This document shows, one piece after another, positions 1 through 64,000 of a DNA stretch of 64,000 bases. The position numbers and the translations under genes were made by a program. The DNA comes from Agarivorans albus (lineage in GTDB: Bacteria > Pseudomonadota > Gammaproteobacteria > Enterobacterales > Celerinatantimonadaceae): the NCBI RefSeq assembly GCF_019670105.1, contig NZ_AP023032.1, forward strand, positions 3,979,501 to 4,043,500, given 5' to 3'. The notes below the pieces were generated by a model, which worked only from the letters and a program-made list of their open reading frames with translations, was not told where the DNA came from and did no database searches. The stretch's first letter is position 1; every line of letters starts with the position of its first letter.

Positions 1-472
1 ATTTTTGCTCTTGCTCAATTCGATTTAAATAAGAATAACCTTGAGCGTTTTCGTAAGCATTAATGAACCAAACCTCTCGGCCATTATGCGCAGTTAAGCT
101 AGCGTAAAGAAGCAAAACCCGAGTTTGCTGGGGGAAATTAACCAGCCAGTGAACACCTTCAATACTAGCTGAAGACTGATGGGGCTTTAGTAGCTCTAAC
201 AATTGCTCGAGGTGGGCAGAATCGAAGAACTGCCAATGTTTACCATTGTTAGCTAGCTGCAGTAATTCACAGACACGAGGATTAGCAAAAATAACCTGTT
301 TGGCTTCTAGGTCAATCATCAGCTGAGCAGCCGGTGACTTCACCATTGCCGCGCGCTGAGCACGCACCTTTCTGCGAGCTAAGGCCCACATAACAATAAC
401 GATGACTAGCAGTATGCTAAGTAATGCTATTGTTGCCTGCATCCAGACTGTTGGATAAAAGTTTTCGTGCAT
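1..472 (-). CDS. Membrane-anchored PAS sensor protein, N-terminal part (partial)
   Basis: The gene reads leftward and runs off the left edge, so only about 157 residues are visible. Translation from the ATG at 472 gives one hydrophobic segment near residues 10-30, a basic stretch (ARRKVRAQR) and then a PAS-like region (AAQLMIDLEAKQVIFANPRV). This layout fits the front end of a membrane histidine kinase or a diguanylate cyclase; the output domain is outside the window. In E. coli the gene downstream of yhcC is arcB, so a hybrid kinase is plausible, but the visible residues do not resemble the ArcB N-terminus I remember. No specific function is claimed. Confidence 0.6.
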   Translation of the reverse strand, partial: MHENFYPTVWMQATIALLSILLVIVIVMWALARRKVRAQRAAMVKSPAAQLMIDLEAKQVIFANPRVCELLQLANNGKHWQFFDSAHLEQLLELLKPHQSSASIEGVHWLVNFPQQTRVLLLYASLTAHNGREVWFINAYENAQGYSYLNRIEQEQK

Positions 473-579
473 CGATTGTCCATTTTTTCTGCAACCGCTG
501 CTACTTTACCTGATTATATGACATAAGAAAATAATCATTTACTAAACAAGCAATTAGCTCACATTTACTGCATCACATT

Positions 580-1497
580 CTAACTTAATGCGCTACCTTG
601 GGGGCCATCAAAGGCCAACTTTTTGGCAATATCTGTGAGGGCTAACCACTTGTTTTGGCACCAATTTGGCGCCAGTAAAACCGGCGGCCGAGCATGGGCA
701 CTTACACGGTGATAAACCACATGTTCAGGGGTATGGCGAATAAGATTTACCGCTTGTTCAACGTAGTGCTGCTGGCTCATGGTATCTAAGCGGCCTGCTC
801 GCCACGCTTTAGCCATGGTGCTGCCCTCAACCACATGTAAAGGATGCAACTTAATACCAGCAATATCTTCGGCAAGTACCGCCTCAAGTGATTGCATATA
901 ATGTTCAGGCTCTTCGCCCGGTAAACCCAAAATAAGATGGGCGCATACTTTTAAACCGTATTGGTGGGCACGGGCTACAGCCTTTCGAAACGCCGCAAAA
1001 TCATGACCACGGTTTATTTTCTTTAAAGTTTCATCATGGGCAGTTTGAACACCTAGCTCTAGCCAAACTTCTTTACCTTGAGCCTGATACTCTGCCAGCA
1101 TTTCTAACACCGCTTCGGGTACGCAATCTGGGCGGGTACCAATGCATAAACCCACCACAGACTCATCGGCTAAAGCTTGCTGATACATCCCACGCAAATA
1201 TTCTACTTCGGCATAGGTGCTGGTATAGGCCTGAAAGTAGGCTAAATAGCGGATATCTTTATGTTTTAGCTCAGCCTTGCGTGCATCCAGCTGCTCGCCA
1301 ATCGACATCATTTGCTGTTGCGGTTTAACAAAAGCGTCTACGTTGCAAAAGGTACAGCCACCTTTACCAATACTGCCATCGCGATTTGGGCAGGTGAAAT
1401 CGCCATCCACACTTAGCTTGCGCACTCGCCCGCTAAAATGTTGCTTAATATGACGACCTAAGGTGTTTACATATAAATCTAGCTGCACAGCTTTCAC
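580..1497 (-). CDS. yhcC: Radical SAM protein, YhcC family (TIGR01212)
   Basis: A 305-residue cytoplasmic radical SAM enzyme. The iron-sulfur cluster cysteines lie at C36, C48 and C51 (FTCPNRDG...GGCTFCN), the spacing typical of the YhcC/Elp3-like branch. Further family features are RYLAYFQAYTSTYA, the GTRPDCVPE segment and LILGLPGE. The family is widespread in gammaproteobacteria, and its substrate is not established as far as I know. It is read leftward toward the partial sensor gene with about 107 bases between them, as in the E. coli yhcC-arcB order. The annotated start gives the full-length family N-terminus (MKAVQLDLYVNTLGRHIKQHF). Confidence 0.9.
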   Translation of the reverse strand: MKAVQLDLYVNTLGRHIKQHFSGRVRKLSVDGDFTCPNRDGSIGKGGCTFCNVDAFVKPQQQMMSIGEQLDARKAELKHKDIRYLAYFQAYTSTYAEVEYLRGMYQQALADESVVGLCIGTRPDCVPEAVLEMLAEYQAQGKEVWLELGVQTAHDETLKKINRGHDFAAFRKAVARAHQYGLKVCAHLILGLPGEEPEHYMQSLEAVLAEDIAGIKLHPLHVVEGSTMAKAWRAGRLDTMSQQHYVEQAVNLIRHTPEHVVYHRVSAHARPPVLLAPNWCQNKWLALTDIAKKLAFDGPQGSALS

Positions 1498-1659
1498 TCT
1501 TTAATAAGGTGGGAAAAACCCAAAACGGCGGCTAGTCTACTGGCAGGAGCCAGCTAGGTCTTAGTTGTAGATCAAGAGAGCACAACATTTAGACATTAGA
1601 TGATCAACAACAGCGCTCTCAATTGCTCCTCAGCAAAGATAAACAGCACCTCTTGAAGC

Positions 1660-1668
1660 TGCTATACT
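1660..1668 (+). promoter_or_regulatory. Extended -10 promoter for the DUF2750 gene
   Basis: TGcTATACT is an extended -10 element. Transcription would start near 1675, leaving a leader of roughly 29 bases before the ATG at 1704. No good -35 is visible, which extended -10 promoters tolerate. It also argues against the longer reading frame that opens at 1623, upstream of the promoter. Confidence 0.5.
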
Positions 1669-1703
1669 GCGTGCCGCTAATACAGTCGCACCTAGGAATC
1701 AAC

Positions 1704-2081
1704 ATGAGCTCTCAAGCATTAATCGACGCAAATGACCGTCTAACCACTAAACAGCGTTATCAAAGCTTTATCGAACAAGCCCGTAAGGCCCAACAGGTTT
1801 GGACCTTAAGTGACGAACAGGGTTGTTTGATTATCGAAACCGGTGACGAAAAAGTATTACTGCTGTGGAGCGAGCAAGCACTTGCCGAACACTGGGCCAG
1901 TAAAGATCACGCCAACTTTAAAGCCCTAGCCATTAGTTTGAGTGACTTGACCGAGAAGTGGCTCCCAGGAATGGCCAACGATGGTTTTGACCTAGCAGTG
2001 GCTCCTAGCTTTGCCGGTGAAGGCACAATTGTTGCGCCCTTAGATCTTGCCGACGAGCTAAGCAGCGGAAAAATCAAGTAA
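1704..2081 (+). CDS. DUF2750 family protein
   Basis: A 125-residue soluble protein with no signal peptide or membrane segment. The pattern of an N-terminal helix (QRYQSFIEQARKAQQVWTL), a short EQGCLIIET strand, then LLLWSEQALAEHWA resembles the DUF2750 family, whose function is unknown. The open frame extends upstream to 1623, but that part lies over the extended -10 promoter, and MSSQALIDANDRL at 1704 is a normal family start, so 1704 was chosen. It precedes tyrS and is separated from it by an inverted repeat, so it is probably a separate transcript. Confidence 0.65.
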   Translation: MSSQALIDANDRLTTKQRYQSFIEQARKAQQVWTLSDEQGCLIIETGDEKVLLLWSEQALAEHWASKDHANFKALAISLSDLTEKWLPGMANDGFDLAVAPSFAGEGTIVAPLDLADELSSGKIK

Positions 2082-2095
2082 GCCGAGTATTTACC

Positions 2096-2143
2096 GCGCT
2101 TAAGTCCAAAGCAGTTTTTTTAGTAAGGACTTAAGTGTAGAAT
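2096..2143 (+). repeat. Inverted repeat and candidate promoter in front of tyrS
   Basis: Perfect 9-base arms, CTTAAGTCC (2099-2107) and GGACTTAAG (2127-2135), are separated by 19 bases that contain a run of seven T. Wobble pairs extend the stem to about 12 base pairs. A -10-like TAGAAT follows at 2138-2143. The element could end the DUF2750 transcript or act as an operator/leader for tyrS. No T-box features were seen. Confidence 0.45.
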
Positions 2144-2204
2144 CTTCGGCTCGAAAATTGTTCATAGCGCCCAAACGGGTACAGAAATACATACAGGTTA
2201 AATT

Positions 2205-3491
2205 ATGACGACAACGGTTAATCCATTATTAGAAGATTTGAAGGCGCGCGGCCTAGTTGCTCAATGCACTGCCGACGAAGAACTGGCCGAACACCTTTCT
2301 AGTGGAGCCCGCACCCTGTATTGTGGCTTTGACCCAACTGCCGACAGCCTGCACATTGGTAGCCTAGTGCCACTACTTATGCTTAAGCGTTTCCAACAAG
2401 CTGGTCACAAGCCCTTAGCCTTGGTGGGTGGTGCAACCGGTTTAATTGGTGACCCAAGCTTTAAAGCCGCAGAGCGTAAACTAAACAGTGATGACGTAGT
2501 TACCGGCTGGGTAGGCAAACTGCAGAAGCAAGTTAGCCAGTTTATTGAGTTTGGCGACCAAGCAAATGCAGCCAAGGTAATTAACAACCTAGATTGGATT
2601 GGCAAAGTAAACGTAATTGATTTCATGCGTAACGTAGGTAAACACTTTAGCGTTAACGCCATGATCAAAAAAGAATCGGTAAAACAGCGTATCGACCGTG
2701 ATGAGTCGGGTATCTCGTTCACCGAGTTCAGCTACATGTTGCTGCAGTCTTACGACTTTGCCGAGCTTAGCGACAAAGAAAACACCACCTTACAAATTGG
2801 TGGCTCTGATCAGTGGGGCAACATCACTGGCGGTATTGACCTAGCTCGACGCATGTACAGCAACAAAGTATATGGCCTAACAATGCCATTAGTGACCAAA
2901 GCCGACGGCACTAAGTTTGGTAAAACCGAAACGGGTACCATTTGGTTAGATCCTAAGCGTACCTCGCCTTACGCGTTCTACCAATTCTGGATTAACACGG
3001 CGGATGCCGACGTATATTCGTTCTTGCGTTACTTCACCTTTATCGACGTAGCCGAAATTGCAGCCATTGAAGAGCGTGATAAAGCCGCCCAAGGTCGCCC
3101 AGAAGCGCAAGGTATTTTAGCCAAAGAAGTAACTCGTTTAGTGCATGGAGAAGAAGGCTTAGCCTCAGCAATGCGGATTACTCAAGCGCTATTCTCTGGC
3201 GACTTAGCCTCTCTCAGTGAGTCAGATTTAGAGCAGCTAGCCCAAGATGGTTTGCCTACCACTCAACTTGAACAAAGCGAAGCTGGTTTAGTTGAGCTAC
3301 TTACAGCGAGTGAGTTAGCTAAATCAAATAAAATGGCGCGCGAATTTATTGGTAACGGCGCAGTGTCTGTAAACGGCGAAAAGCTAAACGACCCTCAGCT
3401 AACCTTGCAAGCCAGCGATGCCTTATACGGTAAGTATTCAGTAGTTAAGCGCGGTAAAAAATTATTCAGTTTGATCATTTGGGCTAAATAA
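2205..3491 (+). CDS. tyrS: Tyrosyl-tRNA synthetase
   Basis: A class I aminoacyl-tRNA synthetase of 428 residues that charges tRNA-Tyr with tyrosine in the cytoplasm. The ATP-binding signature HIGS is at residues 50-53 ([14 protein letters not shown]) and the second signature KFGKT follows KADGT near residue 236. The tyrosine/tRNA face includes [12 protein letters not shown]. The C-terminal part (about 355-428) is the S4-like RNA-binding domain. The sequence matches E. coli TyrS (424 residues, as remembered) along its whole length. The ATG at 2205 gives the standard N-terminus ([13 protein letters not shown]). Confidence 0.97.
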
Positions 3492-3503
3492 TTTTGCTGT
3501 TAA

Positions 3504-3528
3504 GAGCAATCAGCCACGCTGATTGCTC
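3504..3528 (+). terminator. Hairpin after tyrS
   Basis: Perfect 10-base-pair stem GAGCAATCAG/CTGATTGCTC with a 5-base loop, 12 bases after the tyrS stop. Only a weak T-rich tail follows (GATTTAAT), so it may be a weak terminator or a 3' stabiliser. Confidence 0.5.
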
Positions 3529-3800
3529 GATTTAATCCCTTCAACACATTCTCCACCACCTTTGCTGTTGTTATCTGCCAGAACAACCTTTTCTACGTAT
3601 TCCGATGTCACTTCTTGTTGGCTTCAATCACCCTTCATAAACTCCTCATTGCACTGGTATTTTCCCTAGAAAGCTTTAATTCAAATCTAGCTGCACGAAA
3701 TTAAGTTATCAACCAATTCAAATAAACGTTAACCAGTTTGCAGTTTAAGTTAAAAATGTCTGGCATAATTGGTTTACAAATTTTTACTGTATGAGCCAAA
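3529..3800. other. Intergenic region upstream of the agarase gene
   Basis: With the tyrS hairpin this completes a 309-base stretch without a gene. No convincing small reading frame with a ribosome binding site was found. The only element I can support is an extended -10 promoter, TGgCATAAT at 3761-3769, about 32 bases before the agarase ATG. The stretch is AT-rich toward its right end. Confidence 0.5.
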
Positions 3801-5132
3801 ATGCTGTTTAGAAACACTCTATTACTTGCCGCCACTAGCCTGGTTTTTTCCCTTCAAGCTAAAGATTGGGCAGACTACGACGTACCTGCAGACCCTGGAT
3901 TTGGAAATACTTGGGAATTAATTGACGCCTTTTCTGACGATTTTAACTACCAAGGAAAAAACCAACAGTTTAGTGAAAAATGGAACGACCATTACCATAA
4001 TGCTTGGACTGGGCCAGGATTAACCATATGGAGTTCTGATCACTCTGATGTAGTAGACGGAAAACTGGTTATTAAAGCCGCCAGAAAACCAGATACCGAT
4101 AAGGTTCACCTAGGTGTAGTAACTTCTAAAACGCCAATCATCTACCCAGTTTACATGGAAGCCAAAATTAAAGTGGCTAACCAAGTGCTATCGTCTAACT
4201 TTTGGTTATTAAGTGCCGATGACAAGCGCGAGCTAGATATACTGGAGATATACGGCAGCGATCGCGCCAACCACCACAAGCATTCTCGCCATGCTAATAC
4301 CAACTACCATGTATTTATTCGTGACGAAGAAAGCAACGAAATTATCCGAGACATAGGCTCTCAACAGCATCACTTTTTACCAAACGAAGCGCCGTATCGC
4401 GATAACTTTCATCGCTTTGGCGCATACTGGATCGATCCATGGAATGTCGAGTTTTACATTGATGGACGTTTAGTTCGTCGCTTAAACAAAACGTCACTTA
4501 AAGATCCAGAAAATCTTGGTCTAGACCGCGAGATGTTCATGATCATCGACATGGAAGATCACGATTGGCGCTCAAGTGTTGGTCACATCGCTAGCGATGA
4601 AGATTTAGCCGATGAAACTAGAAACAAGATGCTAGTGGATTGGGTGCGTGTTTACGTACCAGTAAAAGCCGACGCAAGCCAGCAAGAACTAGGCCCGGTA
4701 AAGCTTCCGACCGATGTAGCCGGCTTAAGCTTGCGCCACAGCACCAAGTGTTTTGAAATTAGAAACCCTCGCTCTGAAAAAGGCGCGCGTTATCGCCAAA
4801 GCTACTGCAGCCATCGTGGCCAACAGCAGAAGTTTACTTTTACCGAGCAAGTGAGTGAACAGGGCCAGCAAGTTAGCATCAAAAACACCGCAAATGATTT
4901 TTGTGTTGCAGCACGAGAAGGCAAACAAGACTTACGCCAACAACCCTGTGATGAGCAATCAGCTGCCCAGTCTTGGCTATTATCAAACAAAGGCCACAAT
5001 TGGTTCAGCATTAAAAACCTTGCCACTGGTGAATGCCTAGAAATGGCGAAAGGCTCCAAGAAAAATGGCAAAAACTTGTCATTGGGTGAATGTGATGGCT
5101 CAGAGCATCAAAGCTTTAAATTCGTAAATTAA
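3801..5132 (+). CDS. Secreted GH16 beta-agarase-like glycoside hydrolase with C-terminal ricin-type lectin domain
   Basis: A 443-residue secreted enzyme likely to cut the beta-1,4 bonds of agar or a related red-algal galactan. Residues 1-20 are a Sec signal peptide (LLLAATSLVFSLQA). The GH16 domain spans about 30-295; its active-site motif ELDILE supplies the nucleophile E144, the assisting D146 and the acid/base E149. The extra residue in this motif is the beta-bulge form typical of agarases and related enzymes. Residues about 310-443 form a ricin-type beta-trefoil (CBM13-like) with QSF/QKF repeats and paired cysteines, probably for binding galactan. Porphyranase or carrageenase activity cannot be excluded. 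An aldehyde dehydrogenase gene follows on the same strand. Confidence 0.85.
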   Translation: MLFRNTLLLAATSLVFSLQAKDWADYDVPADPGFGNTWELIDAFSDDFNYQGKNQQFSEKWNDHYHNAWTGPGLTIWSSDHSDVVDGKLVIKAARKPDTDKVHLGVVTSKTPIIYPVYMEAKIKVANQVLSSNFWLLSADDKRELDILEIYGSDRANHHKHSRHANTNYHVFIRDEESNEIIRDIGSQQHHFLPNEAPYRDNFHRFGAYWIDPWNVEFYIDGRLVRRLNKTSLKDPENLGLDREMFMIIDMEDHDWRSSVGHIASDEDLADETRNKMLVDWVRVYVPVKADASQQELGPVKLPTDVAGLSLRHSTKCFEIRNPRSEKGARYRQSYCSHRGQQQKFTFTEQVSEQGQQVSIKNTANDFCVAAREGKQDLRQQPCDEQSAAQSWLLSNKGHNWFSIKNLATGECLEMAKGSKKNGKNLSLGECDGSEHQSFKFVN

Positions 5133-5187
5133 TGGGAAGGCTAGCCTAACAGCTGGCCATTTACTTCGCTTAAACAATAGGTTGTTC

Positions 5188-6633
5188 ATGAAAAATTATC
5201 AGATGTACATCAATGGTAGCTGGCTAGATGCAAAATCAGGAGCACGCGCCGAGGTACTTAACCCTTCAACTGAAGAAGTTATCGCCACTGTCGCTAATGG
5301 CGATGAAACCGATGCAGAGCTAGCCATGAGCGCAGCAGTTGCAGCACAAAAGCAATGGCGTAAGCTACCTGCTCGCAAACGTGCTGAAAAACTGTATGAG
5401 TTAGTGGCAGAGATTAAAGCTAACCGTGACTTCTTAGCCGAGCTGCTTGTGCAAGAACAAGGCAAGTTACTAAAAGTGGCGCGTATGGAAGTAGACGTAA
5501 CCTGCTCGTTTATTGAATACGCCTGCGAGTGGGCTCGCCACATTGAAGGTGACATAGTTGAGTCAGACAACCCTGACGAGCACATTTGGATCCACAAGGT
5601 ACCGCGTGGTGTAGTGGTAGCTATTACTGCATGGAACTTTCCACTAGCGCTAGCTGGTCGCAAAATTGGCCCAGCCTTAGTGGCGGGTAATGCGATTATT
5701 GTTAAGCCAACTACCGAAACACCATTAGCAACACTTGAGCTAGCAAAACTGGCCGACAAAGTTGGCTTGCCAAAAGGTTTGTTAAACGTAGTCACCGGTC
5801 CTGGTCGCTCTTTGGGCGATGCACTGGTTCGCCACCCAAAGACAGCCATGGTATCAATGACAGGCAGTACTCCTGCTGGCCAAGCCATTGTGCGAGCAGC
5901 CTCAGACAACCTAGCTCATGTACAACTAGAGCTAGGCGGCAAAGCGCCCTTTATCGTGCTCGACGACGCTAACATAGATGCGGCAGTAGACGCAGCGCTA
6001 AACTCTAAGTTCGATAACTGTGGTCAAGTATGTACTTGTAACGAACGTTTATATGTTCACGAAGCCATCTACACCGAGTTTATGGACAAATTGCTTGCCA
6101 AGGTGAAAGCCATAAAGGTAGGTGACCCAATGAACGAAGATAGCGACATGGGGCCAAAAGTAAGCGCTAAAGAGCTAGCCAATATGGAAGCCATGGTTGC
6201 TAAAGCCATAGAAGAGGGTGCCACCTTAGTCACTGGTGGTAAACGCTTAAGCGGCGAGGAGTTTGAAAAAGGCTACTGGTTTGAACCCACCGTGTTTACC
6301 GACGTAACCCAAGAGATGAGCCTCGTTCATGAAGAGATCTTTGGCCCTATTTTGCCCGTAGTTAAATTTACTGAGTTTGATGAAGTGATTAACTATGCTA
6401 ACGATTCTGAGTACGGTTTGTCGGCGATGATCTTCACCGACCGAATCAAACTAGTGATGGACTTGGTAAACGACCTTGAATGCGGAGAGATTTATGTAAA
6501 CCGCGGTCATGGCGAGCAACATCAAGGCTTCCACAATGGCTACAAACTAAGTGGCTCCGGCGGTGAAGATGGTAAATATGGTTTTGAGCAATACCTAGAG
6601 AAGAAAACCTTCTACGTAGATTTCTCAAAATAA
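5188..6633 (+). CDS. AldA-like aldehyde dehydrogenase (lactaldehyde/glycolaldehyde or sugar-aldehyde type)
   Basis: An NAD(P)-dependent aldehyde dehydrogenase of 481 residues. The family features are PWNFP-like AITAWNFPLALAGRKIGPAL, the glutamate in LELGGKAPF, and the catalytic cysteine in GQVCTCNER. It aligns along its length with remembered E. coli AldA, which oxidises L-lactaldehyde and glycolaldehyde. The frame opens at a TTG (5182), but the ATG at 5188 sits 6 bases after AGG, so 5188 was chosen. It starts 55 bases after the agarase gene, with a weak wobble-containing hairpin (5139-5158) between. The position suggests either lactaldehyde oxidation or oxidation of 3,6-anhydrogalactose from agar; the sequence alone cannot decide. 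Confidence 0.85.
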   Translation: MKNYQMYINGSWLDAKSGARAEVLNPSTEEVIATVANGDETDAELAMSAAVAAQKQWRKLPARKRAEKLYELVAEIKANRDFLAELLVQEQGKLLKVARMEVDVTCSFIEYACEWARHIEGDIVESDNPDEHIWIHKVPRGVVVAITAWNFPLALAGRKIGPALVAGNAIIVKPTTETPLATLELAKLADKVGLPKGLLNVVTGPGRSLGDALVRHPKTAMVSMTGSTPAGQAIVRAASDNLAHVQLELGGKAPFIVLDDANIDAAVDAALNSKFDNCGQVCTCNERLYVHEAIYTEFMDKLLAKVKAIKVGDPMNEDSDMGPKVSAKELANMEAMVAKAIEEGATLVTGGKRLSGEEFEKGYWFEPTVFTDVTQEMSLVHEEIFGPILPVVKFTEFDEVINYANDSEYGLSAMIFTDRIKLVMDLVNDLECGEIYVNRGHGEQHQGFHNGYKLSGSGGEDGKYGFEQYLEKKTFYVDFSK

Positions 6634-6654
6634 CACTCTTTTCTTAGGAAGTGA

Positions 6655-6685
6655 GCAAGCAACTTATTAGCGGTGAGTTGCTTGC
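6655..6685 (+). terminator. Hairpin after the aldehyde dehydrogenase gene
   Basis: Perfect 10-base-pair stem GCAAGCAACT/AGTTGCTTGC with an 11-base loop, 22 bases after the stop. No T run follows, so the terminator call is tentative. Confidence 0.45.
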
Positions 6686-6760
6686 TACCCGCAGTTTTGA
6701 AAATGGAGACCGCAATACTCAATAGCAATAATAATTAAACGCAAATACCAAGGGGATACT

Positions 6761-6847
6761 ATGTTCTACATCGGATTCTTTTTAAGCTTAGTAATGATCT
6801 ACTTAGGCGTGTTAGAAATCATTCAGCGGCAACGTGAACACTCATAA
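6761..6847 (+). CDS. Predicted 28-residue single-pass membrane peptide
   Basis: An ATG frame preceded by AAGGGGAT, a strong ribosome binding site with 4-8 bases of spacing. The product is a hydrophobic helix (FYIGFFLSLVMIYLGVLEII, residues 2-21) followed by a short basic tail (QRQREHS), so it would sit in the inner membrane as one segment. It lies alone between the aldehyde dehydrogenase terminator and the next gene. I do not recognise the family; known tiny membrane subunits such as CydX or KdpF look different. Function unknown. Confidence 0.5.
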   Translation: MFYIGFFLSLVMIYLGVLEIIQRQREHS

Positions 6848-7039
6848 TCATGCATCCTCTGCTTTAGGGTCGTAGCCAACAACACCGCTATAAAAAGGTT
6901 GGTGCGGGATAAGAGCAAGATACTCACTCAACTAAATATTAAGGATAGTTGGACAAGCATTACCCTTCTCACTAGTTTTACTCTAAGCCCATGATATGCG
7001 ATGCTTTAATGCGCTGGCATTACCATGGAAAATGGCTGA

Positions 7040-7786
7040 ATGAATGTGATAGAAAACAACACCCTCGCAGTGATAGTTCCGCAAATTCAGCTACAACTTG
7101 GCTACCAAATTGTTGAACTTGGCCACTCATACTTCTCCATCCAAAGCTTGGTCTCAATTGAAGATTTTCATCACCTTGCAGATTTAATGGAAGGAAATAT
7201 AGAAGGCCCGCTAAGCAGTCGATTTAGCCAAGAATATATGGCTCTAGCCGTATTAGGTGCAATTAACTATTGGCTACAAAAAAAGCAATTGGAACCTGAT
7301 GACCTAAATACTGCCAAGCGCTTGTCCACTAAGCTTGGCGACTACCTAAACTCGTTAAGCCAAAAACGAAAAGAGAGTGCAAATCTCTCACTACCAGCGC
7401 CAGATCAGGCCAATATAGGCGAACATTACTGCCTGTTTGAGTTTGCCGATGACTGGCAAGTAAAAGTAGGTAAGTGCAACTCAAAGCAAGCCTTCGGTAT
7501 TTACTTTGTTTGCCCGCTAGTCTGCGATGTGGAGCCACCGCTAGCATATATGCTGCAACAGATTAATGCCTACACTCAAGCTCTCTCCATTGCCCAGTTT
7601 AACGAAGCTGAAGTTAAGCCATGCTTGCAACAAGAACTTAGCAATTGGCTAGCACAATTTAGCCTGCAGCATCCTCAGGCAGTGCAATCTTATACGGAAT
7701 GGGAATTTGAAGAGCTGAGTCTCACCGAGCAAGCTTTATGCGAAGTATATTGCCAAGCACAGTCTTTGAAAGAGGCCCTCATCTAA
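7040..7786 (+). CDS. Hypothetical protein, 248 residues
   Basis: I do not recognise this family. The product is acidic and soluble, with no signal peptide or clear membrane segment. It has an N-terminal mixed region (residues 1-100), a glutamine- and leucine-rich helical part and an EFEELSLTEQALCEVYCQ helix near the C-terminus. Four of its cysteines lie between about 130 and 235. The frame has the codon usage of its neighbours. It is monocistronic, with about 190 bases before it and 180 bases after it. The ATG at 7040 is used; an upstream ATG at 7025 is stopped after four codons. Confidence 0.6.
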   Translation: MNVIENNTLAVIVPQIQLQLGYQIVELGHSYFSIQSLVSIEDFHHLADLMEGNIEGPLSSRFSQEYMALAVLGAINYWLQKKQLEPDDLNTAKRLSTKLGDYLNSLSQKRKESANLSLPAPDQANIGEHYCLFEFADDWQVKVGKCNSKQAFGIYFVCPLVCDVEPPLAYMLQQINAYTQALSIAQFNEAEVKPCLQQELSNWLAQFSLQHPQAVQSYTEWEFEELSLTEQALCEVYCQAQSLKEALI

Positions 7787-7970
7787 CTCGCTGCGTATTG
7801 GTTTGATCGATGAAGTCAGGCCTATTTTGATAACTTGATTAATATAATCGAACACTTTGTCTTAAAAAAGTCATAAATCTTACCTAAGCTGCTTGCAGTT
7901 AACCGCTTAAGTCGGTAACTATGGTTTATTATCAAACCAGTTGTTAGTTCCACTACGATTAAGGAATGCT

Positions 7971-8399
7971 ATGCAAATTCGCCCTATTCATGAAGAAGAC
8001 GCGGTTGACGTGGCCATGCTGGCAAAGCAGCTAGGCTACAACCCAACGGCACAAACTGTACTACCTAATATTCACGCTATTTTAGAAAACCCTGCCCACC
8101 AAGCCTTTGTTTACCTCAACGAGCAAGAGCAAATAGTAGGTTGGGTGCACGTATTTGTTGCCTTGCGTTTAGGCTCGCTACCCTTTGCCGAGATTAGCGG
8201 TATGGTGGTAGATCAAGACTCACAAAATCAAGGCATTGGCCGGGCACTTGTTAAACAATGCCGTCATTGGGCGACTAGCCGCGGCGTAGGCGAAATTCGA
8301 GTACGTTGTGACTCTACCCGCGAACAAGCAAATCAGTTTTACCAGCACATCAAATTTAAACAGCGTAAAACACAACGGGTGTTTGTGCGCGATCTGTAG
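7971..8399 (+). CDS. GNAT family N-acetyltransferase
   Basis: A 142-residue acetyltransferase that would move an acetyl group from acetyl-CoA to an amine. It begins MQIRPIHEEDAVDVAMLAKQ, typical of GNATs. Motif A, the acetyl-CoA pyrophosphate loop, is DQDSQNQGIGRALV (about residues 88-101), and FYQHIKFKQ is the usual C-terminal motif B. The substrate is unknown. The open frame extends back to a TTG at 7941, but the ATG at 7971 has AAGGA five bases upstream and gives the normal family N-terminus. Confidence 0.8.
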   Translation: MQIRPIHEEDAVDVAMLAKQLGYNPTAQTVLPNIHAILENPAHQAFVYLNEQEQIVGWVHVFVALRLGSLPFAEISGMVVDQDSQNQGIGRALVKQCRHWATSRGVGEIRVRCDSTREQANQFYQHIKFKQRKTQRVFVRDL

Positions 8400-8462
8400 C
8401 TGTTCCTTAAACTAGCTTATGGTAATATTCCGCTGATTTTTCCTTTTGATAAAGAGACGGTT

Positions 8463-9161
8463 ATGACTACAGCTATTATTGGTGCAATGGAACAAGAAGT
8501 GGTAGCACTTCGCGAAATGATCGATAACTGTGATACCTATAGTTTTGCTGGTTGTGAATTCTACAGTGGTGAAATTAACCAGCACCCAGTAGTAGTAACC
8601 CGCTCTGGCATCGGCAAGGTAGCTGCCGCCATTGCCACTACCGTGTTACTGCAACGCTACCAACCCACTCAAGTGATCAATACTGGCTCTGCCGGTGGTT
8701 TTGACCCCGCTTTAAAAGTAGGCGACGTGGTTATCTCTAACGAATTACGCTATCACGATGTAGACCTTACAGCCTTTAGTTATGAAATGGGCCAACTGCC
8801 CGCTAACCCAGCCGCCTATAAAGCTGACGCTAAGCTTATCGAGATTGCCGCACAGGCTGCTAAGCAGCTTTCAGGTCATCAAATTGTCCGTGGTCAAATC
8901 TGTACCGGCGATATTTTTATGGCTGATCCTGAACGTGTTGCTAAAGCCCGTGCCGACTTCCCGAATATGACTGCGGTAGAAATGGAAGGCGCCGCTATTG
9001 CGCAAGTTTGTCATCTCGCCAAAGTACCATTTGTAGTGGTTAGAGCGCTGTCGGACATTGCTGGTAAAGAGTCTCCATCGTCATTTGATGAGTTCTTAGA
9101 AACAGCAGCCAAGCACTCTACTGCCTTGGTACTAGCCATGTTAGAGAAGCTAACTGACTAA
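8463..9161 (+). CDS. mtnN: 5'-methylthioadenosine/S-adenosylhomocysteine nucleosidase
   Basis: A 232-residue cytoplasmic hydrolase (Pfs) that removes adenine from methylthioadenosine, S-adenosylhomocysteine and 5'-deoxyadenosine. This recycles methionine and makes the precursor of the AI-2 signal. Catalytic residues are visible: E12 in GAMEQEV, E175 in VEMEG and D198 in LSDIAG; GSAGGF near residue 76 contacts the ribose site. The length equals that of E. coli MtnN. Its stop codon overlaps the start of the cobD-like gene by one base (TAATG), so the two are coupled. The order mtnN-cobD-btuF is as I recall it in Vibrio. Confidence 0.96.
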   Translation: MTTAIIGAMEQEVVALREMIDNCDTYSFAGCEFYSGEINQHPVVVTRSGIGKVAAAIATTVLLQRYQPTQVINTGSAGGFDPALKVGDVVISNELRYHDVDLTAFSYEMGQLPANPAAYKADAKLIEIAAQAAKQLSGHQIVRGQICTGDIFMADPERVAKARADFPNMTAVEMEGAAIAQVCHLAKVPFVVVRALSDIAGKESPSSFDEFLETAAKHSTALVLAMLEKLTD

Positions 9162-10108
9162 TGGACGAAAGCTCCTGGCTGTGGCTTAGCCTCAGCCTGC
9201 CCTTTTTGGGTATAGCCTTAGAACGTTTAATACCAGGCCGCGGATTTGGTCAGGTAATGCTGCTAGTTCGTTGGTTTGCCGAGCAACTATCAATAAAAGT
9301 AAATCGCAGCGGCAATGGTCCTCGCCAGCAGCGCATTGCTGGCGGTTTGGCTTTACTGGCGATTTTACTGCCACTAAGCCTAGGCTTAGCCTTGTTTAAC
9401 CAACTTAATCCCCTCACCGTGTTAGTAGACAGTTTACTGCTACTTTGCTTGCTTCAATGGCAAGCCCCAATGCACAGTTACCATCGTATTACTCACCTTC
9501 TCAACAAACATTTGCACAAACCCGCCCGCAATATTTTACGCCCTTGGGTATTACGCGATTGCGAAAGTTTGTCTGCGGTTGGCGTGGCTAAAGCGTCTGC
9601 TGAAATGCTATTGCTGAGGCTAGCGGCCAATTGGTTTGGGGTGATTTTTTGGTTTATGTTGGCAGGCATTGTACCGGCCTTAATCTACCGCATCGTTACC
9701 GAGTTACACTTTGCTTGGAACCCTAAACTCGTGCAATTTCGCCAGTTTGGTCATACAGCAAGTCGCTTCTATCAGCTGTTTAGCTACCTGCCCTTCCAAC
9801 TATTAGCATTGATTATCTGTTGTTATGGCAAACTCTCTCGTAACAAGGCCGCGCTTAGTGAAGGCTTCCGTTGGCCTTATATCGGCAGTGGTAAGCTGAT
9901 TAGCGTAAGCGCAAGTAGCTTACAAAGTGAGTTAGGTGGACCTCGCCATTACCAACAGCAAAAAGTTGAACAAGCTCGCTTTGGCCCAAGCCAGCAATAC
10001 CCAGAAGCGGCTGAGTTAGACAGACTTGCCTTAAAACTCAATATGAGTGCGCTACTGTATCTACTTATTCTTAGTCCGATCTACCTTGCGCGTGTTATCT
10101 ATCTTTAA
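9161..10108 (+). CDS. cobD: CobD/CbiB-like cobalamin biosynthesis membrane protein
   Basis: A 315-residue integral membrane protein of the CobD/CbiB family, which builds the aminopropanol side chain onto cobyric acid late in B12 synthesis. Hydrophobic segments lie near 8-25, 62-105, 160-185 and 295-315. The conserved CbiB-type segments include LRPWVLRDCESLSAVGVAKASAE (about 130-150) and RLAANWFGVIFWFML. It is translationally coupled to mtnN and overlaps the start of btuF. No other corrinoid synthesis genes are in the window, so it may serve salvage rather than full synthesis. It is shorter and more divergent than E. coli CobD, so the exact role is less sure than the family. Confidence 0.75.
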   Translation: MDESSWLWLSLSLPFLGIALERLIPGRGFGQVMLLVRWFAEQLSIKVNRSGNGPRQQRIAGGLALLAILLPLSLGLALFNQLNPLTVLVDSLLLLCLLQWQAPMHSYHRITHLLNKHLHKPARNILRPWVLRDCESLSAVGVAKASAEMLLLRLAANWFGVIFWFMLAGIVPALIYRIVTELHFAWNPKLVQFRQFGHTASRFYQLFSYLPFQLLALIICCYGKLSRNKAALSEGFRWPYIGSGKLISVSASSLQSELGGPRHYQQQKVEQARFGPSQQYPEAAELDRLALKLNMSALLYLLILSPIYLARVIYL

Positions 10109-10994
10109 GGCTACAAGAGCCAATACCGTTAAGATCATCGTCGTGTTGCTAGCGACCTTTTTCAGCACTGCGCTTTACGCTAAACCTCAACGCATTATCT
10201 CTTTAGCCCCACATTTAACCGAGCAAGTTTATGCCCTAGGTGCCGGTGATAAACTGATTGCCACAGTAGATTATGCCGATTATCCAGAAGCCGCTAAAGC
10301 GCTGCCACGCATTGGTAACTATCAATACATTAGCCTCGAAAGCATCATTTCTTTAAAGCCCGACTTAGTTTTGGTCTGGCAACAAGGAAATCAGCAAAGT
10401 TTGGCGCAAAAGCTACGCGCCTTAAATATTCAAGTATTTGTGTCCAAACCCAAACGGCTAGACAACCTACCTAAACAACTGGCAGAGCTGGGTAGTATTT
10501 TAGGTGAGCAAGAAACCGGACAACGCTTAAGCCAGTTTGCCGAGCAACAGCTAGCTCAATTGGCGCAGCAGTATCAGTCTAAAAGCAAAGTGAGTGTGTT
10601 TTATCAGATGTGGCACACGCCGCTGCGTAGCATATCTGCGAAAAGCTGGATTGATGATGGCATTCGCTTATGTGGCGGAGAAAATATTATGGCCGAAGCG
10701 GTGGCACCCTATCCATTGCTGTCAGAAGAGTGGGTACTAGAAGCTGATCCTCAAGCCATTATTATTGCCCAATGGGAATTTGAACACTCTTGGAAGCAAT
10801 GGCCACAGCTTCAAGCTGTGCAGCAGCAACACATTTACCATCTAGACCCAGATAAGGCCCATCGCTTAACACTTCGCACTCTAGAGAGCCTAAAGCAACT
10901 TTGTAGCATGCTGGAAAAAAGTCGAAAAAAAACCCACCCAGATAAACTGAGTGGGACGAGAGCATATACGAGTGAAGAAAAATCTTCGATATAA
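10092..10994 (+). CDS. btuF: Vitamin B12 ABC transporter periplasmic binding protein
   Basis: Periplasmic cobalamin-binding protein that delivers B12 to BtuCD. The signal peptide is VLLATFFSTALYA; the mature part starts KPQRIISLAPHLTEQVYALGAGD, then YADYPEAAK, the TroA/BtuF fold. WEFEHSWKQWPQL and QHIYHLDPDKAHR match the C-terminal lobe. The start is uncertain: the open frame begins at GTG 10047, but that gives a long non-signal prefix, so GTG 10092 was chosen; a GTG near 10141 is also possible. The last 20 codons extend past the usual family end and run through a minus-strand terminator hairpin (10925-10955). Confidence 0.85.
   Translation: MLSIFKATRANTVKIIVVLLATFFSTALYAKPQRIISLAPHLTEQVYALGAGDKLIATVDYADYPEAAKALPRIGNYQYISLESIISLKPDLVLVWQQGNQQSLAQKLRALNIQVFVSKPKRLDNLPKQLAELGSILGEQETGQRLSQFAEQQLAQLAQQYQSKSKVSVFYQMWHTPLRSISAKSWIDDGIRLCGGENIMAEAVAPYPLLSEEWVLEADPQAIIIAQWEFEHSWKQWPQLQAVQQQHIYHLDPDKAHRLTLRTLESLKQLCSMLEKSRKKTHPDKLSGTRAYTSEEKSSI
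10925..10955 (-). terminator. Intrinsic terminator on the minus strand, inside the end of btuF
   Basis: Read leftward, CCCACTCAG pairs with CTGGGTGGG (one mismatch, loop TTTAT) and is followed by eight consecutive T. This is a textbook rho-independent terminator for leftward transcription. On the plus strand the T run is an A run before the stem, so it cannot serve btuF. No minus-strand protein gene lies to the right. Confidence 0.7.
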
Positions 10995-11100
10995 GTAATG
11001 AAAGTGTTGTGCCAGTTTTAAGCAAGCTAAAGATCTTATAAAATTTTCGACAGACAAAACCACCCCTAAAGAGGTATTTGATATTTTATGTCGCTTTACC
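10925..11100 (-). ncRNA. Candidate small RNA, leftward, ending at the btuF terminator
   Basis: The region from 11100 to the terminator has no plausible protein gene but folds well on the minus strand. An arm CGACA (complement of 11088-11092) pairs with TGTCG near 11048, enclosing a stem of ATACCTC with GGGGTGGT (loop TTTA). Nearer the terminator, GAAGA/TCTTC makes a short stem. The 5' end and promoter are not identified; a CTGGCAC...TTTC stretch resembles a sigma-54 site imperfectly. The coordinates are an upper estimate. Confidence 0.3.
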
Positions 11101-11314
11101 TTTTTTAAATCCCAAACAAACCAACAAATATGCTTTAGTCATTCGATAAGCCTTCGCACAGCCAAAAGTTGCTTATTCAATCGCTTGCACTACTATTAAC
11201 CAGCTTGCGCCAATTTGGTCAGCAACTGCTCTGTAGCCTGTTTAGCTCACGGCTTGCGCCGCTGAATCTGGCATTATTACTAGCATCTGGCTACAATCGC
11301 GGTAATCACTGTGT
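10995..11314. other. Intergenic region between btuF and the M23 peptidase gene
   Basis: About 320 bases. It holds most of the candidate minus-strand RNA on its left and a -10-like TACAAT at 11292-11297 on its right, which would start the peptidase transcript near 11304. A 71-codon plus-strand frame (11169-11384) opens before that promoter and looks like chance. Confidence 0.4.
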
Positions 11315-12988
11315 TTGTATGTTGGAAGTAGATTGCAAAGCTTATTACCTAAACGTCATCGTCGGCTGTTGTTTGTTGCCATAATGCTGGTAATAGCCGC
11401 ACTGCTCATCCCGAGTGAAAAAAAGTCGGTGAGTGCTAGCCAGCGACAAACTATCGATCTTTCGGCCAAGGCCAACAACATCCAAGAAGTGCGACCAACA
11501 GACGCCGCCAGCACTAACGAGCCCAGTTTAGACAAGCTACAATCTACAGCCGCTCAGCTTGAGCAAGTAGAAGAGAAACAGCCAGCTAGCCAACCCGCAG
11601 TTGAACAAGTGGCGGAGCTTTCCCCAAACCAAGCGGTTGAGCAAACTGAAGAGCAACACATAACCGTAGATACTGTTGCTAAATCCCCTGCAGCAACTGA
11701 TGCAGTAAGCGAAATTACCCAAACTGCTGATGAATCAAATTCATTAGATCCGCAAACTAGCGCTACCGATAATGCCGTTAAGGTCAGCGATGCCGCCGAG
11801 TTAATTGCGCAACTGCAGCAAGGCAAAGAACTTAACCTTGGTGTTCGTTATCCCCTGCAACTGGAGATAGAACCGCAACAAGCCCTCGAAGAACCCGAGC
11901 ACTTCTACACCCTTAAACGCCAAACCGTTAAATCGGGTGACAGCATGGCGCTTATCTTCTCGCGGGTGGGTTTAAGTGCTCGCACTTTACACGACATCGA
12001 CCAACTCGGCGGGGAAGCGAGAAAGCTGCGTACGGTTCATCCTGGCGATACGCTGGATTTTTATCTCGATGACCAAGATCGATTAATGGAGCTACATTAT
12101 CCACAATCGAAACATCAAACACTGATTATTGAGCGAGATAAGCAAGATGGTTTCGCGGTAAAAGTAGATACCCAAGAGCTAGAAGTAAGAACTAACTTTG
12201 CCCAAGGCACCATCAATTCAAGCTTCTGGAATGCCGGTATTAGCGCTGAACTCAGTCAGGGCCAAATTATGGCGCTAGCGGCTATTTTTGGCTGGGATAT
12301 CGATTTTGCTTTAGACATTCGTAAAGATGATAGCTTTATGGTGCTGTTTGAAGAGCACTATATCGACGGTCAATTTGCAGGAAACGGCGATATTATTGCC
12401 GCCGAGTTTATTAACCAAGGTGATGTATTTAGAGCGGTTCGTCACGAAGATGGCAACTATTACACCCCAGAAGGCCGCCCAATGCGTAAAGCTTTTTTGC
12501 GCGCGCCAGTTAACTTCAAATACATTAGCTCTAACTTTAACCCGCGCCGTTTACACCCAGTAACCGGCAGAGTGCGCGCTCACAACGGCATTGATTATGC
12601 GGCTAAAGTGGGAACGCCAGTGCAAGCTGCCGGCGATGGCAGAGTCACTAAATCAGGTTACAGCAAATACAACGGCAACTATGTATTTATTCAGCACAGC
12701 AGCGCTTACGTCACCAAGTACTTACATTTGCATAAGCGCCACGTAAAAACTGGCCAACGGGTTAAACAGGGCAAGAAAATTGGCACCGTTGGTGCGACAG
12801 GGCGAGTAACCGGCCCACATTTACACTACGAATTTTTAGTGCACGGGGTACACAAAAACCCACGTACCGTGAAACTACCTACTTCAACACCTTTAAAAGG
12901 TAAGCAAAAAGACATTTTCTTGCCGATTGCTAAGGCCAGAATCAAGCAGCTAGACAATACCAAACGAGTATTGCTAGCCATGAATTAG
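11315..12988 (+). CDS. OapA-type LysM/M23 peptidoglycan endopeptidase
   Basis: A 557-residue envelope peptidase of the MepM/YebA type that cuts peptide cross-links so that the wall can grow. Domains: OapA N-terminal motif LPKRHRRLL (about 11-19), one membrane segment (about 19-34), an acidic proline/glutamine-rich linker (40-170), a LysM-like domain with VKSGDSMALIFSRVG (about 205-260), and an M23 domain with zinc ligands H423, D427 (HNGIDYAA) and H504 (HLHYEF). No ATG is available: TTG at 11315 or TTG at 11333, the latter 4 bases after GGAAG. anmK follows 8 bases later, so peptidoglycan cutting and recycling are probably co-transcribed. Confidence 0.88.
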   Translation: MYVGSRLQSLLPKRHRRLLFVAIMLVIAALLIPSEKKSVSASQRQTIDLSAKANNIQEVRPTDAASTNEPSLDKLQSTAAQLEQVEEKQPASQPAVEQVAELSPNQAVEQTEEQHITVDTVAKSPAATDAVSEITQTADESNSLDPQTSATDNAVKVSDAAELIAQLQQGKELNLGVRYPLQLEIEPQQALEEPEHFYTLKRQTVKSGDSMALIFSRVGLSARTLHDIDQLGGEARKLRTVHPGDTLDFYLDDQDRLMELHYPQSKHQTLIIERDKQDGFAVKVDTQELEVRTNFAQGTINSSFWNAGISAELSQGQIMALAAIFGWDIDFALDIRKDDSFMVLFEEHYIDGQFAGNGDIIAAEFINQGDVFRAVRHEDGNYYTPEGRPMRKAFLRAPVNFKYISSNFNPRRLHPVTGRVRAHNGIDYAAKVGTPVQAAGDGRVTKSGYSKYNGNYVFIQHSSAYVTKYLHLHKRHVKTGQRVKQGKKIGTVGATGRVTGPHLHYEFLVHGVHKNPRTVKLPTSTPLKGKQKDIFLPIAKARIKQLDNTKRVLLAMN

Positions 12989-12996
12989 GTAAATAA

Positions 12997-14103
12997 ATGA
13001 CAGACATTTATGTGGGCTTAATGTCGGGCACCAGCATGGATGGCGTAGACGCAGTGGTGGTTGATTTTAGCCAGCAAACACCTGCTCTGCTAGCCCATTG
13101 CCAACAGGCAATACCACAATCCTTACTTGAGCAACTACACGGTTTATGCAGCCCAGCAGCCAACGAACTAGCCACCATGGCAGAGGCTAGCGTGGCGGTT
13201 GCCCAGCTATTTGCAGCAACCGCAACTCAAGCTATTGCTCAGGCTAGACTCAAGGCTTGCGACATTGCTGCTATTGGCAGCCACGGGCAAACCATACGAC
13301 ATTTTCCCGAGTTAGCCTTTAGCCTGCAGATTGGTAGCCCAAGCCACATTGCAGTACAAACCAACATTGATGTGGTGGCAGATTTTCGAAACAAAGATAT
13401 GGCGCTAGGCGGCCAAGGAGCGCCGTTGGTACCGGCCTTCCATCAGGCAATGTTCAGCCATGCTAATGAAGCTCGTTTTATTGTTAACATAGGTGGTATT
13501 GCCAATGTTACCCGCTTAGTTCCAGGGAAAAGCTTATTGGGCTATGACACCGGACCAGGCAATACTTTGTTAGATCAACACTTTAAACGTCATCATCCTA
13601 ATGTCTTGGATTATGATGATAATGGTCAGTGGGGGAAAAGCGGCCGCTGCCAGCAAAACTTACTAGAACAAATGCTAGCAGATAAGTACTTTGCCTTAGC
13701 TGCCCCAAAAAGCACTGGTCGTGAGTATTTTCATTTAGTTTGGTTAGATAGCTTTCTCGCACAGCCAGAATTTGCCCAAATAACACCTGTAGATGTGCAA
13801 TGTACTTTGCACCACCTAAGCGCTCAGAGTATTGCTCAAGAGTTATTTGATGCTGATAAGGGCAAGGTGTATTTATGTGGCGGCGGTGACAAAAACGGCT
13901 TTTTATTAGAATTGCTAACTAGGGCATTACCTAAGTTAACACTCAGCCGCACCTCAGAATTAGGCATTCCAGAGCAAGCCTTAGAAGCGATGGCTTTTGC
14001 TTGGTTAGCACGCTGTTTTAAACAACAACAAACTGGCAACGCCAGCTCGGTAACCGGAGCAAGCCGCCCAGCCATTCTTGGGGCCCTGTACCCCGCAAAA
14101 TAA
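12997..14103 (+). CDS. anmK: Anhydro-N-acetylmuramic acid kinase
   Basis: A 368-residue cytoplasmic kinase that opens the 1,6-anhydro ring and phosphorylates anhydro-MurNAc in cell-wall recycling, giving MurNAc-6-P. The ATP-binding start is GLMSGTSMDGVDAVVVDF; other family signatures are GSHGQTIRH, NIGGIANVT, GYDTGPGN and LCGGGDKN. The length equals that of E. coli AnmK (369, as remembered). It directly follows the endopeptidase gene and ends at a bidirectional terminator. Confidence 0.96.
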   Translation: MTDIYVGLMSGTSMDGVDAVVVDFSQQTPALLAHCQQAIPQSLLEQLHGLCSPAANELATMAEASVAVAQLFAATATQAIAQARLKACDIAAIGSHGQTIRHFPELAFSLQIGSPSHIAVQTNIDVVADFRNKDMALGGQGAPLVPAFHQAMFSHANEARFIVNIGGIANVTRLVPGKSLLGYDTGPGNTLLDQHFKRHHPNVLDYDDNGQWGKSGRCQQNLLEQMLADKYFALAAPKSTGREYFHLVWLDSFLAQPEFAQITPVDVQCTLHHLSAQSIAQELFDADKGKVYLCGGGDKNGFLLELLTRALPKLTLSRTSELGIPEQALEAMAFAWLARCFKQQQTGNASSVTGASRPAILGALYPAK

Positions 14104-14104
14104 A

Positions 14105-14127
14105 AAGGAGGGATAACATCCCTCCTT
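14105..14127. terminator. Bidirectional terminator between anmK and the RND pump genes
   Basis: Perfect 10-base-pair stem AAGGAGGGAT/ATCCCTCCTT with a 3-base loop, directly after the anmK stop. On the minus strand it continues into TTTTTATTTT, so it is strongest for the leftward pump operon. Confidence 0.8.
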
Positions 14128-14172
14128 GATTCTTTGACAAGCTAGACTAACAGTCTGCAACTGCCTTGAGTT

Positions 14173-17100
14173 TTAAGCCCCCAACAGCTCCTGTTCTTTC
14201 GCTTCTTCTATCGCAGCTTGTTTATCTTTGCGGCTAAATTTAGCACCAAGCATTAACAAACACGGCGTAAGAATAAGGGTTAACAGTGTGGCGAAACTTA
14301 AGCCACCAGCAACCGCTGTAGCCAGTTGTGACCACCACTGAGAAGAAGGCGCACCTACTTCAAAGCTGCGCTCAAACACATCAATGTTCAGCTCCAACAC
14401 CATGGGCATTAAGCCTAAGATGGTGGTAATAGTGGTTAACATTACTGGGCGTAAACGCTGTGCACCAGTGCGCATAATAGCTTCTTGGGCGGCAATGCCT
14501 TGGCGACGCAGAACGTTGTAGGTATCAATCAACACAATGTTATTGTTCACCACGATCCCCGCTAAGGTAATTACCCCCAAACCACTCATAATAATGCCAA
14601 ATGCTTGCCCAGCGATTAACAAGCCAAGCAATACACCAATGGTTGAGAACAATACTGCCGAGAGTATTAACAAGGCTTGGTAAAAGCTATTGAACTGAGT
14701 GATAAGAATCAAACCCATTACAAATAGCGCCACCATAAAGGCTCTGCCTAAAAAGGCCATACTCTCTTGTTGGTCTTCATTTTGGCCACGCAATTTAATA
14801 TCAACCAAGGGATCAAGCTCAAGCTGCTTAAGTTGCTCCTGGATCTTAGGTAACTCGATACTTAAGTTTTGCCCAGCTGCTACGTCGGCACTTACCGTTA
14901 GTACTTGGCGACCATCCACCTTGTTGATCACGTCTTGTTTTGGTTTAGCTTCTAAGCTTACAAAGTTAGTAATGGGTACTAAGCCATAAGCCGTTTTCAC
15001 CCGTAACTCACTCAAGCGGCTAATACTGCGATTCTCTTCTGGAAAACGCACTCGGATCTCTAGCTCATCGTCTACATCATCAGGGCGATAATCACCAATG
15101 TTTAGGCCATTAGTCACAAACTGTACGGTATTACCTAATAACGTAACATCGGCGCCAAAACGAGCGGCTTTGGCACGATCAACCTTAAGCTGCCACTCAA
15201 TCCCAGGTTTGGTGGTAGAGTCCTCGGCATTAACAAAATGCGGGTTGTCATTCACCAACTCTCGAATTTTCTTGGCCATGGGTTCTAAGCGTTCCGGAAA
15301 ACGCGAGCTCAGCTCAAGCTGCAAGTCTTTGCCCGCCGGCGGTCCCGCTTTGTCTTTACGAAACTCAATTTCTAAGCCGGCAATAGGTGCTAAACGTGAA
15401 CGCATGTCTTCAATGATTTCGTTAGCTGGTCGACGTTCATTCCAATCTTTAAGATTAACTCGAATATCCCCCAGCTGATCGCCACCTACTTTGGTGTACA
15501 AAGTATCGTAATCTTCTAAATCGATGATGCGGCGCTCAACCTCAAGCATTACTTGTAGCTTTTCATCGGTAGAGTAATCCCCGTGCGAACGAACGATAAT
15601 GTTGTAACCCACAGGCTCTACTTCAGGAAAAAACTCCACCCCTTTACCGGCACTGGAATAAGCCATTATTACTGCAATCGCAATAACAATGCCCAAACCC
15701 AGCACGCGCAGCGGTGCATTTACCGCTTTGTGCAACACCCGTAAGTAAACACCGGTAACCCCCTCAAGGCCTTGCCACTCTCCTTTATCCGCTTTAATTA
15801 GTGCCTGTTGCTGCTTGGCAGTTAATTTACGTGGGCGACCAAAAATATTGCCCAAAGAAGGTACAAAGATTAACGCCATCACCAAGGAAGCACTTAAGGT
15901 CGCAATTAAGGTTAAGGGTAAGTAACCCATAAATTGCCCCACCATGCCTGGCCACGCCAATAAGGGAGCAAACGCCGCTAAGGTAGTTGCGGTTGATGCA
16001 ATAATTGGCCACGACATGCGCTGTGAGGCCAGCGAGTATGCTTGATGGCGAGGAACGCCTTCACTCATTTGCCTATCGGCAAACTCGGTAACCACAATGG
16101 CTCCGTCCACCAGCATTCCCACCGCCATAATAAGCGAAAACAACACCACCATGTTGATAGTAAGTCCGCCTAAAGACAGCATTAAAATACCTGCCAAAAA
16201 CGAGCCGGGAATAGCTATTCCCACCAACAGAGATGAACGCACGCCCATTACCGCAATAATCACTACCACAACCAACAAGACTGCAGACAAGATGTTATTT
16301 TGCAGCTCTGACAGCATGGTGCGAATGTCTTTAGATTTGTCACCGGCGTAATCAATAATCACCGAATCTGGCCAAAACGCTTGTTCTTGAGCAATTAGCG
16401 CTTTTACCTGTTCAATGGTTTCAATCAGGTTTTCGCCGGGGCGTTTGCTCACTTCTAAAGAGATGGTTGGCTTACCATTAACCCGCGCGTAAGTACTGGC
16501 ATCTTTAAAGGTACGTCTGGCTGAGGCCACATCACCAAAGGTAACAATGCGGTCACCATCTACCTTAATTGGCAGCTCAATAACATCTTTAACGTTCTCA
16601 AATACCGCAGGTACTTTTACTGCAAAACGGCCATTGCCAGTATCTAGTGTACCCGCTGTTACCAAACGGTTATTGCGGCTTACCAAGTTGTAGATATCGG
16701 CTTGGTCTAAGCCGTAAGACTCCATCAAAAGCGGGTTTACGGTAATCTCCAAAAAGTCTTCACGGTCTCCACCAATGTTAACTTCTAATACCTGCTTCAT
16801 GGTTTCCATTTGGTCTTGGAGGTCTCGAGCAATCGTTAGTAAGGCACGTTGTGGCAAGTCACCCGACAACAACACCGTAATAGCAGGCTGTTCTGTGGCT
16901 AAGGTTACTTGATGCACCTCTGGCTCATCGCCACCGGCAGGCAGCTTAGGTTTGGCTTGATCCACCTTAGCCCGCACATCCGACAGGGCTTGGTCGATAT
17001 CAACCCCAACAATAAACTCCAGCACCACCGAACCATGACCTTCACTGGCTGTGGCGGTCATTTCTTTAATGCCTTCTAAACCTTGTAATTCCTGCTCCAT

Positions 17101-17301
17101 AGGGCGCAGTAACAAGCGCTCAGCATCTTGAGGCGAAATCCCATCGTGTGGGATCGATACGTAAATAACCGGGATCTCTACATCGGGATCCGATTCTTTA
17201 GGAATGTTGTTGTAGGTAATAATGCCGGCAACAAACAAGAACAGTAAAATAGACAGTACGGTTCGAGTTCGCGATAAAACGGCTTCAATAAAAGCGTGCA
17301 T
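14173..17301 (-). CDS. RND efflux pump inner-membrane permease (AcrB/HAE1 superfamily)
   Basis: A 1042-residue proton-driven exporter with the usual layout: TM1 (about 15-30), a periplasmic porter domain, TM2-6 (about 335-480), a second periplasmic domain and TM8-12 (about 865-1020). In TM4 the sequence is GMLVDGAIVVTEFADRQ: the first proton-relay aspartate is kept and the second is glycine, as in divergent members rather than AcrB. The start overlaps the end of the adaptor gene by one base (TAATG). No outer-membrane channel gene is nearby, so a TolC encoded elsewhere is presumably used. Substrates are not predictable. Confidence 0.9.
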   Translation of the reverse strand: MHAFIEAVLSRTRTVLSILLFLFVAGIITYNNIPKESDPDVEIPVIYVSIPHDGISPQDAERLLLRPMEQELQGLEGIKEMTATASEGHGSVVLEFIVGVDIDQALSDVRAKVDQAKPKLPAGGDEPEVHQVTLATEQPAITVLLSGDLPQRALLTIARDLQDQMETMKQVLEVNIGGDREDFLEITVNPLLMESYGLDQADIYNLVSRNNRLVTAGTLDTGNGRFAVKVPAVFENVKDVIELPIKVDGDRIVTFGDVASARRTFKDASTYARVNGKPTISLEVSKRPGENLIETIEQVKALIAQEQAFWPDSVIIDYAGDKSKDIRTMLSELQNNILSAVLLVVVVIIAVMGVRSSLLVGIAIPGSFLAGILMLSLGGLTINMVVLFSLIMAVGMLVDGAIVVTEFADRQMSEGVPRHQAYSLASQRMSWPIIASTATTLAAFAPLLAWPGMVGQFMGYLPLTLIATLSASLVMALIFVPSLGNIFGRPRKLTAKQQQALIKADKGEWQGLEGVTGVYLRVLHKAVNAPLRVLGLGIVIAIAVIMAYSSAGKGVEFFPEVEPVGYNIIVRSHGDYSTDEKLQVMLEVERRIIDLEDYDTLYTKVGGDQLGDIRVNLKDWNERRPANEIIEDMRSRLAPIAGLEIEFRKDKAGPPAGKDLQLELSSRFPERLEPMAKKIRELVNDNPHFVNAEDSTTKPGIEWQLKVDRAKAARFGADVTLLGNTVQFVTNGLNIGDYRPDDVDDELEIRVRFPEENRSISRLSELRVKTAYGLVPITNFVSLEAKPKQDVINKVDGRQVLTVSADVAAGQNLSIELPKIQEQLKQLELDPLVDIKLRGQNEDQQESMAFLGRAFMVALFVMGLILITQFNSFYQALLILSAVLFSTIGVLLGLLIAGQAFGIIMSGLGVITLAGIVVNNNIVLIDTYNVLRRQGIAAQEAIMRTGAQRLRPVMLTTITTILGLMPMVLELNIDVFERSFEVGAPSSQWWSQLATAVAGGLSFATLLTLILTPCLLMLGAKFSRKDKQAAIEEAKEQELLGA

Positions 17302-18413
17302 TATTCAGCCCTCTCTTGCGCTAACAACTCCGCTTTGGTGACAGGCTCAACCTTATCGCCTTCGCGCACAAAACCTTGGCCTAAAATAATCACATCGTTG
17401 TCACCACTAAAGCCAGATAACCAGGCACCATCGGGATCTGAGCGCACTAAACTAGCTGGTACAAACTGCACTACATCATCCACAACTGTTTTAACCCCTA
17501 AATTACCTTGTTCATCTAAGGCTAATACTGCAGGGCTAACTTTAATTGCCTCTACCTCTTCAAGTGGGAAACGCACACTGGCACTCACACCTGCCATCAA
17601 CTGTTGTTGTTGATTATCTAGCAACACTTCTACTTTAAAGGTTCGGGTATTGGGATCAGACAAGGTAGCAATAAAGTCGATGCTTCCCTCAACTTCTTCT
17701 CCGGTAACCAAGTTTACGTAGGCTTTTTCACCCAAAGAAAGCTGCGAGATATCGCGCTCAGAAACATCAGTACGCACCAATAATTGCTGAGTATCGGCAA
17801 GCCTTAAGATGGGGTCACCAATACCTAGATAAGCACCCGCCTCAACAATATTTTCTTCAAAAATACCGTTGTATGGGGCTAATACCAGCGTGTTATCAAT
17901 GGCTAAATTAAGCGATTTAACATTGGATTCTGCATCTACCAGCGCGGCCTTGGCCTCTGCTAAACGTGCTTTACCTTGGAAACCTTGCTTGCTAAGAGCC
18001 TTAACCCCTGCGTACTCAATGGTGCGTTGCTCTAACAAGGCTTCGGCACGCAGTAGCTGTGAACGACGGTCTTGAATATCTAAACGAGCAAGGGCTTGGC
18101 CTTTTTTAATTGGGCGACCTTCGGCAACCAAAAACTCCAACAAACGACCAGATACTTCGGCAGAGATAACACTTTGACGCCGTGCCTCTGTTTGGCCGTA
18201 TAAATGTAAGCTGCGTTCAATGGTCTCGGCAGTGTAGGTTTTCACTTGCACGCGGGTTAGCTTGTGAGCGGCTTTCTCAGGTTCAGCCTTGGCTTCATCT
18301 GCATTAGTCATTTGACCAGAGAGCATCCAAAACACCACTACAGCAACAATAAAAATAGAAAGGATATATGGGCGAGCAGCAAAAAACTGTTTTACGGCAA
18401 CAGACACAATCAA
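17301..18413 (-). CDS. RND efflux periplasmic adaptor (membrane fusion protein)
   Basis: A 370-residue adaptor that links the RND permease to an outer-membrane channel. One N-terminal membrane segment (about 15-32, ILSIFIVAVVVFWMLSG) anchors it. Then come a lipoyl half (RLLEFLVAEGRPIKKGQALARLD), a coiled-coil hairpin (about 110-165) with Q-rich helices, the second lipoyl half and beta-barrel segments (VRTDVSERDISQLSLGEKAYV). It is the first gene of a two-gene leftward operon and overlaps the permease start by one base. Confidence 0.9.
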   Translation of the reverse strand: MIVSVAVKQFFAARPYILSIFIVAVVVFWMLSGQMTNADEAKAEPEKAAHKLTRVQVKTYTAETIERSLHLYGQTEARRQSVISAEVSGRLLEFLVAEGRPIKKGQALARLDIQDRRSQLLRAEALLEQRTIEYAGVKALSKQGFQGKARLAEAKAALVDAESNVKSLNLAIDNTLVLAPYNGIFEENIVEAGAYLGIGDPILRLADTQQLLVRTDVSERDISQLSLGEKAYVNLVTGEEVEGSIDFIATLSDPNTRTFKVEVLLDNQQQQLMAGVSASVRFPLEEVEAIKVSPAVLALDEQGNLGVKTVVDDVVQFVPASLVRSDPDGAWLSGFSGDNDVIILGQGFVREGDKVEPVTKAELLAQERAE

Positions 18414-18537
18414 ACACTCCCTGTCGATGATTCAAGTAAGTGAATCAGTATACAAGTTAGTGCAAACAATCTATATGCTTTGCCGAAGACTACTGACAAA
18501 TTTGCTACAAAGCGTTAGCTAAGTATGAAAAATAACG

Positions 18538-18557
18538 AAGCCACCAGACGGTGGCTT
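18538..18557 (-). terminator. Hairpin downstream of erpA
   Basis: 8-base-pair stem AAGCCACC/GGTGGCTT with a 4-base loop, 39 bases past the erpA stop on the minus strand. A short T-rich stretch follows after six bases (CGTTATTTTT). It separates erpA from the pump operon. Confidence 0.55.
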
Positions 18558-18595
18558 ACAAAAAGATACAATTGTATGGTGTTTTGCTAACCAGC

Positions 18596-18955
18596 TTAGA
18601 TGCTAAATGATGAACCACAACCACAAGTTGTACTAGCATTAGGGTTGTTCACTAGGAAGCGTGAGCCTTCTAGGCCGGAGGTGAAATCTACGATACCACC
18701 CACTAGATATTGCAAACTCATTGAATCTACAACCATCGATACACCTTGTTTTTCTACTAAGGTATCACCTTCATTTACTTTTTCATCGAAGGTAAATCCG
18801 TAAGAAAAACCAGAACAACCACCGCCTGTGACATAGACACGCAACATTAGCGCTGGGTTCTCTTCTTCAGCAACTAGCTCTTTTACTCGCGACGCTGCGG
18901 CGTCGGTAAATTGAATTGGAAATGCGGCTTGTTCAGTTACAGCTTGTTCTGACAC
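18596..18955 (-). CDS. erpA: A-type iron-sulfur cluster carrier ErpA
   Basis: A 119-residue carrier that passes 4Fe-4S clusters from the assembly machinery to target enzymes, including those of isoprenoid synthesis. The three cluster cysteines are C47 (GGGCSGF) and C111/C113 ([11 protein letters not shown] at the C-terminus). It is almost collinear with E. coli ErpA (114 residues), with a few extra N-terminal residues. In E. coli erpA also lies close to hemL, as here. The start MSEQAV is preceded by an AAGGAAT-type site. Confidence 0.96.
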
Positions 18956-19065
18956 AATCTATTCCTTAAAAATGTTAACTGGCGCAGATTATCTAATACC
19001 CGAGTAATTTGTTCAAGTATTATCCTAAGAGGGTTTATCCATAGCCCTAAGCCATCACTAAGTGT

Positions 19066-19728
19066 TTATTCTACAGGCCAATTTTGTTTGTAAATAATCT
19101 CGGCTTTTTTGTTCCATTTATTGCCCTTAACTTTAGCGGTAAGCTCAATCCGCTCTGCTTTAAAGCCTTCGGGCAACTTAATGTCGGTATTCACTTCTTG
19201 AAAATAACGGAACTTAAACGCTAGAGGAGTGGCCTCACTTTGTAAATCTGCCAAATTATATTGCGCTGGTTCTTGGTTCTGACTACCCACTACCACTAAC
19301 TGCAGCTCCCCACTTAACCAGCGTTTATTGCGCGCTACTTGCATCAACAATACCTGCATTCGGTAATAGTTGGGGCTAAGCATGGGTTCAATGTTTAGTT
19401 GCTCAATTTTCATGCCACCAGCTTGTTGTTCTGGGGCCATGATTTTTCTATACACCAACAGCTCTTCAGTTAAGGCAAGCTTTTGCTCGGTCAGTTGATT
19501 AATGCTTTGTTTTAACTGAGCTAACTCTGCCAAGCTGGTGTCTTGCTCTAGGCGAACCATCGATAAACGTTGTTGTAATACCGACTGGCTTTCAAGAGAG
19601 TTACTAAGCTGCTGTTTTAATTGGCTAATTAGTTGATCTTTTTCTTCAACAACAACCGATAAACCATACACACTGGTTAAAGCCAAGGCACCGATTAAAC
19701 TTACAACTAACAACTTTGGCTTTGCCAC
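19066..19728 (-). CDS. DUF6776-like membrane-anchored coiled-coil protein
   Basis: A 220-residue protein with one N-terminal membrane segment (about 7-26, LVVSLIGALALTSVYGLSVVV), a coiled coil (30-92) rich in glutamine and leucine, and a C-terminal beta-rich domain (about 105-220, with GELQLVVVGSQNQEP). The bulk should face the periplasm. This layout matches proteins now called DUF6776, whose function I do not know. Translation appears to start at GTG. It precedes erpA on the same strand with about 110 bases between. Confidence 0.6.
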   Translation of the reverse strand: MAKPKLLVVSLIGALALTSVYGLSVVVEEKDQLISQLKQQLSNSLESQSVLQQRLSMVRLEQDTSLAELAQLKQSINQLTEQKLALTEELLVYRKIMAPEQQAGGMKIEQLNIEPMLSPNYYRMQVLLMQVARNKRWLSGELQLVVVGSQNQEPAQYNLADLQSEATPLAFKFRYFQEVNTDIKLPEGFKAERIELTAKVKGNKWNKKAEIIYKQNWPVE

Positions 19729-20002
19729 TTTGTATACACCTGTCGCGAAAAGACGACAGTTTACCCAGATTTCCCCTCGGCAACAAACTACAGTTAGCTC
19801 TCTGCGATACCACTAACTTTCTGCCGGTGAAACGAGTTAGATAACGCAGCCCAATTATCGAGTTTAAATAGCTACAGCCCGCAAGCTGAACCAGCGCCTA
19901 AATGCAGCTTCTACGCGTTATTACTTGGCTATAGATTATTTGTTATAGTGAGCGCAATTTACTGCCTTTGTGGCGCGTGACTCAGATTTTAAAGGATGCT
20001 TT

Positions 20003-21286
20003 ATGTCTCGTTCAGAACAACTTTTTAGCCAAGCCCAGCAAACTATTCCTGGTGGCGTTAATTCACCAGTTCGTGCCTTTAATGGCGTAGGTGGAACACC
20101 GGTTTTTATTGAACGAGCCGACGGCGCGCGCATCTACGATGCCGATGGCAACAGCTACATCGATTACGTGGGCTCATGGGGCCCAATGATTTTGGGTCAT
20201 AACCACCCTGCGATTCACCAAGCTGTAGTTGATGCAGCCGCTAAAGGCTTGAGTTTTGGTGCGCCTACCGCTGCTGAAATCGATATGGCTAATCTAGTGT
20301 GCGAGTTGGTGCCATCAATGGACCAAGTGCGTATGGTTAACTCGGGCACCGAAGCCACCATGAGCGCGATTCGCCTTGCTCGTGGCTACACCGGCCGTAA
20401 CAAAATTCTTAAGTTTGAAGGTTGCTACCACGGCCATGCCGACTCATTGCTGGTTAAAGCAGGCTCTGGTGCATTAACCCTTGGCCAACCAAGCTCGCCG
20501 GGTATTCCCGCCGACTTTGCTCAACATACGCTTACTGCCACCTATAATGATTTAGCCTCGGTTGAAGCTTTATTTGCCGAGTACCCAGAAGACATTGCTT
20601 GTATCATTGTTGAGCCAGTGGCAGGCAACATGAACTGTATCCCTCCTGTAGATGGTTTCTTACAAGGGCTACGCGCCATTTGTGATAAATACCAAGCGGT
20701 ATTTATTATTGATGAAGTAATGACGGGCTTTCGAGTTTCATTAGGCGGAGCACAAGCTCATTATGGGGTAAAGCCCGACCTAACTTGTTTAGGAAAAGTG
20801 ATTGGCGGCGGCATGCCTGTAGGCGCTTTTGGTGGCAGCCAAAAAATTATGGATCACTTAGCGCCTGTTGGTCCGGTGTATCAAGCGGGTACTTTATCGG
20901 GTAACCCTATTGCTATGGCGGCTGGTTTAGCGGCACTTAATGCCCTAAAAGATCCTGCGGTTCATCAACACCTAAATGTAATCACCGAGCGCTTGGCCAA
21001 AGGCCTCAAAGCGGCTGCAGACCGCCAAGGCATTCCATTAACCGTTAATCAAGTAGGTGCAATGCTAGGCTTCTTCTTCACCGAAGAAAGCAGCGTGACT
21101 AACTTCGCCCAAGCTTGCGCCTGTGATGCAGAACGTTTCAAAAAGTTCTTCCACTTAATGCTGGAAGAAGGCGTTTACTTAGCCCCGTCAGCGTTTGAAG
21201 CATCATTCACTTCTTTTGCTCACAGCGAAGCAGATATTGATGCAACTATTGCTGCAGCAGAGCGTTGTTTTGCCAAGTTAAAATAA
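20003..21286 (+). CDS. hemL: Glutamate-1-semialdehyde 2,1-aminomutase
   Basis: A PLP enzyme of 427 residues that converts glutamate-1-semialdehyde to 5-aminolevulinate, the first committed haem and B12 precursor in the C5 pathway. The PLP-binding lysine is K265 in [15 protein letters not shown], as in E. coli; [11 protein letters not shown] and [18 protein letters not shown] are the other cofactor and substrate segments. The frame extends back to a GTG at 19970, but AAAGGA seven bases before the ATG at 20003 and the family N-terminus MSRSEQLF decide for 20003. Confidence 0.97.
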
Positions 21287-21294
21287 GCTGGATT

Positions 21295-21321
21295 GCCGCA
21301 CTTGCCCAAGAGTGCGGCTTT
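21295..21321. terminator. Terminator between convergent hemL and the DUF2845 gene
   Basis: 8-base-pair stem GCCGCACT/AGTGCGGC with an 8-base loop, then TTT, nine bases after the hemL stop. The right arm touches the stop codon of the convergent gene, so it may serve both. Confidence 0.65.
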
Positions 21322-21598
21322 ACCTTAGCCATTCAATTTTCACCACCTGGCCGGTTTTTAGATACACCACGTATTTCTTGCCTTTAATGTTATAGAGCAC
21401 GCCTTCTAACTTATTGAAGTTATCACCGCTTACTACTTCTTCATATTCAGGCTTGCCACAAGCACTAATTAACTCCAGCTTATCGGTACCCGAGCGTATC
21501 CAAGTGCCATTACAATTTATATTCGCCACTTCGGTGCCATTACCAGCTTGTACCCCTGCAGCAATAAAGCCTAACAACAAACAAATATGTTTTTTCAT
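21320..21598 (-). CDS. DUF2845-like small periplasmic protein
   Basis: A 92-residue precursor with a Sec signal peptide (MKKHICLLLGFIAAGVQA). The mature part has two cysteines (INCNGTWI and ISACGKPEYEE) that could form a disulfide, and ends VYLKTGQVVKIEWLR. The pattern of a cysteine-bounded GTDKLELISACGKP box resembles DUF2845, of unknown function. The frame opens at GTG 21631, but ATG 21598 gives a clean signal peptide. Its 3' end meets the hemL terminator. Confidence 0.65.
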   Translation of the reverse strand: MKKHICLLLGFIAAGVQAGNGTEVANINCNGTWIRSGTDKLELISACGKPEYEEVVSGDNFNKLEGVLYNIKGKKYVVYLKTGQVVKIEWLR

Positions 21599-21655
21599 AT
21601 CCAGACTCTTATTGATGATTTTAAAATTCACAAAATGAGTATAGTAAGCAATAAC

Positions 21656-22027
21656 TTAGCGGGAAGAGTTTTTTACTGAAGGTCGAGTCCAAAGAAAAAC
21701 CATCACTGCTAACAGGCATGTACCTGCGGCAATACGGGCCAACCAAGGGACCTCCATCCACAACATTAAACCCGCCGAAATAGCCACCATAAGGGTAGCA
21801 CTGCACTTTGCTTTAAGGCTTACCACACCATGTTGCTGCCAATCATTTAATAAAGGACCAAAAGTGCGATGCTGCTCAAGCCAAGCAGCAAACCGAGGAG
21901 AGCTTTTAGAAAATAGAATCGCGGCTAATAAGATGAAAGGCGTAGTAGGCAGCAAAGGCAAAAAAATACCTACCGTGCCCAGCAATACCGCTAGCCACGC
22001 AATTAACAGGTAGAACACTTTCAGCAT
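21656..22027 (-). CDS. YbaN/DUF454 family inner-membrane protein
   Basis: A 123-residue membrane protein. The family signature is the N-terminal GTVGIFLPLLPTTPFILLAAILFSKSSPR; hydrophobic segments lie near 4-40 (two close helices), 72-90 and 95-112. It resembles E. coli YbaN, whose role is not established. Upstream of its start (22028-22235) no minus-strand gene lies near, so it is the first gene of its transcript, possibly with the DUF2845 gene 57 bases downstream. Confidence 0.8.
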   Translation of the reverse strand: MLKVFYLLIAWLAVLLGTVGIFLPLLPTTPFILLAAILFSKSSPRFAAWLEQHRTFGPLLNDWQQHGVVSLKAKCSATLMVAISAGLMLWMEVPWLARIAAGTCLLAVMVFLWTRPSVKNSSR

Positions 22028-22235
22028 TAAACAAGCACCTTTAATAAGTAAGCAGATAGTTTACCCTGTGGCGCGATAAATAACTGTTAGTTATGACTTG
22101 TATCAAAATAAAATTGGACATCTAGACGGCTAAAGAATAAATTAACTCTGCCGCCGATTTAATCGCCAACTTGCGGGCGGCTAACAAATACCGCTAAAGC
22201 GCCTAAGGGCGCGAACTATTAATTAGGAGTTCGTC

Positions 22236-22439
22236 ATGTTTGAAGCCGTCCAAAAAGAAACTGTTTTTCAAGGTAACACTGCCAGCAGCACAAGCAATAA
22301 CGTTTATCGGTTTACCAGCAAGCGCAATAACCAGCTAAATCACCATCATGCTGAACTAAGCCTCCCTGTAGAGTACTTTGAGCAAACCCAGTTTAGCGAT
22401 CGCTGTCGACCTGGTGCTTATGCTAATCGCACTAGGTAA
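22236..22439 (+). CDS. Small hypothetical protein, 67 residues
   Basis: A frame with a good ribosome binding site (AGGAG, six bases before the ATG). The product is hydrophilic, with asparagine and serine repeats (ASSTSNN), a histidine run, and a basic C-terminus containing its only cysteine (SDRCRPGAYANRTR). No signal peptide or known domain is seen. The leader has two GC-rich hairpins, one GCGCC/GGCGC at 22199-22212. It lies at the left edge of the small-protein island but on the opposite strand from the peptide triplet. Confidence 0.5.
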   Translation: MFEAVQKETVFQGNTASSTSNNVYRFTSKRNNQLNHHHAELSLPVEYFEQTQFSDRCRPGAYANRTR

Positions 22440-22458
22440 CTGTTCATTCTATCTGGTT

Positions 22459-22540
22459 AAAATACTCGATAACTGCGTTAGAATTTTTGATTGTAGAATA
22501 GCGACTTATCGAAAAACCCTGCCTTATTCTCGAGTATTTT
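22459..22540. repeat. Long-range inverted repeat after the 67-residue gene
   Basis: Arms AAAATACTCG (22459-22468) and CGAGTATTTT (22531-22540) are exact complements about 62 bases apart. A second pair, TCGATAA (22466-22472) and TTATCGA (22506-22512), overlaps it and would compete. The right arm ends in TTTTT. This could be a structured 3' end or an RNA of its own. Confidence 0.35.
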
Positions 22541-22594
22541 TCCTGCGTTATTTCTGATCACTTACTTGGTGTGATTGGTATTAAACTCCCCATT

Positions 22595-22628
22595 AAAAAA
22601 GGCGATGTAAATCTACATCGCCTTTTTT
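22595..22628. terminator. Strong bidirectional terminator after the peptide operon
   Basis: Stem GGCGATGTA/TACATCGCC with a 4-base loop, flanked by six A and six T, so it works on both strands. It ends the leftward three-gene peptide operon 15 bases after its last stop codon. Confidence 0.9.
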
Positions 22629-22642
22629 AGTATTCTCAGTGC

Positions 22643-22837
22643 TTAACAAAAAGGTGATTGCACTTCGCCACGCAAGGCTTCACGCTGGCAGGTATGGCGG
22701 TCATTACCGCTAGTGCCTATTTGCACACTACCTTGCAAACTACTTGCAGGGGTAAATGAGGCTTGGCTAGCTGCGCTAAACATCAAAGCAGAACCAAATA
22801 CTACACTCAATATTGCTGAACTTAATGCTTTCATCAT
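22643..22837 (-). CDS. Secreted cysteine peptide precursor, third tandem copy
   Basis: A 64-residue precursor: Sec signal peptide ending ...MFSAASQA (residues 1-26) and a mature peptide of about 38 residues. The C-terminus is DRHTCQREALRGEVQSPFC, with the final cysteine as the last residue and 13 residues between the two cysteines. This copy has N in place of I before DRH. It lies last in the operon, 19 bases after copy two, with a TTCTTCTCC-complement ribosome site. Compared with copy two, the shared C-terminal 25 codons have nine silent and one amino-acid change. Family unknown to me. Confidence 0.8.
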   Translation of the reverse strand: MMKALSSAILSVVFGSALMFSAASQASFTPASSLQGSVQIGTSGNDRHTCQREALRGEVQSPFC

Positions 22838-22856
22838 TCTTCTCCTTCCCTAATGA

Positions 22857-23054
22857 TTAACAAAACGGCGATTGAACTTCGCCGCGCAGCGCTTCACGCT
22901 GACAGGTATGACGGTCGATACCGCTAGTACCTATTTGCACACTACCTTGCGCGCTATTTGCTGGGGTAAAAGAAGCTTGGCTTGCTGCACTAAACATTAA
23001 GGCTGAACCAAACACTACACTAACTAAACTGGTGGTTAACGCTTTCATCATCAT
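22857..23054 (-). CDS. Secreted cysteine peptide precursor, second tandem copy
   Basis: A 65-residue precursor with the same plan: signal peptide VVFGSALMFSAASQA, a short variable linker (SFTPANSAQGSVQ), then IGTSGI and the shared DRHTCQREALRGEVQSPFC end. Spacers of 19 bases on both sides and an AGGAGAATG-type start show it is one of three co-transcribed genes. Between this copy and the first, the last 25 residues are identical although 12 of those codons differ silently, so the peptide itself is kept by selection. Two alternative ATG codons precede MKAL; the first is used here. Confidence 0.85.
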   Translation of the reverse strand: MMMKALTTSLVSVVFGSALMFSAASQASFTPANSAQGSVQIGTSGIDRHTCQREALRGEVQSPFC

Positions 23055-23073
23055 TCTCCTAAAACTTATCTAC

Positions 23074-23265
23074 TTAACAAAACGGCGACTGTACTTCGCC
23101 ACGTAATGCTTCGCGTTGACAGGTATGACGGTCTATTCCACTGGTACCGATATTAGTGCTTCCTTGCGCCCCATTTAGGGGACCAACCGCCGCCTGACTC
23201 GCAGCGCTAAACATTAAGAACGAACCAAAAACTACGCTTAACATTGCTGACATAACGGCTTTCAT
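23074..23265 (-). CDS. Secreted cysteine peptide precursor, first tandem copy
   Basis: A 63-residue precursor, promoter-proximal in the leftward operon, with AGGAGA eight bases before the ATG. Signal peptide MSAMLSVVFGSFLMFSAASQA, then linker AVGPLNGAQGSTN, then the shared IGTSGI and DRHTCQREALRGEVQSPFC end. The linker differs most from the other copies, while the C-terminus is unchanged. In the periplasm the two cysteines could form a disulfide closing a 15-residue loop. Possible roles, all inference: signalling peptide, bacteriocin-like peptide, or envelope stress or cell-surface peptide. No immunity, export or maturation gene is adjacent. Confidence 0.85.
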   Translation of the reverse strand: MKAVMSAMLSVVFGSFLMFSAASQAAVGPLNGAQGSTNIGTSGIDRHTCQREALRGEVQSPFC

Positions 23266-23314
23266 TTTATTTCTCCTAGTAATGGCTTAACTCTGTATAG
23301 CCATGACCAAGAAG

Positions 23315-23333
23315 ACCTAGCTGTCTACTAGGT
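23315..23333. promoter_or_regulatory. Operator-like inverted repeat upstream of the peptide operon
   Basis: ACCTAG-N7-CTAGGT is a perfect 6-base inverted repeat 50-68 bases before the first peptide start. A -10-like TATACA lies between it and the gene on the minus strand (complement of about 23293-23298). The placement fits a regulator site near the -35 region. Confidence 0.4.
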
Positions 23334-23454
23334 TATTTCAAAGAAATTTAAATTTTTTTAGAAAAAAGTGAGAGAAAAAGGAAAAGTTACGGTTTTTCTG
23401 GCAGTTAGATACAGAAAAATGAGACGCGTGAGATTTAAATGCGGGGTAAAGATT

Positions 23455-23479
23455 AAGCGCTTAAGATGATTAAGCGCTT
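23455..23479 (-). terminator. Hairpin downstream of the 29-residue frame
   Basis: Perfect 10-base-pair stem AAGCGCTTAA/TTAAGCGCTT with loop GATGA. On the minus strand it lies 31 bases after the 29-residue frame, followed by AATCTTT, a weak T tail. On the plus strand TTT follows. Confidence 0.5.
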
Positions 23480-23510
23480 TTAAACAACTAAACAATCACT
23501 GAATGAAAGA

Positions 23511-23600
23511 TTATTTAGCATTATTGCGGGTTCGTTTATCGCTCGACTTACTTGGACAAAAACTCGCACCTGATGCACCTCTAAAACTTGAAACAGCCAT
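23511..23600 (-). CDS. Predicted 29-residue basic peptide
   Basis: A leftward ATG frame with GAGGT eight bases upstream. The product begins MAVSSFRGASGASFCPSK and ends in a basic tail (DKRTRNNAK); it has one cysteine and no signal peptide. A perfect hairpin follows it. It lies 245 bases upstream of the secreted-peptide triplet on the same strand. I do not recognise a family. The ribosome site, hairpin and isolated position are the support; the short length leaves real doubt. Confidence 0.4.
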   Translation of the reverse strand: MAVSSFRGASGASFCPSKSSDKRTRNNAK

Positions 23601-23837
23601 AATATTTACCTCTACTACTTAAATTGTGAATGTGAAGTTCATCTGTTAACCACACAAATACTAAGGAGCAATAACGAGGCCAATTTTGATATCTTTTTTG
23701 ATTAGACTAAAAATTCCAGTTTCAAGCTAATGAAAAGCCTACCAATAGCGAAATAATCTAGAAATCGCGCATGAATTTAGTTTTTTATAAGGAAGTCAGA
23801 AGAGTGAGAAGTTGTTGCACAATGCAAATGCACTCAC

Positions 23838-23861
23838 ATGTGGCGCAAAACTGCGCCACAT
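23838..23861 (-). terminator. Hairpin after the dUTPase gene
   Basis: Perfect 10-base-pair stem ATGTGGCGCA/TGCGCCACAT with loop AAAC, 17 bases past the stop of the leftward dUTPase gene. No T run follows. Confidence 0.5.
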
Positions 23862-23877
23862 TGCAGCAAATGCTACA

Positions 23878-24531
23878 TTATTTAGATTGGCCGTAGCGTT
23901 GATGTAAGGCTTGATACAAGTCGTCTTGAAAACTTAATGCCGAAGCATCTAAGTTAGCCATTAGTTCAACTAAATGCTCGTTATCTTCTCTGCCATCCCA
24001 CACTTTGCGGTAAGTACCTTGTTTGTATCCATTATCTTGGCGGAAGAAATTAAGCACGTTTTTGCTCACGTATTGCTGATAAAGATCCAGCCAGCTCATC
24101 TTACAATCCACCAACAAAGCCGAGAACAAGCCAATACTGGTGCGCTTAGCGGCAGCTAAACCAATAAGCAATTCAAGCTTTTCTAATAAGTTAAGTTGGC
24201 TAAACTGCCATTGTTTGCCATCAAACTGCACAGTACTTTGCTCAATATTCTCAAAAATGTAAGCCTGAGCGGGTGCATGTTCGCCATCTGATTGCAGCAG
24301 TAACTCAGACAATACAAAGTGCCAAATATCCACTAGCTCCATTTGTAGCTGTTCTAGGTCGCAGTCTTGTTTCTTCCACCACTTCCAACCGTGATGCTCA
24401 ATGGCTTCTGCGCCTTCAATAACTACCGCACGCAAAAATGGCGAACGAGTAGTTAGCCACTCTGGGTTCACTTTGGCGTTCATGTTGTCTTGTAGCTGCA
24501 ACATAATTTGCGCTTGGTTTGCTTGTAACAT
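23878..24531 (-). CDS. Dimeric dUTP diphosphatase (all-alpha, dUTPase_2 type)
   Basis: A 217-residue helical NTP pyrophosphohydrolase that converts dUTP to dUMP and so keeps uracil out of DNA. Metal-binding acidic motifs of the MazG-like fold are visible: EGAEAIEHHGWKWWK (about 39-53), ELVDIWHF (about 65-72), and the base-specific block NFFRQDNGYKQGTYRKVWDGREDN (160-185). This class is unrelated to the trimeric E. coli Dut. It lies nine bases after mrcB on the same strand, so it is probably co-transcribed with it. Confidence 0.85.
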   Translation of the reverse strand: MLQANQAQIMLQLQDNMNAKVNPEWLTTRSPFLRAVVIEGAEAIEHHGWKWWKKQDCDLEQLQMELVDIWHFVLSELLLQSDGEHAPAQAYIFENIEQSTVQFDGKQWQFSQLNLLEKLELLIGLAAAKRTSIGLFSALLVDCKMSWLDLYQQYVSKNVLNFFRQDNGYKQGTYRKVWDGREDNEHLVELMANLDASALSFQDDLYQALHQRYGQSK

Positions 24532-24540
24532 TCCAGATCC

Positions 24541-26940
24541 TTAATTAAATAAACTTTGTAGCCACGTTTTGGCCTTAGTTGCACTTTGTTGCACACAGCC
24601 TTCGGCTAATTCAGCTTGGCTGCTAGGTGCAGGCAGTAAGCTTGTTTCACCACAGCCGGCAGAAGTTGGATGCCCATTCGCTTTGGCAAAATGTACCCAG
24701 CTAAGGTTATCGGGTTGCATGGCTCGTAGCGACTGTGGATACGAGGTTTTGAGATATGCCGCATACACAGGTAATGCCGCAGAAGAACCGGTAACTGCTG
24801 CCGGCTTGTTGTCGTCTCGCCCAACCCAAACCGTAACAATCTCTCGCTGGTCTATACCCACATACCAACTGTCGCGTAAATCGTTAGTGGTGCCCGTTTT
24901 GCCCGCCAAATCAACCTTGGGAATACGCCACTTGAGCGAGCGCGCAGTGCCACTGCGAGTCACTTGGCTCATGCCATACAGAGTGAGGAAGTTGGCCATT
25001 TCAGACCAGCGGCGCTCTGCGTCATTATCAGCTTTATACAATACATTGCCTTGACCGTCGTTCACTTGGTGCACGGCATAAAGTGGGCGATATTCACCGT
25101 CCCCACCTAGGGTTTGATAAAGCTGTGCCATTTGAAATGGCGACAGGCTCAAGCTTCCTAAAAGTATCGACGGATAAGGGCGAGTATTCTCCTCCAAGCC
25201 AGCCAACTTTAAGGTATCAACTACCGAATCGACCCCCACTTCAAGGCCTAAGCGCACCGTGGGTACGTTAAGTGACTCAGCCAAGGCTCGCACTAACATC
25301 ACAGGCTCACTAAAGCTCTTATCGTAGTTATTAGGCTGCCAATTGGTGCCATCATCTAAAGGCACCGCCAAGGGGCTGTTTTCCAACAACTCGCCTAACT
25401 GATGCCCTTGCTCTATCGCGGTGAGGTAGACAAAGGGTTTAACTAAGGAGCCAATTTGGCGGCGCGCATCCAATGCCCGGTTAAACCCTTGGTTATTCTT
25501 TTCCCTGCCGCCAATTAGCGCGCGAATCGCGCCCGTATGGCGCTCACTAATCACCATGGCAGTTTGCAATTGCTTTTTCGCGCCCTTGTCTAACTGTTCT
25601 AAAACATTTTGCGCGGCGCTTTGAGCATGACGTTGTGATAGCGGATCCAGCGTAGTAAATACCTTCACACCGTTGTAATTACGCCAGTTGTTAGCATGCT
25701 GCTGCAGCTCTCGGCGAACCAGCGATACAAAGCCTGGCGTTTTCTGATAGCCCATACTGCCACGCTTGCTCAAGCCTAATGGTTTTTTCACAGCCAGCTG
25801 ATAACGCTCGGCCGACAATTCACCTTCTTCGGCTAATATACGTAAAACCAAGTCACGACGATTTATCGCGCGCTGTTCATGGCGCCATGGATCGTAATAT
25901 GAAGGGCCTTTAATAATGGCCACTAACAAAGCCACTTGCTCCACCGATAAATCATTCACTGGGCGACCAAAATAGAAATAACTAGCGAGGCCAATGCCAT
26001 GCACCGCATTACTTCCATTTTGCCCAAGATACACTTCGTTAAAATAGCTCTCTAAAATTTCATCTTTGCTGTAGCGAAAGTCTATTAATAGCGCCATGTA
26101 GGCTTCTTGCAACTTACGCCATAAGGTACGTTCGCGCGTTAAAAAGAAGTTTTTAGCCAACTGTTGAGTAATCGTGCTGCCGCCTTGTACCGTGCGTCCG
26201 GCACGTAAATTCACTACTAAGGCGCGAGCAATCGCCATGGGTGACACTCCGTCATGCTCATAAAACTGGCGATCTTCGGTAAGTATCAAGGCCTGCTTTA
26301 AGCTTGCTGGAATATCATTTAAAGGCACAAACAACCGGTCTTCCTGCTCTGTCACATTCAGGCGTTCAAGCAATACTGGGTCAAGTCGGGTTTGAGCAAT
26401 CTCTTCACCGGTATCACGGTGCTGAATTTTGGCCAAACGTGAAGGGCTAAAAGTGAGCAGCATCGGCAACTCGGGCTCTACCCCATCGGCAAACTCAAAT
26501 TGGCGGCGTACTACCTCAATTTTGGTTTCCGATACCGCATATTCACCACCACGTTTAGCACGTTTTACTTTGCGATAATTTAGTAACGCCAACTCATCTT
26601 GCAGCTCTTTTCTGCTTAGGCGTAAACCAGGATAGAGCTGTAGCTCTCGGCCATACACCGCTGCCGGCAGTTGCCACTTATCACCAGTAAAACGCTGCTG
26701 AATTTTGCTGTCTAGTACCACACCCCAGGCAACCATAATGACAATGCCAACTAATGCTAGCTTCCAACTAATGCCCCACAAGCGTTTTCCCCATGAAGGC
26801 TTGGTATTTTTTTTAGCGCTTGAGCGCGGTTTAGTGGTCTTTTTAGCTGGAGTACGTTTACTTTTGCTAGCCGGCTTCTTTGCCGAGGCTTTTTTGGGGC
26901 TTGGCTTTTTGGCCGAGCTATCGGGCTTCTTAGGACTCAT
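24541..26940 (-). CDS. mrcB: Penicillin-binding protein 1B
   Basis: A 799-residue bifunctional peptidoglycan synthase. Order: a lysine/serine/proline-rich cytoplasmic tail (1-50), one membrane segment (about 55-75), a UB2H-like domain (about 85-170), a GT51 glycosyltransferase with the catalytic glutamate in LTEDRQFYEHDGVSP (about 225) and GGSTITQQLAKNFFL, and a transpeptidase with SLVK, SLN and KTGTT motifs. The C-terminus is short. In E. coli it works with the lipoprotein LpoB, which is not in this window. The basic tail is longer and more repetitive than usual. Confidence 0.95.
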   Translation of the reverse strand: MSPKKPDSSAKKPSPKKASAKKPASKSKRTPAKKTTKPRSSAKKNTKPSWGKRLWGISWKLALVGIVIMVAWGVVLDSKIQQRFTGDKWQLPAAVYGRELQLYPGLRLSRKELQDELALLNYRKVKRAKRGGEYAVSETKIEVVRRQFEFADGVEPELPMLLTFSPSRLAKIQHRDTGEEIAQTRLDPVLLERLNVTEQEDRLFVPLNDIPASLKQALILTEDRQFYEHDGVSPMAIARALVVNLRAGRTVQGGSTITQQLAKNFFLTRERTLWRKLQEAYMALLIDFRYSKDEILESYFNEVYLGQNGSNAVHGIGLASYFYFGRPVNDLSVEQVALLVAIIKGPSYYDPWRHEQRAINRRDLVLRILAEEGELSAERYQLAVKKPLGLSKRGSMGYQKTPGFVSLVRRELQQHANNWRNYNGVKVFTTLDPLSQRHAQSAAQNVLEQLDKGAKKQLQTAMVISERHTGAIRALIGGREKNNQGFNRALDARRQIGSLVKPFVYLTAIEQGHQLGELLENSPLAVPLDDGTNWQPNNYDKSFSEPVMLVRALAESLNVPTVRLGLEVGVDSVVDTLKLAGLEENTRPYPSILLGSLSLSPFQMAQLYQTLGGDGEYRPLYAVHQVNDGQGNVLYKADNDAERRWSEMANFLTLYGMSQVTRSGTARSLKWRIPKVDLAGKTGTTNDLRDSWYVGIDQREIVTVWVGRDDNKPAAVTGSSAALPVYAAYLKTSYPQSLRAMQPDNLSWVHFAKANGHPTSAGCGETSLLPAPSSQAELAEGCVQQSATKAKTWLQSLFN

Positions 26941-27254
26941 ACTGCCTTACTGCTTAATCAAACCTTAGGGGATGGCCTGCAATAGATAATGCGAGAAAAA
27001 AGGCAGGCCAAAAGTGCTGTTAGGATACTCCCACTAGCCCAATTTTTTAAGCACAAATATAAGCATGCTGCGCAGATACTTATTTCTGGATAAACAAAAA
27101 CGAAGCTATTAATTAAACGCGCCTTATAAGGCTGTTTAAACAACTCGCTGTTACACAACAAAAATCAGCTCAATGACTAAAGCTGCGATTATTTTCTTTA
27201 AATCAGCTCGCTGTTAACATAGGCAAACTTTGGGTTGTAAAAGTTAAACGACGA
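26941..27254. other. Intergenic region between divergent mrcB and the IclR-type gene
   Basis: About 314 bases, presumably holding both promoters. The mrcB ribosome site (TAAGG on the minus strand) adjoins its start. A 67-codon minus-strand frame (26958-27161) lacks a ribosome site and known features. No clear operator, repeat or RNA was seen. Confidence 0.4.
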
Positions 27255-28034
27255 ATGGATAAGAAATCGCCTGCTGCTAACAAATACGCTGTGCCTGCGC
27301 TAGATAAAGGCTTAGATATTTTGGAATACATGGTTAGCCAAGAATTGCCAAAATCTCAAACCGAGATAGCCACAGCACTTGCTAGAGGCGCCAACGAAAT
27401 CTATCGCGTATTGGTTGGTTTAGAAGCAAGAGGCTACTTAATTAGAGATGAAGTATCAGGTAAATATCGCGCCTCGTTAAAAATTTACAACCTGTCTCGC
27501 CGCATTTCTCCAATAGATAAAATGCGCCAGTGCGCCCTGCCGCACATGGAAGACCTGGCTTTTTCATCTGGTCACTCTTGCCACCTAAGCATGTTGTATC
27601 AAAGCCAAGCCATGGTGATAGTGCATGCTCAAAGCCACGACCCAGTGTCGATTAATATTGCTGAAGGTTCACTTTTTCCTACCAGCGCCACTGCCTCTGG
27701 ACGCGTATTGCTGGCGAACAGTAAGCCCGATGTACAAGCAATGATTTTGGAGCGCGACCAGCACTACCAACAAATGAAAGCCGCGCAACGCAAGCTGTTC
27801 ATTCAGCAACTCGCTTTAATCAAGCAAAACGGAACCTATTCTGCTGCCAATGAGCTCACAAAAGGGGTATATGAATCTGCAGTATTGGTGGGAGAGCCAG
27901 AAGGCTTAGTGATCGCCTCTTTAGCCATTACGACGCTCAACTCGACTGCTACAGATGAGCACTCGGAAAGTTCAGAGCTAATAAGCAAAGCCCAAGCAAC
28001 TGCCAAGCAGATTACTCAGCAATTGGGTTGTTAG
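27255..28034 (+). CDS. IclR family transcriptional regulator
   Basis: A 259-residue regulator with an N-terminal winged helix-turn-helix (about 15-75: ALDKGLDILEYMVSQ, KSQTEIATALARGANEIYRVLVGLEARGYL) and a C-terminal effector-binding domain (about 85-255) with the family SATASGRVLLAN and LTKGVYESAVLVG blocks. Members sense small molecules from sugar or aromatic breakdown. It faces the leftward sugar locus (GH2 enzyme, MFS transporter), whose promoters share a palindrome, so it is the likely local regulator. That link is inference. It ends at a perfect hairpin. Confidence 0.85.
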   Translation: MDKKSPAANKYAVPALDKGLDILEYMVSQELPKSQTEIATALARGANEIYRVLVGLEARGYLIRDEVSGKYRASLKIYNLSRRISPIDKMRQCALPHMEDLAFSSGHSCHLSMLYQSQAMVIVHAQSHDPVSINIAEGSLFPTSATASGRVLLANSKPDVQAMILERDQHYQQMKAAQRKLFIQQLALIKQNGTYSAANELTKGVYESAVLVGEPEGLVIASLAITTLNSTATDEHSESSELISKAQATAKQITQQLGC

Positions 28035-28045
28035 TCGCTCGCTAA

Positions 28046-28077
28046 AACCACAGCGATGAACGCTCACCGCTGTGGTT
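28046..28077 (+). terminator. Hairpin after the IclR-type gene
   Basis: Perfect 10-base-pair stem AACCACAGCG/CGCTGTGGTT with a 12-base loop, 12 bases after the stop. Only a short T tail follows (GTAACTT). Confidence 0.6.
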
Positions 28078-28148
28078 GTAACTTAGGCTTAAAAAGCCGC
28101 ATCTCTCTCACTAAGAACAGCTAATTTAAGCCCATGCCATATCCGAGC

Positions 28149-30512
28149 TTATTTAAACTCCCACATCTCTGGCCAGTAGCGGTAAACACTGTGGCCATAT
28201 TTATCTAGGCGCGCTTGTGCCTCGGCTAAATAGGCCAAACTTTGCTGTTTGGCGGCAAGCTGTTCACCCACTAACAAGCGGTAAGCATTGCTTGCTAAAC
28301 TTTCTCCCTGTTGATTTTTTAGCGCCAATCTCACTTCAAATTCGCCGCTTGCATCGTTCGGTAAGCGCCATTCCAGCTCAGAAAATTTAGCCGAGCTGTC
28401 AGCCAGCACATCCAAGTTAATACAGTTGCTGGCACAAACCTGCCCTTGATAGACAACTTGCCACTCATAACTTAACTGCTGGTAGGCATGTTGGTAGTCA
28501 TTCACTACCCACAAACTGGCCGAAAATACTTCACCCGCTTGCCAACGGCGCTTTTCAAACTGCAAACTTGGTAGCAACGGTTGGTAGGTTCGTTTTAGGT
28601 AATCAAAACTAATTTTCTTTTCACCATAAAAATCGACCACTCCCCACTTAATATCTGGCACATGGGTAATAAAGTGACAAATTGCTACCCCGCTCATTTT
28701 AGGTTTTCGGCGGCGATAGGTTTCTAGCGCAAATTGAATCACTGTACCTTGGGCAATTTGAGTGGCTTCGACAAACTCTTCCAAAGAGCCCATTTTGTAG
28801 TCATTAAACACTTCAAAATTCAGATTTTTAAGGATATCTATATCTGCCCAATGGTAAGCCCAGCTAGGACCCATCGGCCACAGTTCATCTTCAGGGATAA
28901 ACTTTTTAAGGCTTGGAATAGACGGCGCAGAAGCAGCAGTTAGCTCTGGAATAATCGCGCAATCTAAGGCCGGGTAATATTCCTCCATAAACTCTGCCCC
29001 ACCTTGATAGTAGTGTTCGTTAGCATGGATGGATTCATTCGGCTTAAAGCCCATATTCACTGCCGACTCTGAGCTAAGTGGTGATGCCAAACCATAAGGA
29101 ACGTTAGTTTGGTCTGCTACCGCTTCGCCAATACGCTCCATTAAAGCTTTATTACCACTTTCTTCGTGAGCCCCTGAGAAAAAGACCTCTTCTCCGCCCA
29201 TCCAAAAGATTTGCGACGGATGATTACGGCGCTGCTTAACCGTTTCGATACACTCGTGTAATACCCCACCAATAAACTCAGGATCTTTAGGGTAAGCCTG
29301 AGTCGCCAAAGTAAAGTTAGTCCAAACGGTGATACCTAGTTCATCACAAATGCGGTAAAAATCCGGTACTTCTGGTGGGTGCCAACCAAAGATACGCAAG
29401 TTGTTGATGTTAGCCTGTTTAACCATGGCTAAGCGGTCTTCATATTTGCTTAGACTGTTTTGACCGTATAGAAACGAAGGCTGGCCTCCCCAACAAGCCG
29501 AACGTAAGAAATGCTTTTTGCCGTTGATAACAAAGGTCCATGGAAACTCGGCCTGCTCGCGCGAATAGCCCGGATTAAACGCCATGCTAACCTCACGTAA
29601 GCCGATCACCTCTGCGCAGCTATCGACGGAAGAGTCGTCAAGTTGGACTTCCACCTGCAAGTTATAAAGGTGTTGCTGTCCCATATCCCAAGGCCACCAT
29701 AACTTGGCATCTTCAACTTTGATGGTGTGGCTACAAGTGTTTATACCGGGAGCCAACTGATGAACAGACTGTTGGTATATTGTTTCGGTTTGACAATTTT
29801 TGCCCGACAACTGTGAAAGCAAAGTAACTTGCTTAGGCTCCGAGCTGTAATTAGTAACTTCGTAGCTGGCATTAACAAGCGCAGTGTTGCTATTCTCAAG
29901 TCGAACATCACTACGGATGCTTGATATTTTAAGCTGTTCAGATGCTACCACTCGCACCGGGCGCCAAATGCCAAATGGCACTAATCCAGAGAAATAGTCG
30001 CCCGAAAAGTTAACCTTTTTACCGCCACAATTTCGGTAATTTTTAGGTGGAGGATCAAGCTTAATCATCAGCATATTGGCACCACCACGCCAATCTTCAA
30101 AGCTAACCACATCACTTACGTCAAACTCAAAGGCAGAAAACATGCCTTCGTGGCGCCCAAGGTGCGTGCCGTTTAGCCACACATCACAGCTGTAATCTAC
30201 ACCCTCAAACTGCAGTACAATCTTTTTACCTTGCATCGATTCAGTAACCGCAAAACGATGGCAGTACCACCACTCATACTCGGCCACCCATTTAGCCCGA
30301 TGCATATTGCGGCCGAAATACGGATCGGCAATTTCATTAGCACGCCAAAGATCGGTATAAACATCGCCAGGAACGGTCGCAAAATTCCAGCTAAAGTGCG
30401 TACCTTGATACTCAGCAGGTAACAAATGTAAGCCTTCTTTTATACCTTGACCGGGCCGCATTCGCTCCATCTGCCAACGGCAGCCGCTCAATTCAATCAC
30501 TTCTCTAGTCAT
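28149..30512 (-). CDS. Glycoside hydrolase family 2 enzyme (beta-mannosidase-like)
   Basis: A 787-residue cytoplasmic exo-glycosidase with no signal peptide. The N-terminal jelly-roll sugar-binding domain (about 1-180) carries FEGVDYSCDVWLNGTHLGRHEGMF; a beta-sandwich follows (185-300), then a TIM barrel (300-600). The acid/base is probably in WMGGEEVFF and the nucleophile in IIPELTAAS. The WHPPEVPDFYRICDELGI and WGVVDFYGEKK segments resemble beta-mannosidases and exo-glucosaminidases more than LacZ. The frame opens at 30545, but ATG 30512 has GAGGG just upstream. The substrate is probably an oligosaccharide brought in by the upstream symporter. Confidence 0.85.
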   Translation of the reverse strand: MTREVIELSGCRWQMERMRPGQGIKEGLHLLPAEYQGTHFSWNFATVPGDVYTDLWRANEIADPYFGRNMHRAKWVAEYEWWYCHRFAVTESMQGKKIVLQFEGVDYSCDVWLNGTHLGRHEGMFSAFEFDVSDVVSFEDWRGGANMLMIKLDPPPKNYRNCGGKKVNFSGDYFSGLVPFGIWRPVRVVASEQLKISSIRSDVRLENSNTALVNASYEVTNYSSEPKQVTLLSQLSGKNCQTETIYQQSVHQLAPGINTCSHTIKVEDAKLWWPWDMGQQHLYNLQVEVQLDDSSVDSCAEVIGLREVSMAFNPGYSREQAEFPWTFVINGKKHFLRSACWGGQPSFLYGQNSLSKYEDRLAMVKQANINNLRIFGWHPPEVPDFYRICDELGITVWTNFTLATQAYPKDPEFIGGVLHECIETVKQRRNHPSQIFWMGGEEVFFSGAHEESGNKALMERIGEAVADQTNVPYGLASPLSSESAVNMGFKPNESIHANEHYYQGGAEFMEEYYPALDCAIIPELTAASAPSIPSLKKFIPEDELWPMGPSWAYHWADIDILKNLNFEVFNDYKMGSLEEFVEATQIAQGTVIQFALETYRRRKPKMSGVAICHFITHVPDIKWGVVDFYGEKKISFDYLKRTYQPLLPSLQFEKRRWQAGEVFSASLWVVNDYQHAYQQLSYEWQVVYQGQVCASNCINLDVLADSSAKFSELEWRLPNDASGEFEVRLALKNQQGESLASNAYRLLVGEQLAAKQQSLAYLAEAQARLDKYGHSVYRYWPEMWEFK

Positions 30513-30543
30513 TTCGCCCTCAAGCTTCAAATAGAAACAATAC

Positions 30544-30557
30544 ATTTATATATAAAT
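30544..30557. promoter_or_regulatory. Palindromic operator candidate, GH2 promoter
   Basis: The 14-base perfect palindrome ATTTATATATAAAT lies 32 bases before the GH2 start. On the minus strand a TTGCTT and a TATATA with a 17-base spacer overlap it, so a protein bound here would block transcription. A near copy is at 32186-32199. Confidence 0.45.
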
Positions 30558-30708
30558 ATATTATTCACCAAGCAATAAGATCAATTGAAAAAAGCGCCAA
30601 ATATGATCCTGCTCTAAATAAATAGCGGGTCTTAAGCAAACGTATAAGCCTCTTCAAAGGCTTGGCTTCAAGTGAAAATTAAAGGGGAGTGCGCCAGCTA
30701 GCAGCTAC

Positions 30709-30737
30709 AAAAAAAGGGCTCAGCAAAAGCTGGCCCC
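30709..30737 (-). terminator. Terminator after the MFS gene
   Basis: On the minus strand GGGGCCAGC pairs imperfectly with GCTGAGCCC (loop TTTT) and a run of seven T follows. It separates the transporter transcript from the GH2 gene, which has its own promoter. Confidence 0.65.
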
Positions 30738-30764
30738 AAACAAGGAGAACAAAAACAGATAGAT

Positions 30765-32027
30765 TTAATTAGCTATAGCGCTATTGGCTGCGGGCGCTTG
30801 TGACTTTGTGCTAAGCGTAAACATGGCTAACACCGTGGCAGCGGCGGCAAACAAACCAAAATAGATATAACTCCAAGGGAAGCCATATTGGTCGTACATG
30901 CTGCCCATAACCGGTGACGCAATGGCGGTCATTACATTGTTAACTACTTGAAAACCAAACATATAAGTAAAGGAGTTAACTTTTCTGTCGAACTGTTCGG
31001 CGGTGTACGCAAATACCGAAATAATGAGCATTGGATTCACAATACCAAATAGCAATTTAGCCACCAGCGCTAAGTAAAAATTCTTCTCGCCTAAGCCAGC
31101 GTAACCAATCATTAATAACACCGCAGAAATGCCCGCAGCAGTTAATACTAAACTGCCTTTTGCCCCCACCTTTTTAATGATCAATGGCACCGCCATACTG
31201 AAGAAAAACAAAAAGATCGCGGTTATGCCATCCATGCTAGAACTAAATGAAATGCCTTCTTCTTGGGTGGGAAAGAAGCTTATAAAGTAACGAGTAAACT
31301 GGGTCATCGACGTCCAAAACACCACTGAGATGGTGCCTGCATAGGTCATAAAGGCCCACATTTTTGGCTGCTTAAGTAAAGCAATCACATCGGCTTTCTG
31401 GATCTTCTCTTGGGAAATAACCTCATTATCTAAGCCGTCTAAGTGGCGCACTTTAAGCAGCAAGGTACACAACAGCATGAGTACTGCAGAAACGCTGCAC
31501 GCGTGGAAAATAAGATCTGGATTAATGTTATACAAAAAGCCAGCTAACACTGCCGACACGCCCCAAGCTGCAATGCCAAAACCATTCACAATGCCAAAGT
31601 CACTGGCGTGGCAGCGAGCAAAGCGGTCACTGTAAGAAGCAATCACACCACTTCCTGCCTGAAACAGCATTCCCAAATACACAGAGCCAACCACAATACC
31701 AAGTGCAAAGGTTGCGCTGTTTGCCAACAAAGGGCCATAAACATAAATGTAGAACGGCCCAATGGCTAAACTCAGTACTGCAATAAAATAAATTAGGTGC
31801 TTTTTAAGCCCTAACTTATCCAATATGTAACCAAAGGCAGGTTTAAACAACACGGCTATGCCGGTTTGCAAACCAAACAACACTCCTATCTGCGAGCCAT
31901 CAATACCCACGCGATCATTTAGCCAAACTGAAAACAACGATCCAGAGCTTAAAGACCAGAAAAAGTTATAGAAGAAATACATTAGGCAGATTTTAGCCAT
32001 GGCAACGCGGTTACTATCGGTTTTCAT
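30765..32027 (-). CDS. MFS sugar transporter, oligosaccharide:H+ symporter (LacY-like) family
   Basis: A 420-residue inner-membrane transporter with about 12 hydrophobic segments. The N-terminal YFFYNFFWSLSSGSLFSVWLND and the loop FGYILDKLGLKKH after TM2 match the LacY/oligosaccharide:H+ symporter branch. The centre holds a cytoplasmic loop with charged residues (EKIQKADVIALLK). The likely cargo is the oligosaccharide cut by the GH2 enzyme next to it. The start overlaps a 34-residue membrane-protein gene by four bases (ATGA), so the two are translationally coupled. Confidence 0.85.
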   Translation of the reverse strand: MKTDSNRVAMAKICLMYFFYNFFWSLSSGSLFSVWLNDRVGIDGSQIGVLFGLQTGIAVLFKPAFGYILDKLGLKKHLIYFIAVLSLAIGPFYIYVYGPLLANSATFALGIVVGSVYLGMLFQAGSGVIASYSDRFARCHASDFGIVNGFGIAAWGVSAVLAGFLYNINPDLIFHACSVSAVLMLLCTLLLKVRHLDGLDNEVISQEKIQKADVIALLKQPKMWAFMTYAGTISVVFWTSMTQFTRYFISFFPTQEEGISFSSSMDGITAIFLFFFSMAVPLIIKKVGAKGSLVLTAAGISAVLLMIGYAGLGEKNFYLALVAKLLFGIVNPMLIISVFAYTAEQFDRKVNSFTYMFGFQVVNNVMTAIASPVMGSMYDQYGFPWSYIYFGLFAAAATVLAMFTLSTKSQAPAANSAIAN

Positions 32028-32128
32028 CGAGACTCCATTTGCTTAGTCGCAACACAGTAAATACTGAATGCCGCGGTAAAATTGATGAAGTTGATACTGC
32101 CAATGATGTAAATAATCCAAGCATCCAT
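32024..32128 (-). CDS. 34-residue membrane protein coupled to the MFS transporter
   Basis: A leftward ATG frame with AGGGAAG eight bases upstream. The product has a single hydrophobic stretch (about residues 4-27, WIIYIIGSINFINFTAAFSIY) and a short polar end (TKQMESR). Its TGA overlaps the transporter ATG as ATGA, a classic coupling arrangement, and the shared operator lies 58 bases upstream of this gene rather than of the transporter. So the transcript begins with this peptide. It may be a small accessory subunit of the symporter; I know no such family for LacY-like transporters. Confidence 0.6.
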   Translation of the reverse strand: MDAWIIYIIGSINFINFTAAFSIYCVATKQMESR

Positions 32129-32185
32129 TTACTGCACTTCCCTGCTCTGCAAACCCAACCTCAAGGATTCATTTGTAAATAAATT

Positions 32186-32199
32186 ATTCATATATAAAT
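32186..32199. promoter_or_regulatory. Palindromic operator candidate, MFS operon promoter
   Basis: ATTCATATATAAAT matches the GH2 promoter palindrome at 13 of 14 positions. On the minus strand it sits between a TTGATT and a TAATTT spaced by 17 bases. The same protein probably controls both units. Confidence 0.45.
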
Positions 32200-32538
32200 A
32201 TACAATCAACTGGCAAACGCTTAATTTATGATCTCTACCCCATCCCATAGGCAATATTGGCTTAATAAGAACTATAAGAGCAATAAAGTGCTCCCAAGGT
32301 GAAAGTCAATCCTAGTCAGCGAAGCTTACAAGAGCAGAGTAAAGAGAGGGTGGCACAAGCGCCAGACAACCTTGCCGCAGAATGCAGAGCTAGAAAAACC
32401 ACTTCATGAGAAAAGCTATGGGATGACCAAGCTAGTTTTGTCTCGGCGCCAGCGAGCTACTGCGTAAAATTAATACGCAGTAGGCATAATACGGCGCGCG
32501 TTACACAGTGCGTATTTTTGCTTGGCGATGCGGCAGGT
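32200..32538. other. Intergenic region between the MFS operon and the patatin gene
   Basis: About 340 bases with no supportable gene. It contains one clear element: the 10-base inverted repeat CTACTGCGTA/TACGCAGTAG (32457-32483, loop AAATTAA), located after the leftward patatin gene where a transcript end is expected, but without a T run. Confidence 0.5.
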
Positions 32539-33726
32539 TTATTGAACATGCTGCAAGCTAGGAGGTACATTTTCCCACAAAGAATCGGCTATGGTTTTCT
32601 GGTAGCCGTATTGGTACAGGCTGGTCATGTACTCTTTGGTAAAAGCTTCATCACTTATTTTAGAAAAGTCATTATCGATATAGGCAAGCCTAAAGCTCAT
32701 TTGATTGTGTTGAGCAAAGTGATAAATATGCTCTACATCGCCAATTCCTTGATTGCGGATGATAGTTGAAATGGAACGTAAACCGATATCTGTAAGGTTA
32801 TTATTGGTGACTTGATAATGTGGTTTTAACAAGCCATTGCGAATGACAAAGACATGCTGAGGATTACGTTCAAAGGGTAGGTTATAGTAAGCCCATTGAG
32901 GCACCAAAAACACTTGCCGAGATACGCCACCGTCTACGTGTAATTCTTCAAAGCGCTGCTGCCCATCATCAATAACAATGCTTTTTGCTGGAAATGCACC
33001 AGGTACAGAACTACTTGCAATAATGATATTTTGAATCAGTGTGATGGCCTCGTCACTGCCTACTTGAGCAATCTTTCCCACATCCCACAAAGACATTTTT
33101 TCGTTATCCAGGTTAGTTGTTCCAATAACTAATAAACGTCCTTTAGCCCGTTGCTCTGCTAACTGCTTAACAATGTCGGCATCAATGTAACTTCGTACTT
33201 GATCCTCAAAGCCTGCAGTATCAAGTACCGCTTCCCCACGCAGTAAGCTCCAAATGCTTTTAACCTGAAATAAACTGCTCATTGGCGTTTCGGTATAATA
33301 ATTTTTTAGGGTTGAATCATAGTCACTGCCCAAATACGCAAAAACTGAGACAATCGCGCCGGTTGATACCCCAGTCACCAAGTCAAACTCTGGCCTATCA
33401 CCGTTAGCCGTCCAAGCGTTTAATACACCAGCCGAAAAGGCACCATTTACTCCACCTCCCGACAACGCCAAGTGGTAAATGTCACTTCCCACACCGTTGT
33501 TTCGCGCTCGACTGTCGAGGATGCTTTGATACTCTTGCTCAATATTATGCTCAGTAATTTCGGTGCTTTCGCCATCCCAATACCGCAGCCCAGCGGTGGC
33601 TAATGGATACATTAACTCAGATTCTTGAGCAGCATTTCTCTCTGGTGAACTGCAGCCAACGACCATAAATAGCAGTAAAGCTAAGCAAAACCTTGAACGT
33701 ATTGAAATAAGCGGGAGCGTAGACAA
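32539..33726 (-). CDS. Patatin-like phospholipase lipoprotein
   Basis: A lipid acyl hydrolase of about 395 residues. It has a lipoprotein signal (RSRFCLALLLFMVVGCSS, lipobox VVGC), so it is membrane-anchored. The patatin active site is complete: oxyanion loop LALSGGGVNGAFSAG (about residues 85-100), the serine in GVSTGAIV, and the aspartate in HVDGGVS. No ATG is available upstream of the signal; the TTG at 33726 has GGAG nine bases before it, and TTG 33741 is the alternative. It could act on phospholipids of the envelope or as a toxin-like lipase; the sequence does not say. Confidence 0.85.
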   Translation of the reverse strand: MSTLPLISIRSRFCLALLLFMVVGCSSPERNAAQESELMYPLATAGLRYWDGESTEITEHNIEQEYQSILDSRARNNGVGSDIYHLALSGGGVNGAFSAGVLNAWTANGDRPEFDLVTGVSTGAIVSVFAYLGSDYDSTLKNYYTETPMSSLFQVKSIWSLLRGEAVLDTAGFEDQVRSYIDADIVKQLAEQRAKGRLLVIGTTNLDNEKMSLWDVGKIAQVGSDEAITLIQNIIIASSSVPGAFPAKSIVIDDGQQRFEELHVDGGVSRQVFLVPQWAYYNLPFERNPQHVFVIRNGLLKPHYQVTNNNLTDIGLRSISTIIRNQGIGDVEHIYHFAQHNQMSFRLAYIDNDFSKISDEAFTKEYMTSLYQYGYQKTIADSLWENVPPSLQHVQ

Positions 33727-33830
33727 AGAAAAGCACTCCAATTGAAGTAAATGAATAGAATAATCGTAACAGAAAGCAAGACAAATAAATTTAGTTATTA
33801 CTGTAAATAAGAGCTAGGGCTAACATCCAT

Positions 33831-33848
33831 GCTCAGCCCAAACTGAGC
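33831..33848 (-). terminator. Hairpin at the end of the outer-membrane barrel gene
   Basis: 6-base-pair stem GCTCAG/CTGAGC with a 6-base loop, four bases past the stop on the minus strand. No T run follows. Confidence 0.35.
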
Positions 33849-33852
33849 AAAA

Positions 33853-34365
33853 TTAGAAACGGTAATCTACCGACATATAAACTTGCTGCGTATCGTTTAT
33901 TTTAACTCCGTGCGATTGATAATCTTGGTCTAAGTAACGGTAAGCAAGTTCTGCACTCCAGTTACTATTGATGCGATACATCATGCCAGCTTGTCCGCCC
34001 CATACAAATTCTGTGGAGCTTTGATTATTAATTTCGCTGTCTGCCGCACCAATAGAAGCACCAGCAAATACGCTAAATTTCTCACTAACCGGGTGGATGT
34101 AATCGTAAGATGCTAAAAAGGTATTTTGACTTAATTCATCCATGTAAGCATAAGTGCCCATCACACGGTGATTTTCGTTAATGATGGCACCACCACGTAA
34201 CTGAAACGTTGCGTCATCATCTCCGCCAGTATATTCACCTTTGATATTGTCAGCTTGATAACCAACACCACCACCAACAAACCAATCTACATCTGCATTG
34301 GCTGCGTGAGCGCCTACAGAAACTGAAGAAATAATTAGTGCGCTCAGTATAGTCTTTTTATTCAT
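33853..34365 (-). CDS. Outer-membrane beta-barrel protein (OmpA/OMP_b-brl type)
   Basis: A 170-residue precursor: signal peptide MNKKTILSALIISSVSVGAHA, then an eight-strand barrel of about 145 residues. Alternating hydrophobic strands, aromatic girdles (YAYMDELSQNTFLASYDYIHP) and the C-terminal phenylalanine (VYMSVDYRF) needed for BAM insertion are visible. It lacks the OmpA peptidoglycan-binding domain. The frame extends upstream to 34383, but MNKKT at 34365 is the natural signal-peptide start. Function unknown; it is monocistronic. Confidence 0.8.
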   Translation of the reverse strand: MNKKTILSALIISSVSVGAHAANADVDWFVGGGVGYQADNIKGEYTGGDDDATFQLRGGAIINENHRVMGTYAYMDELSQNTFLASYDYIHPVSEKFSVFAGASIGAADSEINNQSSTEFVWGGQAGMMYRINSNWSAELAYRYLDQDYQSHGVKINDTQQVYMSVDYRF

Positions 34366-34595
34366 AGTATGTATTCTCGCCATTTGTAAAGAATCATCAT
34401 TGGTTAACTCTATTAGATAACCAAACCGTATTAAGAAGTAACTCGTCCTTAATTACGCGTTAAGCAGCTCGCTGTTGATTGGCGACTGCCGGCACATAAT
34501 ACCGATACAAATTGTTTGGATATAGCATCGCCAACATCACAAACTGTCACGAATAACATTACAATATGGTGGTTATAAAATGCTGAAGGTTTTAC

Positions 34596-37067
34596 TTACT
34601 TGGATAAATTAAGCTGACGTTTAGTTTTATGAGTGGCTTGCGCACTAACCGGATCATCAGGCCAAGGGTGCTTAGGGTAGCGCCCTTTCATCTCTTTTTT
34701 AACTTCCACATAGGCAGACAGCCAAAAGCTGGCTAAATCTTGAGTAAGCTGCAAGGGTTTGCCGCCAGGAGAGAGCAACTCTAGGGTAATAGCAACTTTA
34801 TTGCCTAGCTGCGGAGACTGCGGTTGGCCAAACATCTCCTGCAGTTTAATAGCCACAACCGGAGCTTGCCCTAGCTGGTAACGAATGGCCGCACGATTAC
34901 CGGAAGGTGCTAAATAGTGGCTAGGCACTAAACTTTCGATTTGTTGCTGTTGCTGCCAATCTAGCCGCGACTTTAAGGCCGCCAACCAATCGATATTTTT
35001 AAGCTGCTGCCATGTTCTGCAACTCGCCAAGTGCATAGCTAGCCATTGCTCTGCATCCTCTAACAGCGCTTCTTCGCTAAAATCTGCCATCGCCAGTTCA
35101 CTAAACCACTGTTGAGCACAACGTACCCGCTCAAGCCAAGCGTTGGCCTTATCGCCAACTGGCAACCAAGCAAAGCCTTTAACTCGAATCTGCTTAAGCC
35201 AAGCACTTACCACTTGTTCTGCTTCAAGCTGCTCAGCTGCTTTGGCACTTAATACCAACTCACCTAAGCATTGCTGTTTTTCGGCGACGATTCGTTTAGC
35301 AGAGTCGGACCACTGGCAATGTAACCTGCTAGTAAAGCGCTCTGCTTGTAAGGCTTTTAGTTGCGGTAAATCTAGCTGGCAAGCCAGCGCAACTTTGCCT
35401 TGGTTTCGTCCCTCTGGCCAATATAGATCGCACACCACTAAGGCATCGCTTTTACTCAATTGATGTTGCTGCTCGTCAAGCGCTAAACCAAAACCACCAC
35501 TGCAGGTATAATTGCGCCCTTGGCGCTTTAAGGCGATTCTGTCGGGAAACGCTTGGGCCAACAACAAGCCATCCCAATGCTCCGCTACGCCCCCAGTCGC
35601 TTTAACCTTAAAGCGCTGCGCCAGTTGTTTTAATTGTTGCTGATATTGCTGCTTAGCCAGGCCTTTTAAGGCTGTAAATGCTTGGCTAAGTTGATCACTT
35701 TGATGTGAGTTATTGCTATCTAGCAAAGCGGCTAACTCACAAGCTCGCCACAACAATCCTTCAACATGGTGTTGCTGCTGCCATTGCTGAGCTTGATCTA
35801 ACATGGCTAACATTCGTGGCCCAACACCACTGCTATTTAGTTGCTCCGCTCGATCACTTAAACGCCCATCCTTTAGTAAGGCTAAGTCACTCAACAATTG
35901 CCTGGCTTGTCCAAGGTGAGCGCTAGGTGGCATGTCTAGCCATTGCAATTCACTGGCGTCGGCTCCCCAATGTAGGAGTTCAATCACCAAACGACTTAAC
36001 TCACTGCGAGTGATCTCTGGGCTAGCAGCAAAGGGGCGATGATTTAACTGCTCTTCGCTGTAGGCGCGATAACAATGACCAGCTTGTAAGCGCCCTGCTC
36101 GCCCTGCTCGCTGTATCGCAGATGCCTTGCAAATCATTTTGGTTTGTAAGCGCGTGGTTCCACTATTGGCGTGATAACTTGCTTGGCGCTCTAAACCGCT
36201 GTCTACCACACAACTAATGCCATCAATGGTTAAACTGGTTTCGGCAATATTGGTGGCCAATACGATTTTATGTTTGCCGTCTTGCGTCGGACTAATAGCC
36301 GCTTGTTGCTCGGCTAAACTTAACTTGCCGTAAAGGCTATGTAACTGATACTCGGCCGACAATAATGGCCGCAAGTGCTGCTCAACTTGGCGAATTTCAG
36401 CGTTACCCGGCAAAAACGCTAACACGCTGCCAGATTGCTCGGTCATGGCTTTTGCCACTAACTGAGCAAACCGCTCGCTCCATTGCCAATCTCGCTTAAT
36501 GGAGTGATAGCTATAAGTGATGGAAAAACTGCGACCTTGGCTTTCGAGTATCTGCGCCTCGGGCAATAGCTTGCTCAAGGCTTCACTTTCAAGCGTAGCC
36601 GACATAACCATTAGCTTTAACTCTGGGTTAAAAGCCTGCTGCACTTCTAGACTAAGCGCTAAACCTAAATCGGCATGAATGCTGCGCTCGTGAAATTCAT
36701 CGAAGATCACCATCGCAACGCCATCCAGCTCAGGATCTTGCTGAATCAAGCGGGTTAATATGCCTTCGGTTACCACTAATAATCGGGTCTGAGAAGAATG
36801 TCGCTTGTCACCGCGCATTTGGTAGCCAACTCGCTCCCCCACCGATTCGCCCAATTGGCTTGCCAAAAACTCTGCGATATTGCGCGCAGCTAAACGCCGT
36901 GGCTCCAGCAAAATAATTTTGCCTTTAAGCTTTGCTTGTTGCAGTAACATTAGCGGTAATGCTGTCGACTTACCGGCCCCCGGTGGAGCGCACACTATAA
37001 ACTGTTGTTTACTGCTCAAACTCGCCAATAAATCAGGGAATATCTGGGTAACAGGCAATGCGCTCAA
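34596..37067 (-). CDS. hrpB: ATP-dependent helicase HrpB
   Basis: A DEAH-box type helicase of about 823 residues. Walker A is PPGAGKSTALPL, motif II is FDEFHERSIHADLG, motif III SATLE, and the C-terminal helicase half has ATNIAETSLTIDGI and QRAGRAGR. A helicase-associated domain and the HrpB C-terminal domain follow (YPKHPWPDDPVSA). Its cell role is unclear; it is not essential in E. coli. The frame opens at GTG 37091, but TTG 37067, five bases after GGAG, gives MSALPVTQIFPDLL, which lines up with E. coli HrpB MSSLPVAAVLPELL. Confidence 0.93.
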   Translation of the reverse strand: MSALPVTQIFPDLLASLSSKQQFIVCAPPGAGKSTALPLMLLQQAKLKGKIILLEPRRLAARNIAEFLASQLGESVGERVGYQMRGDKRHSSQTRLLVVTEGILTRLIQQDPELDGVAMVIFDEFHERSIHADLGLALSLEVQQAFNPELKLMVMSATLESEALSKLLPEAQILESQGRSFSITYSYHSIKRDWQWSERFAQLVAKAMTEQSGSVLAFLPGNAEIRQVEQHLRPLLSAEYQLHSLYGKLSLAEQQAAISPTQDGKHKIVLATNIAETSLTIDGISCVVDSGLERQASYHANSGTTRLQTKMICKASAIQRAGRAGRLQAGHCYRAYSEEQLNHRPFAASPEITRSELSRLVIELLHWGADASELQWLDMPPSAHLGQARQLLSDLALLKDGRLSDRAEQLNSSGVGPRMLAMLDQAQQWQQQHHVEGLLWRACELAALLDSNNSHQSDQLSQAFTALKGLAKQQYQQQLKQLAQRFKVKATGGVAEHWDGLLLAQAFPDRIALKRQGRNYTCSGGFGLALDEQQHQLSKSDALVVCDLYWPEGRNQGKVALACQLDLPQLKALQAERFTSRLHCQWSDSAKRIVAEKQQCLGELVLSAKAAEQLEAEQVVSAWLKQIRVKGFAWLPVGDKANAWLERVRCAQQWFSELAMADFSEEALLEDAEQWLAMHLASCRTWQQLKNIDWLAALKSRLDWQQQQQIESLVPSHYLAPSGNRAAIRYQLGQAPVVAIKLQEMFGQPQSPQLGNKVAITLELLSPGGKPLQLTQDLASFWLSAYVEVKKEMKGRYPKHPWPDDPVSAQATHKTKRQLNLSK

Positions 37068-37202
37068 AACCGCTCCATTATTGCGAAACACTAAATCCGG
37101 CTAGTGTACCCAAAGCGTGAGAGTGACCCAAGTAAACTTATTCTCCAGCTTAGTGCTTAAGTGTTAGCATGCATTCACTATTTACTCGCTTAACAACGCT
37201 GT

Positions 37203-37904
37203 ATGTCATTTGAATCACCATTAAAAGCTGCCACCTTAATCAAACGCTACAAACGTTTTCTCGCCGATGTGGTTCTTGAAGACGGCAGTGAAACCACCAT
37301 TTACTGTGCCAACACAGGCGCTATGACCGGTTGTGCCGAGCCTGGTAACACTGTTTGGTACAGTCAATCAAGCAACCCTAAACGTAAGTACTCACTTAGC
37401 TGGGAGCTCAGCCAAACCAAAGACGGTGATACTATTTGTGTGAATACCGCCAAAGCAAACGAGTGGGTTGAACAAGCGATTCAACAAGACATTATTACCG
37501 AGCTAAGCGGCTATGCTCAGCTTCGCCGCGAAGTAAAATATGGCAGCGAAAACAGCCGTATCGATTTTTTGCTGGAAGACCCAAAGCGTGAAAAGTGCTA
37601 CATAGAGGTGAAGTCTTGTACCTTGCTGCAAAACGGTAAAGGCTACTTCCCAGATGCAGTAAGCACCCGCGGTCAAAAGCATTTACGAGAACTAATTGAA
37701 ATGAAGCAACAAGGTCATCGCGCGATATTGTTGTTTGCCGTATTACACAGCGGAATAAATACTGTTCAAGCTGCTGCTCACATCGACCCAACTTACGCAG
37801 AATTACTAGAATTAGCTAAGCAGCAAGGAGTAGAAGTATTGGCATACAAAGCCAAACTAAGCCCTCAGCAATGCACGCTAGATCATGCCGTGCCGGTGTA
37901 CTAG
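37203..37904 (+). CDS. sfsA: DNA/RNA nuclease SfsA (sugar fermentation stimulation protein)
   Basis: A 233-residue protein of the SfsA family. Signatures are [17 protein letters not shown] (N-terminal OB-like part), [11 protein letters not shown]-like [15 protein letters not shown], and the PD-(D/E)XK-like nuclease core with DFLLED and [10 protein letters not shown], then [14 protein letters not shown]. coli SfsA is linked to maltose gene expression; its biochemical role is not settled. It heads the sfsA-dksA-gluQ-pcnB-folK-pan series typical of gammaproteobacteria but is separated from dksA by 331 bases. Confidence 0.95.
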
Positions 37905-38235
37905 ATCGGTCAGTGCTGTACTGACTTGTACATTAATATTTACATGAAATTGAGCTAAGTTTGACTCATGGCAAACTGGAACATTTTGCAAATAACGGCT
38001 AGATGATAGGGATGACGGTGACATTTTTATGACAACATCAGCAAAACATTTACTACTTTAGAGGAGTGGTCAAAAAAACAGCAAACAGTCTAATTTCTTT
38101 TACCGAGCTTAGGCAGAATTGGCAAATTCATGGCAATTCATTTGCGGTACGTTAGCCTTTCTGCTATAGATACCCGCCTAATTTACATCCTCGACTGTTT
38201 AACGAAAAAAGTCGTACGGAATTTGGGAGAGAAGT
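37905..38235 (+). promoter_or_regulatory. dksA promoter and leader region
   Basis: A 331-base stretch with no gene. It contains a good sigma-70 promoter: TTGCGG at 38142-38147, a 17-base spacer and extended -10 TGcTATAGA ending at 38170. Transcription would start near 38177, giving a leader of about 59 bases with a CGACT/AGTCG hairpin before the ribosome site GGGAGAG. The first 200 bases hold nothing I recognise. Confidence 0.6.
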
Positions 38236-38679
38236 ATGCCAGACGGCAAAAAGAAAACACTAGGTGTGCTCTCTATCGCAGGGGTTGAACCATATCAAGC
38301 TCAGCCTGGCGAAGAGTACATGAACGATGCTCAGTTAGACCACTTCCGAACTATTCTTGAAGCGTGGCGCAACCAACTTCGTGAAGAAGTTGATCGCACT
38401 GTAACGCATATGAAAGACGAAGCGGCTAACTTCCCTGATCCAGTTGACCGCGCAGCGCAAGAGGAAGAATTCAGCCTTGAACTTCGTACTCGCGACCGCG
38501 AACGCAAGCTGATCAAAAAAATCGAGAAGACCTTACTTAAAATTGAAGATGACTTCGGTTTTTGTGATGCCTGTGGTGTGGAAATCGGCATTCGCCGTTT
38601 AGAAGCTAGACCAACAGCTGATCTGTGTATCGATTGCAAAACCTTAGCTGAGATCAAAGAGAAACAACTGGTCGGCTAG
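38236..38679 (+). CDS. dksA: RNA polymerase-binding transcription factor DksA
   Basis: A 147-residue regulator that enters the RNA polymerase secondary channel and, with ppGpp, represses rRNA promoters and activates amino-acid genes. The coiled coil spans about 35-107; the acidic tip residues are D68 and D71 (NFPDPVDRA). The zinc finger has C110, C113, C131 and C134. It matches E. coli DksA (151 residues) except for a slightly different N-terminus. GGGAGAG precedes the ATG. Confidence 0.97.
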
Positions 38680-38688
38680 TTTTTGTTT

Positions 38689-38731
38689 AAAGCCAAGGCA
38701 GATAAGCTAATCACTCTATCTGCCTAGCTTT
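38689..38731 (+). terminator. Hairpin between dksA and gluQ
   Basis: A 9-base-pair stem AGGCAGATA/TATCTGCCT extended by AAAGC/GCTTT across a small bulge, ten bases after the dksA stop and 20 bases before gluQ. It probably trims or attenuates read-through, so that dksA is expressed more than gluQ. Confidence 0.5.
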
Positions 38732-38750
38732 ATATTGTAAGAATTTTACT

Positions 38751-39626
38751 ATGAGCGCTAAGCCCTACGTAGGCCGTTTTGCCCCTTCCCCTTCAGGCCC
38801 CTTGCACTTAGGCTCTTTAGTTGCCGCCGTTGGCAGCTACCTGCAAGCTCGTCATCACCAAGGTCAATGGTTAGTTCGCATTGAAGACATCGATCCGCCG
38901 AGAGAACAAGCCGGTGCGAGTAAACTTATCCTGCAACAGCTAGAACAGTTTGGTCTGCATTGGGATGGAGAAGTCTTATATCAAAGCCAGCGTCTAGAAG
39001 CATACCAAGATCAAATTAACCGTTGGCTAAACCAAGACAGTGCTTACTTTTGCCAATGTACCCGCAAGCAAATAAAAGCTTCCGGCGGCTACTACCTTGG
39101 TACTTGTCGCAATCTACAGTTAACTGGCCAAGATCATGCTGTGCGATTACAAAGCACGCGGGCCATTGAACAATTTGAAGATGTGGCTTACGGCACAGTA
39201 AATATTCCAGCTGCCCTGGCCAAAGAAGACTTCATCATAAAACGCCGTGACGGCCTATATGCCTATAATCTAGCAGTGAGTTTAGATGACGCCGAACAAG
39301 GTATTACCGAAGTTGTAAGAGGTGCAGATTTAATTCTTACCACCGGTAGGCAGTTGGCCATTTTTGAGCTTTTAGCGAAACCCGCCCCAAATTATTTACA
39401 TCTTCCTTTAGTGGTTGATGAAAGTGGCAATAAACTCAGTAAGCAAAATCATGCGCCTTCCATTTCGGGCAAGCAAAATCAGCAATTGATGCTGCAAGCC
39501 TTAAGATATTTAGGGCAAACGAGCGAAGCCGACTGGCTTGAACTAAGCTGTGAGCAAATACTAATCAAGGCTCTAGCAAATTGGCGGCTTTCTGCGGTAC
39601 CAAAAATCTCACTAGACAGCCAGTGA
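38751..39626 (+). CDS. gluQ: Glutamyl-Q tRNA(Asp) synthetase
   Basis: A 291-residue paralogue of the glutamyl-tRNA synthetase catalytic domain that attaches glutamate to queuosine in the anticodon of tRNA-Asp. The HIGH-like motif is GPLHLGSLVAAVGS (H19), the KMSKS-like motif is NKLSKQNHA. The zinc site includes YFCQCTRKQ and GTC. No anticodon-binding domain follows, as expected. It is next to dksA, the usual place for this gene. Confidence 0.95.
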   Translation: MSAKPYVGRFAPSPSGPLHLGSLVAAVGSYLQARHHQGQWLVRIEDIDPPREQAGASKLILQQLEQFGLHWDGEVLYQSQRLEAYQDQINRWLNQDSAYFCQCTRKQIKASGGYYLGTCRNLQLTGQDHAVRLQSTRAIEQFEDVAYGTVNIPAALAKEDFIIKRRDGLYAYNLAVSLDDAEQGITEVVRGADLILTTGRQLAIFELLAKPAPNYLHLPLVVDESGNKLSKQNHAPSISGKQNQQLMLQALRYLGQTSEADWLELSCEQILIKALANWRLSAVPKISLDSQ

Positions 39627-39631
39627 ATTAG

Positions 39632-39659
39632 TTGTATTTCTTTGTAAAAAAGCTATATT
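39632..39659 (+). promoter_or_regulatory. Promoter for the pcnB-folK unit
   Basis: TTGTAT (39632-39637), a 16-base spacer and TATATT (39654-39659). Transcription would begin near 39666 and give a leader of about 43 bases before the AUU start of pcnB. Confidence 0.5.
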
Positions 39660-39708
39660 AGCGCCTTATTTTTCACCATGTAGATAATGCGCGCTCAAGG
39701 GGGCACCC

Positions 39709-41085
39709 ATTTTACGCAAACTCGCCAAAGTATATAAGCGGATCATCAAGCCAAATAGCGCTGAGCCAGTAGGCTTGGAGCAACAGGTGATCCCTCGTGC
39801 TGAGCACAATATTTCTCGCCAAGACATCAGCGAAAACGCCCTTAAGGTGCTTTATCGCTTACACAAGTCGGGCTACAACGCTTATTTAGTGGGCGGTGGC
39901 GTGCGTGACTTATTGCTAGGCAAGCAACCTAAAGACTTTGACATTGCAACCAATGCTACCCCTGAGCAGATTAAAGCCTTATTCCGCAACTGTCGTTTAG
40001 TTGGCCGCCGTTTTCGTTTGGCGCACATTTTATTTGGCCGAGAAATCATTGAAGTAGCCACCTTCCGTGGTCATCATGACAGCGCCAATGCCAATACCGA
40101 ATCTAAACGTAGTGAAGAAGGCATGTTACTGCGCGACAACGTGTACGGCAGCATCGATGAAGATGCAGAGCGTCGTGACTTCACCGTAAATGCGCTGTAT
40201 TACAACATTGCCGACTTTTCAGTTGTCGACTTTGCGGGTGGTATAAATGATATTGCTGAGCGCCGCTTACAATTAATTGGTGATCCAGAAACGCGCTACC
40301 GTGAAGATCCCGTAAGGATGCTTCGAGCCGTACGTTTTGCGGTTAAACTGGACTTTAGCATTGCGCCTGAAAGCTGTGACCCGATTGCACAATATGGTCC
40401 CCTGCTGAAAGATATTCCCGCAGCGCGCCTATTTGAAGAATGTTTAAAACTATTCTTAGGCGGTGATGGTAAATCTACCTTCAAAATGCTGGCCGATACT
40501 CAGCTGCTTTATCCGCTGTTCCCGCTGTTAAAACCCTTGTTACAACAATGGGATGAAGACGCACCAGAGCTACGTTTTATGCTCATGGCCTTAGCCAGCA
40601 CCGATAAGCGGGTACGTGGCGACCAAAAAGTAACACCTGCCTTTGTATTTGCAGCACTGCTGTGGCCACTATTGGAAATAAAGAAAGATGAATTACTCAT
40701 AGAGCTTTCTTTAGGCGAGCATGACGCATCGGCAATGGCGATGAACTGGTTGCTCGACCAACAGTGTAAGAGCGTAGCGATACCAAAACGCTTCACCACT
40801 GGCATTCGCGAAATATGGCAGCTACAGGCTCGCCTAGATCGTCGTTTTGGTAAACGTGCTTTCCAAACCTTTGGTCATCCGCGCTTTAGAGCTGCTTTCG
40901 ACTTTTTAGAGTTGCGTGCTAAAGCCACTCAAGACAAACACCTTAGCGAGTTGGCCCAATGGTGGCAGCAATGGCAACGCAGTAACGAGCAAGGCCGCAA
41001 TACCATGGTTCGCGAGTTAAATAAAAACTCAGGCCGCAGCAAAAGCCGCCGTCGTCCGCGTAAGCCAAAAAAGACTGACAGTTAA
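39709..41085 (+). CDS. pcnB: Poly(A) polymerase I, apparently starting at AUU
   Basis: A 458-residue enzyme that adds poly(A) tails to RNA and speeds its decay. The nucleotidyltransferase core has YLVGGGVRDLLLGKQPKDFDIATNATP with the catalytic aspartates, then RRDFTVNALYY and the YREDPVRMLRAVRFA block; the C-terminus is basic (SRRRPRKPKK). The open frame has no ATG or GTG start near the N-terminus. The ATT at 39709 has AAGGGGG five bases upstream, and 22 codons later the sequence (VIPRAEHNISRQDISENALKV) continues the alignment with E. coli PcnB, known to start at AUU. The next possible start is TTG 39775, without a good ribosome site. Confidence 0.92.
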   Translation: MLRKLAKVYKRIIKPNSAEPVGLEQQVIPRAEHNISRQDISENALKVLYRLHKSGYNAYLVGGGVRDLLLGKQPKDFDIATNATPEQIKALFRNCRLVGRRFRLAHILFGREIIEVATFRGHHDSANANTESKRSEEGMLLRDNVYGSIDEDAERRDFTVNALYYNIADFSVVDFAGGINDIAERRLQLIGDPETRYREDPVRMLRAVRFAVKLDFSIAPESCDPIAQYGPLLKDIPAARLFEECLKLFLGGDGKSTFKMLADTQLLYPLFPLLKPLLQQWDEDAPELRFMLMALASTDKRVRGDQKVTPAFVFAALLWPLLEIKKDELLIELSLGEHDASAMAMNWLLDQQCKSVAIPKRFTTGIREIWQLQARLDRRFGKRAFQTFGHPRFRAAFDFLELRAKATQDKHLSELAQWWQQWQRSNEQGRNTMVRELNKNSGRSKSRRRPRKPKKTDS

Positions 41086-41087
41086 TA

Positions 41088-41588
41088 ATGACCACTTGCT
41101 TCCTGGCCTTAGGCAGTAATTTAGTCAACCCGCTCCATCAAGCCATCGCAGCTAGGCGTGCTCTAGCTGCCTCGGCTGAACTCGATGTTGTTGCTAGCTC
41201 TTCACTGTATCAAAGTCGTCCAATGGGGCCACAAGATCAGCCAGACTATCTGAATGCAGTACTCCAGCTAGAAACTGATTTGGCACCACTCGACTTACTC
41301 GACCTTTGCCAAAAGATCGAATTAGAACAAGGTCGCGAACGTAAAGAACAACGTTGGGGCCCCAGGACTCTAGACCTCGATATATTGCTTTATGGCAAAC
41401 AAATCATCGATACACCACGACTAACCGTGCCGCACTATGGAATGAAGCAGCGAGAGTTTGTATTATTACCGCTCGCTGAAATTGCCAATGATTTATGCTT
41501 ACCAGACGGAAGTTTGGTGCAACAGTTAGCAGAATCTATCGACAGCAACGGCTTACAAGTTTTTAAATGCCCCCAAGAGTGGGCTTAA
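41088..41588 (+). CDS. folK: 2-amino-4-hydroxy-6-hydroxymethyldihydropteridine pyrophosphokinase
   Basis: A 166-residue HPPK of folate synthesis; it transfers pyrophosphate from ATP to the pterin before condensation with p-aminobenzoate. Family blocks: FLALGSNL at the start, SSLYQSRPMGPQDQPDYLNAV, and the metal/ATP site RWGPRTLDLDILLYG, then VPHYGMKQREFVLLPLAEI. It starts two bases after the pcnB stop and so is translated from the same transcript. The length is usual. Confidence 0.96.
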   Translation: MTTCFLALGSNLVNPLHQAIAARRALAASAELDVVASSSLYQSRPMGPQDQPDYLNAVLQLETDLAPLDLLDLCQKIELEQGRERKEQRWGPRTLDLDILLYGKQIIDTPRLTVPHYGMKQREFVLLPLAEIANDLCLPDGSLVQQLAESIDSNGLQVFKCPQEWA

Positions 41589-41643
41589 AGCTAATATTCA
41601 CTAACAAATTTGCCTCGTAGTTTGAGGCAAACGGTAACGAACT

Positions 41644-42438
41644 ATGAGCAGATTTACAGTTTCTCACTTACAAAAGTTTAAACAAAACAACGAGAAATTC
41701 TCCTGTATCACCGCTTACGATGCCAGCTTTGCTGCATTGTTTGATGAGTTAGGCATGCATATGCTGTTAATTGGGGATTCACTAGGCATGGTGCTGCAAG
41801 GTCACAAAGATACCTTGGCAGTAAGCATTGATGATATTGCCTACCATACTCGTTGTGTTGCTCGTGGCACCGAAAAAACTATGATCGTAGCCGACATGCC
41901 TTTTATGTCTTATGCCACTCCAGAGCAAACTTACCAAAACGCCGCCAAGCTTATGCAAGCCGGTGCGCAAATGGTAAAAGTAGAAGGTGGAGAATGGTTA
42001 AGCCCTACCATTAAAGGCTTGGTTGAGCGCGGCGTTCCAGTATGTGGTCACCTTGGTTTAACGCCTCAATCAGTGCATTTGTTTGGTGGTTATAAAGTTC
42101 AAGGCCGCGGCGAGCAACAAGCTCAAGAGATGTTGCAGCATGCTAAGCAACTTGAAGCAGCCGGTGTTCAATTGTTGGTTTTAGAATGCATTCCCACTGA
42201 ACTCGCTAAACTCATCACGGAAGCCTTAAGCATTCCGGTAATTGGCATTGGCGCAGGTAACGTAACCGATGGCCAAATCCTCGTAATGCATGATGCTTTT
42301 GGCATTAGCAAAGGCCATATTCCTAAGTTTTCTAAAAACTTCTTAGCTGAAACCGGCGATATTCGCGGTGCAATTAGTCTCTATTTAGAGCAAGTTGCTT
42401 CAGGTGAGTTCCCAGGTGAAGCGCAGAGTTTCAGTTAA
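41644..42438 (+). CDS. panB: 3-methyl-2-oxobutanoate hydroxymethyltransferase
   Basis: A 264-residue TIM-barrel enzyme that makes ketopantoate from ketoisovalerate and methylene-tetrahydrofolate, the first step of pantothenate synthesis. Visible signatures: [28 protein letters not shown] with the metal-binding aspartate, [18 protein letters not shown], and [32 protein letters not shown] precedes the start. Its stop overlaps the panC start by one base (TAATG). Confidence 0.97.
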
Positions 42439-43286
42439 TGCTTAAAGTTGTAGAACAGCCGAGTGAATTGCGCTCGGCCCTAGATGCCGCACGCCTAAAA
42501 GGTCGAAAAATTGGCTTTGTTCCCACCATGGGCAATCTGCATGCTGGCCATATTGCGCTAGTTAATGAAGCCCAAAAAAGCTGCGATGTAGTGGTGGTGT
42601 CTATCTTTGTTAATCCGCTGCAATTTAACAACAACAGTGATTTAGCCAACTACCCTCGCACCCTAGAACAAGATATTACAGCGCTAAACCAAGCTGGGGC
42701 TGATTTTGTATTTACCCCTAGCGCTGAAGAGCTTTACCCAAATGGTTTGGAAGCAGAGACTAAAGTAACAGTGCCTGTTCTTTCAGACATTTTGGAAGGC
42801 GAACTACGCCCTGGTCATTTTGACGGCGTCTCGACTGTGGTTTGTAAGCTGTTTAATCTGGTGCAGCCACATTTGGCAGTATTTGGCGAAAAAGATTATC
42901 AGCAGCTCGCGCTTATTCGCAAGATGACGACAGACCTGTTACTGCCGATTGAAATTATTGGCCTTGCTACGGTAAGAGAAGCGAGTGGTTTAGCCATGAG
43001 CTCACGCAACAGCCGCTTAAGCGGCGAGCAGCTGCAAACCGCGCCATTATTAGCAAAAGAGATGCGGAACATCGCATCACAGCTAAGCCACAGCAATCAA
43101 GCTGAACTTAGCAAAGCAGCCCAACAAACGCTGGAAAACAACGGATTTAAGTGCGACGGTATCGATATCGTAGACGCCGAAAGCCTAAGCCCCCTAACCC
43201 CCCAATCTCGCTCTGCTGTTATTCTAATGGCCGCCTTCCTCGGAGAAGTAAGGCTAATAGATAACTGCGTGATTGAACTACACTAA
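42438..43286 (+). CDS. panC: Pantothenate synthetase
   Basis: A 282-residue ligase that joins pantoate and beta-alanine with ATP. The adenylate-forming motif is PTMGNLHAGHIALV (HAGH corresponds to HIGH); further blocks are SIFVNPLQF, YPRTLEQD, FDGVSTVVCKLFNLVQP, FGEKDYQQL and AMSSRNSRL. It is coupled to panB by overlap, and panD follows 27 bases later, so all three steps and folK (folate supply for PanB) are clustered. Confidence 0.97.
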   Translation: MLKVVEQPSELRSALDAARLKGRKIGFVPTMGNLHAGHIALVNEAQKSCDVVVVSIFVNPLQFNNNSDLANYPRTLEQDITALNQAGADFVFTPSAEELYPNGLEAETKVTVPVLSDILEGELRPGHFDGVSTVVCKLFNLVQPHLAVFGEKDYQQLALIRKMTTDLLLPIEIIGLATVREASGLAMSSRNSRLSGEQLQTAPLLAKEMRNIASQLSHSNQAELSKAAQQTLENNGFKCDGIDIVDAESLSPLTPQSRSAVILMAAFLGEVRLIDNCVIELH

Positions 43287-43313
43287 TTTCGTCGATTAAA
43301 AGAGAGAACGTCA

Positions 43314-43694
43314 ATGCAAACCACTATGCTAAAAGGCAAACTTCACCAAGCACGCGTAACCCATGCAGAGCTCAACTATGAAGGCTCTTGTGCTATCGAC
43401 CAGGATGTTTTGGATCAAGCAGGTATTCTCGAATACGAGAAAATTGATATCTATAATATTGAGAATGGCGAGCGTTTTTCTACTTACGCAATCTCTGGTG
43501 AACGCGGCTCAAAAATCATCTCAGTAAATGGCGCAGCAGCACGTCGCGCAGCCGTGGGCGACCGAGTCATTATTTGTGCTTATGTTGGCATGAGCAACGA
43601 AGAAGCTAAGTCTCATAAACCTTCTTTGGTTTACCTAAACGAGAACAACGATATCGTTAGAACCAGCAAAGATATTCCAGTTCAATTAGCTTAG
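43314..43694 (+). CDS. panD: Aspartate 1-decarboxylase precursor
   Basis: A 126-residue proenzyme that makes beta-alanine for pantothenate. It cleaves itself between G24 and S25 in YEGSCAID to form the pyruvoyl group. [29 protein letters not shown] is the conserved active-site region; Y58-equivalent and T57-equivalent lie in STYA. The ribosome site is AGAGAAC before the ATG. A strong terminator ends the operon 22 bases after the stop. Confidence 0.97.
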
Positions 43695-43715
43695 CACCAA
43701 AGCTGTGCAGGCTTT

Positions 43716-43747
43716 AAAATGGCGCACCATCTACGTGCGCCATTTTT
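43716..43747. terminator. Strong terminator after panD
   Basis: 12-base-pair stem AAAATGGCGCAC/GTGCGCCATTTT with a 7-base loop, then a further T. The A and T flanks make it usable on both strands. Confidence 0.9.
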
Positions 43748-43934
43748 GTACCTTTTGTCATAAAACAGCAAATAAATCCTTACATTTAACCTCTCCGCAA
43801 CATCACTAAAATATCTCTCCAACAATAAAATCAAAACTAGCGATAAGTTTGCCTTATTAAGGACTTACCAAAGCTTTGGTTTGTTTTTTGCTGTAAAGAA
43901 CTAAAGATTGAAGTTTGTAGCGCAGGGAGCGGTC

Positions 43935-44384
43935 GTGCTAAGTATTTATCTGGTATTGCTGGTGTTATTTGTCTTAGCATTAATACCTATTCCATCAATA
44001 GTATCAAGCCATCGTCGAGCTGATAATCAACAACAGATTGAACATACACAATTGCTACAATCGCTCAATCATATGACAAGAAGGCATTGGCGCATGCAGG
44101 CTCAGAAGCTCTCTGACCCGCTGTTTTCGCCTGCTGAGCTAGATGGCACCAAAGAGCAAATTGAAGAAATAATGGTGTTGCTACAAGCTCAAAACAACTA
44201 CCGCTACTGTGCCAAGGTAGAACAGATTGTTTTACATTGGCAAGCACTTGCCCACTGCCAAAACCTAAGCCAACTTCGCCACTATCATCAGCAAATATTG
44301 CAACTCACCCAACTGGCCACCAGCGACTCTTTTAAACAAAATACTCAAAAGGGAACAGTCTTTGCTTTGACTCCTAATAAGTAA
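43935..44384 (+). CDS. Hypothetical membrane protein, first gene of the chemoreceptor operon
   Basis: A protein of about 149 residues with one N-terminal membrane segment (LSIYLVLLVLFVLALIPIPS) and a mainly helical, glutamine- and histidine-rich remainder with two cysteines (YRYCAK, LAHCQN). I do not recognise it. The frame opens at TTG 43908; GTG 43935 has GGGAG five bases before it and places the membrane segment at the start. The methyl-accepting protein gene follows after 28 bases on the same strand, so the helical part may be a periplasmic sensory or structural partner. Confidence 0.6.
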   Translation: MLSIYLVLLVLFVLALIPIPSIVSSHRRADNQQQIEHTQLLQSLNHMTRRHWRMQAQKLSDPLFSPAELDGTKEQIEEIMVLLQAQNNYRYCAKVEQIVLHWQALAHCQNLSQLRHYHQQILQLTQLATSDSFKQNTQKGTVFALTPNK

Positions 44385-44412
44385 ATATGCGGATACGTAT
44401 AAAGGAGTTTAA

Positions 44413-45504
44413 ATGCGTAGTGCAGCCACTATTTTTTATAGCTTTCTGTTTGGTTTTTTAGTGCTTATAGGATTGAGCATTATTGACCTACAACAGCAGC
44501 AAAGCCTCGCTAACCTCGCTTTAGTCTGTTTAAGCTTGTGTTTAAGTGGCCTCACCTTAAGTGTGCTCAAACTGTTAATGCAACAAATTGAGCAACCAGA
44601 CAAGGTACACAGTAAAGGCTTAGCCAGCTACCTATTCCAAGATACCCGTCACCAGCAACTCGAACTGCTAAGAGAACAGCAACGCCGAGTATTAGAACAG
44701 CAAGATGCCTTAGACGAAATCAGTCACTGCTCAAAAGAATTGTCATTGCAGGCTCAGTCGGTAGCTTCAGGGGCAGTGCAACAAGCAGATGCTAGCCAAG
44801 CATCCGCCAGCGCGGTAGTAGAAATGAGTGAAAGCATTAAAGATGTTGCCGAGCAAGTTAAGCGAGTAGCGGAAGCCAGCTTTGAAGCCAAGCGCTTCTC
44901 GGAGTTGGGCCAAGAGGCTGCTTTAGTTGCTCAACAAGGTACCGAAAAAATGGTGGCTAAAGGAGAAGTTAGCCTTGAGAAGGTGACCCAATTACACCAA
45001 AAATCGAACACCGTAAGCAGCATTTCAAAAACCATTGAAGAAATAGCTGAACAAACGAACTTATTGGCACTTAACGCCTCCATCGAAGCCGCTCGTGCCG
45101 GTGAGCATGGTCGCGGCTTTGCCATTGTGGCCAACGAAGTAAGAAATCTCGCTAACCGCAGTCATCAATCTGCCAACGAAATCAGCGACAGTATGCGTGA
45201 AGTACAACGCAACATTAATGAAGTGCTCGAGCACATCACTCAACTAACCACCCAAGCTCAAGAGATTCAAGACACTGTGGATAATTCACGCCAACAACTT
45301 AAGCTGATTTACACCAAAAACCAAGAGCTTCAAGCCCAAACAGAAATGATAGCGAGCAACAGTGAACAACAACACGCGGCAACTATCGAGCTTTCTGCTC
45401 ACATCAACCAAGTAGCAGACTCCGCCCGAGAGAACACCGCCAGTGCCGAGCAAAGCGCCGACATTGCCAAACACCTTAGCGTGTTAAGTCAGCAAGGAGC
45501 GTAA
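44413..45504 (+). CDS. Methyl-accepting chemotaxis protein without a ligand-binding domain
   Basis: A 363-residue chemoreceptor signalling module. Two hydrophobic segments (about 6-22 and 32-54) form a hairpin with only about 10 residues between, so there is no periplasmic sensor domain. The rest is the cytoplasmic coiled coil; its CheA/CheW-binding tip is [35 protein letters not shown] (about 213-247). Glutamine/glutamate pairs along the helices are possible methylation sites. A ribosome site AAAGGAG lies before the ATG. The NIT-like gene starts one base after its stop. Sensing is probably supplied by the neighbours. Confidence 0.9.
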
Positions 45505-45505
45505 T

Positions 45506-46342
45506 ATGAATACTAGCGTTATTATTGCCACTAGCGTAATTAGCCTGCTGCTAATATCAGTTGCTATCTCTTGGTTATTAGCCAAGCGCCGTACTCAGCA
45601 GCAGTACGCAGGCCTTGCAGCATTAAAGCAGCTAAAGAATTTAGTGGTTTCGCTGCAAAAACATCGCGGCCTAAGTTGTGCCATTCTAAACGGCGACCAA
45701 CAGCAATCTGCCGCATTAAATGCACAACAAAAGCAAATTGTAAGCGCCCACCTTAGTTTAAGCGAAGACAGCTTTGTATCGCGCCAAGCTCGTTGGGATA
45801 GCTTTAATCAACACTGGCCGAGACTACAGCAAAATTGGCCAAGCAATAACTTAGAAAACAATATTGCTCAACACAGTTTGATGATCAAAAACTTGCTGTT
45901 TTTGTCTCAAGACCTAGCCAGCTTTTACTGCTTATCTAGCCTAAGTAAGCAACATAAAAACATCGACTTTTTGTGGTTTGAACTGTTGGAAACAGCTGAA
46001 TCAATTGGTCAAGTAAGGGCGCTAGGCAGCGGTTTGGCAGCCGCCAAACAAAGCAGCAGTGTTGAGCGGATCCGTTTGGCTTTCTTGCACAATAAAATCG
46101 CCCAAATTGATTCGCAATCACTCAACCATTTTGCTCACAGCTTTATTCCCAATGACCCAGCTTATCAGCCCTTGTTGGAACAGCTACTTGATACCATAGA
46201 GGTTGAGCTGATCAACAAACCTCAGCCGACTATTTCGGTGAATGAGTATTTTCAGCAGGCGAGTAAAGTACTGGAAGGGCTATACCAACTATTTGATGCT
46301 GGAATAGCCCATTTAGAAGCGCAGCAGCACGCTAAACATTAG
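45506..46342 (+). CDS. NIT-like (nitrate/nitrite sensing) domain membrane protein
   Basis: A 278-residue protein with one N-terminal membrane segment (about 5-25, VIIATSVISLLLISVAISWLL) and a helical domain. LVVSLQKHRGLSCAILNGD (about 47-65) and ESIGQVRALGSGLAAAKQ (about 163-182) resemble the paired arginine-containing helices of NIT domains, which bind nitrate and nitrite. NIT domains are normally fused to kinases, cyclases or chemoreceptors; here the domain is a separate protein. It is read from the chemoreceptor transcript (one-base spacer). Its stop abuts the stop of the convergent methyltransferase gene with no base between. Confidence 0.7.
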   Translation: MNTSVIIATSVISLLLISVAISWLLAKRRTQQQYAGLAALKQLKNLVVSLQKHRGLSCAILNGDQQQSAALNAQQKQIVSAHLSLSEDSFVSRQARWDSFNQHWPRLQQNWPSNNLENNIAQHSLMIKNLLFLSQDLASFYCLSSLSKQHKNIDFLWFELLETAESIGQVRALGSGLAAAKQSSSVERIRLAFLHNKIAQIDSQSLNHFAHSFIPNDPAYQPLLEQLLDTIEVELINKPQPTISVNEYFQQASKVLEGLYQLFDAGIAHLEAQQHAKH

Positions 46343-47005
46343 CTAGTCTATGTGGCTACGCAGCTGCCAAAGTTGCTGGCCACTGTTTTGATATTTACGT
46401 TCAAAAGCAGTAATTGGTGTATCGGTTTTAAAGCTATTTAGCTGGCTTGAATGGCCAGCTAATTCTAGCGCTACTTGAAACTCTTCCAAGTAAGTTTGCC
46501 AGTTACTGCGCAGTTCGAGTTGCCCACCAAGCTTAAGCAAATAAGGGAACACTGCACTGCCGTGCCAACGACGCTGCAAGTGTCGCGACTTTGGCCAAGG
46601 ATTCGGGTACAAGATGTAATGATGACTAGGCTGCCACCCAGCTTCCACGGCCAAACGCCAAAAATCGTTTAAATCCACTTGCAGTAGCAAGTAGTTTTGC
46701 CCAGCTTGGTCAAAATGCGCCTGGTGCTTAGTTAGCCGATGAGCAGATTTATCCATGCCAATCACCAAAGCATCAGGGTGCAATTCAGCCAAGGCAGCAG
46801 TGCTCACACCCGTACCACAGCAAGAATCAAACACCAGAGGTCGCGCCGCCGCCTCTACCTGCTTTTCTAACTGCAAAAATGCTTCTAGAGTATGCTGGCG
46901 ATAAGGCTTTTTGAACTCTTCATCAAGGTGGCGCTGTACCACCTTGTTTAAGTTTTCGTGAATACCTTGCTGGTTAGAGCTAACGCTACGAGAATTGCCT
47001 TCCAT
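46343..47005 (-). CDS. TrmB-like SAM-dependent methyltransferase
   Basis: A 220-residue Rossmann methyltransferase. The SAM site is VFDSCCGTGVSTAALAE (about 58-74) with GMDKSAHRL as the acidic loop. YILYPNPWPKSRHLQRRWHG corresponds to the FPDPWPKKRHxKRR motif of tRNA (guanine-46-N7)-methyltransferase, with N in place of D. The N-terminal part differs from true TrmB, and a standard trmB is expected elsewhere, so this looks like a paralogue. Its start overlaps the yadH stop by one base, so it is the third gene of a leftward operon. Confidence 0.75.
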   Translation of the reverse strand: MEGNSRSVSSNQQGIHENLNKVVQRHLDEEFKKPYRQHTLEAFLQLEKQVEAAARPLVFDSCCGTGVSTAALAELHPDALVIGMDKSAHRLTKHQAHFDQAGQNYLLLQVDLNDFWRLAVEAGWQPSHHYILYPNPWPKSRHLQRRWHGSAVFPYLLKLGGQLELRSNWQTYLEEFQVALELAGHSSQLNSFKTDTPITAFERKYQNSGQQLWQLRSHID

Positions 47006-47778
47006 TATGCTCTCAACCCGTAACCGCGTTTGATCAAGATATACGCCCAGGTATACAAAATGGCGATGAAGCCCAAGATCATGCTAAATGATAAATACAG
47101 CGATACATCGGTTATGCCCAAGAAGCCAAATCGAAAGGCGTTAACCATGTAAACAATCGGATTGATTTGCGACACTCCCTGCCAAAACTCAGGCAGTAAA
47201 CTAATTGAATAGAATACCCCTCCCAAATAAGTAAGCGGCGTCAAGATAAAGGTAGGGATGATGCTAATGTCATCAAAGGTATTGGCGTAAATCGCATTAA
47301 TAAGCCCACCTAATGCAAACAGTATTGAGGTTAACAACACCGTGAGCATAATCGCGGCAACACTGTGTAACTGCAAAGGAACAAAGAATAGCGATACCAT
47401 TGTTACAATAAAGCCAACACATAAGCCACGAGCAACACCACCACCAACAAAACCAAAAATGATGATGTAGTTTGGTACCGGCGCGACGAGCAGCTCTTCA
47501 ATGTTTCGCTGAAACTTACAGCTAAAAAACGAAGATGCCACATTAGAGTATGAGTTGGTAATTACCGACATCATAATCAATCCAGGAACAATAAATTCCA
47601 TGTAGCTAAAGCCACCCATTTGGCCAATTCGTGAACCAATTAAGTTACCAAAAATAACAAAATACAGGCTCATAGTAATGGCAGGCGGTACCAGGGTTTG
47701 TACCCAAATGCGCCCAAACCGAATGATTTCTTTACTTAAAATGCTTTTTAACGCGGTGCCATACAATGCGAGCTTCAT
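47005..47778 (-). CDS. yadH: ABC-2 type permease YadH
   Basis: A 257-residue membrane subunit of an ABC exporter with about six hydrophobic segments. The family features are GFSYMEFIVPGLIMMSVITNSYSN, FQRNIEELLVAPVPNYIIIFGFVGGGVARG and ILTPLTYLGGVFYSISLLPEFWQ. It matches E. coli YadH along its length. The substrate is unknown. It overlaps yadG by four bases (ATGA) and the methyltransferase gene by one base. In E. coli yadGH lies near hpt, as here. Confidence 0.92.
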   Translation of the reverse strand: MKLALYGTALKSILSKEIIRFGRIWVQTLVPPAITMSLYFVIFGNLIGSRIGQMGGFSYMEFIVPGLIMMSVITNSYSNVASSFFSCKFQRNIEELLVAPVPNYIIIFGFVGGGVARGLCVGFIVTMVSLFFVPLQLHSVAAIMLTVLLTSILFALGGLINAIYANTFDDISIIPTFILTPLTYLGGVFYSISLLPEFWQGVSQINPIVYMVNAFRFGFLGITDVSLYLSFSMILGFIAILYTWAYILIKRGYGLRA

Positions 47779-48692
47779 GCTTGCCTCCCTTGAGCCACTA
47801 AGGTTACAAACAACTCTTCTAAACGATTGGCTTTATTGCGCATGCTATGAACCACCACGCCTGTTTCATCCAGCAAGCGAAACACCGCATTTAAGCCTTG
47901 GCTTTTTTCAACATCAACTTCCAAGGTGTGGTCGTCAACTAAGCGTGATTCAAAACCCGCTAGCTCCACTGCTTGTTGGCGGCTTTCGATATCAAAAATA
48001 AAAGTTTCTAGGTTTAACTTTGAGAGAAGCTGCTTCATTGAAGTGTTTTCTACCAGCTCACCCTTATCGATAATACCGATATTGCGGCACAGCATTTCAG
48101 CTTCTTCTAGATAGTGAGTAGTTAAAATAATGGTTATGCCTTGGCTGTTAAGCTGCTTTAAAAAATCCCACATTGAACGACGTAGCTCTATGTCTACACC
48201 GGCGGTAGGCTCATCCAAGATAAGCAACTTTGGCTCATGCATTAAGGCACGCGCAATCATCAATCGGCGCTTCATACCGCCAGATAATTCACGCGCTCGA
48301 GCATTGCGCTTTTCCCACAGGTCCAATTGGGCGAGGTACTTTTCTGCGCGCTGCATAGCAAGAGGCCGCGGCACGCCATAGTAACCAGCTTGATTCACCA
48401 CAATTTGCAACACTGTTTCAAATTGGTTGAAGTTAAACTCTTGGGGAACAAGGCCAACATAAGACTTTGCAGCTTCCAAATCGGTATCAATGTCATGCCC
48501 AAAAATCTTAACCGAGCCAGCAGACTTATTTACCAAGGAGGTAATCACCCCAATCGAGGTCGACTTACCTGCTCCATTTGGGCCTAACAACGCAAAGAAA
48601 TCTCCTTGCTCAACCACTAAATCGAAGCCTTTTACCGCTTGCACCCCACCGGGGTAGGTTTTCTTCAAACCTTGAATCGCTAACGCCTGCAT
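47775..48692 (-). CDS. yadG: ABC transporter ATP-binding protein YadG
   Basis: A 305-residue ATPase that drives the YadH permease. Walker A is LLGPNGAGKSTSIG (about 36-49), Q-loop LVPQEFNF, signature LSGGMKRRLMIARAL, Walker B LLILDEPTAGVD and switch TTHYLEEAE. The C-terminal region (about 225-300) with MRNKANRLEELFVTL is as in E. coli YadG. The frame opens at GTG 48698; the ATG at 48692 gives the standard N-terminus MQALAIQGLKKTYPGG. Confidence 0.95.
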   Translation of the reverse strand: MQALAIQGLKKTYPGGVQAVKGFDLVVEQGDFFALLGPNGAGKSTSIGVITSLVNKSAGSVKIFGHDIDTDLEAAKSYVGLVPQEFNFNQFETVLQIVVNQAGYYGVPRPLAMQRAEKYLAQLDLWEKRNARARELSGGMKRRLMIARALMHEPKLLILDEPTAGVDIELRRSMWDFLKQLNSQGITIILTTHYLEEAEMLCRNIGIIDKGELVENTSMKQLLSKLNLETFIFDIESRQQAVELAGFESRLVDDHTLEVDVEKSQGLNAVFRLLDETGVVVHSMRNKANRLEELFVTLVAQGRQA

Positions 48693-48713
48693 AATCACAA
48701 CTTAAATTAACAA

Positions 48714-48738
48714 TAAAAAAATGGGCCCTTAGGGCCCA
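48714..48738 (-). terminator. Terminator after hpt
   Basis: On the minus strand TGGGCCC/GGGCCCA with loop TAA, followed by seven T. It lies 12 bases past the hpt stop and separates hpt from yadG. Its core GGGCCCTAAGGGCCC recurs in the hapR terminator. Confidence 0.85.
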
Positions 48739-48750
48739 ATGATTAACCAC

Positions 48751-49281
48751 TTAGTCTAGCGGTATCACTTTGCCCACATAGGGTAGATTGCGGTAGTACT
48801 GGTCAAAATCAAGGCCATAGCCAATCACAAATTCGTCAGGAATAGTGAATCCAGCCCAATCAACAGGCACTTCAACTTCTCGGCGTGAAGGCTTATCTAG
48901 CAAAGTACAAATAGATACGCTGTTTGGCTCACGCAAAGACAGCATTTCTCTCACTTTGCTTAAGGTATTACCGGTATCGATAATATCTTCTACGATGATC
49001 ACGTCGCAGCCTTTAATATCATCATCTAAATCTTTTAGTACACGAACGTCTCGGGTACTTACCATGCTACTGCCGTAGCTTGATACCGTCATGAAATCGA
49101 GCGTTAAGCTACGATCAATTTTACGCGCCAAATCAGACAGAAAAATACAAGAGCCACGTAATAAGCCAACCAGTACCAATTTACGGTCAGATGAGAACTT
49201 TTGTTCAATCTCCTTACCAATTTCTGCTACTCGTTGAGCAATTTCCTGCTCGCTGATCATTTCTTCTACGCGATGTTTCAT
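48751..49281 (-). CDS. hpt: Hypoxanthine phosphoribosyltransferase
   Basis: A 176-residue purine salvage enzyme that makes IMP (and GMP) from free base and PRPP. The PRPP-binding motif is [17 protein letters not shown] (about 93-109); [14 protein letters not shown] and [11 protein letters not shown] are other active-site parts; [20 protein letters not shown] ends the protein. The length is typical. It is read leftward from a region shared with the HapR-type gene, the same neighbour pair as in Vibrio. Confidence 0.97.
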
Positions 49282-49361
49282 AATGTCGACCTATCAATTG
49301 GCTGAGTATCTCAGCAAAAACTTATCTAGCATGAATGAAAAAAGAAAAACAAATATACGAA

Positions 49362-49408
49362 TTATCAATAAATTAACAAACAAATCATTAGTTGTTTATA
49401 TCAATAGC
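49362..49408. promoter_or_regulatory. Candidate LuxR/HapR-type binding half-sites
   Basis: TTATCAATAA (49362-49371) equals one half of the LuxR/HapR consensus I remember (TTATTGATAAATTTATCAATAA). A weaker match, ATATCAATAG, follows near 49398-49407. Both lie in the 291-base region between hpt and the HapR-type gene, so autoregulation or control of hpt is possible. Confidence 0.35.
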
Positions 49409-49572
49409 TATTAATTAGCTTGTAAATACACTATGATTTAATTGAAAGGCATTCGCATGTCGTCGGTTCTTTTTCACTGAACGACACATTTTAGATGATT
49501 TTTATCTGAAATGGTAAACAAGAAATGCCTCATAAAAAATAATAATTGAAATAACAAACGCGAGAACAAACT

Positions 49573-50190
49573 ATGCAAACTAGCACCTTAAGACGCCGTA
49601 CCCGGCTGTCACCAGAAGTTCGCCGTAAACAGCTCATGCAATGCGCTGTTGAAATTTTTGCCCGTCGTGGTATTGGTCGTGCAGGTCACGCCGAAATCGC
49701 TGAACTAGCAAACGTATCGGTAGCAACTGTTTTTAACTACTTTAATACCCGTGAAGACCTAGTGGATGCTGTTCTATCTGAGGTAGAACAAACTATGTTA
49801 GGTTTGGTTGAGCAAACTTACCCAACTGATGAAAATGCGATTACTGCTATCCAGCATCATTTGTCAGCTTTGGTAGAACTGGCTTACAGCAACTCAGATG
49901 TGACTCACATTTGGCTAGAGTGGAGCTCTTCAGTACGTGAAGACGTATGGCCACGTTTTAGCGCTGTAATGGCTAAAATCAACCAACAAATTGGCGAGAG
50001 CATTCAATCGGGCTTCGATAGCAAAGAAATCAGTAGCGCGCTAAATGCTTTACAAGCTGCTCAAGCGATTAACGCAGGATTGTACCTAGCAGTGCAAATG
50101 ATTAATCGACCAGACAGCCCAGAGCGCCAAGAAGTTGTAGATTTCTTGAATGACTTTGTATTGTCACTACTGCGCCCACCGGGTAAGTAA
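49573..50190 (+). CDS. Quorum-sensing master regulator, HapR/LuxR (TetR family)
   Basis: A 205-residue TetR-type DNA-binding protein. The N-terminal region RTRLSPEVRRKQLMQCAVEIFARRGIGRAGHAEIAELANVSVATVFNYFNTREDLV (about 9-65) contains the helix-turn-helix and is nearly identical in pattern to V. harveyi LuxR and V. cholerae HapR. WLEWSSSVREDVWPRF corresponds to the ligand-pocket helices. Location next to hpt is the Vibrio arrangement. It should control cell-density genes such as biofilm, exoenzymes and motility. In Vibrio the mRNA is repressed by Qrr RNAs. The C-terminus is shorter than in Vibrio. Confidence 0.88.
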   Translation: MQTSTLRRRTRLSPEVRRKQLMQCAVEIFARRGIGRAGHAEIAELANVSVATVFNYFNTREDLVDAVLSEVEQTMLGLVEQTYPTDENAITAIQHHLSALVELAYSNSDVTHIWLEWSSSVREDVWPRFSAVMAKINQQIGESIQSGFDSKEISSALNALQAAQAINAGLYLAVQMINRPDSPERQEVVDFLNDFVLSLLRPPGK

Positions 50191-50195
50191 GTAGT

Positions 50196-50218
50196 AAGGG
50201 CCCTAAGGGCCCTTTTTT
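50196..50218 (+). terminator. Terminator after the HapR-type gene
   Basis: AAGGGCCC/GGGCCCTT stem with loop TAA and six T, five bases after the stop. The T run touches the end of the convergent mpl gene. Confidence 0.9.
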
Positions 50219-51566
50219 AATCCTTGATTAACGCACTAAGCTTAGTGTGTATACCTTCAAACCCGCCATTGCTCATTACCAAAATCTGATCACCTTCGGC
50301 CATCATTTCAGCTACTTGCTCAACTATCTCGGCAATACTGCTAGCGACCTTCGCCTGCTTAAGCGTGGCTGCTGTATTAGCAATGTATTGGTTGCTTTGA
50401 TCTGGCTGATACAAAAATACCACGTCGGCCACTTGTAAACTCTCGGCTAAACGTTCTTGATGTACGCCCATTTTCATGGTGTTAGAGCGCGCCTCTAAAA
50501 TTGCAATAATTCGCTGCTTTCCTACTTGGGCGCGTAAACCAGCTAAGGTACTACTGATTGCACTTGGATGATGGGCAAAGTCATCAAATAAACGAATACC
50601 ATTTTGCTCAGCTAACAATTCGAGGCGTCGTTTAGGTGGTAAGAATGTTTGTAAGCTATCAATAGCAAGGCTAGGCAAAACCCCAACATGACGGGCTGCG
50701 GCAATTGCCATTAAGGCATTCTCAGCATTGTGCTGACCAATTAAATCCCAACTTAAAATACCTTGGGATTGACCATTTAATACTATATCCAGCTCGCTAC
50801 AATCACTTTTATTAGCGTGCCACTGCCACGCTTCACCGTCTCCAGTTTGCTCCAGATCAGACCAACATCCTTGCTTAATAACCTGCTGAATTGCTTCATT
50901 ATTTTTTGGTGCGATAACTCGGCCAGAAGCTGGAACTATTCTCATTAAGTGATGAAACTGCTTTTGAATTGCAGCCAAATCGTCAAATATATCAGCATGG
51001 TCAAACTCTAAGTTGTTTAATACCAAAGTGCGCGGTTGATAATGAACAAATTTGGAGCGTTTATCAAAAAATGCGCTGTCATACTCGTCTGCTTCCACCA
51101 CAAAAAATGGCGTATCACCTAATCGAGCAGACCCTGAAAAGTTACGCGGAACACCACCGATAAGGTAACCGGGCGCCATATCGTTATCTTCCAAAATCCA
51201 CGCTAGCATACTTGCTGTAGTCGTTTTACCGTGTGTGCCTGCCACCGCCAATACCCACTTTTCGGGTAAAATATACTGTTTAAGCCACTCTGGACCGGAG
51301 CAGTATTTGAGGCCTTTGTCTAAAACATATTCAACACAAGGGTTGCCCCGACTCATGGCATTCCCTACTACCACTAGATCAGGAGCAGGCTCTAATTGGA
51401 CAGGATCATAACCCTGAATAAGCTCTATACCTAAGGACTCCAATTGCGTGCTCATGGGTGGATATACGTTTAAATCACTGCCCGTTACACGCATTCCAGA
51501 CTCACGTGCAAGCATCGCCAAACCACCCATAAAGGTGCCACAAATACCTAAAATATGAATATGCAT
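50217..51566 (-). CDS. mpl: UDP-N-acetylmuramate:L-Ala-gamma-D-Glu-meso-DAP ligase
   Basis: A 449-residue Mur-type ligase that reattaches the recycled murein tripeptide to UDP-MurNAc, so it works in the same recycling route as anmK. The N-terminal Rossmann part has HILGICGTFMGGLAMLARE; the ATP loop is VAGTHGKTTTASMLAW (about 108-123); FVVEADEYDSAFFDKRSKF, NLEFDHADIFDDL and FDDFAHHPSAI are family markers distinguishing it from MurC. The length is as in E. coli Mpl (457). Confidence 0.95.
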   Translation of the reverse strand: MHIHILGICGTFMGGLAMLARESGMRVTGSDLNVYPPMSTQLESLGIELIQGYDPVQLEPAPDLVVVGNAMSRGNPCVEYVLDKGLKYCSGPEWLKQYILPEKWVLAVAGTHGKTTTASMLAWILEDNDMAPGYLIGGVPRNFSGSARLGDTPFFVVEADEYDSAFFDKRSKFVHYQPRTLVLNNLEFDHADIFDDLAAIQKQFHHLMRIVPASGRVIAPKNNEAIQQVIKQGCWSDLEQTGDGEAWQWHANKSDCSELDIVLNGQSQGILSWDLIGQHNAENALMAIAAARHVGVLPSLAIDSLQTFLPPKRRLELLAEQNGIRLFDDFAHHPSAISSTLAGLRAQVGKQRIIAILEARSNTMKMGVHQERLAESLQVADVVFLYQPDQSNQYIANTAATLKQAKVASSIAEIVEQVAEMMAEGDQILVMSNGGFEGIHTKLSALIKD

Positions 51567-51633
51567 AAATACAATATGTTTGAAAGCAAAAACCAGCGCC
51601 TAGAATAGCACTTAACGCCACAAATTATTGAAG

Positions 51634-51966
51634 CTAATGTGTATTTCTGCGGGTTGTTTCTGGATCAGGAATTTGAATATATAACTGCTGTTGCTGGTAG
51701 CGGTATGGTCGATACCAATTTAAACCACATTGATAGTCGCCAGTTGCGTTAAAAACACAACCAATGGGAAGCTCTCTTAACCACTGCAGTTGAGCTTGAT
51801 TGCGCAGCTGCTCCTGCCATAAATGTTGCTCTAGCAGCTCTTTTTGTAGCTCAAAGGCATCAACCTTGTTTGGGTCTGAGCTTTTTTGCACAATAATAGG
51901 GCCAGCAGTGGCAGAAAAAGCCAGCAGAAACATAGTAATAAAAGCGTATTTCAGTCGACGCATCAT
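51634..51966 (-). CDS. Hypothetical secreted protein, 110 residues
   Basis: I do not recognise this protein. It has a Sec signal peptide (LKYAFITMFLLAFSATA, cleavage near residue 22) and a glutamine-rich helical middle (LLEQHLWQEQLRNQAQLQWL). Two cysteines lie at about 70 and 79 (IGCVFNATGDYQCG) and could form a disulfide. The tail is tyrosine- and glutamine-rich. It is upstream of mpl on the same strand with 67 bases between. Either of two adjacent ATG codons could start it. Confidence 0.6.
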   Translation of the reverse strand: MMRRLKYAFITMFLLAFSATAGPIIVQKSSDPNKVDAFELQKELLEQHLWQEQLRNQAQLQWLRELPIGCVFNATGDYQCGLNWYRPYRYQQQQLYIQIPDPETTRRNTH

Positions 51967-52015
51967 AAGTTTATCATCTACAATCTAAAGCCTTTAAAAG
52001 TTTAGGTGATTGCTC

Positions 52016-52255
52016 ATGATTAAGCACGTTGTTATCGCATTTTTTACTCTTATTTTAATGGCCTGTAGCCAAACTCCAGAGTCAATGCTCAAGGTTGATG
52101 GTAGCTGTGAAGAACCTCGTCCACAGATTTGTACTATGGAATATGACCCAGTATGTGGCGAAGTGGGTGGTGAGTTGAAAGAGTACGGTAATGCCTGTTC
52201 TGCCTGTGGCGATCCTGAGATAAATACTTATCAAAAAGGCGCCTGCCCAAAGTAA
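52016..52255 (+). CDS. Lipoprotein with Kazal-type serine protease inhibitor domain
   Basis: A 79-residue lipoprotein precursor: signal IKHVVIAFFTLILMAC with lipobox LMAC, then a short linker and a Kazal-like domain. The six cysteines follow the Kazal order, with the hallmark YDPVCG and the central Y-x-N-A-C (EYGNACSAC), ending GAC. Such domains block serine proteases, so it may protect the envelope against extracellular proteases, including the cell's own. The frame opens at TTG 52010; ATG 52016 with AGGTGA seven bases upstream is the better start. Confidence 0.8.
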   Translation: MIKHVVIAFFTLILMACSQTPESMLKVDGSCEEPRPQICTMEYDPVCGEVGGELKEYGNACSACGDPEINTYQKGACPK

Positions 52256-52336
52256 CAAATAATTAACAAAATTTAGCAAACTCGCCAATCAGTGCTATTT
52301 ACTTAAGGTATAGCTAATTAGCACTGAGAGGCGATT

Positions 52337-53257
52337 ATGAGTCGAACTGCTGCACTGGGCTTGCTTTGTTTAAGCAGCTTACTTTTTAGTAATCAGTCTC
52401 TTAGCATTGCTGCCAATGAACAACTTGGTGACAATACATTCTATGGCGAATGGCAATGGTCTGATACACAAGGTCAATATCAGCAGCTAAAACTTCAATT
52501 TTCTGAAGATTTAATTCATCAGTCTGAAGTAGAAACCTTTCGGTTAAGTTACAGCCTAACTTACCCATCGCAGGCAATTAGCGCTTATTTAAGCCCACGC
52601 TTAGAACATGCTGTTGCAATGATTAACCAGTATGTCGATGACCCCGAAACCCGTTTAGATGACATCCTTCAAGCACTGCGTAGTGACAGTGACAGCCCCT
52701 CTTCAAAAATGCTGTGGGATGCCTATGAACAATATACTCACGATGCATTTCGTCACCTAGGGCTGCTGCCATGCTTACACCCACAAGGGGCGCAGTACCC
52801 CTGTGTTCGCCCTAATTACTCACAGCTGTTTTATCAAAATCGCGACCGCGTAAATCCAATTATTGAGCACTTCACCCAGCAGGGAGATTTGAATAGATCA
52901 CTTGCAGAAGCTCAAGCTTGGTTACTTACTATACCCAGCAAACAGGAGAACAATTACAGCTTTACTTCTCCGGTAGATGTATTAAAAGACAACCGAGCCG
53001 ATAGCGATGAGCGCGCCTTATTGCTCGCGCTAGTATTAAGTGAACTGGCACCCAACTATCCTTTGTATATGGTATATCCGGCAGACAGCGTTGGAAGTGC
53101 TTCACCCGCTTGGTTAACCATTGATGCCAGCAGCGGTATCGAAGGACCTACAATAATCATTGGAGATAGTGCTCATACCCTTGTTTCAGGTTCGTCAGAG
53201 CTCATAAAAGAGATGTTGCTCGCAGAAGTACAATTGATTAGCGATGCCCTCTATTAA
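52337..53257 (+). CDS. Hypothetical periplasmic protein, 306 residues
   Basis: Function not recognised. A Sec signal peptide (ALGLLCLSSLLFSNQSLSIA, cleavage near 25) is followed by a beta-rich part (40-75), a helical middle, two cysteines (LPCLHPQGAQYPCVRP) that may pair, and a C-terminal region (about 195-290) whose DNRADSDERALLLALVLSEL...YPLYMVYP pattern is distantly like a transglutaminase-type fold but without an obvious catalytic cysteine. GAGAGGCG precedes the ATG. A ytfJ-like gene follows after 77 bases on the same strand. Confidence 0.6.
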   Translation: MSRTAALGLLCLSSLLFSNQSLSIAANEQLGDNTFYGEWQWSDTQGQYQQLKLQFSEDLIHQSEVETFRLSYSLTYPSQAISAYLSPRLEHAVAMINQYVDDPETRLDDILQALRSDSDSPSSKMLWDAYEQYTHDAFRHLGLLPCLHPQGAQYPCVRPNYSQLFYQNRDRVNPIIEHFTQQGDLNRSLAEAQAWLLTIPSKQENNYSFTSPVDVLKDNRADSDERALLLALVLSELAPNYPLYMVYPADSVGSASPAWLTIDASSGIEGPTIIIGDSAHTLVSGSSELIKEMLLAEVQLISDALY

Positions 53258-53334
53258 GATTTGTTGATTTTTTGTTATAAATGTTTCACACAGGTCTGAC
53301 CTGATTAACTCAGCCAAGCATAAAGGATTACCAC

Positions 53335-53877
53335 GTGAAGCATCTATTACTACTTTTAAGCCTACTACCAGCATGGGCGATGGCACTTAACGTAAATACT
53401 GGCGGCAACCTACCTAGCATTGATATCGATAACGCAGGGGAACTACAGCTTGCTGGCGACGATATCAGCTATAGCGCTTGGAGCACCCAACAACTTAACG
53501 GCAAGGTGATGCTTATTCAAGCGATGGCCGGGCGAACGAGTGCTAAAGAACTCAATGCACCAATGATCGAAGCAGTAAAGCAAGCCAAATTTGGCGATGA
53601 TGTTTACCAAACAGTAACCATAGTAAATCTAGATGACGCCATCTTTGGCACTTCTGGTTTTGTAAAAGGGAAACTAAAGAAAAACAAAAAAGCCTTTCCA
53701 AAAGCGAGCTTCGTACTAGATAAAAAAGGAGAGTTGTTTGAGCTATGGCAGCTAAAAGCAAAGTCTTCGGCCATTATTCTACTTGATGCCAGCGGCACCG
53801 TTTTATTTGCTAAGGATGGAGAGTTAAATCAACAAGAAATCGATCAGGTGATTGGTTTGATTGAAGCAAATATCTAA
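53335..53877 (+). CDS. YtfJ family periplasmic protein
   Basis: A 180-residue periplasmic protein with a signal peptide (LLLLLSLLPAWAMA). It matches E. coli YtfJ: MLIQAMAGRTSAKELNAPMIEAVKQAK, TVTIVNLDDAIFGTSGFVKGKLKKNKK and SSAIILLDASGTVLFAKDGELN. The fold is thioredoxin-like, but no CxxC motif is present. Its role is unknown. Translation starts at GTG with AAGGA eight bases before it. Confidence 0.85.
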   Translation: MKHLLLLLSLLPAWAMALNVNTGGNLPSIDIDNAGELQLAGDDISYSAWSTQQLNGKVMLIQAMAGRTSAKELNAPMIEAVKQAKFGDDVYQTVTIVNLDDAIFGTSGFVKGKLKKNKKAFPKASFVLDKKGELFELWQLKAKSSAIILLDASGTVLFAKDGELNQQEIDQVIGLIEANI

Positions 53878-53899
53878 CTCAAACAACAGTGAAAAGTTG

Positions 53900-53925
53900 A
53901 TAGGCGTAAACTTAATTACGCCTAT
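53900..53925 (-). terminator. Hairpin between the ytfJ-like gene and a small minus-strand frame
   Basis: Perfect 10-base-pair stem ATAGGCGTAA/TTACGCCTAT with a 6-base loop. It overlaps the stop of the leftward 34-residue frame and lies 23 bases after the ytfJ-like stop, so it could end either transcript. T runs are weak. Confidence 0.5.
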
Positions 53926-54026
53926 TCAAACATTGTCATTAACACCAACAAGCTAACAACGTAAGCACTCATTAAAACAGTTAGAACTTTATGTCGTTTA
54001 GTCCATACGGTAAGGTTTTTTAACAC
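53922..54026 (-). CDS. Predicted 34-residue membrane peptide
   Basis: A leftward frame from GTG 54026 with AAGGGGG five bases upstream. The N-terminus is basic (KNLTVWTKRHK) and is followed by one hydrophobic helix (VLTVLMSAYVVSLLVLMTMF), the positive-inside pattern of a single-pass inner-membrane protein. It ends inside a perfect hairpin. No family is recognised. The ribosome site and charge pattern support it; non-ATG start and short length count against it. Confidence 0.4.
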   Translation of the reverse strand: MLKNLTVWTKRHKVLTVLMSAYVVSLLVLMTMFE

Positions 54027-54134
54027 AACCACCCCCTTATCACCAGTTAACCTAAATTTAACACTTTTAACAATGATTGCAAACTTGCTTTATCGGTGAA
54101 TCCTCAGTAAAAATGAGGCAGCGAGGAGTAATTC

Positions 54135-54956
54135 ATGTCAGATAAGCCGATCATCGAGAACAAAAACAGCCAAGTTGAGAACAGTAAACTGCAATTAGCC
54201 AAAATAGCTAAGCAGCGCGGTTTAGATGCCCTATTACATAAGGAAAAGGCTGCTTCTACCTGGTCACAACGCGCTAAGGTTAGGACTACCGTTGAACTAG
54301 CTACGCAACAAAAAAACCTAGAAAGTATTTTCTACTTTGCCGCACAAAAAACCAGTGAACAAGACGTAGGCAGTGAACCTGACGCTGATTGGTTGACCGA
54401 GTTTTTGCACTTAGCTAGCAATACCCAAGTTAAATCAATGCAAATGTTGTGGGCCGATATTCTAAGCCAAGAGCTTGCTACTCCTGGTAGCTTTTCGGTT
54501 AAAGCGCTGCGCACCTTAAAACTAATGACGCAACGTGAAGCAATGTGGTTTCAAACCGCCTGTGAATTAAGCTCTAGTGTAGGTGGAGAAACTAACAACA
54601 AGATCTTAACCGGCGTTGCAAGGCCAGCTAGTAATTTAGGTTTGGTAAGAGCCAAATTAGACAAAATTAGCTTAGGACAGCATCGCATGCCTTATCACCA
54701 TGTTTTGCAGTTAACTGACTTAGGGTTAATTTTCGATAAGGAACTCGAGATCCGCCCTTCATCACATCACGACACACCATTGATACATGGGCAAGCACAC
54801 TATGCTTTAAAACCTCGCTATAAAGGCGCTAGGCTGCTTTACCATCGCTTTACTCCCATTGGTGATGAGCTGGCTAAACTGATTACTACTCAGCCTATTG
54901 CTTCTTATCAAGAGCATTTAGAACAACTATTACATAACTATTTTGAGCTTCACTAA
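54135..54956 (+). CDS. TIGR03899 family protein
   Basis: A 273-residue soluble protein of the gammaproteobacterial TIGR03899 family, function unknown. The N-terminal half is helical and charged (residues 1-80), followed by DADWLTEFLHLASNTQVKSMQMLWADILSQELATPGSFSVKALRTLKLMTQREA (about 83-137), the conserved core also seen in DUF2806 proteins. A C-terminal wing-like part ends FTPIGDELAKLI. GCGAGGAG precedes the ATG. A bidirectional terminator follows. Confidence 0.75.
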   Translation: MSDKPIIENKNSQVENSKLQLAKIAKQRGLDALLHKEKAASTWSQRAKVRTTVELATQQKNLESIFYFAAQKTSEQDVGSEPDADWLTEFLHLASNTQVKSMQMLWADILSQELATPGSFSVKALRTLKLMTQREAMWFQTACELSSSVGGETNNKILTGVARPASNLGLVRAKLDKISLGQHRMPYHHVLQLTDLGLIFDKELEIRPSSHHDTPLIHGQAHYALKPRYKGARLLYHRFTPIGDELAKLITTQPIASYQEHLEQLLHNYFELH

Positions 54957-54969
54957 GTTTTAAAAACAA

Positions 54970-54993
54970 AAAACGCGGCTAAGGCCGCGTTTT
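54970..54993. terminator. Bidirectional terminator between TIGR03899 and cysH
   Basis: 10-base-pair stem AAAACGCGGC/GCCGCGTTTT with loop TAAG between the two convergent genes. A and T flanks make it work both ways. Confidence 0.9.
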
Positions 54994-55011
54994 GGTTTAA
55001 CTCTGACAAAT

Positions 55012-55764
55012 CTAAATACCGCTGCCAGCTACTTCTTCGTGTAAGCCACATTCTCGCTTCAAGCCGAAGAAGCGAGTATCTTCTTCACTCATCCCAGCTT
55101 GCAAGGGTTGTGAGGTTTGCACATCCCCAACCGACACATAGCCTTGTTCCCACAAAGGGTGATAAGGCAAGTTGTGATCTTTTAAGTAATAGTGCACATC
55201 TTTATTACTCCAATCGATAATGGGTAATATCTTGAAGGCACCATTTTGAATTTGCAGCACAGGTAAGTCTGAACGAGAAGACGACTGACTGCGACGTAAA
55301 CCAGAGAACCAGCTCTTAACTTCTAGCTCTTTAAAAGCGCGCTGCATAGGCTCAACTTTATTCAAGGTGTTGTATTGCTTTAAACCTTCAACACCTTGCT
55401 CCCAAAGCTTACCAAAACGCGCCTCTTGCCAAGCGTTAGACTGCTTCGACTTATATACCTGTAAGTTAAGGTTTAAGCGTTCAGTTAGCTCATCAATAAA
55501 GCGGTATGTTTCAGGAAACAAGTAGCCTGTATCGGTAAGTATCACCGGAATATCAGGCTTAATTTGCGTCAACAGGTGCAAACTAACCGCAGCTTGAATG
55601 CCAAAGCTAGAGGTTAATACTACTTGCTGGGGCAAGTTCTCTAGGGCCCAAGCCGCACGTTGTTGTGCACTCATTCCTTCAAGTTCTTTATTTACTTCAG
55701 ATAACTCAGCAACACGGGCCTCAACAGGGAGTGCAGCCAGTTGCTCCAAATCTAAGTTAGTCAT
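55012..55764 (-). CDS. cysH: Phosphoadenylyl-sulfate (PAPS) reductase
   Basis: A 250-residue thioredoxin-dependent reductase that makes sulfite from PAPS. The PP-loop-like nucleotide part has [18 protein letters not shown], and [18 protein letters not shown] follows. The active cysteine is in KRECGLHEE near the C-terminus. The CC pairs of the iron-sulfur (APS) type are absent, so PAPS is the substrate. [14 protein letters not shown] binds phosphate. It overlaps the end of cysI by eight bases and is last in a cysJ-cysI-cysH operon. Confidence 0.96.
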
Positions 55765-57460
55765 GAAAATCCCTAACGCTTACTTTTACTTCAGCGACAA
55801 TTCCAGCACGAATTACAAAGTCACCAAAAGCTTCATCTTGCTCACGCTCTTTAGCCCAGCGAGCAATTAAACCGTCTAATTCAGACAAGATTTCTTGCTC
55901 ACCAATGCCCTCTAAATAGAGTTTTGGAATACGTGTTCCGCTTTGGTTACCACCTAGATATAAGTTGTACTTACCAGGTCCTTTGCCCACCAAGCCTGCT
56001 TCGGCAAGCATGGCGCGGCCACAACCGTTAGGACAGCCAGTTACTCGTAAAATAATGTGCTCATCGTTCATTGCGTGCTTAGCCAGCAATTGCTCTACAT
56101 CGTCAACTAAACCTGGCAAGTAACGCTCGGCTTCAGCCATGGCTAGTGGACACGTTGGGAACGCAACACAAGCCATAGAATTTAGACGCTGCGAACTGTG
56201 ACTATCATCAATTAAGCCATGTTCACGTGCAAGCTTTTCTATTTTGGCTTTGTCTTTAGCTGCTACACCCGCAATAACTAAGTTTTGGTTAGCGGTCATG
56301 CGGAAATCACCTTTGTGAATTTCAGCAATTTTGGCAACGCCGGTTTTCAAGGCCTTTTCTGGGTAATCTAACAAGCGGCCGTTTTCAATAAATACCGTTA
56401 AGTGGTACTTACCGTCAATGCCTTCTACCCAGCCAATACGGTCACCGCGAGAGGTAAACTCATAGGGGCGACTTGCTTCGAAGTTAATGCCAGCGCGCTT
56501 TTCAACCTCTTGCTTAAAGGTATCGCTACCCACTCGGTCAAGCGTGTATTTGGTTTTAGCATTTTTGCGATTAACTCGGTTACCCCAGTCGCGCTGCGTA
56601 GTTACTACTGCCGCAGCCACATCTAAGGTTTTATCAAGAGGAACAAAACCAAAGTCATCGGCGCGACGCGGGTAAGTAGACTTATCACCGTGAGTCATCG
56701 CAAGGCCACCGCCTACCAATACGTTAAAACCTACTAACTTACCGTTATCAGCAATCGCAACAAAGTTAAGGTCGTTAGCGTGCACGTCTATGTCATTATG
56801 AGGTGGGATCACTACCGTGGTTTTAAATTTACGCGGTAAGTAATTAGAACCTAAAATAGGCTCCTCTTCGCCACCTTCAACCTTTTCACCATCTAGCCAA
56901 ATCTCGGCGTAAGCGCGAGTTTTAGGTAATAGGTGTTCACTGATTTTAGTCGCCCACTCGTAAGCTTCTTGGTGCAGTTCAGATTCAACCGGATTGCTGG
57001 TACATAATACGTTTCGGTTAACATCACCGGCGGTTGCAATTGAATCAATGCCAATACTGTTAAGTGTTTGGTGCATTAATTTAATGTTTGGCTTTAATAC
57101 GCCGTGAAACTGAAAAGTTTGACGTGTGGTTAAACGAATACTGCCATACATAGTGTGCTCGGTAGCAAACTTATCAATGGCCAACCACTGCTTAGGCTGA
57201 ATAATCCCGCCAGGCATACGCGCACGTAACATTACATTGTGCAGCGGCTCTAGCTTTTGCTTGGTTCGCTCGGCACGAATATCACGATCATCTTGCTGGT
57301 ACATACCGTGGAAACGAATTAACTGGAAGTTATCTGCTGTAAACCCACCAGTGATACGATCACTTAGGTCAGCTTCAATAGTGCCACGCAGGAAGTTACT
57401 CTCTCGCTTTAGGCGCTCATTATCTGACAACTTGCCTTCAACAATTAGATCCGAACTCAT
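55757..57460 (-). CDS. cysI: Sulfite reductase hemoprotein beta subunit
   Basis: A 567-residue siroheme/4Fe-4S enzyme that reduces sulfite to sulfide. The cluster cysteines are in [15 protein letters not shown] (C-x5-C) and [12 protein letters not shown] (C-x3-C). Siroheme and substrate contacts include [27 protein letters not shown] and the arginine/lysine set. It matches E. coli CysI (570 residues). The start overlaps the cysJ stop by one base, so the subunits are made in step. Confidence 0.97.
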
Positions 57461-59250
57461 TAGTAAACATCCTTCTGGTAACGCTTAGCGCTGCGTAACT
57501 GTTTTAAATACTCTTCTGCTTGCTCAGGGCTTTGTTTGCCTTGCTCAGCAATAATATCGATAAGGGCTTGGTGAACATCTTTCGCCATGCGGTTAGCATC
57601 ACCACAAATGTATAGGTGGGCACCTTCTTCTAACCATTGAAAAACTTCTTCAGCATTTTCTCTTAGGCGATCTTGCACATAGATTTTCTCCGCTTGATCA
57701 CGCGAGAATGCTACGTCTAACTTACTTAACAAGCCTGATTTCAAGTAGCCTTGCCATTCGGTTTGATATAAGAAGTCTTGAGTAAAGGTTTGATCACCAA
57801 AGAACAACCAGTTTTTACCTTCAGCATCGCCGGCATCACGCTGTTGCATAAATGCGCGGAATGGCGCGATGCCCGTACCTGGACCAACCATAATTACTGG
57901 CGTATCAGGGTTGCTTGGCAAGCGGAAGTTGTCGTTATGCTCAACAAATACTTTAACTTGAGCGCCTTCTTCAGCACGTGCGCCTAAGAAACCAGAAGCA
58001 CCACCCAAACGCTGTTCATCACCCTGTTGGTAGCTCACTACACCAACCGTTAAATGAACCTCTTCTTCTACTTCTGCTTGAGCAGAAGCAATAGAGTAAA
58101 GTCGCGGAGTAATTTTACGCAAAGCATCAACAAAATCTTGTGCAGCCACTTTGGCTTTTTTCTCTAGCAATACATCAATCACTTGATGATTAGCGGCGTA
58201 CTCTCGCAGTTTGTCTTTATCGGCAACCACAGTTTGCAGTTTTTTGCTGGCAGACCAATTAGCCCAAGCTTCAACAAACGCGCCACTAGTTTGAGTAATT
58301 TCTAACTTTTCAGTTAGTGCGTCGGCTAAGCTAAATTCTTGGTCGTCAATACTAACGGTTTGGTCTTCTTTAAAACCTAAACGCGCGATAATTTTAGCCA
58401 CTAACTCGCGGTCATTTTCAAACCATACGCCTAGGGCATCACCGGCTTGGTATTGAATGCCTGAATCAGCTAAGTCAATTTCAACATGGCGAACATCTTT
58501 CGCTGAATCACGACCAGTGATCTTCTGGCTTAAGCTCAGCTCAGCAGCATAAGGGTTCTTTTTGTTATATTGACTAGCTGCTGGAGCGTTTACCGGCAAG
58601 CTAACCACCGAGCCAGTCGCTTCTGCGCTTAAGGTTTGCTTAACTTCGGCTAATGCTTGCTCAGTCCAGCTTGCAGCGTCTTTGTCGTAATCAACATCAC
58701 AATCAACACGCTCACATACACGCTCTGCGCCTAAAGCCGCTAAACGCTCATCAAGATCTTTACCGGTTTGGCAGAAAAACTCATAACTTGAATCGCCTAA
58801 AGCCAATACACTGTATTTCAAGTTATCCAGTTTAGGTGCTTTTTTAGAGGCTAAAAACTCGTGGAACTCAATAGCATCATCAGGTGGCTCGCCTTCACCA
58901 TTAGTACTGGCAACAATCAACAAATGGGTTTCATTCTTCAGGCTTTTTGCTTTGTAATCAGCCACATTAACAACTTCGGCATTAATGTCTTGAGCTTGAG
59001 CAGCAGCATGCAACTCTTCCGCAACACCTTTGGCATTGCCCGTTTGAGAAGCATAAAGAATAGTTAGTTTGCCTGCAGGTTGTGCTTGCGCAAGCGGTGC
59101 CAATTGACCGGCGTTTTGTCCTACGCCCGCCAGGTAACCACTTACCCAGGCGAGTTGAGTTACCGACAGCTCAGCCGTAGCCTGTTGCAGCAGGCTAACC
59201 TGTTGCTCAGACAATGGACTAGCCAATGACGAAAGTTCCTTTAACAGCAT
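57460..59250 (-). CDS. cysJ: Sulfite reductase flavoprotein alpha subunit
   Basis: A 596-residue NADPH-dependent FAD/FMN protein that feeds electrons to CysI. The flavodoxin domain is at about 55-200 ([49 protein letters not shown]), the FAD domain follows with [11 protein letters not shown], and the NADPH part has [14 protein letters not shown] and [14 protein letters not shown], ending KRYQKDVY. The frame extends back to 59292; ATG 59250 preceded by TAGGGTG fits E. coli CysJ (599). A CysB site would be expected upstream but was not identified. Confidence 0.97.
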
Positions 59251-59463
59251 TTTATCGCACCCTAGATTCACAATTGCAGCTAGTCTACCCAAGCACGACC
59301 TAAGACAATAAAGAATAAAACGGGATTTTTTATAACCGTAGGTAATATATAGTCACTTAGCAGCGAGCAATCCGTTCACAATTTGCACTATGTGACTGAA
59401 CAACCAGCAATATCGGCAATTGTTATATAAGCTTATTTTATTCCCTTGGTTAATTGGTTCGCG

Positions 59464-61266
59464 ATGGAACAGCGTTCAAAAAACAATATTCCCTTAAGGC
59501 AAAAGCTGCTGCTAGTGCTAGCTTGGTTGCTACTGTCATTGCTGGCGGGTGTCACTGAGCAATACCAAGCTAAGCAGCAACAGCAAAGCCAACTACTTGA
59601 AGAAAGCCAACGTTTACAACGCAGTATTCAGCATGAGCTGGATAGATTTCGCAACTTCCCTAAGGTGCTGGCGATTCAGCAGCAACTGTCCGAGCCACTT
59701 AGTCTTAATGTTACCAGCCAGCGTCGTCACGCTCTTAACCTCTACCTGCAACATGTAAACGATCTACAAGGTAGTGATGTTACCTACTTACTCGACCCTA
59801 GCGGCACCACCTTGGCCTCGAGTAATTGGCAAAGTGCACGCTCGTTTGTGGGTAGTAACTATAGCTACCGTCCCTATTTCCAAACCGCTATCTTAGGTAA
59901 ATACGGGCAATACTTTGCCTTGGGCTCTCGCTCAGGCATTCGCGGCTATTACTTTTCTGCGCCAGTAAAAATACAACAACGGGTAGTTGGGGTAATAGTG
60001 GTAAAAGTCGCGCTAAACATTATTGATAAGAGCTGGCGAGACCCTAACTTTGAGTACCTACTCACCGACAAACACGGTGTGGTTTTTTACGCCTCGCAAG
60101 CTCACTGGCTTTACCGCAGCATTAAAGCCTTGCCAGAATCGTTGCGTCAGCAGCTAATCAACTCTCGCCAATATGGCGAACACCAGCTAAAAAATATGGC
60201 GCAAGACTTACGCCCAAACAGTATTAACTTGCCCAATTACGGCGGCCAACGAGTAGACTACATTAGCACCAACCGAGTATTGCCCACCGCCGGTTGGCGT
60301 TTATATGCTTTATCTAAAGACAGTGGTTATATAGGCGATATAGCTGAGGCGCTATTTTTAAGTTCGCTATTTTATCTTGGCTTGGTATTGCTTTATTTAT
60401 ATTGGCGACAGCTACAACTAAGCCGTGCAATGCAAGCCCAGGCCAACCATCAATTAGAAGAAAGAGTTACGCAACGCACCGCCGAGCTTACTCAAAGCAA
60501 TCAACAATTACAGCAAGCCATTGATGACTATCGCCGTACCGCCAATACCCTTAAAAAAACTGAAGATGAACTGGTGCAAGCCGCTAAACTTGCCACCCTA
60601 GGGGAGCTCTCTGCGGGGATAAATCACGAACTAAACCAACCGTTAACGGCCATGCAAAGCTATGCCGAAAACGCCCTGCGCTTCCAACAAAAACAGCAAC
60701 ATGAACAAGTGACTCACAACCTACAAGACATCATTAAACTCACCTCTATGATGAGTAAAATGATTGCTAAATTTAAGATTTTCTCGAGGAAGTCCAGCGG
60801 ACAAACCAGTGCGGTATCTAGCGCAGTTTCGATTAACGCTGCCCTATCTATTCTCGCCAACCGAATTGTCGCCAATAACATTAAAATTGAATTTAGCGGC
60901 CAAGATGAGCAATGGGTAAAAGCCGACGCCATTCAACTAGAGCAAGTATTAATAAACCTTGTTAACAATGCCATTGACGCCCTAGAAGGCATTCAATCTC
61001 CCCGACTAGGCATTAGACAATATCAGCAAGACAACTGGCAGTGCATTGCTATTTGGGATAACGGACCAATGTTAAGTGAGGAACAACAGCAACGCATATT
61101 TGAACCCTTTTTCACTACCAAAAAACAAGGCTTGGGTTTAGGCATGGCAATATCTAAACGTTTAATCGAGTCTTTTGAAGGCGAACTGAGCGTGAGTAAC
61201 TTAGCGGATATTGGCCCTGAGTTTGTTATTCGTTTACGCACTCACACCCCACCTGCTAATAGTTAA
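59464..61266 (+). CDS. dctB: C4-dicarboxylate-type sensor histidine kinase DctB
   Basis: A membrane kinase of about 600 residues. Two membrane segments (about 14-32 and 294-313) flank a periplasmic double-PAS (dCache) sensor (about 35-290) with RSFVGSNYSYRPYFQTA and GYYFSAPV. A coiled coil leads to the HisKA domain with the phospho-accepting histidine near residue 388 in GELSAGINHELNQPLTAM, then the ATPase with VLINLVNNAIDAL and GLGLGMAISKRLIESF. It phosphorylates DctD, encoded 14 bases downstream. The frame opens at TTG 59446; ATG 59464 was chosen without a clear ribosome site. Confidence 0.92.
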   Translation: MEQRSKNNIPLRQKLLLVLAWLLLSLLAGVTEQYQAKQQQQSQLLEESQRLQRSIQHELDRFRNFPKVLAIQQQLSEPLSLNVTSQRRHALNLYLQHVNDLQGSDVTYLLDPSGTTLASSNWQSARSFVGSNYSYRPYFQTAILGKYGQYFALGSRSGIRGYYFSAPVKIQQRVVGVIVVKVALNIIDKSWRDPNFEYLLTDKHGVVFYASQAHWLYRSIKALPESLRQQLINSRQYGEHQLKNMAQDLRPNSINLPNYGGQRVDYISTNRVLPTAGWRLYALSKDSGYIGDIAEALFLSSLFYLGLVLLYLYWRQLQLSRAMQAQANHQLEERVTQRTAELTQSNQQLQQAIDDYRRTANTLKKTEDELVQAAKLATLGELSAGINHELNQPLTAMQSYAENALRFQQKQQHEQVTHNLQDIIKLTSMMSKMIAKFKIFSRKSSGQTSAVSSAVSINAALSILANRIVANNIKIEFSGQDEQWVKADAIQLEQVLINLVNNAIDALEGIQSPRLGIRQYQQDNWQCIAIWDNGPMLSEEQQQRIFEPFFTTKKQGLGLGMAISKRLIESFEGELSVSNLADIGPEFVIRLRTHTPPANS

Positions 61267-61280
61267 CACTAGAGGTAACT

Positions 61281-62630
61281 GTGTATACACCGGTAATAAT
61301 CATTGATGACGATCCCGATATTTTGCGCTCTCTGGGACAAACTTTAGAGTTAGAAGACTACGAATGTCTGCGCTTTGAAAATGCCGAACAGGCTTTACGG
61401 CAAATTAAACCTACCTGGCCAGGCGTAATCATTTCCGACATCAATATGCCAGGTTTAAGCGGCTTAGAGATGATGCAACAAGCCCATCAAATTGATACCG
61501 ATTTACCGATTATTCTGCTTACTGGCCATGGTGATATATCTATGGCCATTAAGGCGATTCGCGATGGTGCATATGATTTCTTAGAGAAACCTTTTTCCAC
61601 CAGCCACTTATTAGATGTTCTGCAAAGAGCCATAGAAAAGCGCCGACTCACCTTAGAAAACCGCGAGTTAAAAGCGGAGTTGGACGCTCAAAGTGGCCCA
61701 GGGCCACGGATACTTGGCTCTACGCCCGCAATCACCCGCATGCGCAAAATTCTTAGCCATATTAAAGATACCCCTGCTGATGTATTAATTCATGGTGAAA
61801 CTGGCACCGGTAAAGAACTGGTTGCGCGCTTTTTACATGACCATAGCGTGCGCGCCAAACAGCCTTTTGTGGCAATCAACTGTGGTGCAGTGCCAGAAAC
61901 AATGATTGAAAGCGAGTTATTTGGCCACGAAGCGGGTGCATTTACCGGAGCACAAAAAAAGCGCATAGGCAAAATTGCCTTTGCCAATCACGGCACCTTA
62001 TTTCTCGACGAGATAGAGAGCATGCCAATGGCGCTGCAGATTAAGCTGCTACGGGTGCTGGAAGAGCGCAGCGTAGAACCATTAGGCAGCAACCAAGCCA
62101 CTGCGCTTAATATTCGCGTTATTGCCGCCACCAAAAGTGATTTAAAAGATCTGGGCGAGCAAGGTGAGTTTCGCAGCGATTTGTATTACCGCTTAAACGT
62201 TGTTGAGGTGCACATACCCGCTTTACGTGAACGTGCTGAAGACATTCCATTACTATTGGAAAACTTTCTGCGGGTAGCTGCTGCTCGCTATCAGTTAAAT
62301 AGCCCCGAAGTCTCGCCGTCACGTTTAGCCGAATTAGTTAACCATGACTGGCCCGGCAATGTTCGCGAGCTACGTAACCTAGCTGAGCGTTGGGTATTGA
62401 TGGGCGAAGATGCGGCATTTAGCGAGAGTCAAAACCACCAGCAGTCACTGAGTTTAATGGAACAGCTTTATCGTTTTGAACGCACCTTGCTGCAAGATGC
62501 ACTACAGCGCCATAAAGGCCATTTAAAGACCGTGCAGGAAGAGCTACAAATCGGCCGTAAAACCCTTTACGAAAAGATGAAAAAGTATCAATTAGACAAG
62601 GGCGACTACAAAGAAGTCGAACCCGAGTAA
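61281..62630 (+). CDS. dctD: Sigma-54-dependent response regulator DctD
   Basis: A 449-residue transcription activator. Receiver domain 1-120 with phospho-acceptor D53 (VIISDINMPGLSG) and lysine in FLEKPFS; AAA+ domain about 145-370 with Walker A GETGTGKELVARF, the sigma-54 contact loop GAFTGAQ, and Walker B GTLFLDEIESM; Fis-type helix-turn-helix at the end (GHLKTVQEELQIGRKTLYEKMKKY). It starts at GTG with AGAGGT upstream and is co-transcribed with dctB. The target is likely the dctP promoter just downstream, which has a sigma-54-type site. Confidence 0.95.
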   Translation: MYTPVIIIDDDPDILRSLGQTLELEDYECLRFENAEQALRQIKPTWPGVIISDINMPGLSGLEMMQQAHQIDTDLPIILLTGHGDISMAIKAIRDGAYDFLEKPFSTSHLLDVLQRAIEKRRLTLENRELKAELDAQSGPGPRILGSTPAITRMRKILSHIKDTPADVLIHGETGTGKELVARFLHDHSVRAKQPFVAINCGAVPETMIESELFGHEAGAFTGAQKKRIGKIAFANHGTLFLDEIESMPMALQIKLLRVLEERSVEPLGSNQATALNIRVIAATKSDLKDLGEQGEFRSDLYYRLNVVEVHIPALRERAEDIPLLLENFLRVAAARYQLNSPEVSPSRLAELVNHDWPGNVRELRNLAERWVLMGEDAAFSESQNHQQSLSLMEQLYRFERTLLQDALQRHKGHLKTVQEELQIGRKTLYEKMKKYQLDKGDYKEVEPE

Positions 62631-62662
62631 TGGGGGGAAACCGACCCATTTTCCATTATTAG

Positions 62663-62682
62663 ATGGGGGCGAATCCCCCCAT
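62663..62682 (+). terminator. GC-rich hairpin after dctD
   Basis: Stem ATGGGGG/CCCCCAT with a 6-base loop, 33 bases after the stop; a weak T tail (AACTTTAG) follows. Probably ends the dctBD transcript. Confidence 0.55.
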
Positions 62683-62761
62683 AACTTTAGCTGTAGATAG
62701 ATTCACCGATTAAGAAAAAAACAACTAATCTCATTTATTCAAACACTTAGATCCCAACTGA

Positions 62762-63811
<1,050 letters not shown>

Positions 63812-63819
63812 GTGAAGAA

Positions 63820-63843
63820 GCGCAGAGTCCCCTCGCTCTGCGC
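63820..63843 (+). other. Intercistronic hairpin between dctP and dctQ
   Basis: 8-base-pair stem GCGCAGAG/CTCTGCGC with an 8-base loop and no T run, inside the dctPQ(M) transcript. Such stems can stabilise the binding-protein mRNA and lower expression of the membrane subunits. Confidence 0.5.
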
Positions 63844-63880
63844 TCATTCATCGACTTACGCTCTTGGATAAGGACATCAC

Positions 63881-64000
63881 ATGAAGTTTGTTGCTTGGTT
63901 CCGCCGCTTTGAAGAAAACTTCATCGCATTATTGTTGGTGACCATGACGCTACTGGTATTTGTAGAAGTGATCATGCGTTTTGTATTCAACGCCGGCATT
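63881..64000 (+). CDS. dctQ: TRAP transporter small permease DctQ (partial)
   Basis: Only the first 40 codons are in the window. They give MKFVAWFRRFEENFIALLLV and the first membrane segment (LLLVTMTLLVFVEVIMRFVF), typical of the four-helix DctQ subunit. AAGGA lies seven bases before the ATG. The gene runs off the right edge; a dctM gene should follow. Confidence 0.85.
   Translation, partial: MKFVAWFRRFEENFIALLLVTMTLLVFVEVIMRFVFNAGI

Follow-up and report, generated by a model that had tools for sequence, protein, structure and literature searches.

A conserved family of small two-cysteine peptides in Agarivorans and its probable place in an envelope stress regulon

We describe an unannotated family of small proteins that is real and is represented by three tandem genes in a 64,000-nucleotide stretch of the Agarivorans albus genome (the window, whose coordinates are used unless another locus is named). 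The peptide operon has a conserved promoter in common with a distant gene for a membrane TVP38/FAD oxidoreductase and with a few other genes, and this promoter sharing, together with the gene neighbours, indicates an envelope stress regulon. We consider it moderately probable that, taken as a whole, the peptides are periplasmic members of an ECF-type regulon for envelope oxidant or soft-metal stress, in which the cysteine pair serves as a sink or metal binder. As judged from the DNA, membership in the regulon is well supported, while the cysteine-pair chemistry by itself is proposed tentatively.

The peptide operon and the age of its copies

The three genes lie on the minus strand at 23074-23265 (63 aa), 22857-23054 (65 aa) and 22643-22837 (64 aa), with spacers of 19 bases each, and all three peptides end in DRHTCQREALRGEVQSPFC, the last 19 residues being identical, in agreement with the first-pass annotation of this DNA. 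The leader (MK, a hydrophobic run and SQA ahead of the mature part) was judged by eye to be a Sec-type signal peptide, and the mature part of the second peptide, SFTP...SPFC, would by eye comprise 38 residues. Copies 2 and 3 could begin at more than one codon (MMMK, MMK or MK). The operon contains peptide genes alone, and the strong terminator ascribed to it is present as a terminator-type hairpin with a perfect 16-bp stem and a 4-base loop (22594-22629, minus strand), which the automated terminator scan of the window did not list. The window genome (G000) is complete, with 4.79 Mb, and carries exactly three copies.

The codon comparison of copies 1 and 2 reproduced exactly what had been reported, the last 25 residues being the same and 12 of the 25 codons differing silently. 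Strong purifying selection on the C-terminus is supported by dN of 0.078 vs dS of 1.05 between copies 2 and 3; for pairs 1-2 and 1-3 the full-length comparison finds the silent sites saturated. In Agarivorans sp. Toyoura001 (G005) the counterparts of copies 1 and 2 are separate genes at locus L004, and each copy is closer to its own counterpart (dS 0.42 and 0.77) than the two are to each other, which places the duplication before the split of these two species. By these distances copies 1 and 2 are old paralogues, and the earlier statement that they are not recent duplicates stands. Within G005 itself, however, the copies differ at just 4 of their final 19 codons, so some local gene conversion is possible in that genome.

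Several other elements were observed around the operon. Upstream of the operon, a 29-aa ORF, MAVSSFRGASGASFCPSKS... (23600-23511, minus strand), encodes a microprotein that is conserved but unannotated; it is shared by the window, by G002, G003, G004 and G005 and by the peptide-less G006, and has no match in Pfam. A short ORF at 22236-22439 (plus strand), starting with MFEA[VIF]QKET and found also in G002, G004 and G005, has conserved ends and a variable middle and is preceded by a conserved GC-rich inverted repeat. The Rfam search of the window gave no match. The 5' leader of the peptide mRNA contains a CATGGCTGCGCAGTC-like box (23306-23290, minus strand), partly conserved in five lineages.

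Family members and their distribution

Searches with a single protein and then with profiles detected the peptide in six of the seven genomes of the Agarivorans-type genus, with three copies in G000, G001 and G003, two in G005, one in G002 and one divergent copy in G004. The seventh genome, G006, retains the flanking genes in synteny, the 29-aa ORF and DUF454 among them, and has no peptide operon between them. Among the other genera of the same family the peptide was found in one of five genomes (G011). The profile search of a second family of the order detected clear relatives in 19 of 75 genomes. All 19 belong to a single genus, g28, of which 23 genomes were covered, and carry 1-3 mostly dispersed copies of the peptide.

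These computations extend the family, defined by a C-x13-C core, to two bacterial families. The 28 aligned members have invariant M, K, D and two cysteines 13 residues apart, and G is nearly so at two positions; the invariant C-terminal motif of the first-pass annotation thus applies within the three copies, while the wider family keeps only the D, the two cysteines and mostly one G. In larger samples, in which up to 16-17 candidates were scored per genome, no lineage was added beyond the window's family and g28. In the order sample (394 genomes) 28 genomes matched at E<=0.01; 18 full-length matches were in f1 or g28 genomes, and the matches of the other 10 genomes, limited to profile positions up to 46, were rejected. 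The class-wide sample (369 genomes) contained no further true member; its three extra matches were rejected, two being antisense to a glutaminase-like gene and the third spanning profile positions 1-32 only.

The claim that the peptides belong to no known family held in Pfam, NCBIfam and PHROGs, where no fitting family, and none with an assigned function, was found; the weak matches were mostly of single members or signal-peptide stretches. The PDB sequence search gave one match (E 0.15), to the signal part, and no close relative was detected on plasmids, phages or IMG/VR contigs. The open-access papers searched for small or secreted peptides of Agarivorans contained nothing on this C-x13-C family. 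An AlphaFold model from the 28-row alignment was weak (pLDDT 62.9), too weak for a fold search.

Other small exported peptides were noted in the sister genera. Locus L059 of G011 has two of them beside the family member (5967-6134 and 6991-7170, plus strand), ending C-x(11-12)-C-x and having no match in Pfam. In G008, four near-identical secreted peptides that lack cysteine (MKLT.KITAAVFA...SYSIFN.TGH) are encoded in tandem (locus L057, 5264-6078, minus strand), and one of them was tested against Pfam without a match. The promoters of the two G011 peptides and of the G008 array do not match the Agarivorans promoter motif (7 of 12).

The shared promoter and the associated genes

The promoter in the window (23313-23340, minus strand) is ECF-like and consists of TGAAATA (23340-23334), a 16-base spacer and GGTCT (23317-23313). 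A five-way alignment of the DNA ahead of the peptide gene shows both elements and their distance to be invariant, and the promoter is conserved ahead of the peptide gene in 7 of the 8 genomes searched with the pattern. The 14-base form occurs once in the genome with 0 mismatches; a loose scan allowing 2 mismatches found 45 sites, while the reversed control had 48, and most of the 45 are accordingly due to chance. Exact matches to TGAAATR-N16-GGTCT numbered 24 in the eight genomes vs 13 for the reversed pattern. For 20 of the 24, an ORF begins no more than 160 bases away (7 peptide, 6 TVP38/FAD, 3 membrane protein, 3 YHS, 1 MsrP), and a 21st lies in a YHS upstream sequence without an ORF; in G002, three of five exact sites face no gene.

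The four exact sites of the window genome are all 32-63 bases ahead of start codons, those of the peptide operon, the TVP38/FAD oxidoreductase, a 157-aa membrane protein that matches no family and by eye resembles DoxX, and a member of the YHS (seleno)protein family. All six genomes of the genus that carry the peptide retain the site at TVP38/FAD; in Agarivorans the peptide and TVP38/FAD genes are far apart and have the promoter in common. Close relatives contribute four TVP38/FAD and YHS sites, and these four are not independent. The two sites of G011 belong to its peptide and to MsrP. The peptide-less G006 has zero exact sites, and the TVP38/FAD gene was not found within 240 kb of that genome.

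An operator-like inverted repeat had been annotated here, and the repeat does exist (ACCTAG-N7-CTAGGT, 23315-23333, no strand), but it sits inside the spacer of the conserved promoter. We consider it improbable that the shared motif is the operator of a conventional regulator and not an ECF promoter. In the window the repeat occupies the middle of the spacer; by eye, G005 and G002 show a repeat whose arms differ, and the YHS promoter has one too. By eye, however, G011 and the membrane-protein promoter lack it, although TGAAATR and GGTCT stay the same distance apart there. GTCT, moreover, does not correspond to a -10 element of sigma-70, and no sigma-70 promoter was predicted at the site. We favour recognition by an ECF-type sigma factor. 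Against this, the presence/absence screen gave no single ECF factor that occurs in G000, G002 and G011 and is absent from G006, and no TIGR02943 sigma factor was detected at E<=1e-20 in G000-G006 or G011.

The g28 peptides have a different upstream box, of the type GTAAKAA-N16-GTCTWA, scored as GTAATAA-N16-GTCTAA, a consensus drawn by eye from the same sequences that were scored. Of 36 distinct upstream regions (three duplicates dropped), 12 scored at least 11 of 13 for this box vs 0.25 in shuffles, and all 26 regions scoring 10 or more have the 16-base gap. The exact pattern gave 9 sites in the 23 genomes vs 10 in the reversed control, and because the raw counts are not above the reversed controls here and in the loose Agarivorans scan, the case rests on site positions. 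Four of the 9 sites are at peptides, three at one orthologous gene in three genomes and two elsewhere. The orthologous gene encodes a Cys-rich protein with NPCA repeats and SoxA/MauG-like cytochrome stretches, and its cluster includes TVP38/FAD, DUF6969, ArsS, two TIGR0428x glycosyltransferases, an OlsE-like desaturase and the ECF sigma factor TIGR02943. At one such locus (L138 of G420, 5620-7511, minus strand) the secreted product has many NPCA(A/V)K repeats besides the cytochrome stretches, DUF6969 follows, and the cluster also holds ArsS and TVP38/FAD.

TIGR02943 sigma factors are present in 18 of the 23 g28 genomes, and peptide and sigma factor co-occur (both in 17, peptide only in 2, sigma only in 1, neither in 3; Fisher p 0.02, uncorrected for kinship). 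The box precedes the sigma gene at 11 or more of 13 in 6 of 18 cases (shuffles 0.16) and at 10 or more in 8 of 18 (shuffles 1.09), suggesting that this sigma factor is likely autoregulated in one clade; no box was seen at the other ten sigma genes. The peptides at L098 (G352) and L099 (G415) are without the box, and both genomes are without the sigma factor; the peptide at L103 (G412) also has no box, though its genome has the sigma factor.

In g28, 8 of 30 distinct peptide loci adjoin TVP38/FAD. Other neighbours are the desaturase/TIGR04282 end of the cluster (4 loci), DUF454 (4) and, as the only shared neighbour, a stress protein (3), and at 11 of the 30 loci no gene of the cluster lies close by. 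At L094 the peptide heads the run, directly followed by a short NPCA ORF and DUF6969. DUF454 also neighbours the operon in the window, separated from it by a single short ORF, and this points to a shared ancestral location.

Proposed role and comparison with known systems

The theme of the apparently co-controlled genes (the flavin oxidoreductase, MsrP, and the g28 Cys-rich and heme proteins) is envelope redox or soft-metal stress. The TVP38/FAD flavin oxidoreductase is related to the MerA and RclA models, though every match scores under the model's cut-off. We suggest that an envelope oxidant or soft-metal stress (copper, for example) would switch on a small regulon under the control of an ECF-type sigma factor, comprising the peptide operon, the membrane TVP38/FAD (MerA/RclA-like) oxidoreductase, the YHS-domain protein and the small membrane protein, to which the sister genus would add the periplasmic methionine-sulfoxide reductase MsrP. 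The three genes would encode Sec-exported, most likely periplasmic peptides, each a flexible linker with a short C-terminal unit that two cysteines 13 residues apart would close or through which they would bind. Three gene copies would give a high peptide dose, and the cysteine pair may then take up oxidant or bind metal.

Three other roles were weighed. A ribosomal peptide with modified cysteines (e.g., by an MNIO enzyme encoded elsewhere) could be a bufferin-like copper-binding metallophore. According to PMC12452194, MNIO substrates are typically signal-peptide-bearing Cys precursors, and the genes of many precursors are not located near those for MNIO. In G008, locus L163 (9097-10258, plus strand) has in a row a TIGR02943 sigma gene, a zf-HC2 anti-sigma-like protein gene and a DUF2282 bufferin gene; the bufferin gene is thus the second after the sigma gene, and a related box lies 47 bases upstream of it. 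DUF2282, however, matches none of the 28 family members in Pfam at E<=1, no MNIO or DUF2063 was detected in the 17 window ORFs scanned around the operon (the three peptides included), and no rSAM peptide maturase was found among the scanned neighbours, making this reading unlikely.

The peptides could also be small disulfide carriers, redox partners or substrates of the TVP38/FAD oxidoreductase and not a sink. The adjacency at 8 of 30 g28 loci and the common promoter in the six Agarivorans-genus genomes agree with this, but the other 22 loci are not adjacent, and the predictions made here give no support to a periplasmic flavoprotein domain; we regard such a carrier as quite unlikely. A released bacteriocin or pheromone would fit small, secreted, tandem peptides with a C-terminal loop of disulfide size, but it is the most doubtful of these roles, the scanned neighbours having no dedicated exporter, immunity or receptor gene, the leader being Sec-type by eye and not of the double-glycine kind, the sequence being extremely constant across copies and species, and the promoter being common to housekeeping-type redox genes.

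The earlier suggestion of a signal, toxin or surface peptide was not borne out, as promoter sharing and neighbours favour the envelope stress regulon. Beyond this regulon reading, one may speculate, with a good deal of doubt, that the peptides form a new class of envelope-stress peptide, two-cysteine and either unmodified or specially modified, that works with the TVP38/FAD oxidoreductase to detoxify periplasmic oxidants or soft metals, has been retained by two or more bacterial families and is expressed from two different ECF-type promoters.

A close regulatory parallel is the Neisseria sigma-E-type regulon, likened through promoter layout, with TIGR02943 in most g28 genomes and in none of the Agarivorans-type genomes or G011. 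The neisserial box, given in PMC2893595 as GTMAGBWTT, a spacer of 12-13 and CGTCTAAH, has the same layout as many g28 peptide boxes, the likeness being one of layout, while the Agarivorans box is related but different. DoxX and MsrA/MsrB are strongly sigma-E dependent according to PMC3240639, and Haemophilus RpoE2, linked to HOCl, controls MsrAB, MtsZ and a DoxX cluster according to PMC7907618. These regulons contain envelope repair genes, as here, and the zinc anti-sigma (zf-HC2) follows the G008 sigma gene. A simple oxidant role is contradicted by reports that meningococcal sigma-E expression was unchanged by oxidant exposure (PMC2893595) and that HOCl sensitivity was not raised in the Haemophilus rpoE2 mutant (PMC7907618); no such peptide is described in the sections of these reports covered here.

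Small exported peptides of ECF stress regulons, namely methionine-rich peptides and bufferins, are oxidant sinks and metal binders. MrpX and BcrX are methionine-rich hypochlorite sinks that go with MsrP/MsrQ, and the likeness to them is that MsrP shares the peptide promoter in G011. In contrast, none of the window's three peptides has a Met in its mature part (many g28 members have 1-3), the window operon has no MsrP/MsrQ, the MsrP link is through the promoter motif only and in G011, and the ECF16 box, TGTAAC-N17-CGAA, is unlike the Agarivorans box. The MrpX type is described in PMC8315932 as a small exported peptide of an ECF regulon with a methionine-sulfoxide reductase. Bufferins (Buf1, DUF2282, MNIO clusters) are likewise small Sec-exported Cys peptides tied to ECF sigma factors, from which the Agarivorans-type peptides differ in having two cysteines only, besides the lack of DUF2282 matches and of MNIO/DUF2063 among the scanned neighbours. 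The defining features of both groups were tested and not found, so the peptides are neither bufferins nor methionine-rich peptides. If the proposed role is true, they would offer a physiological handle on the widespread, little-studied TVP38/FAD oxidoreductase and TIGR02943 sigma factors, and would stand beside these two groups as a third, unannotated family of such peptides, built on a simple two-cysteine core.
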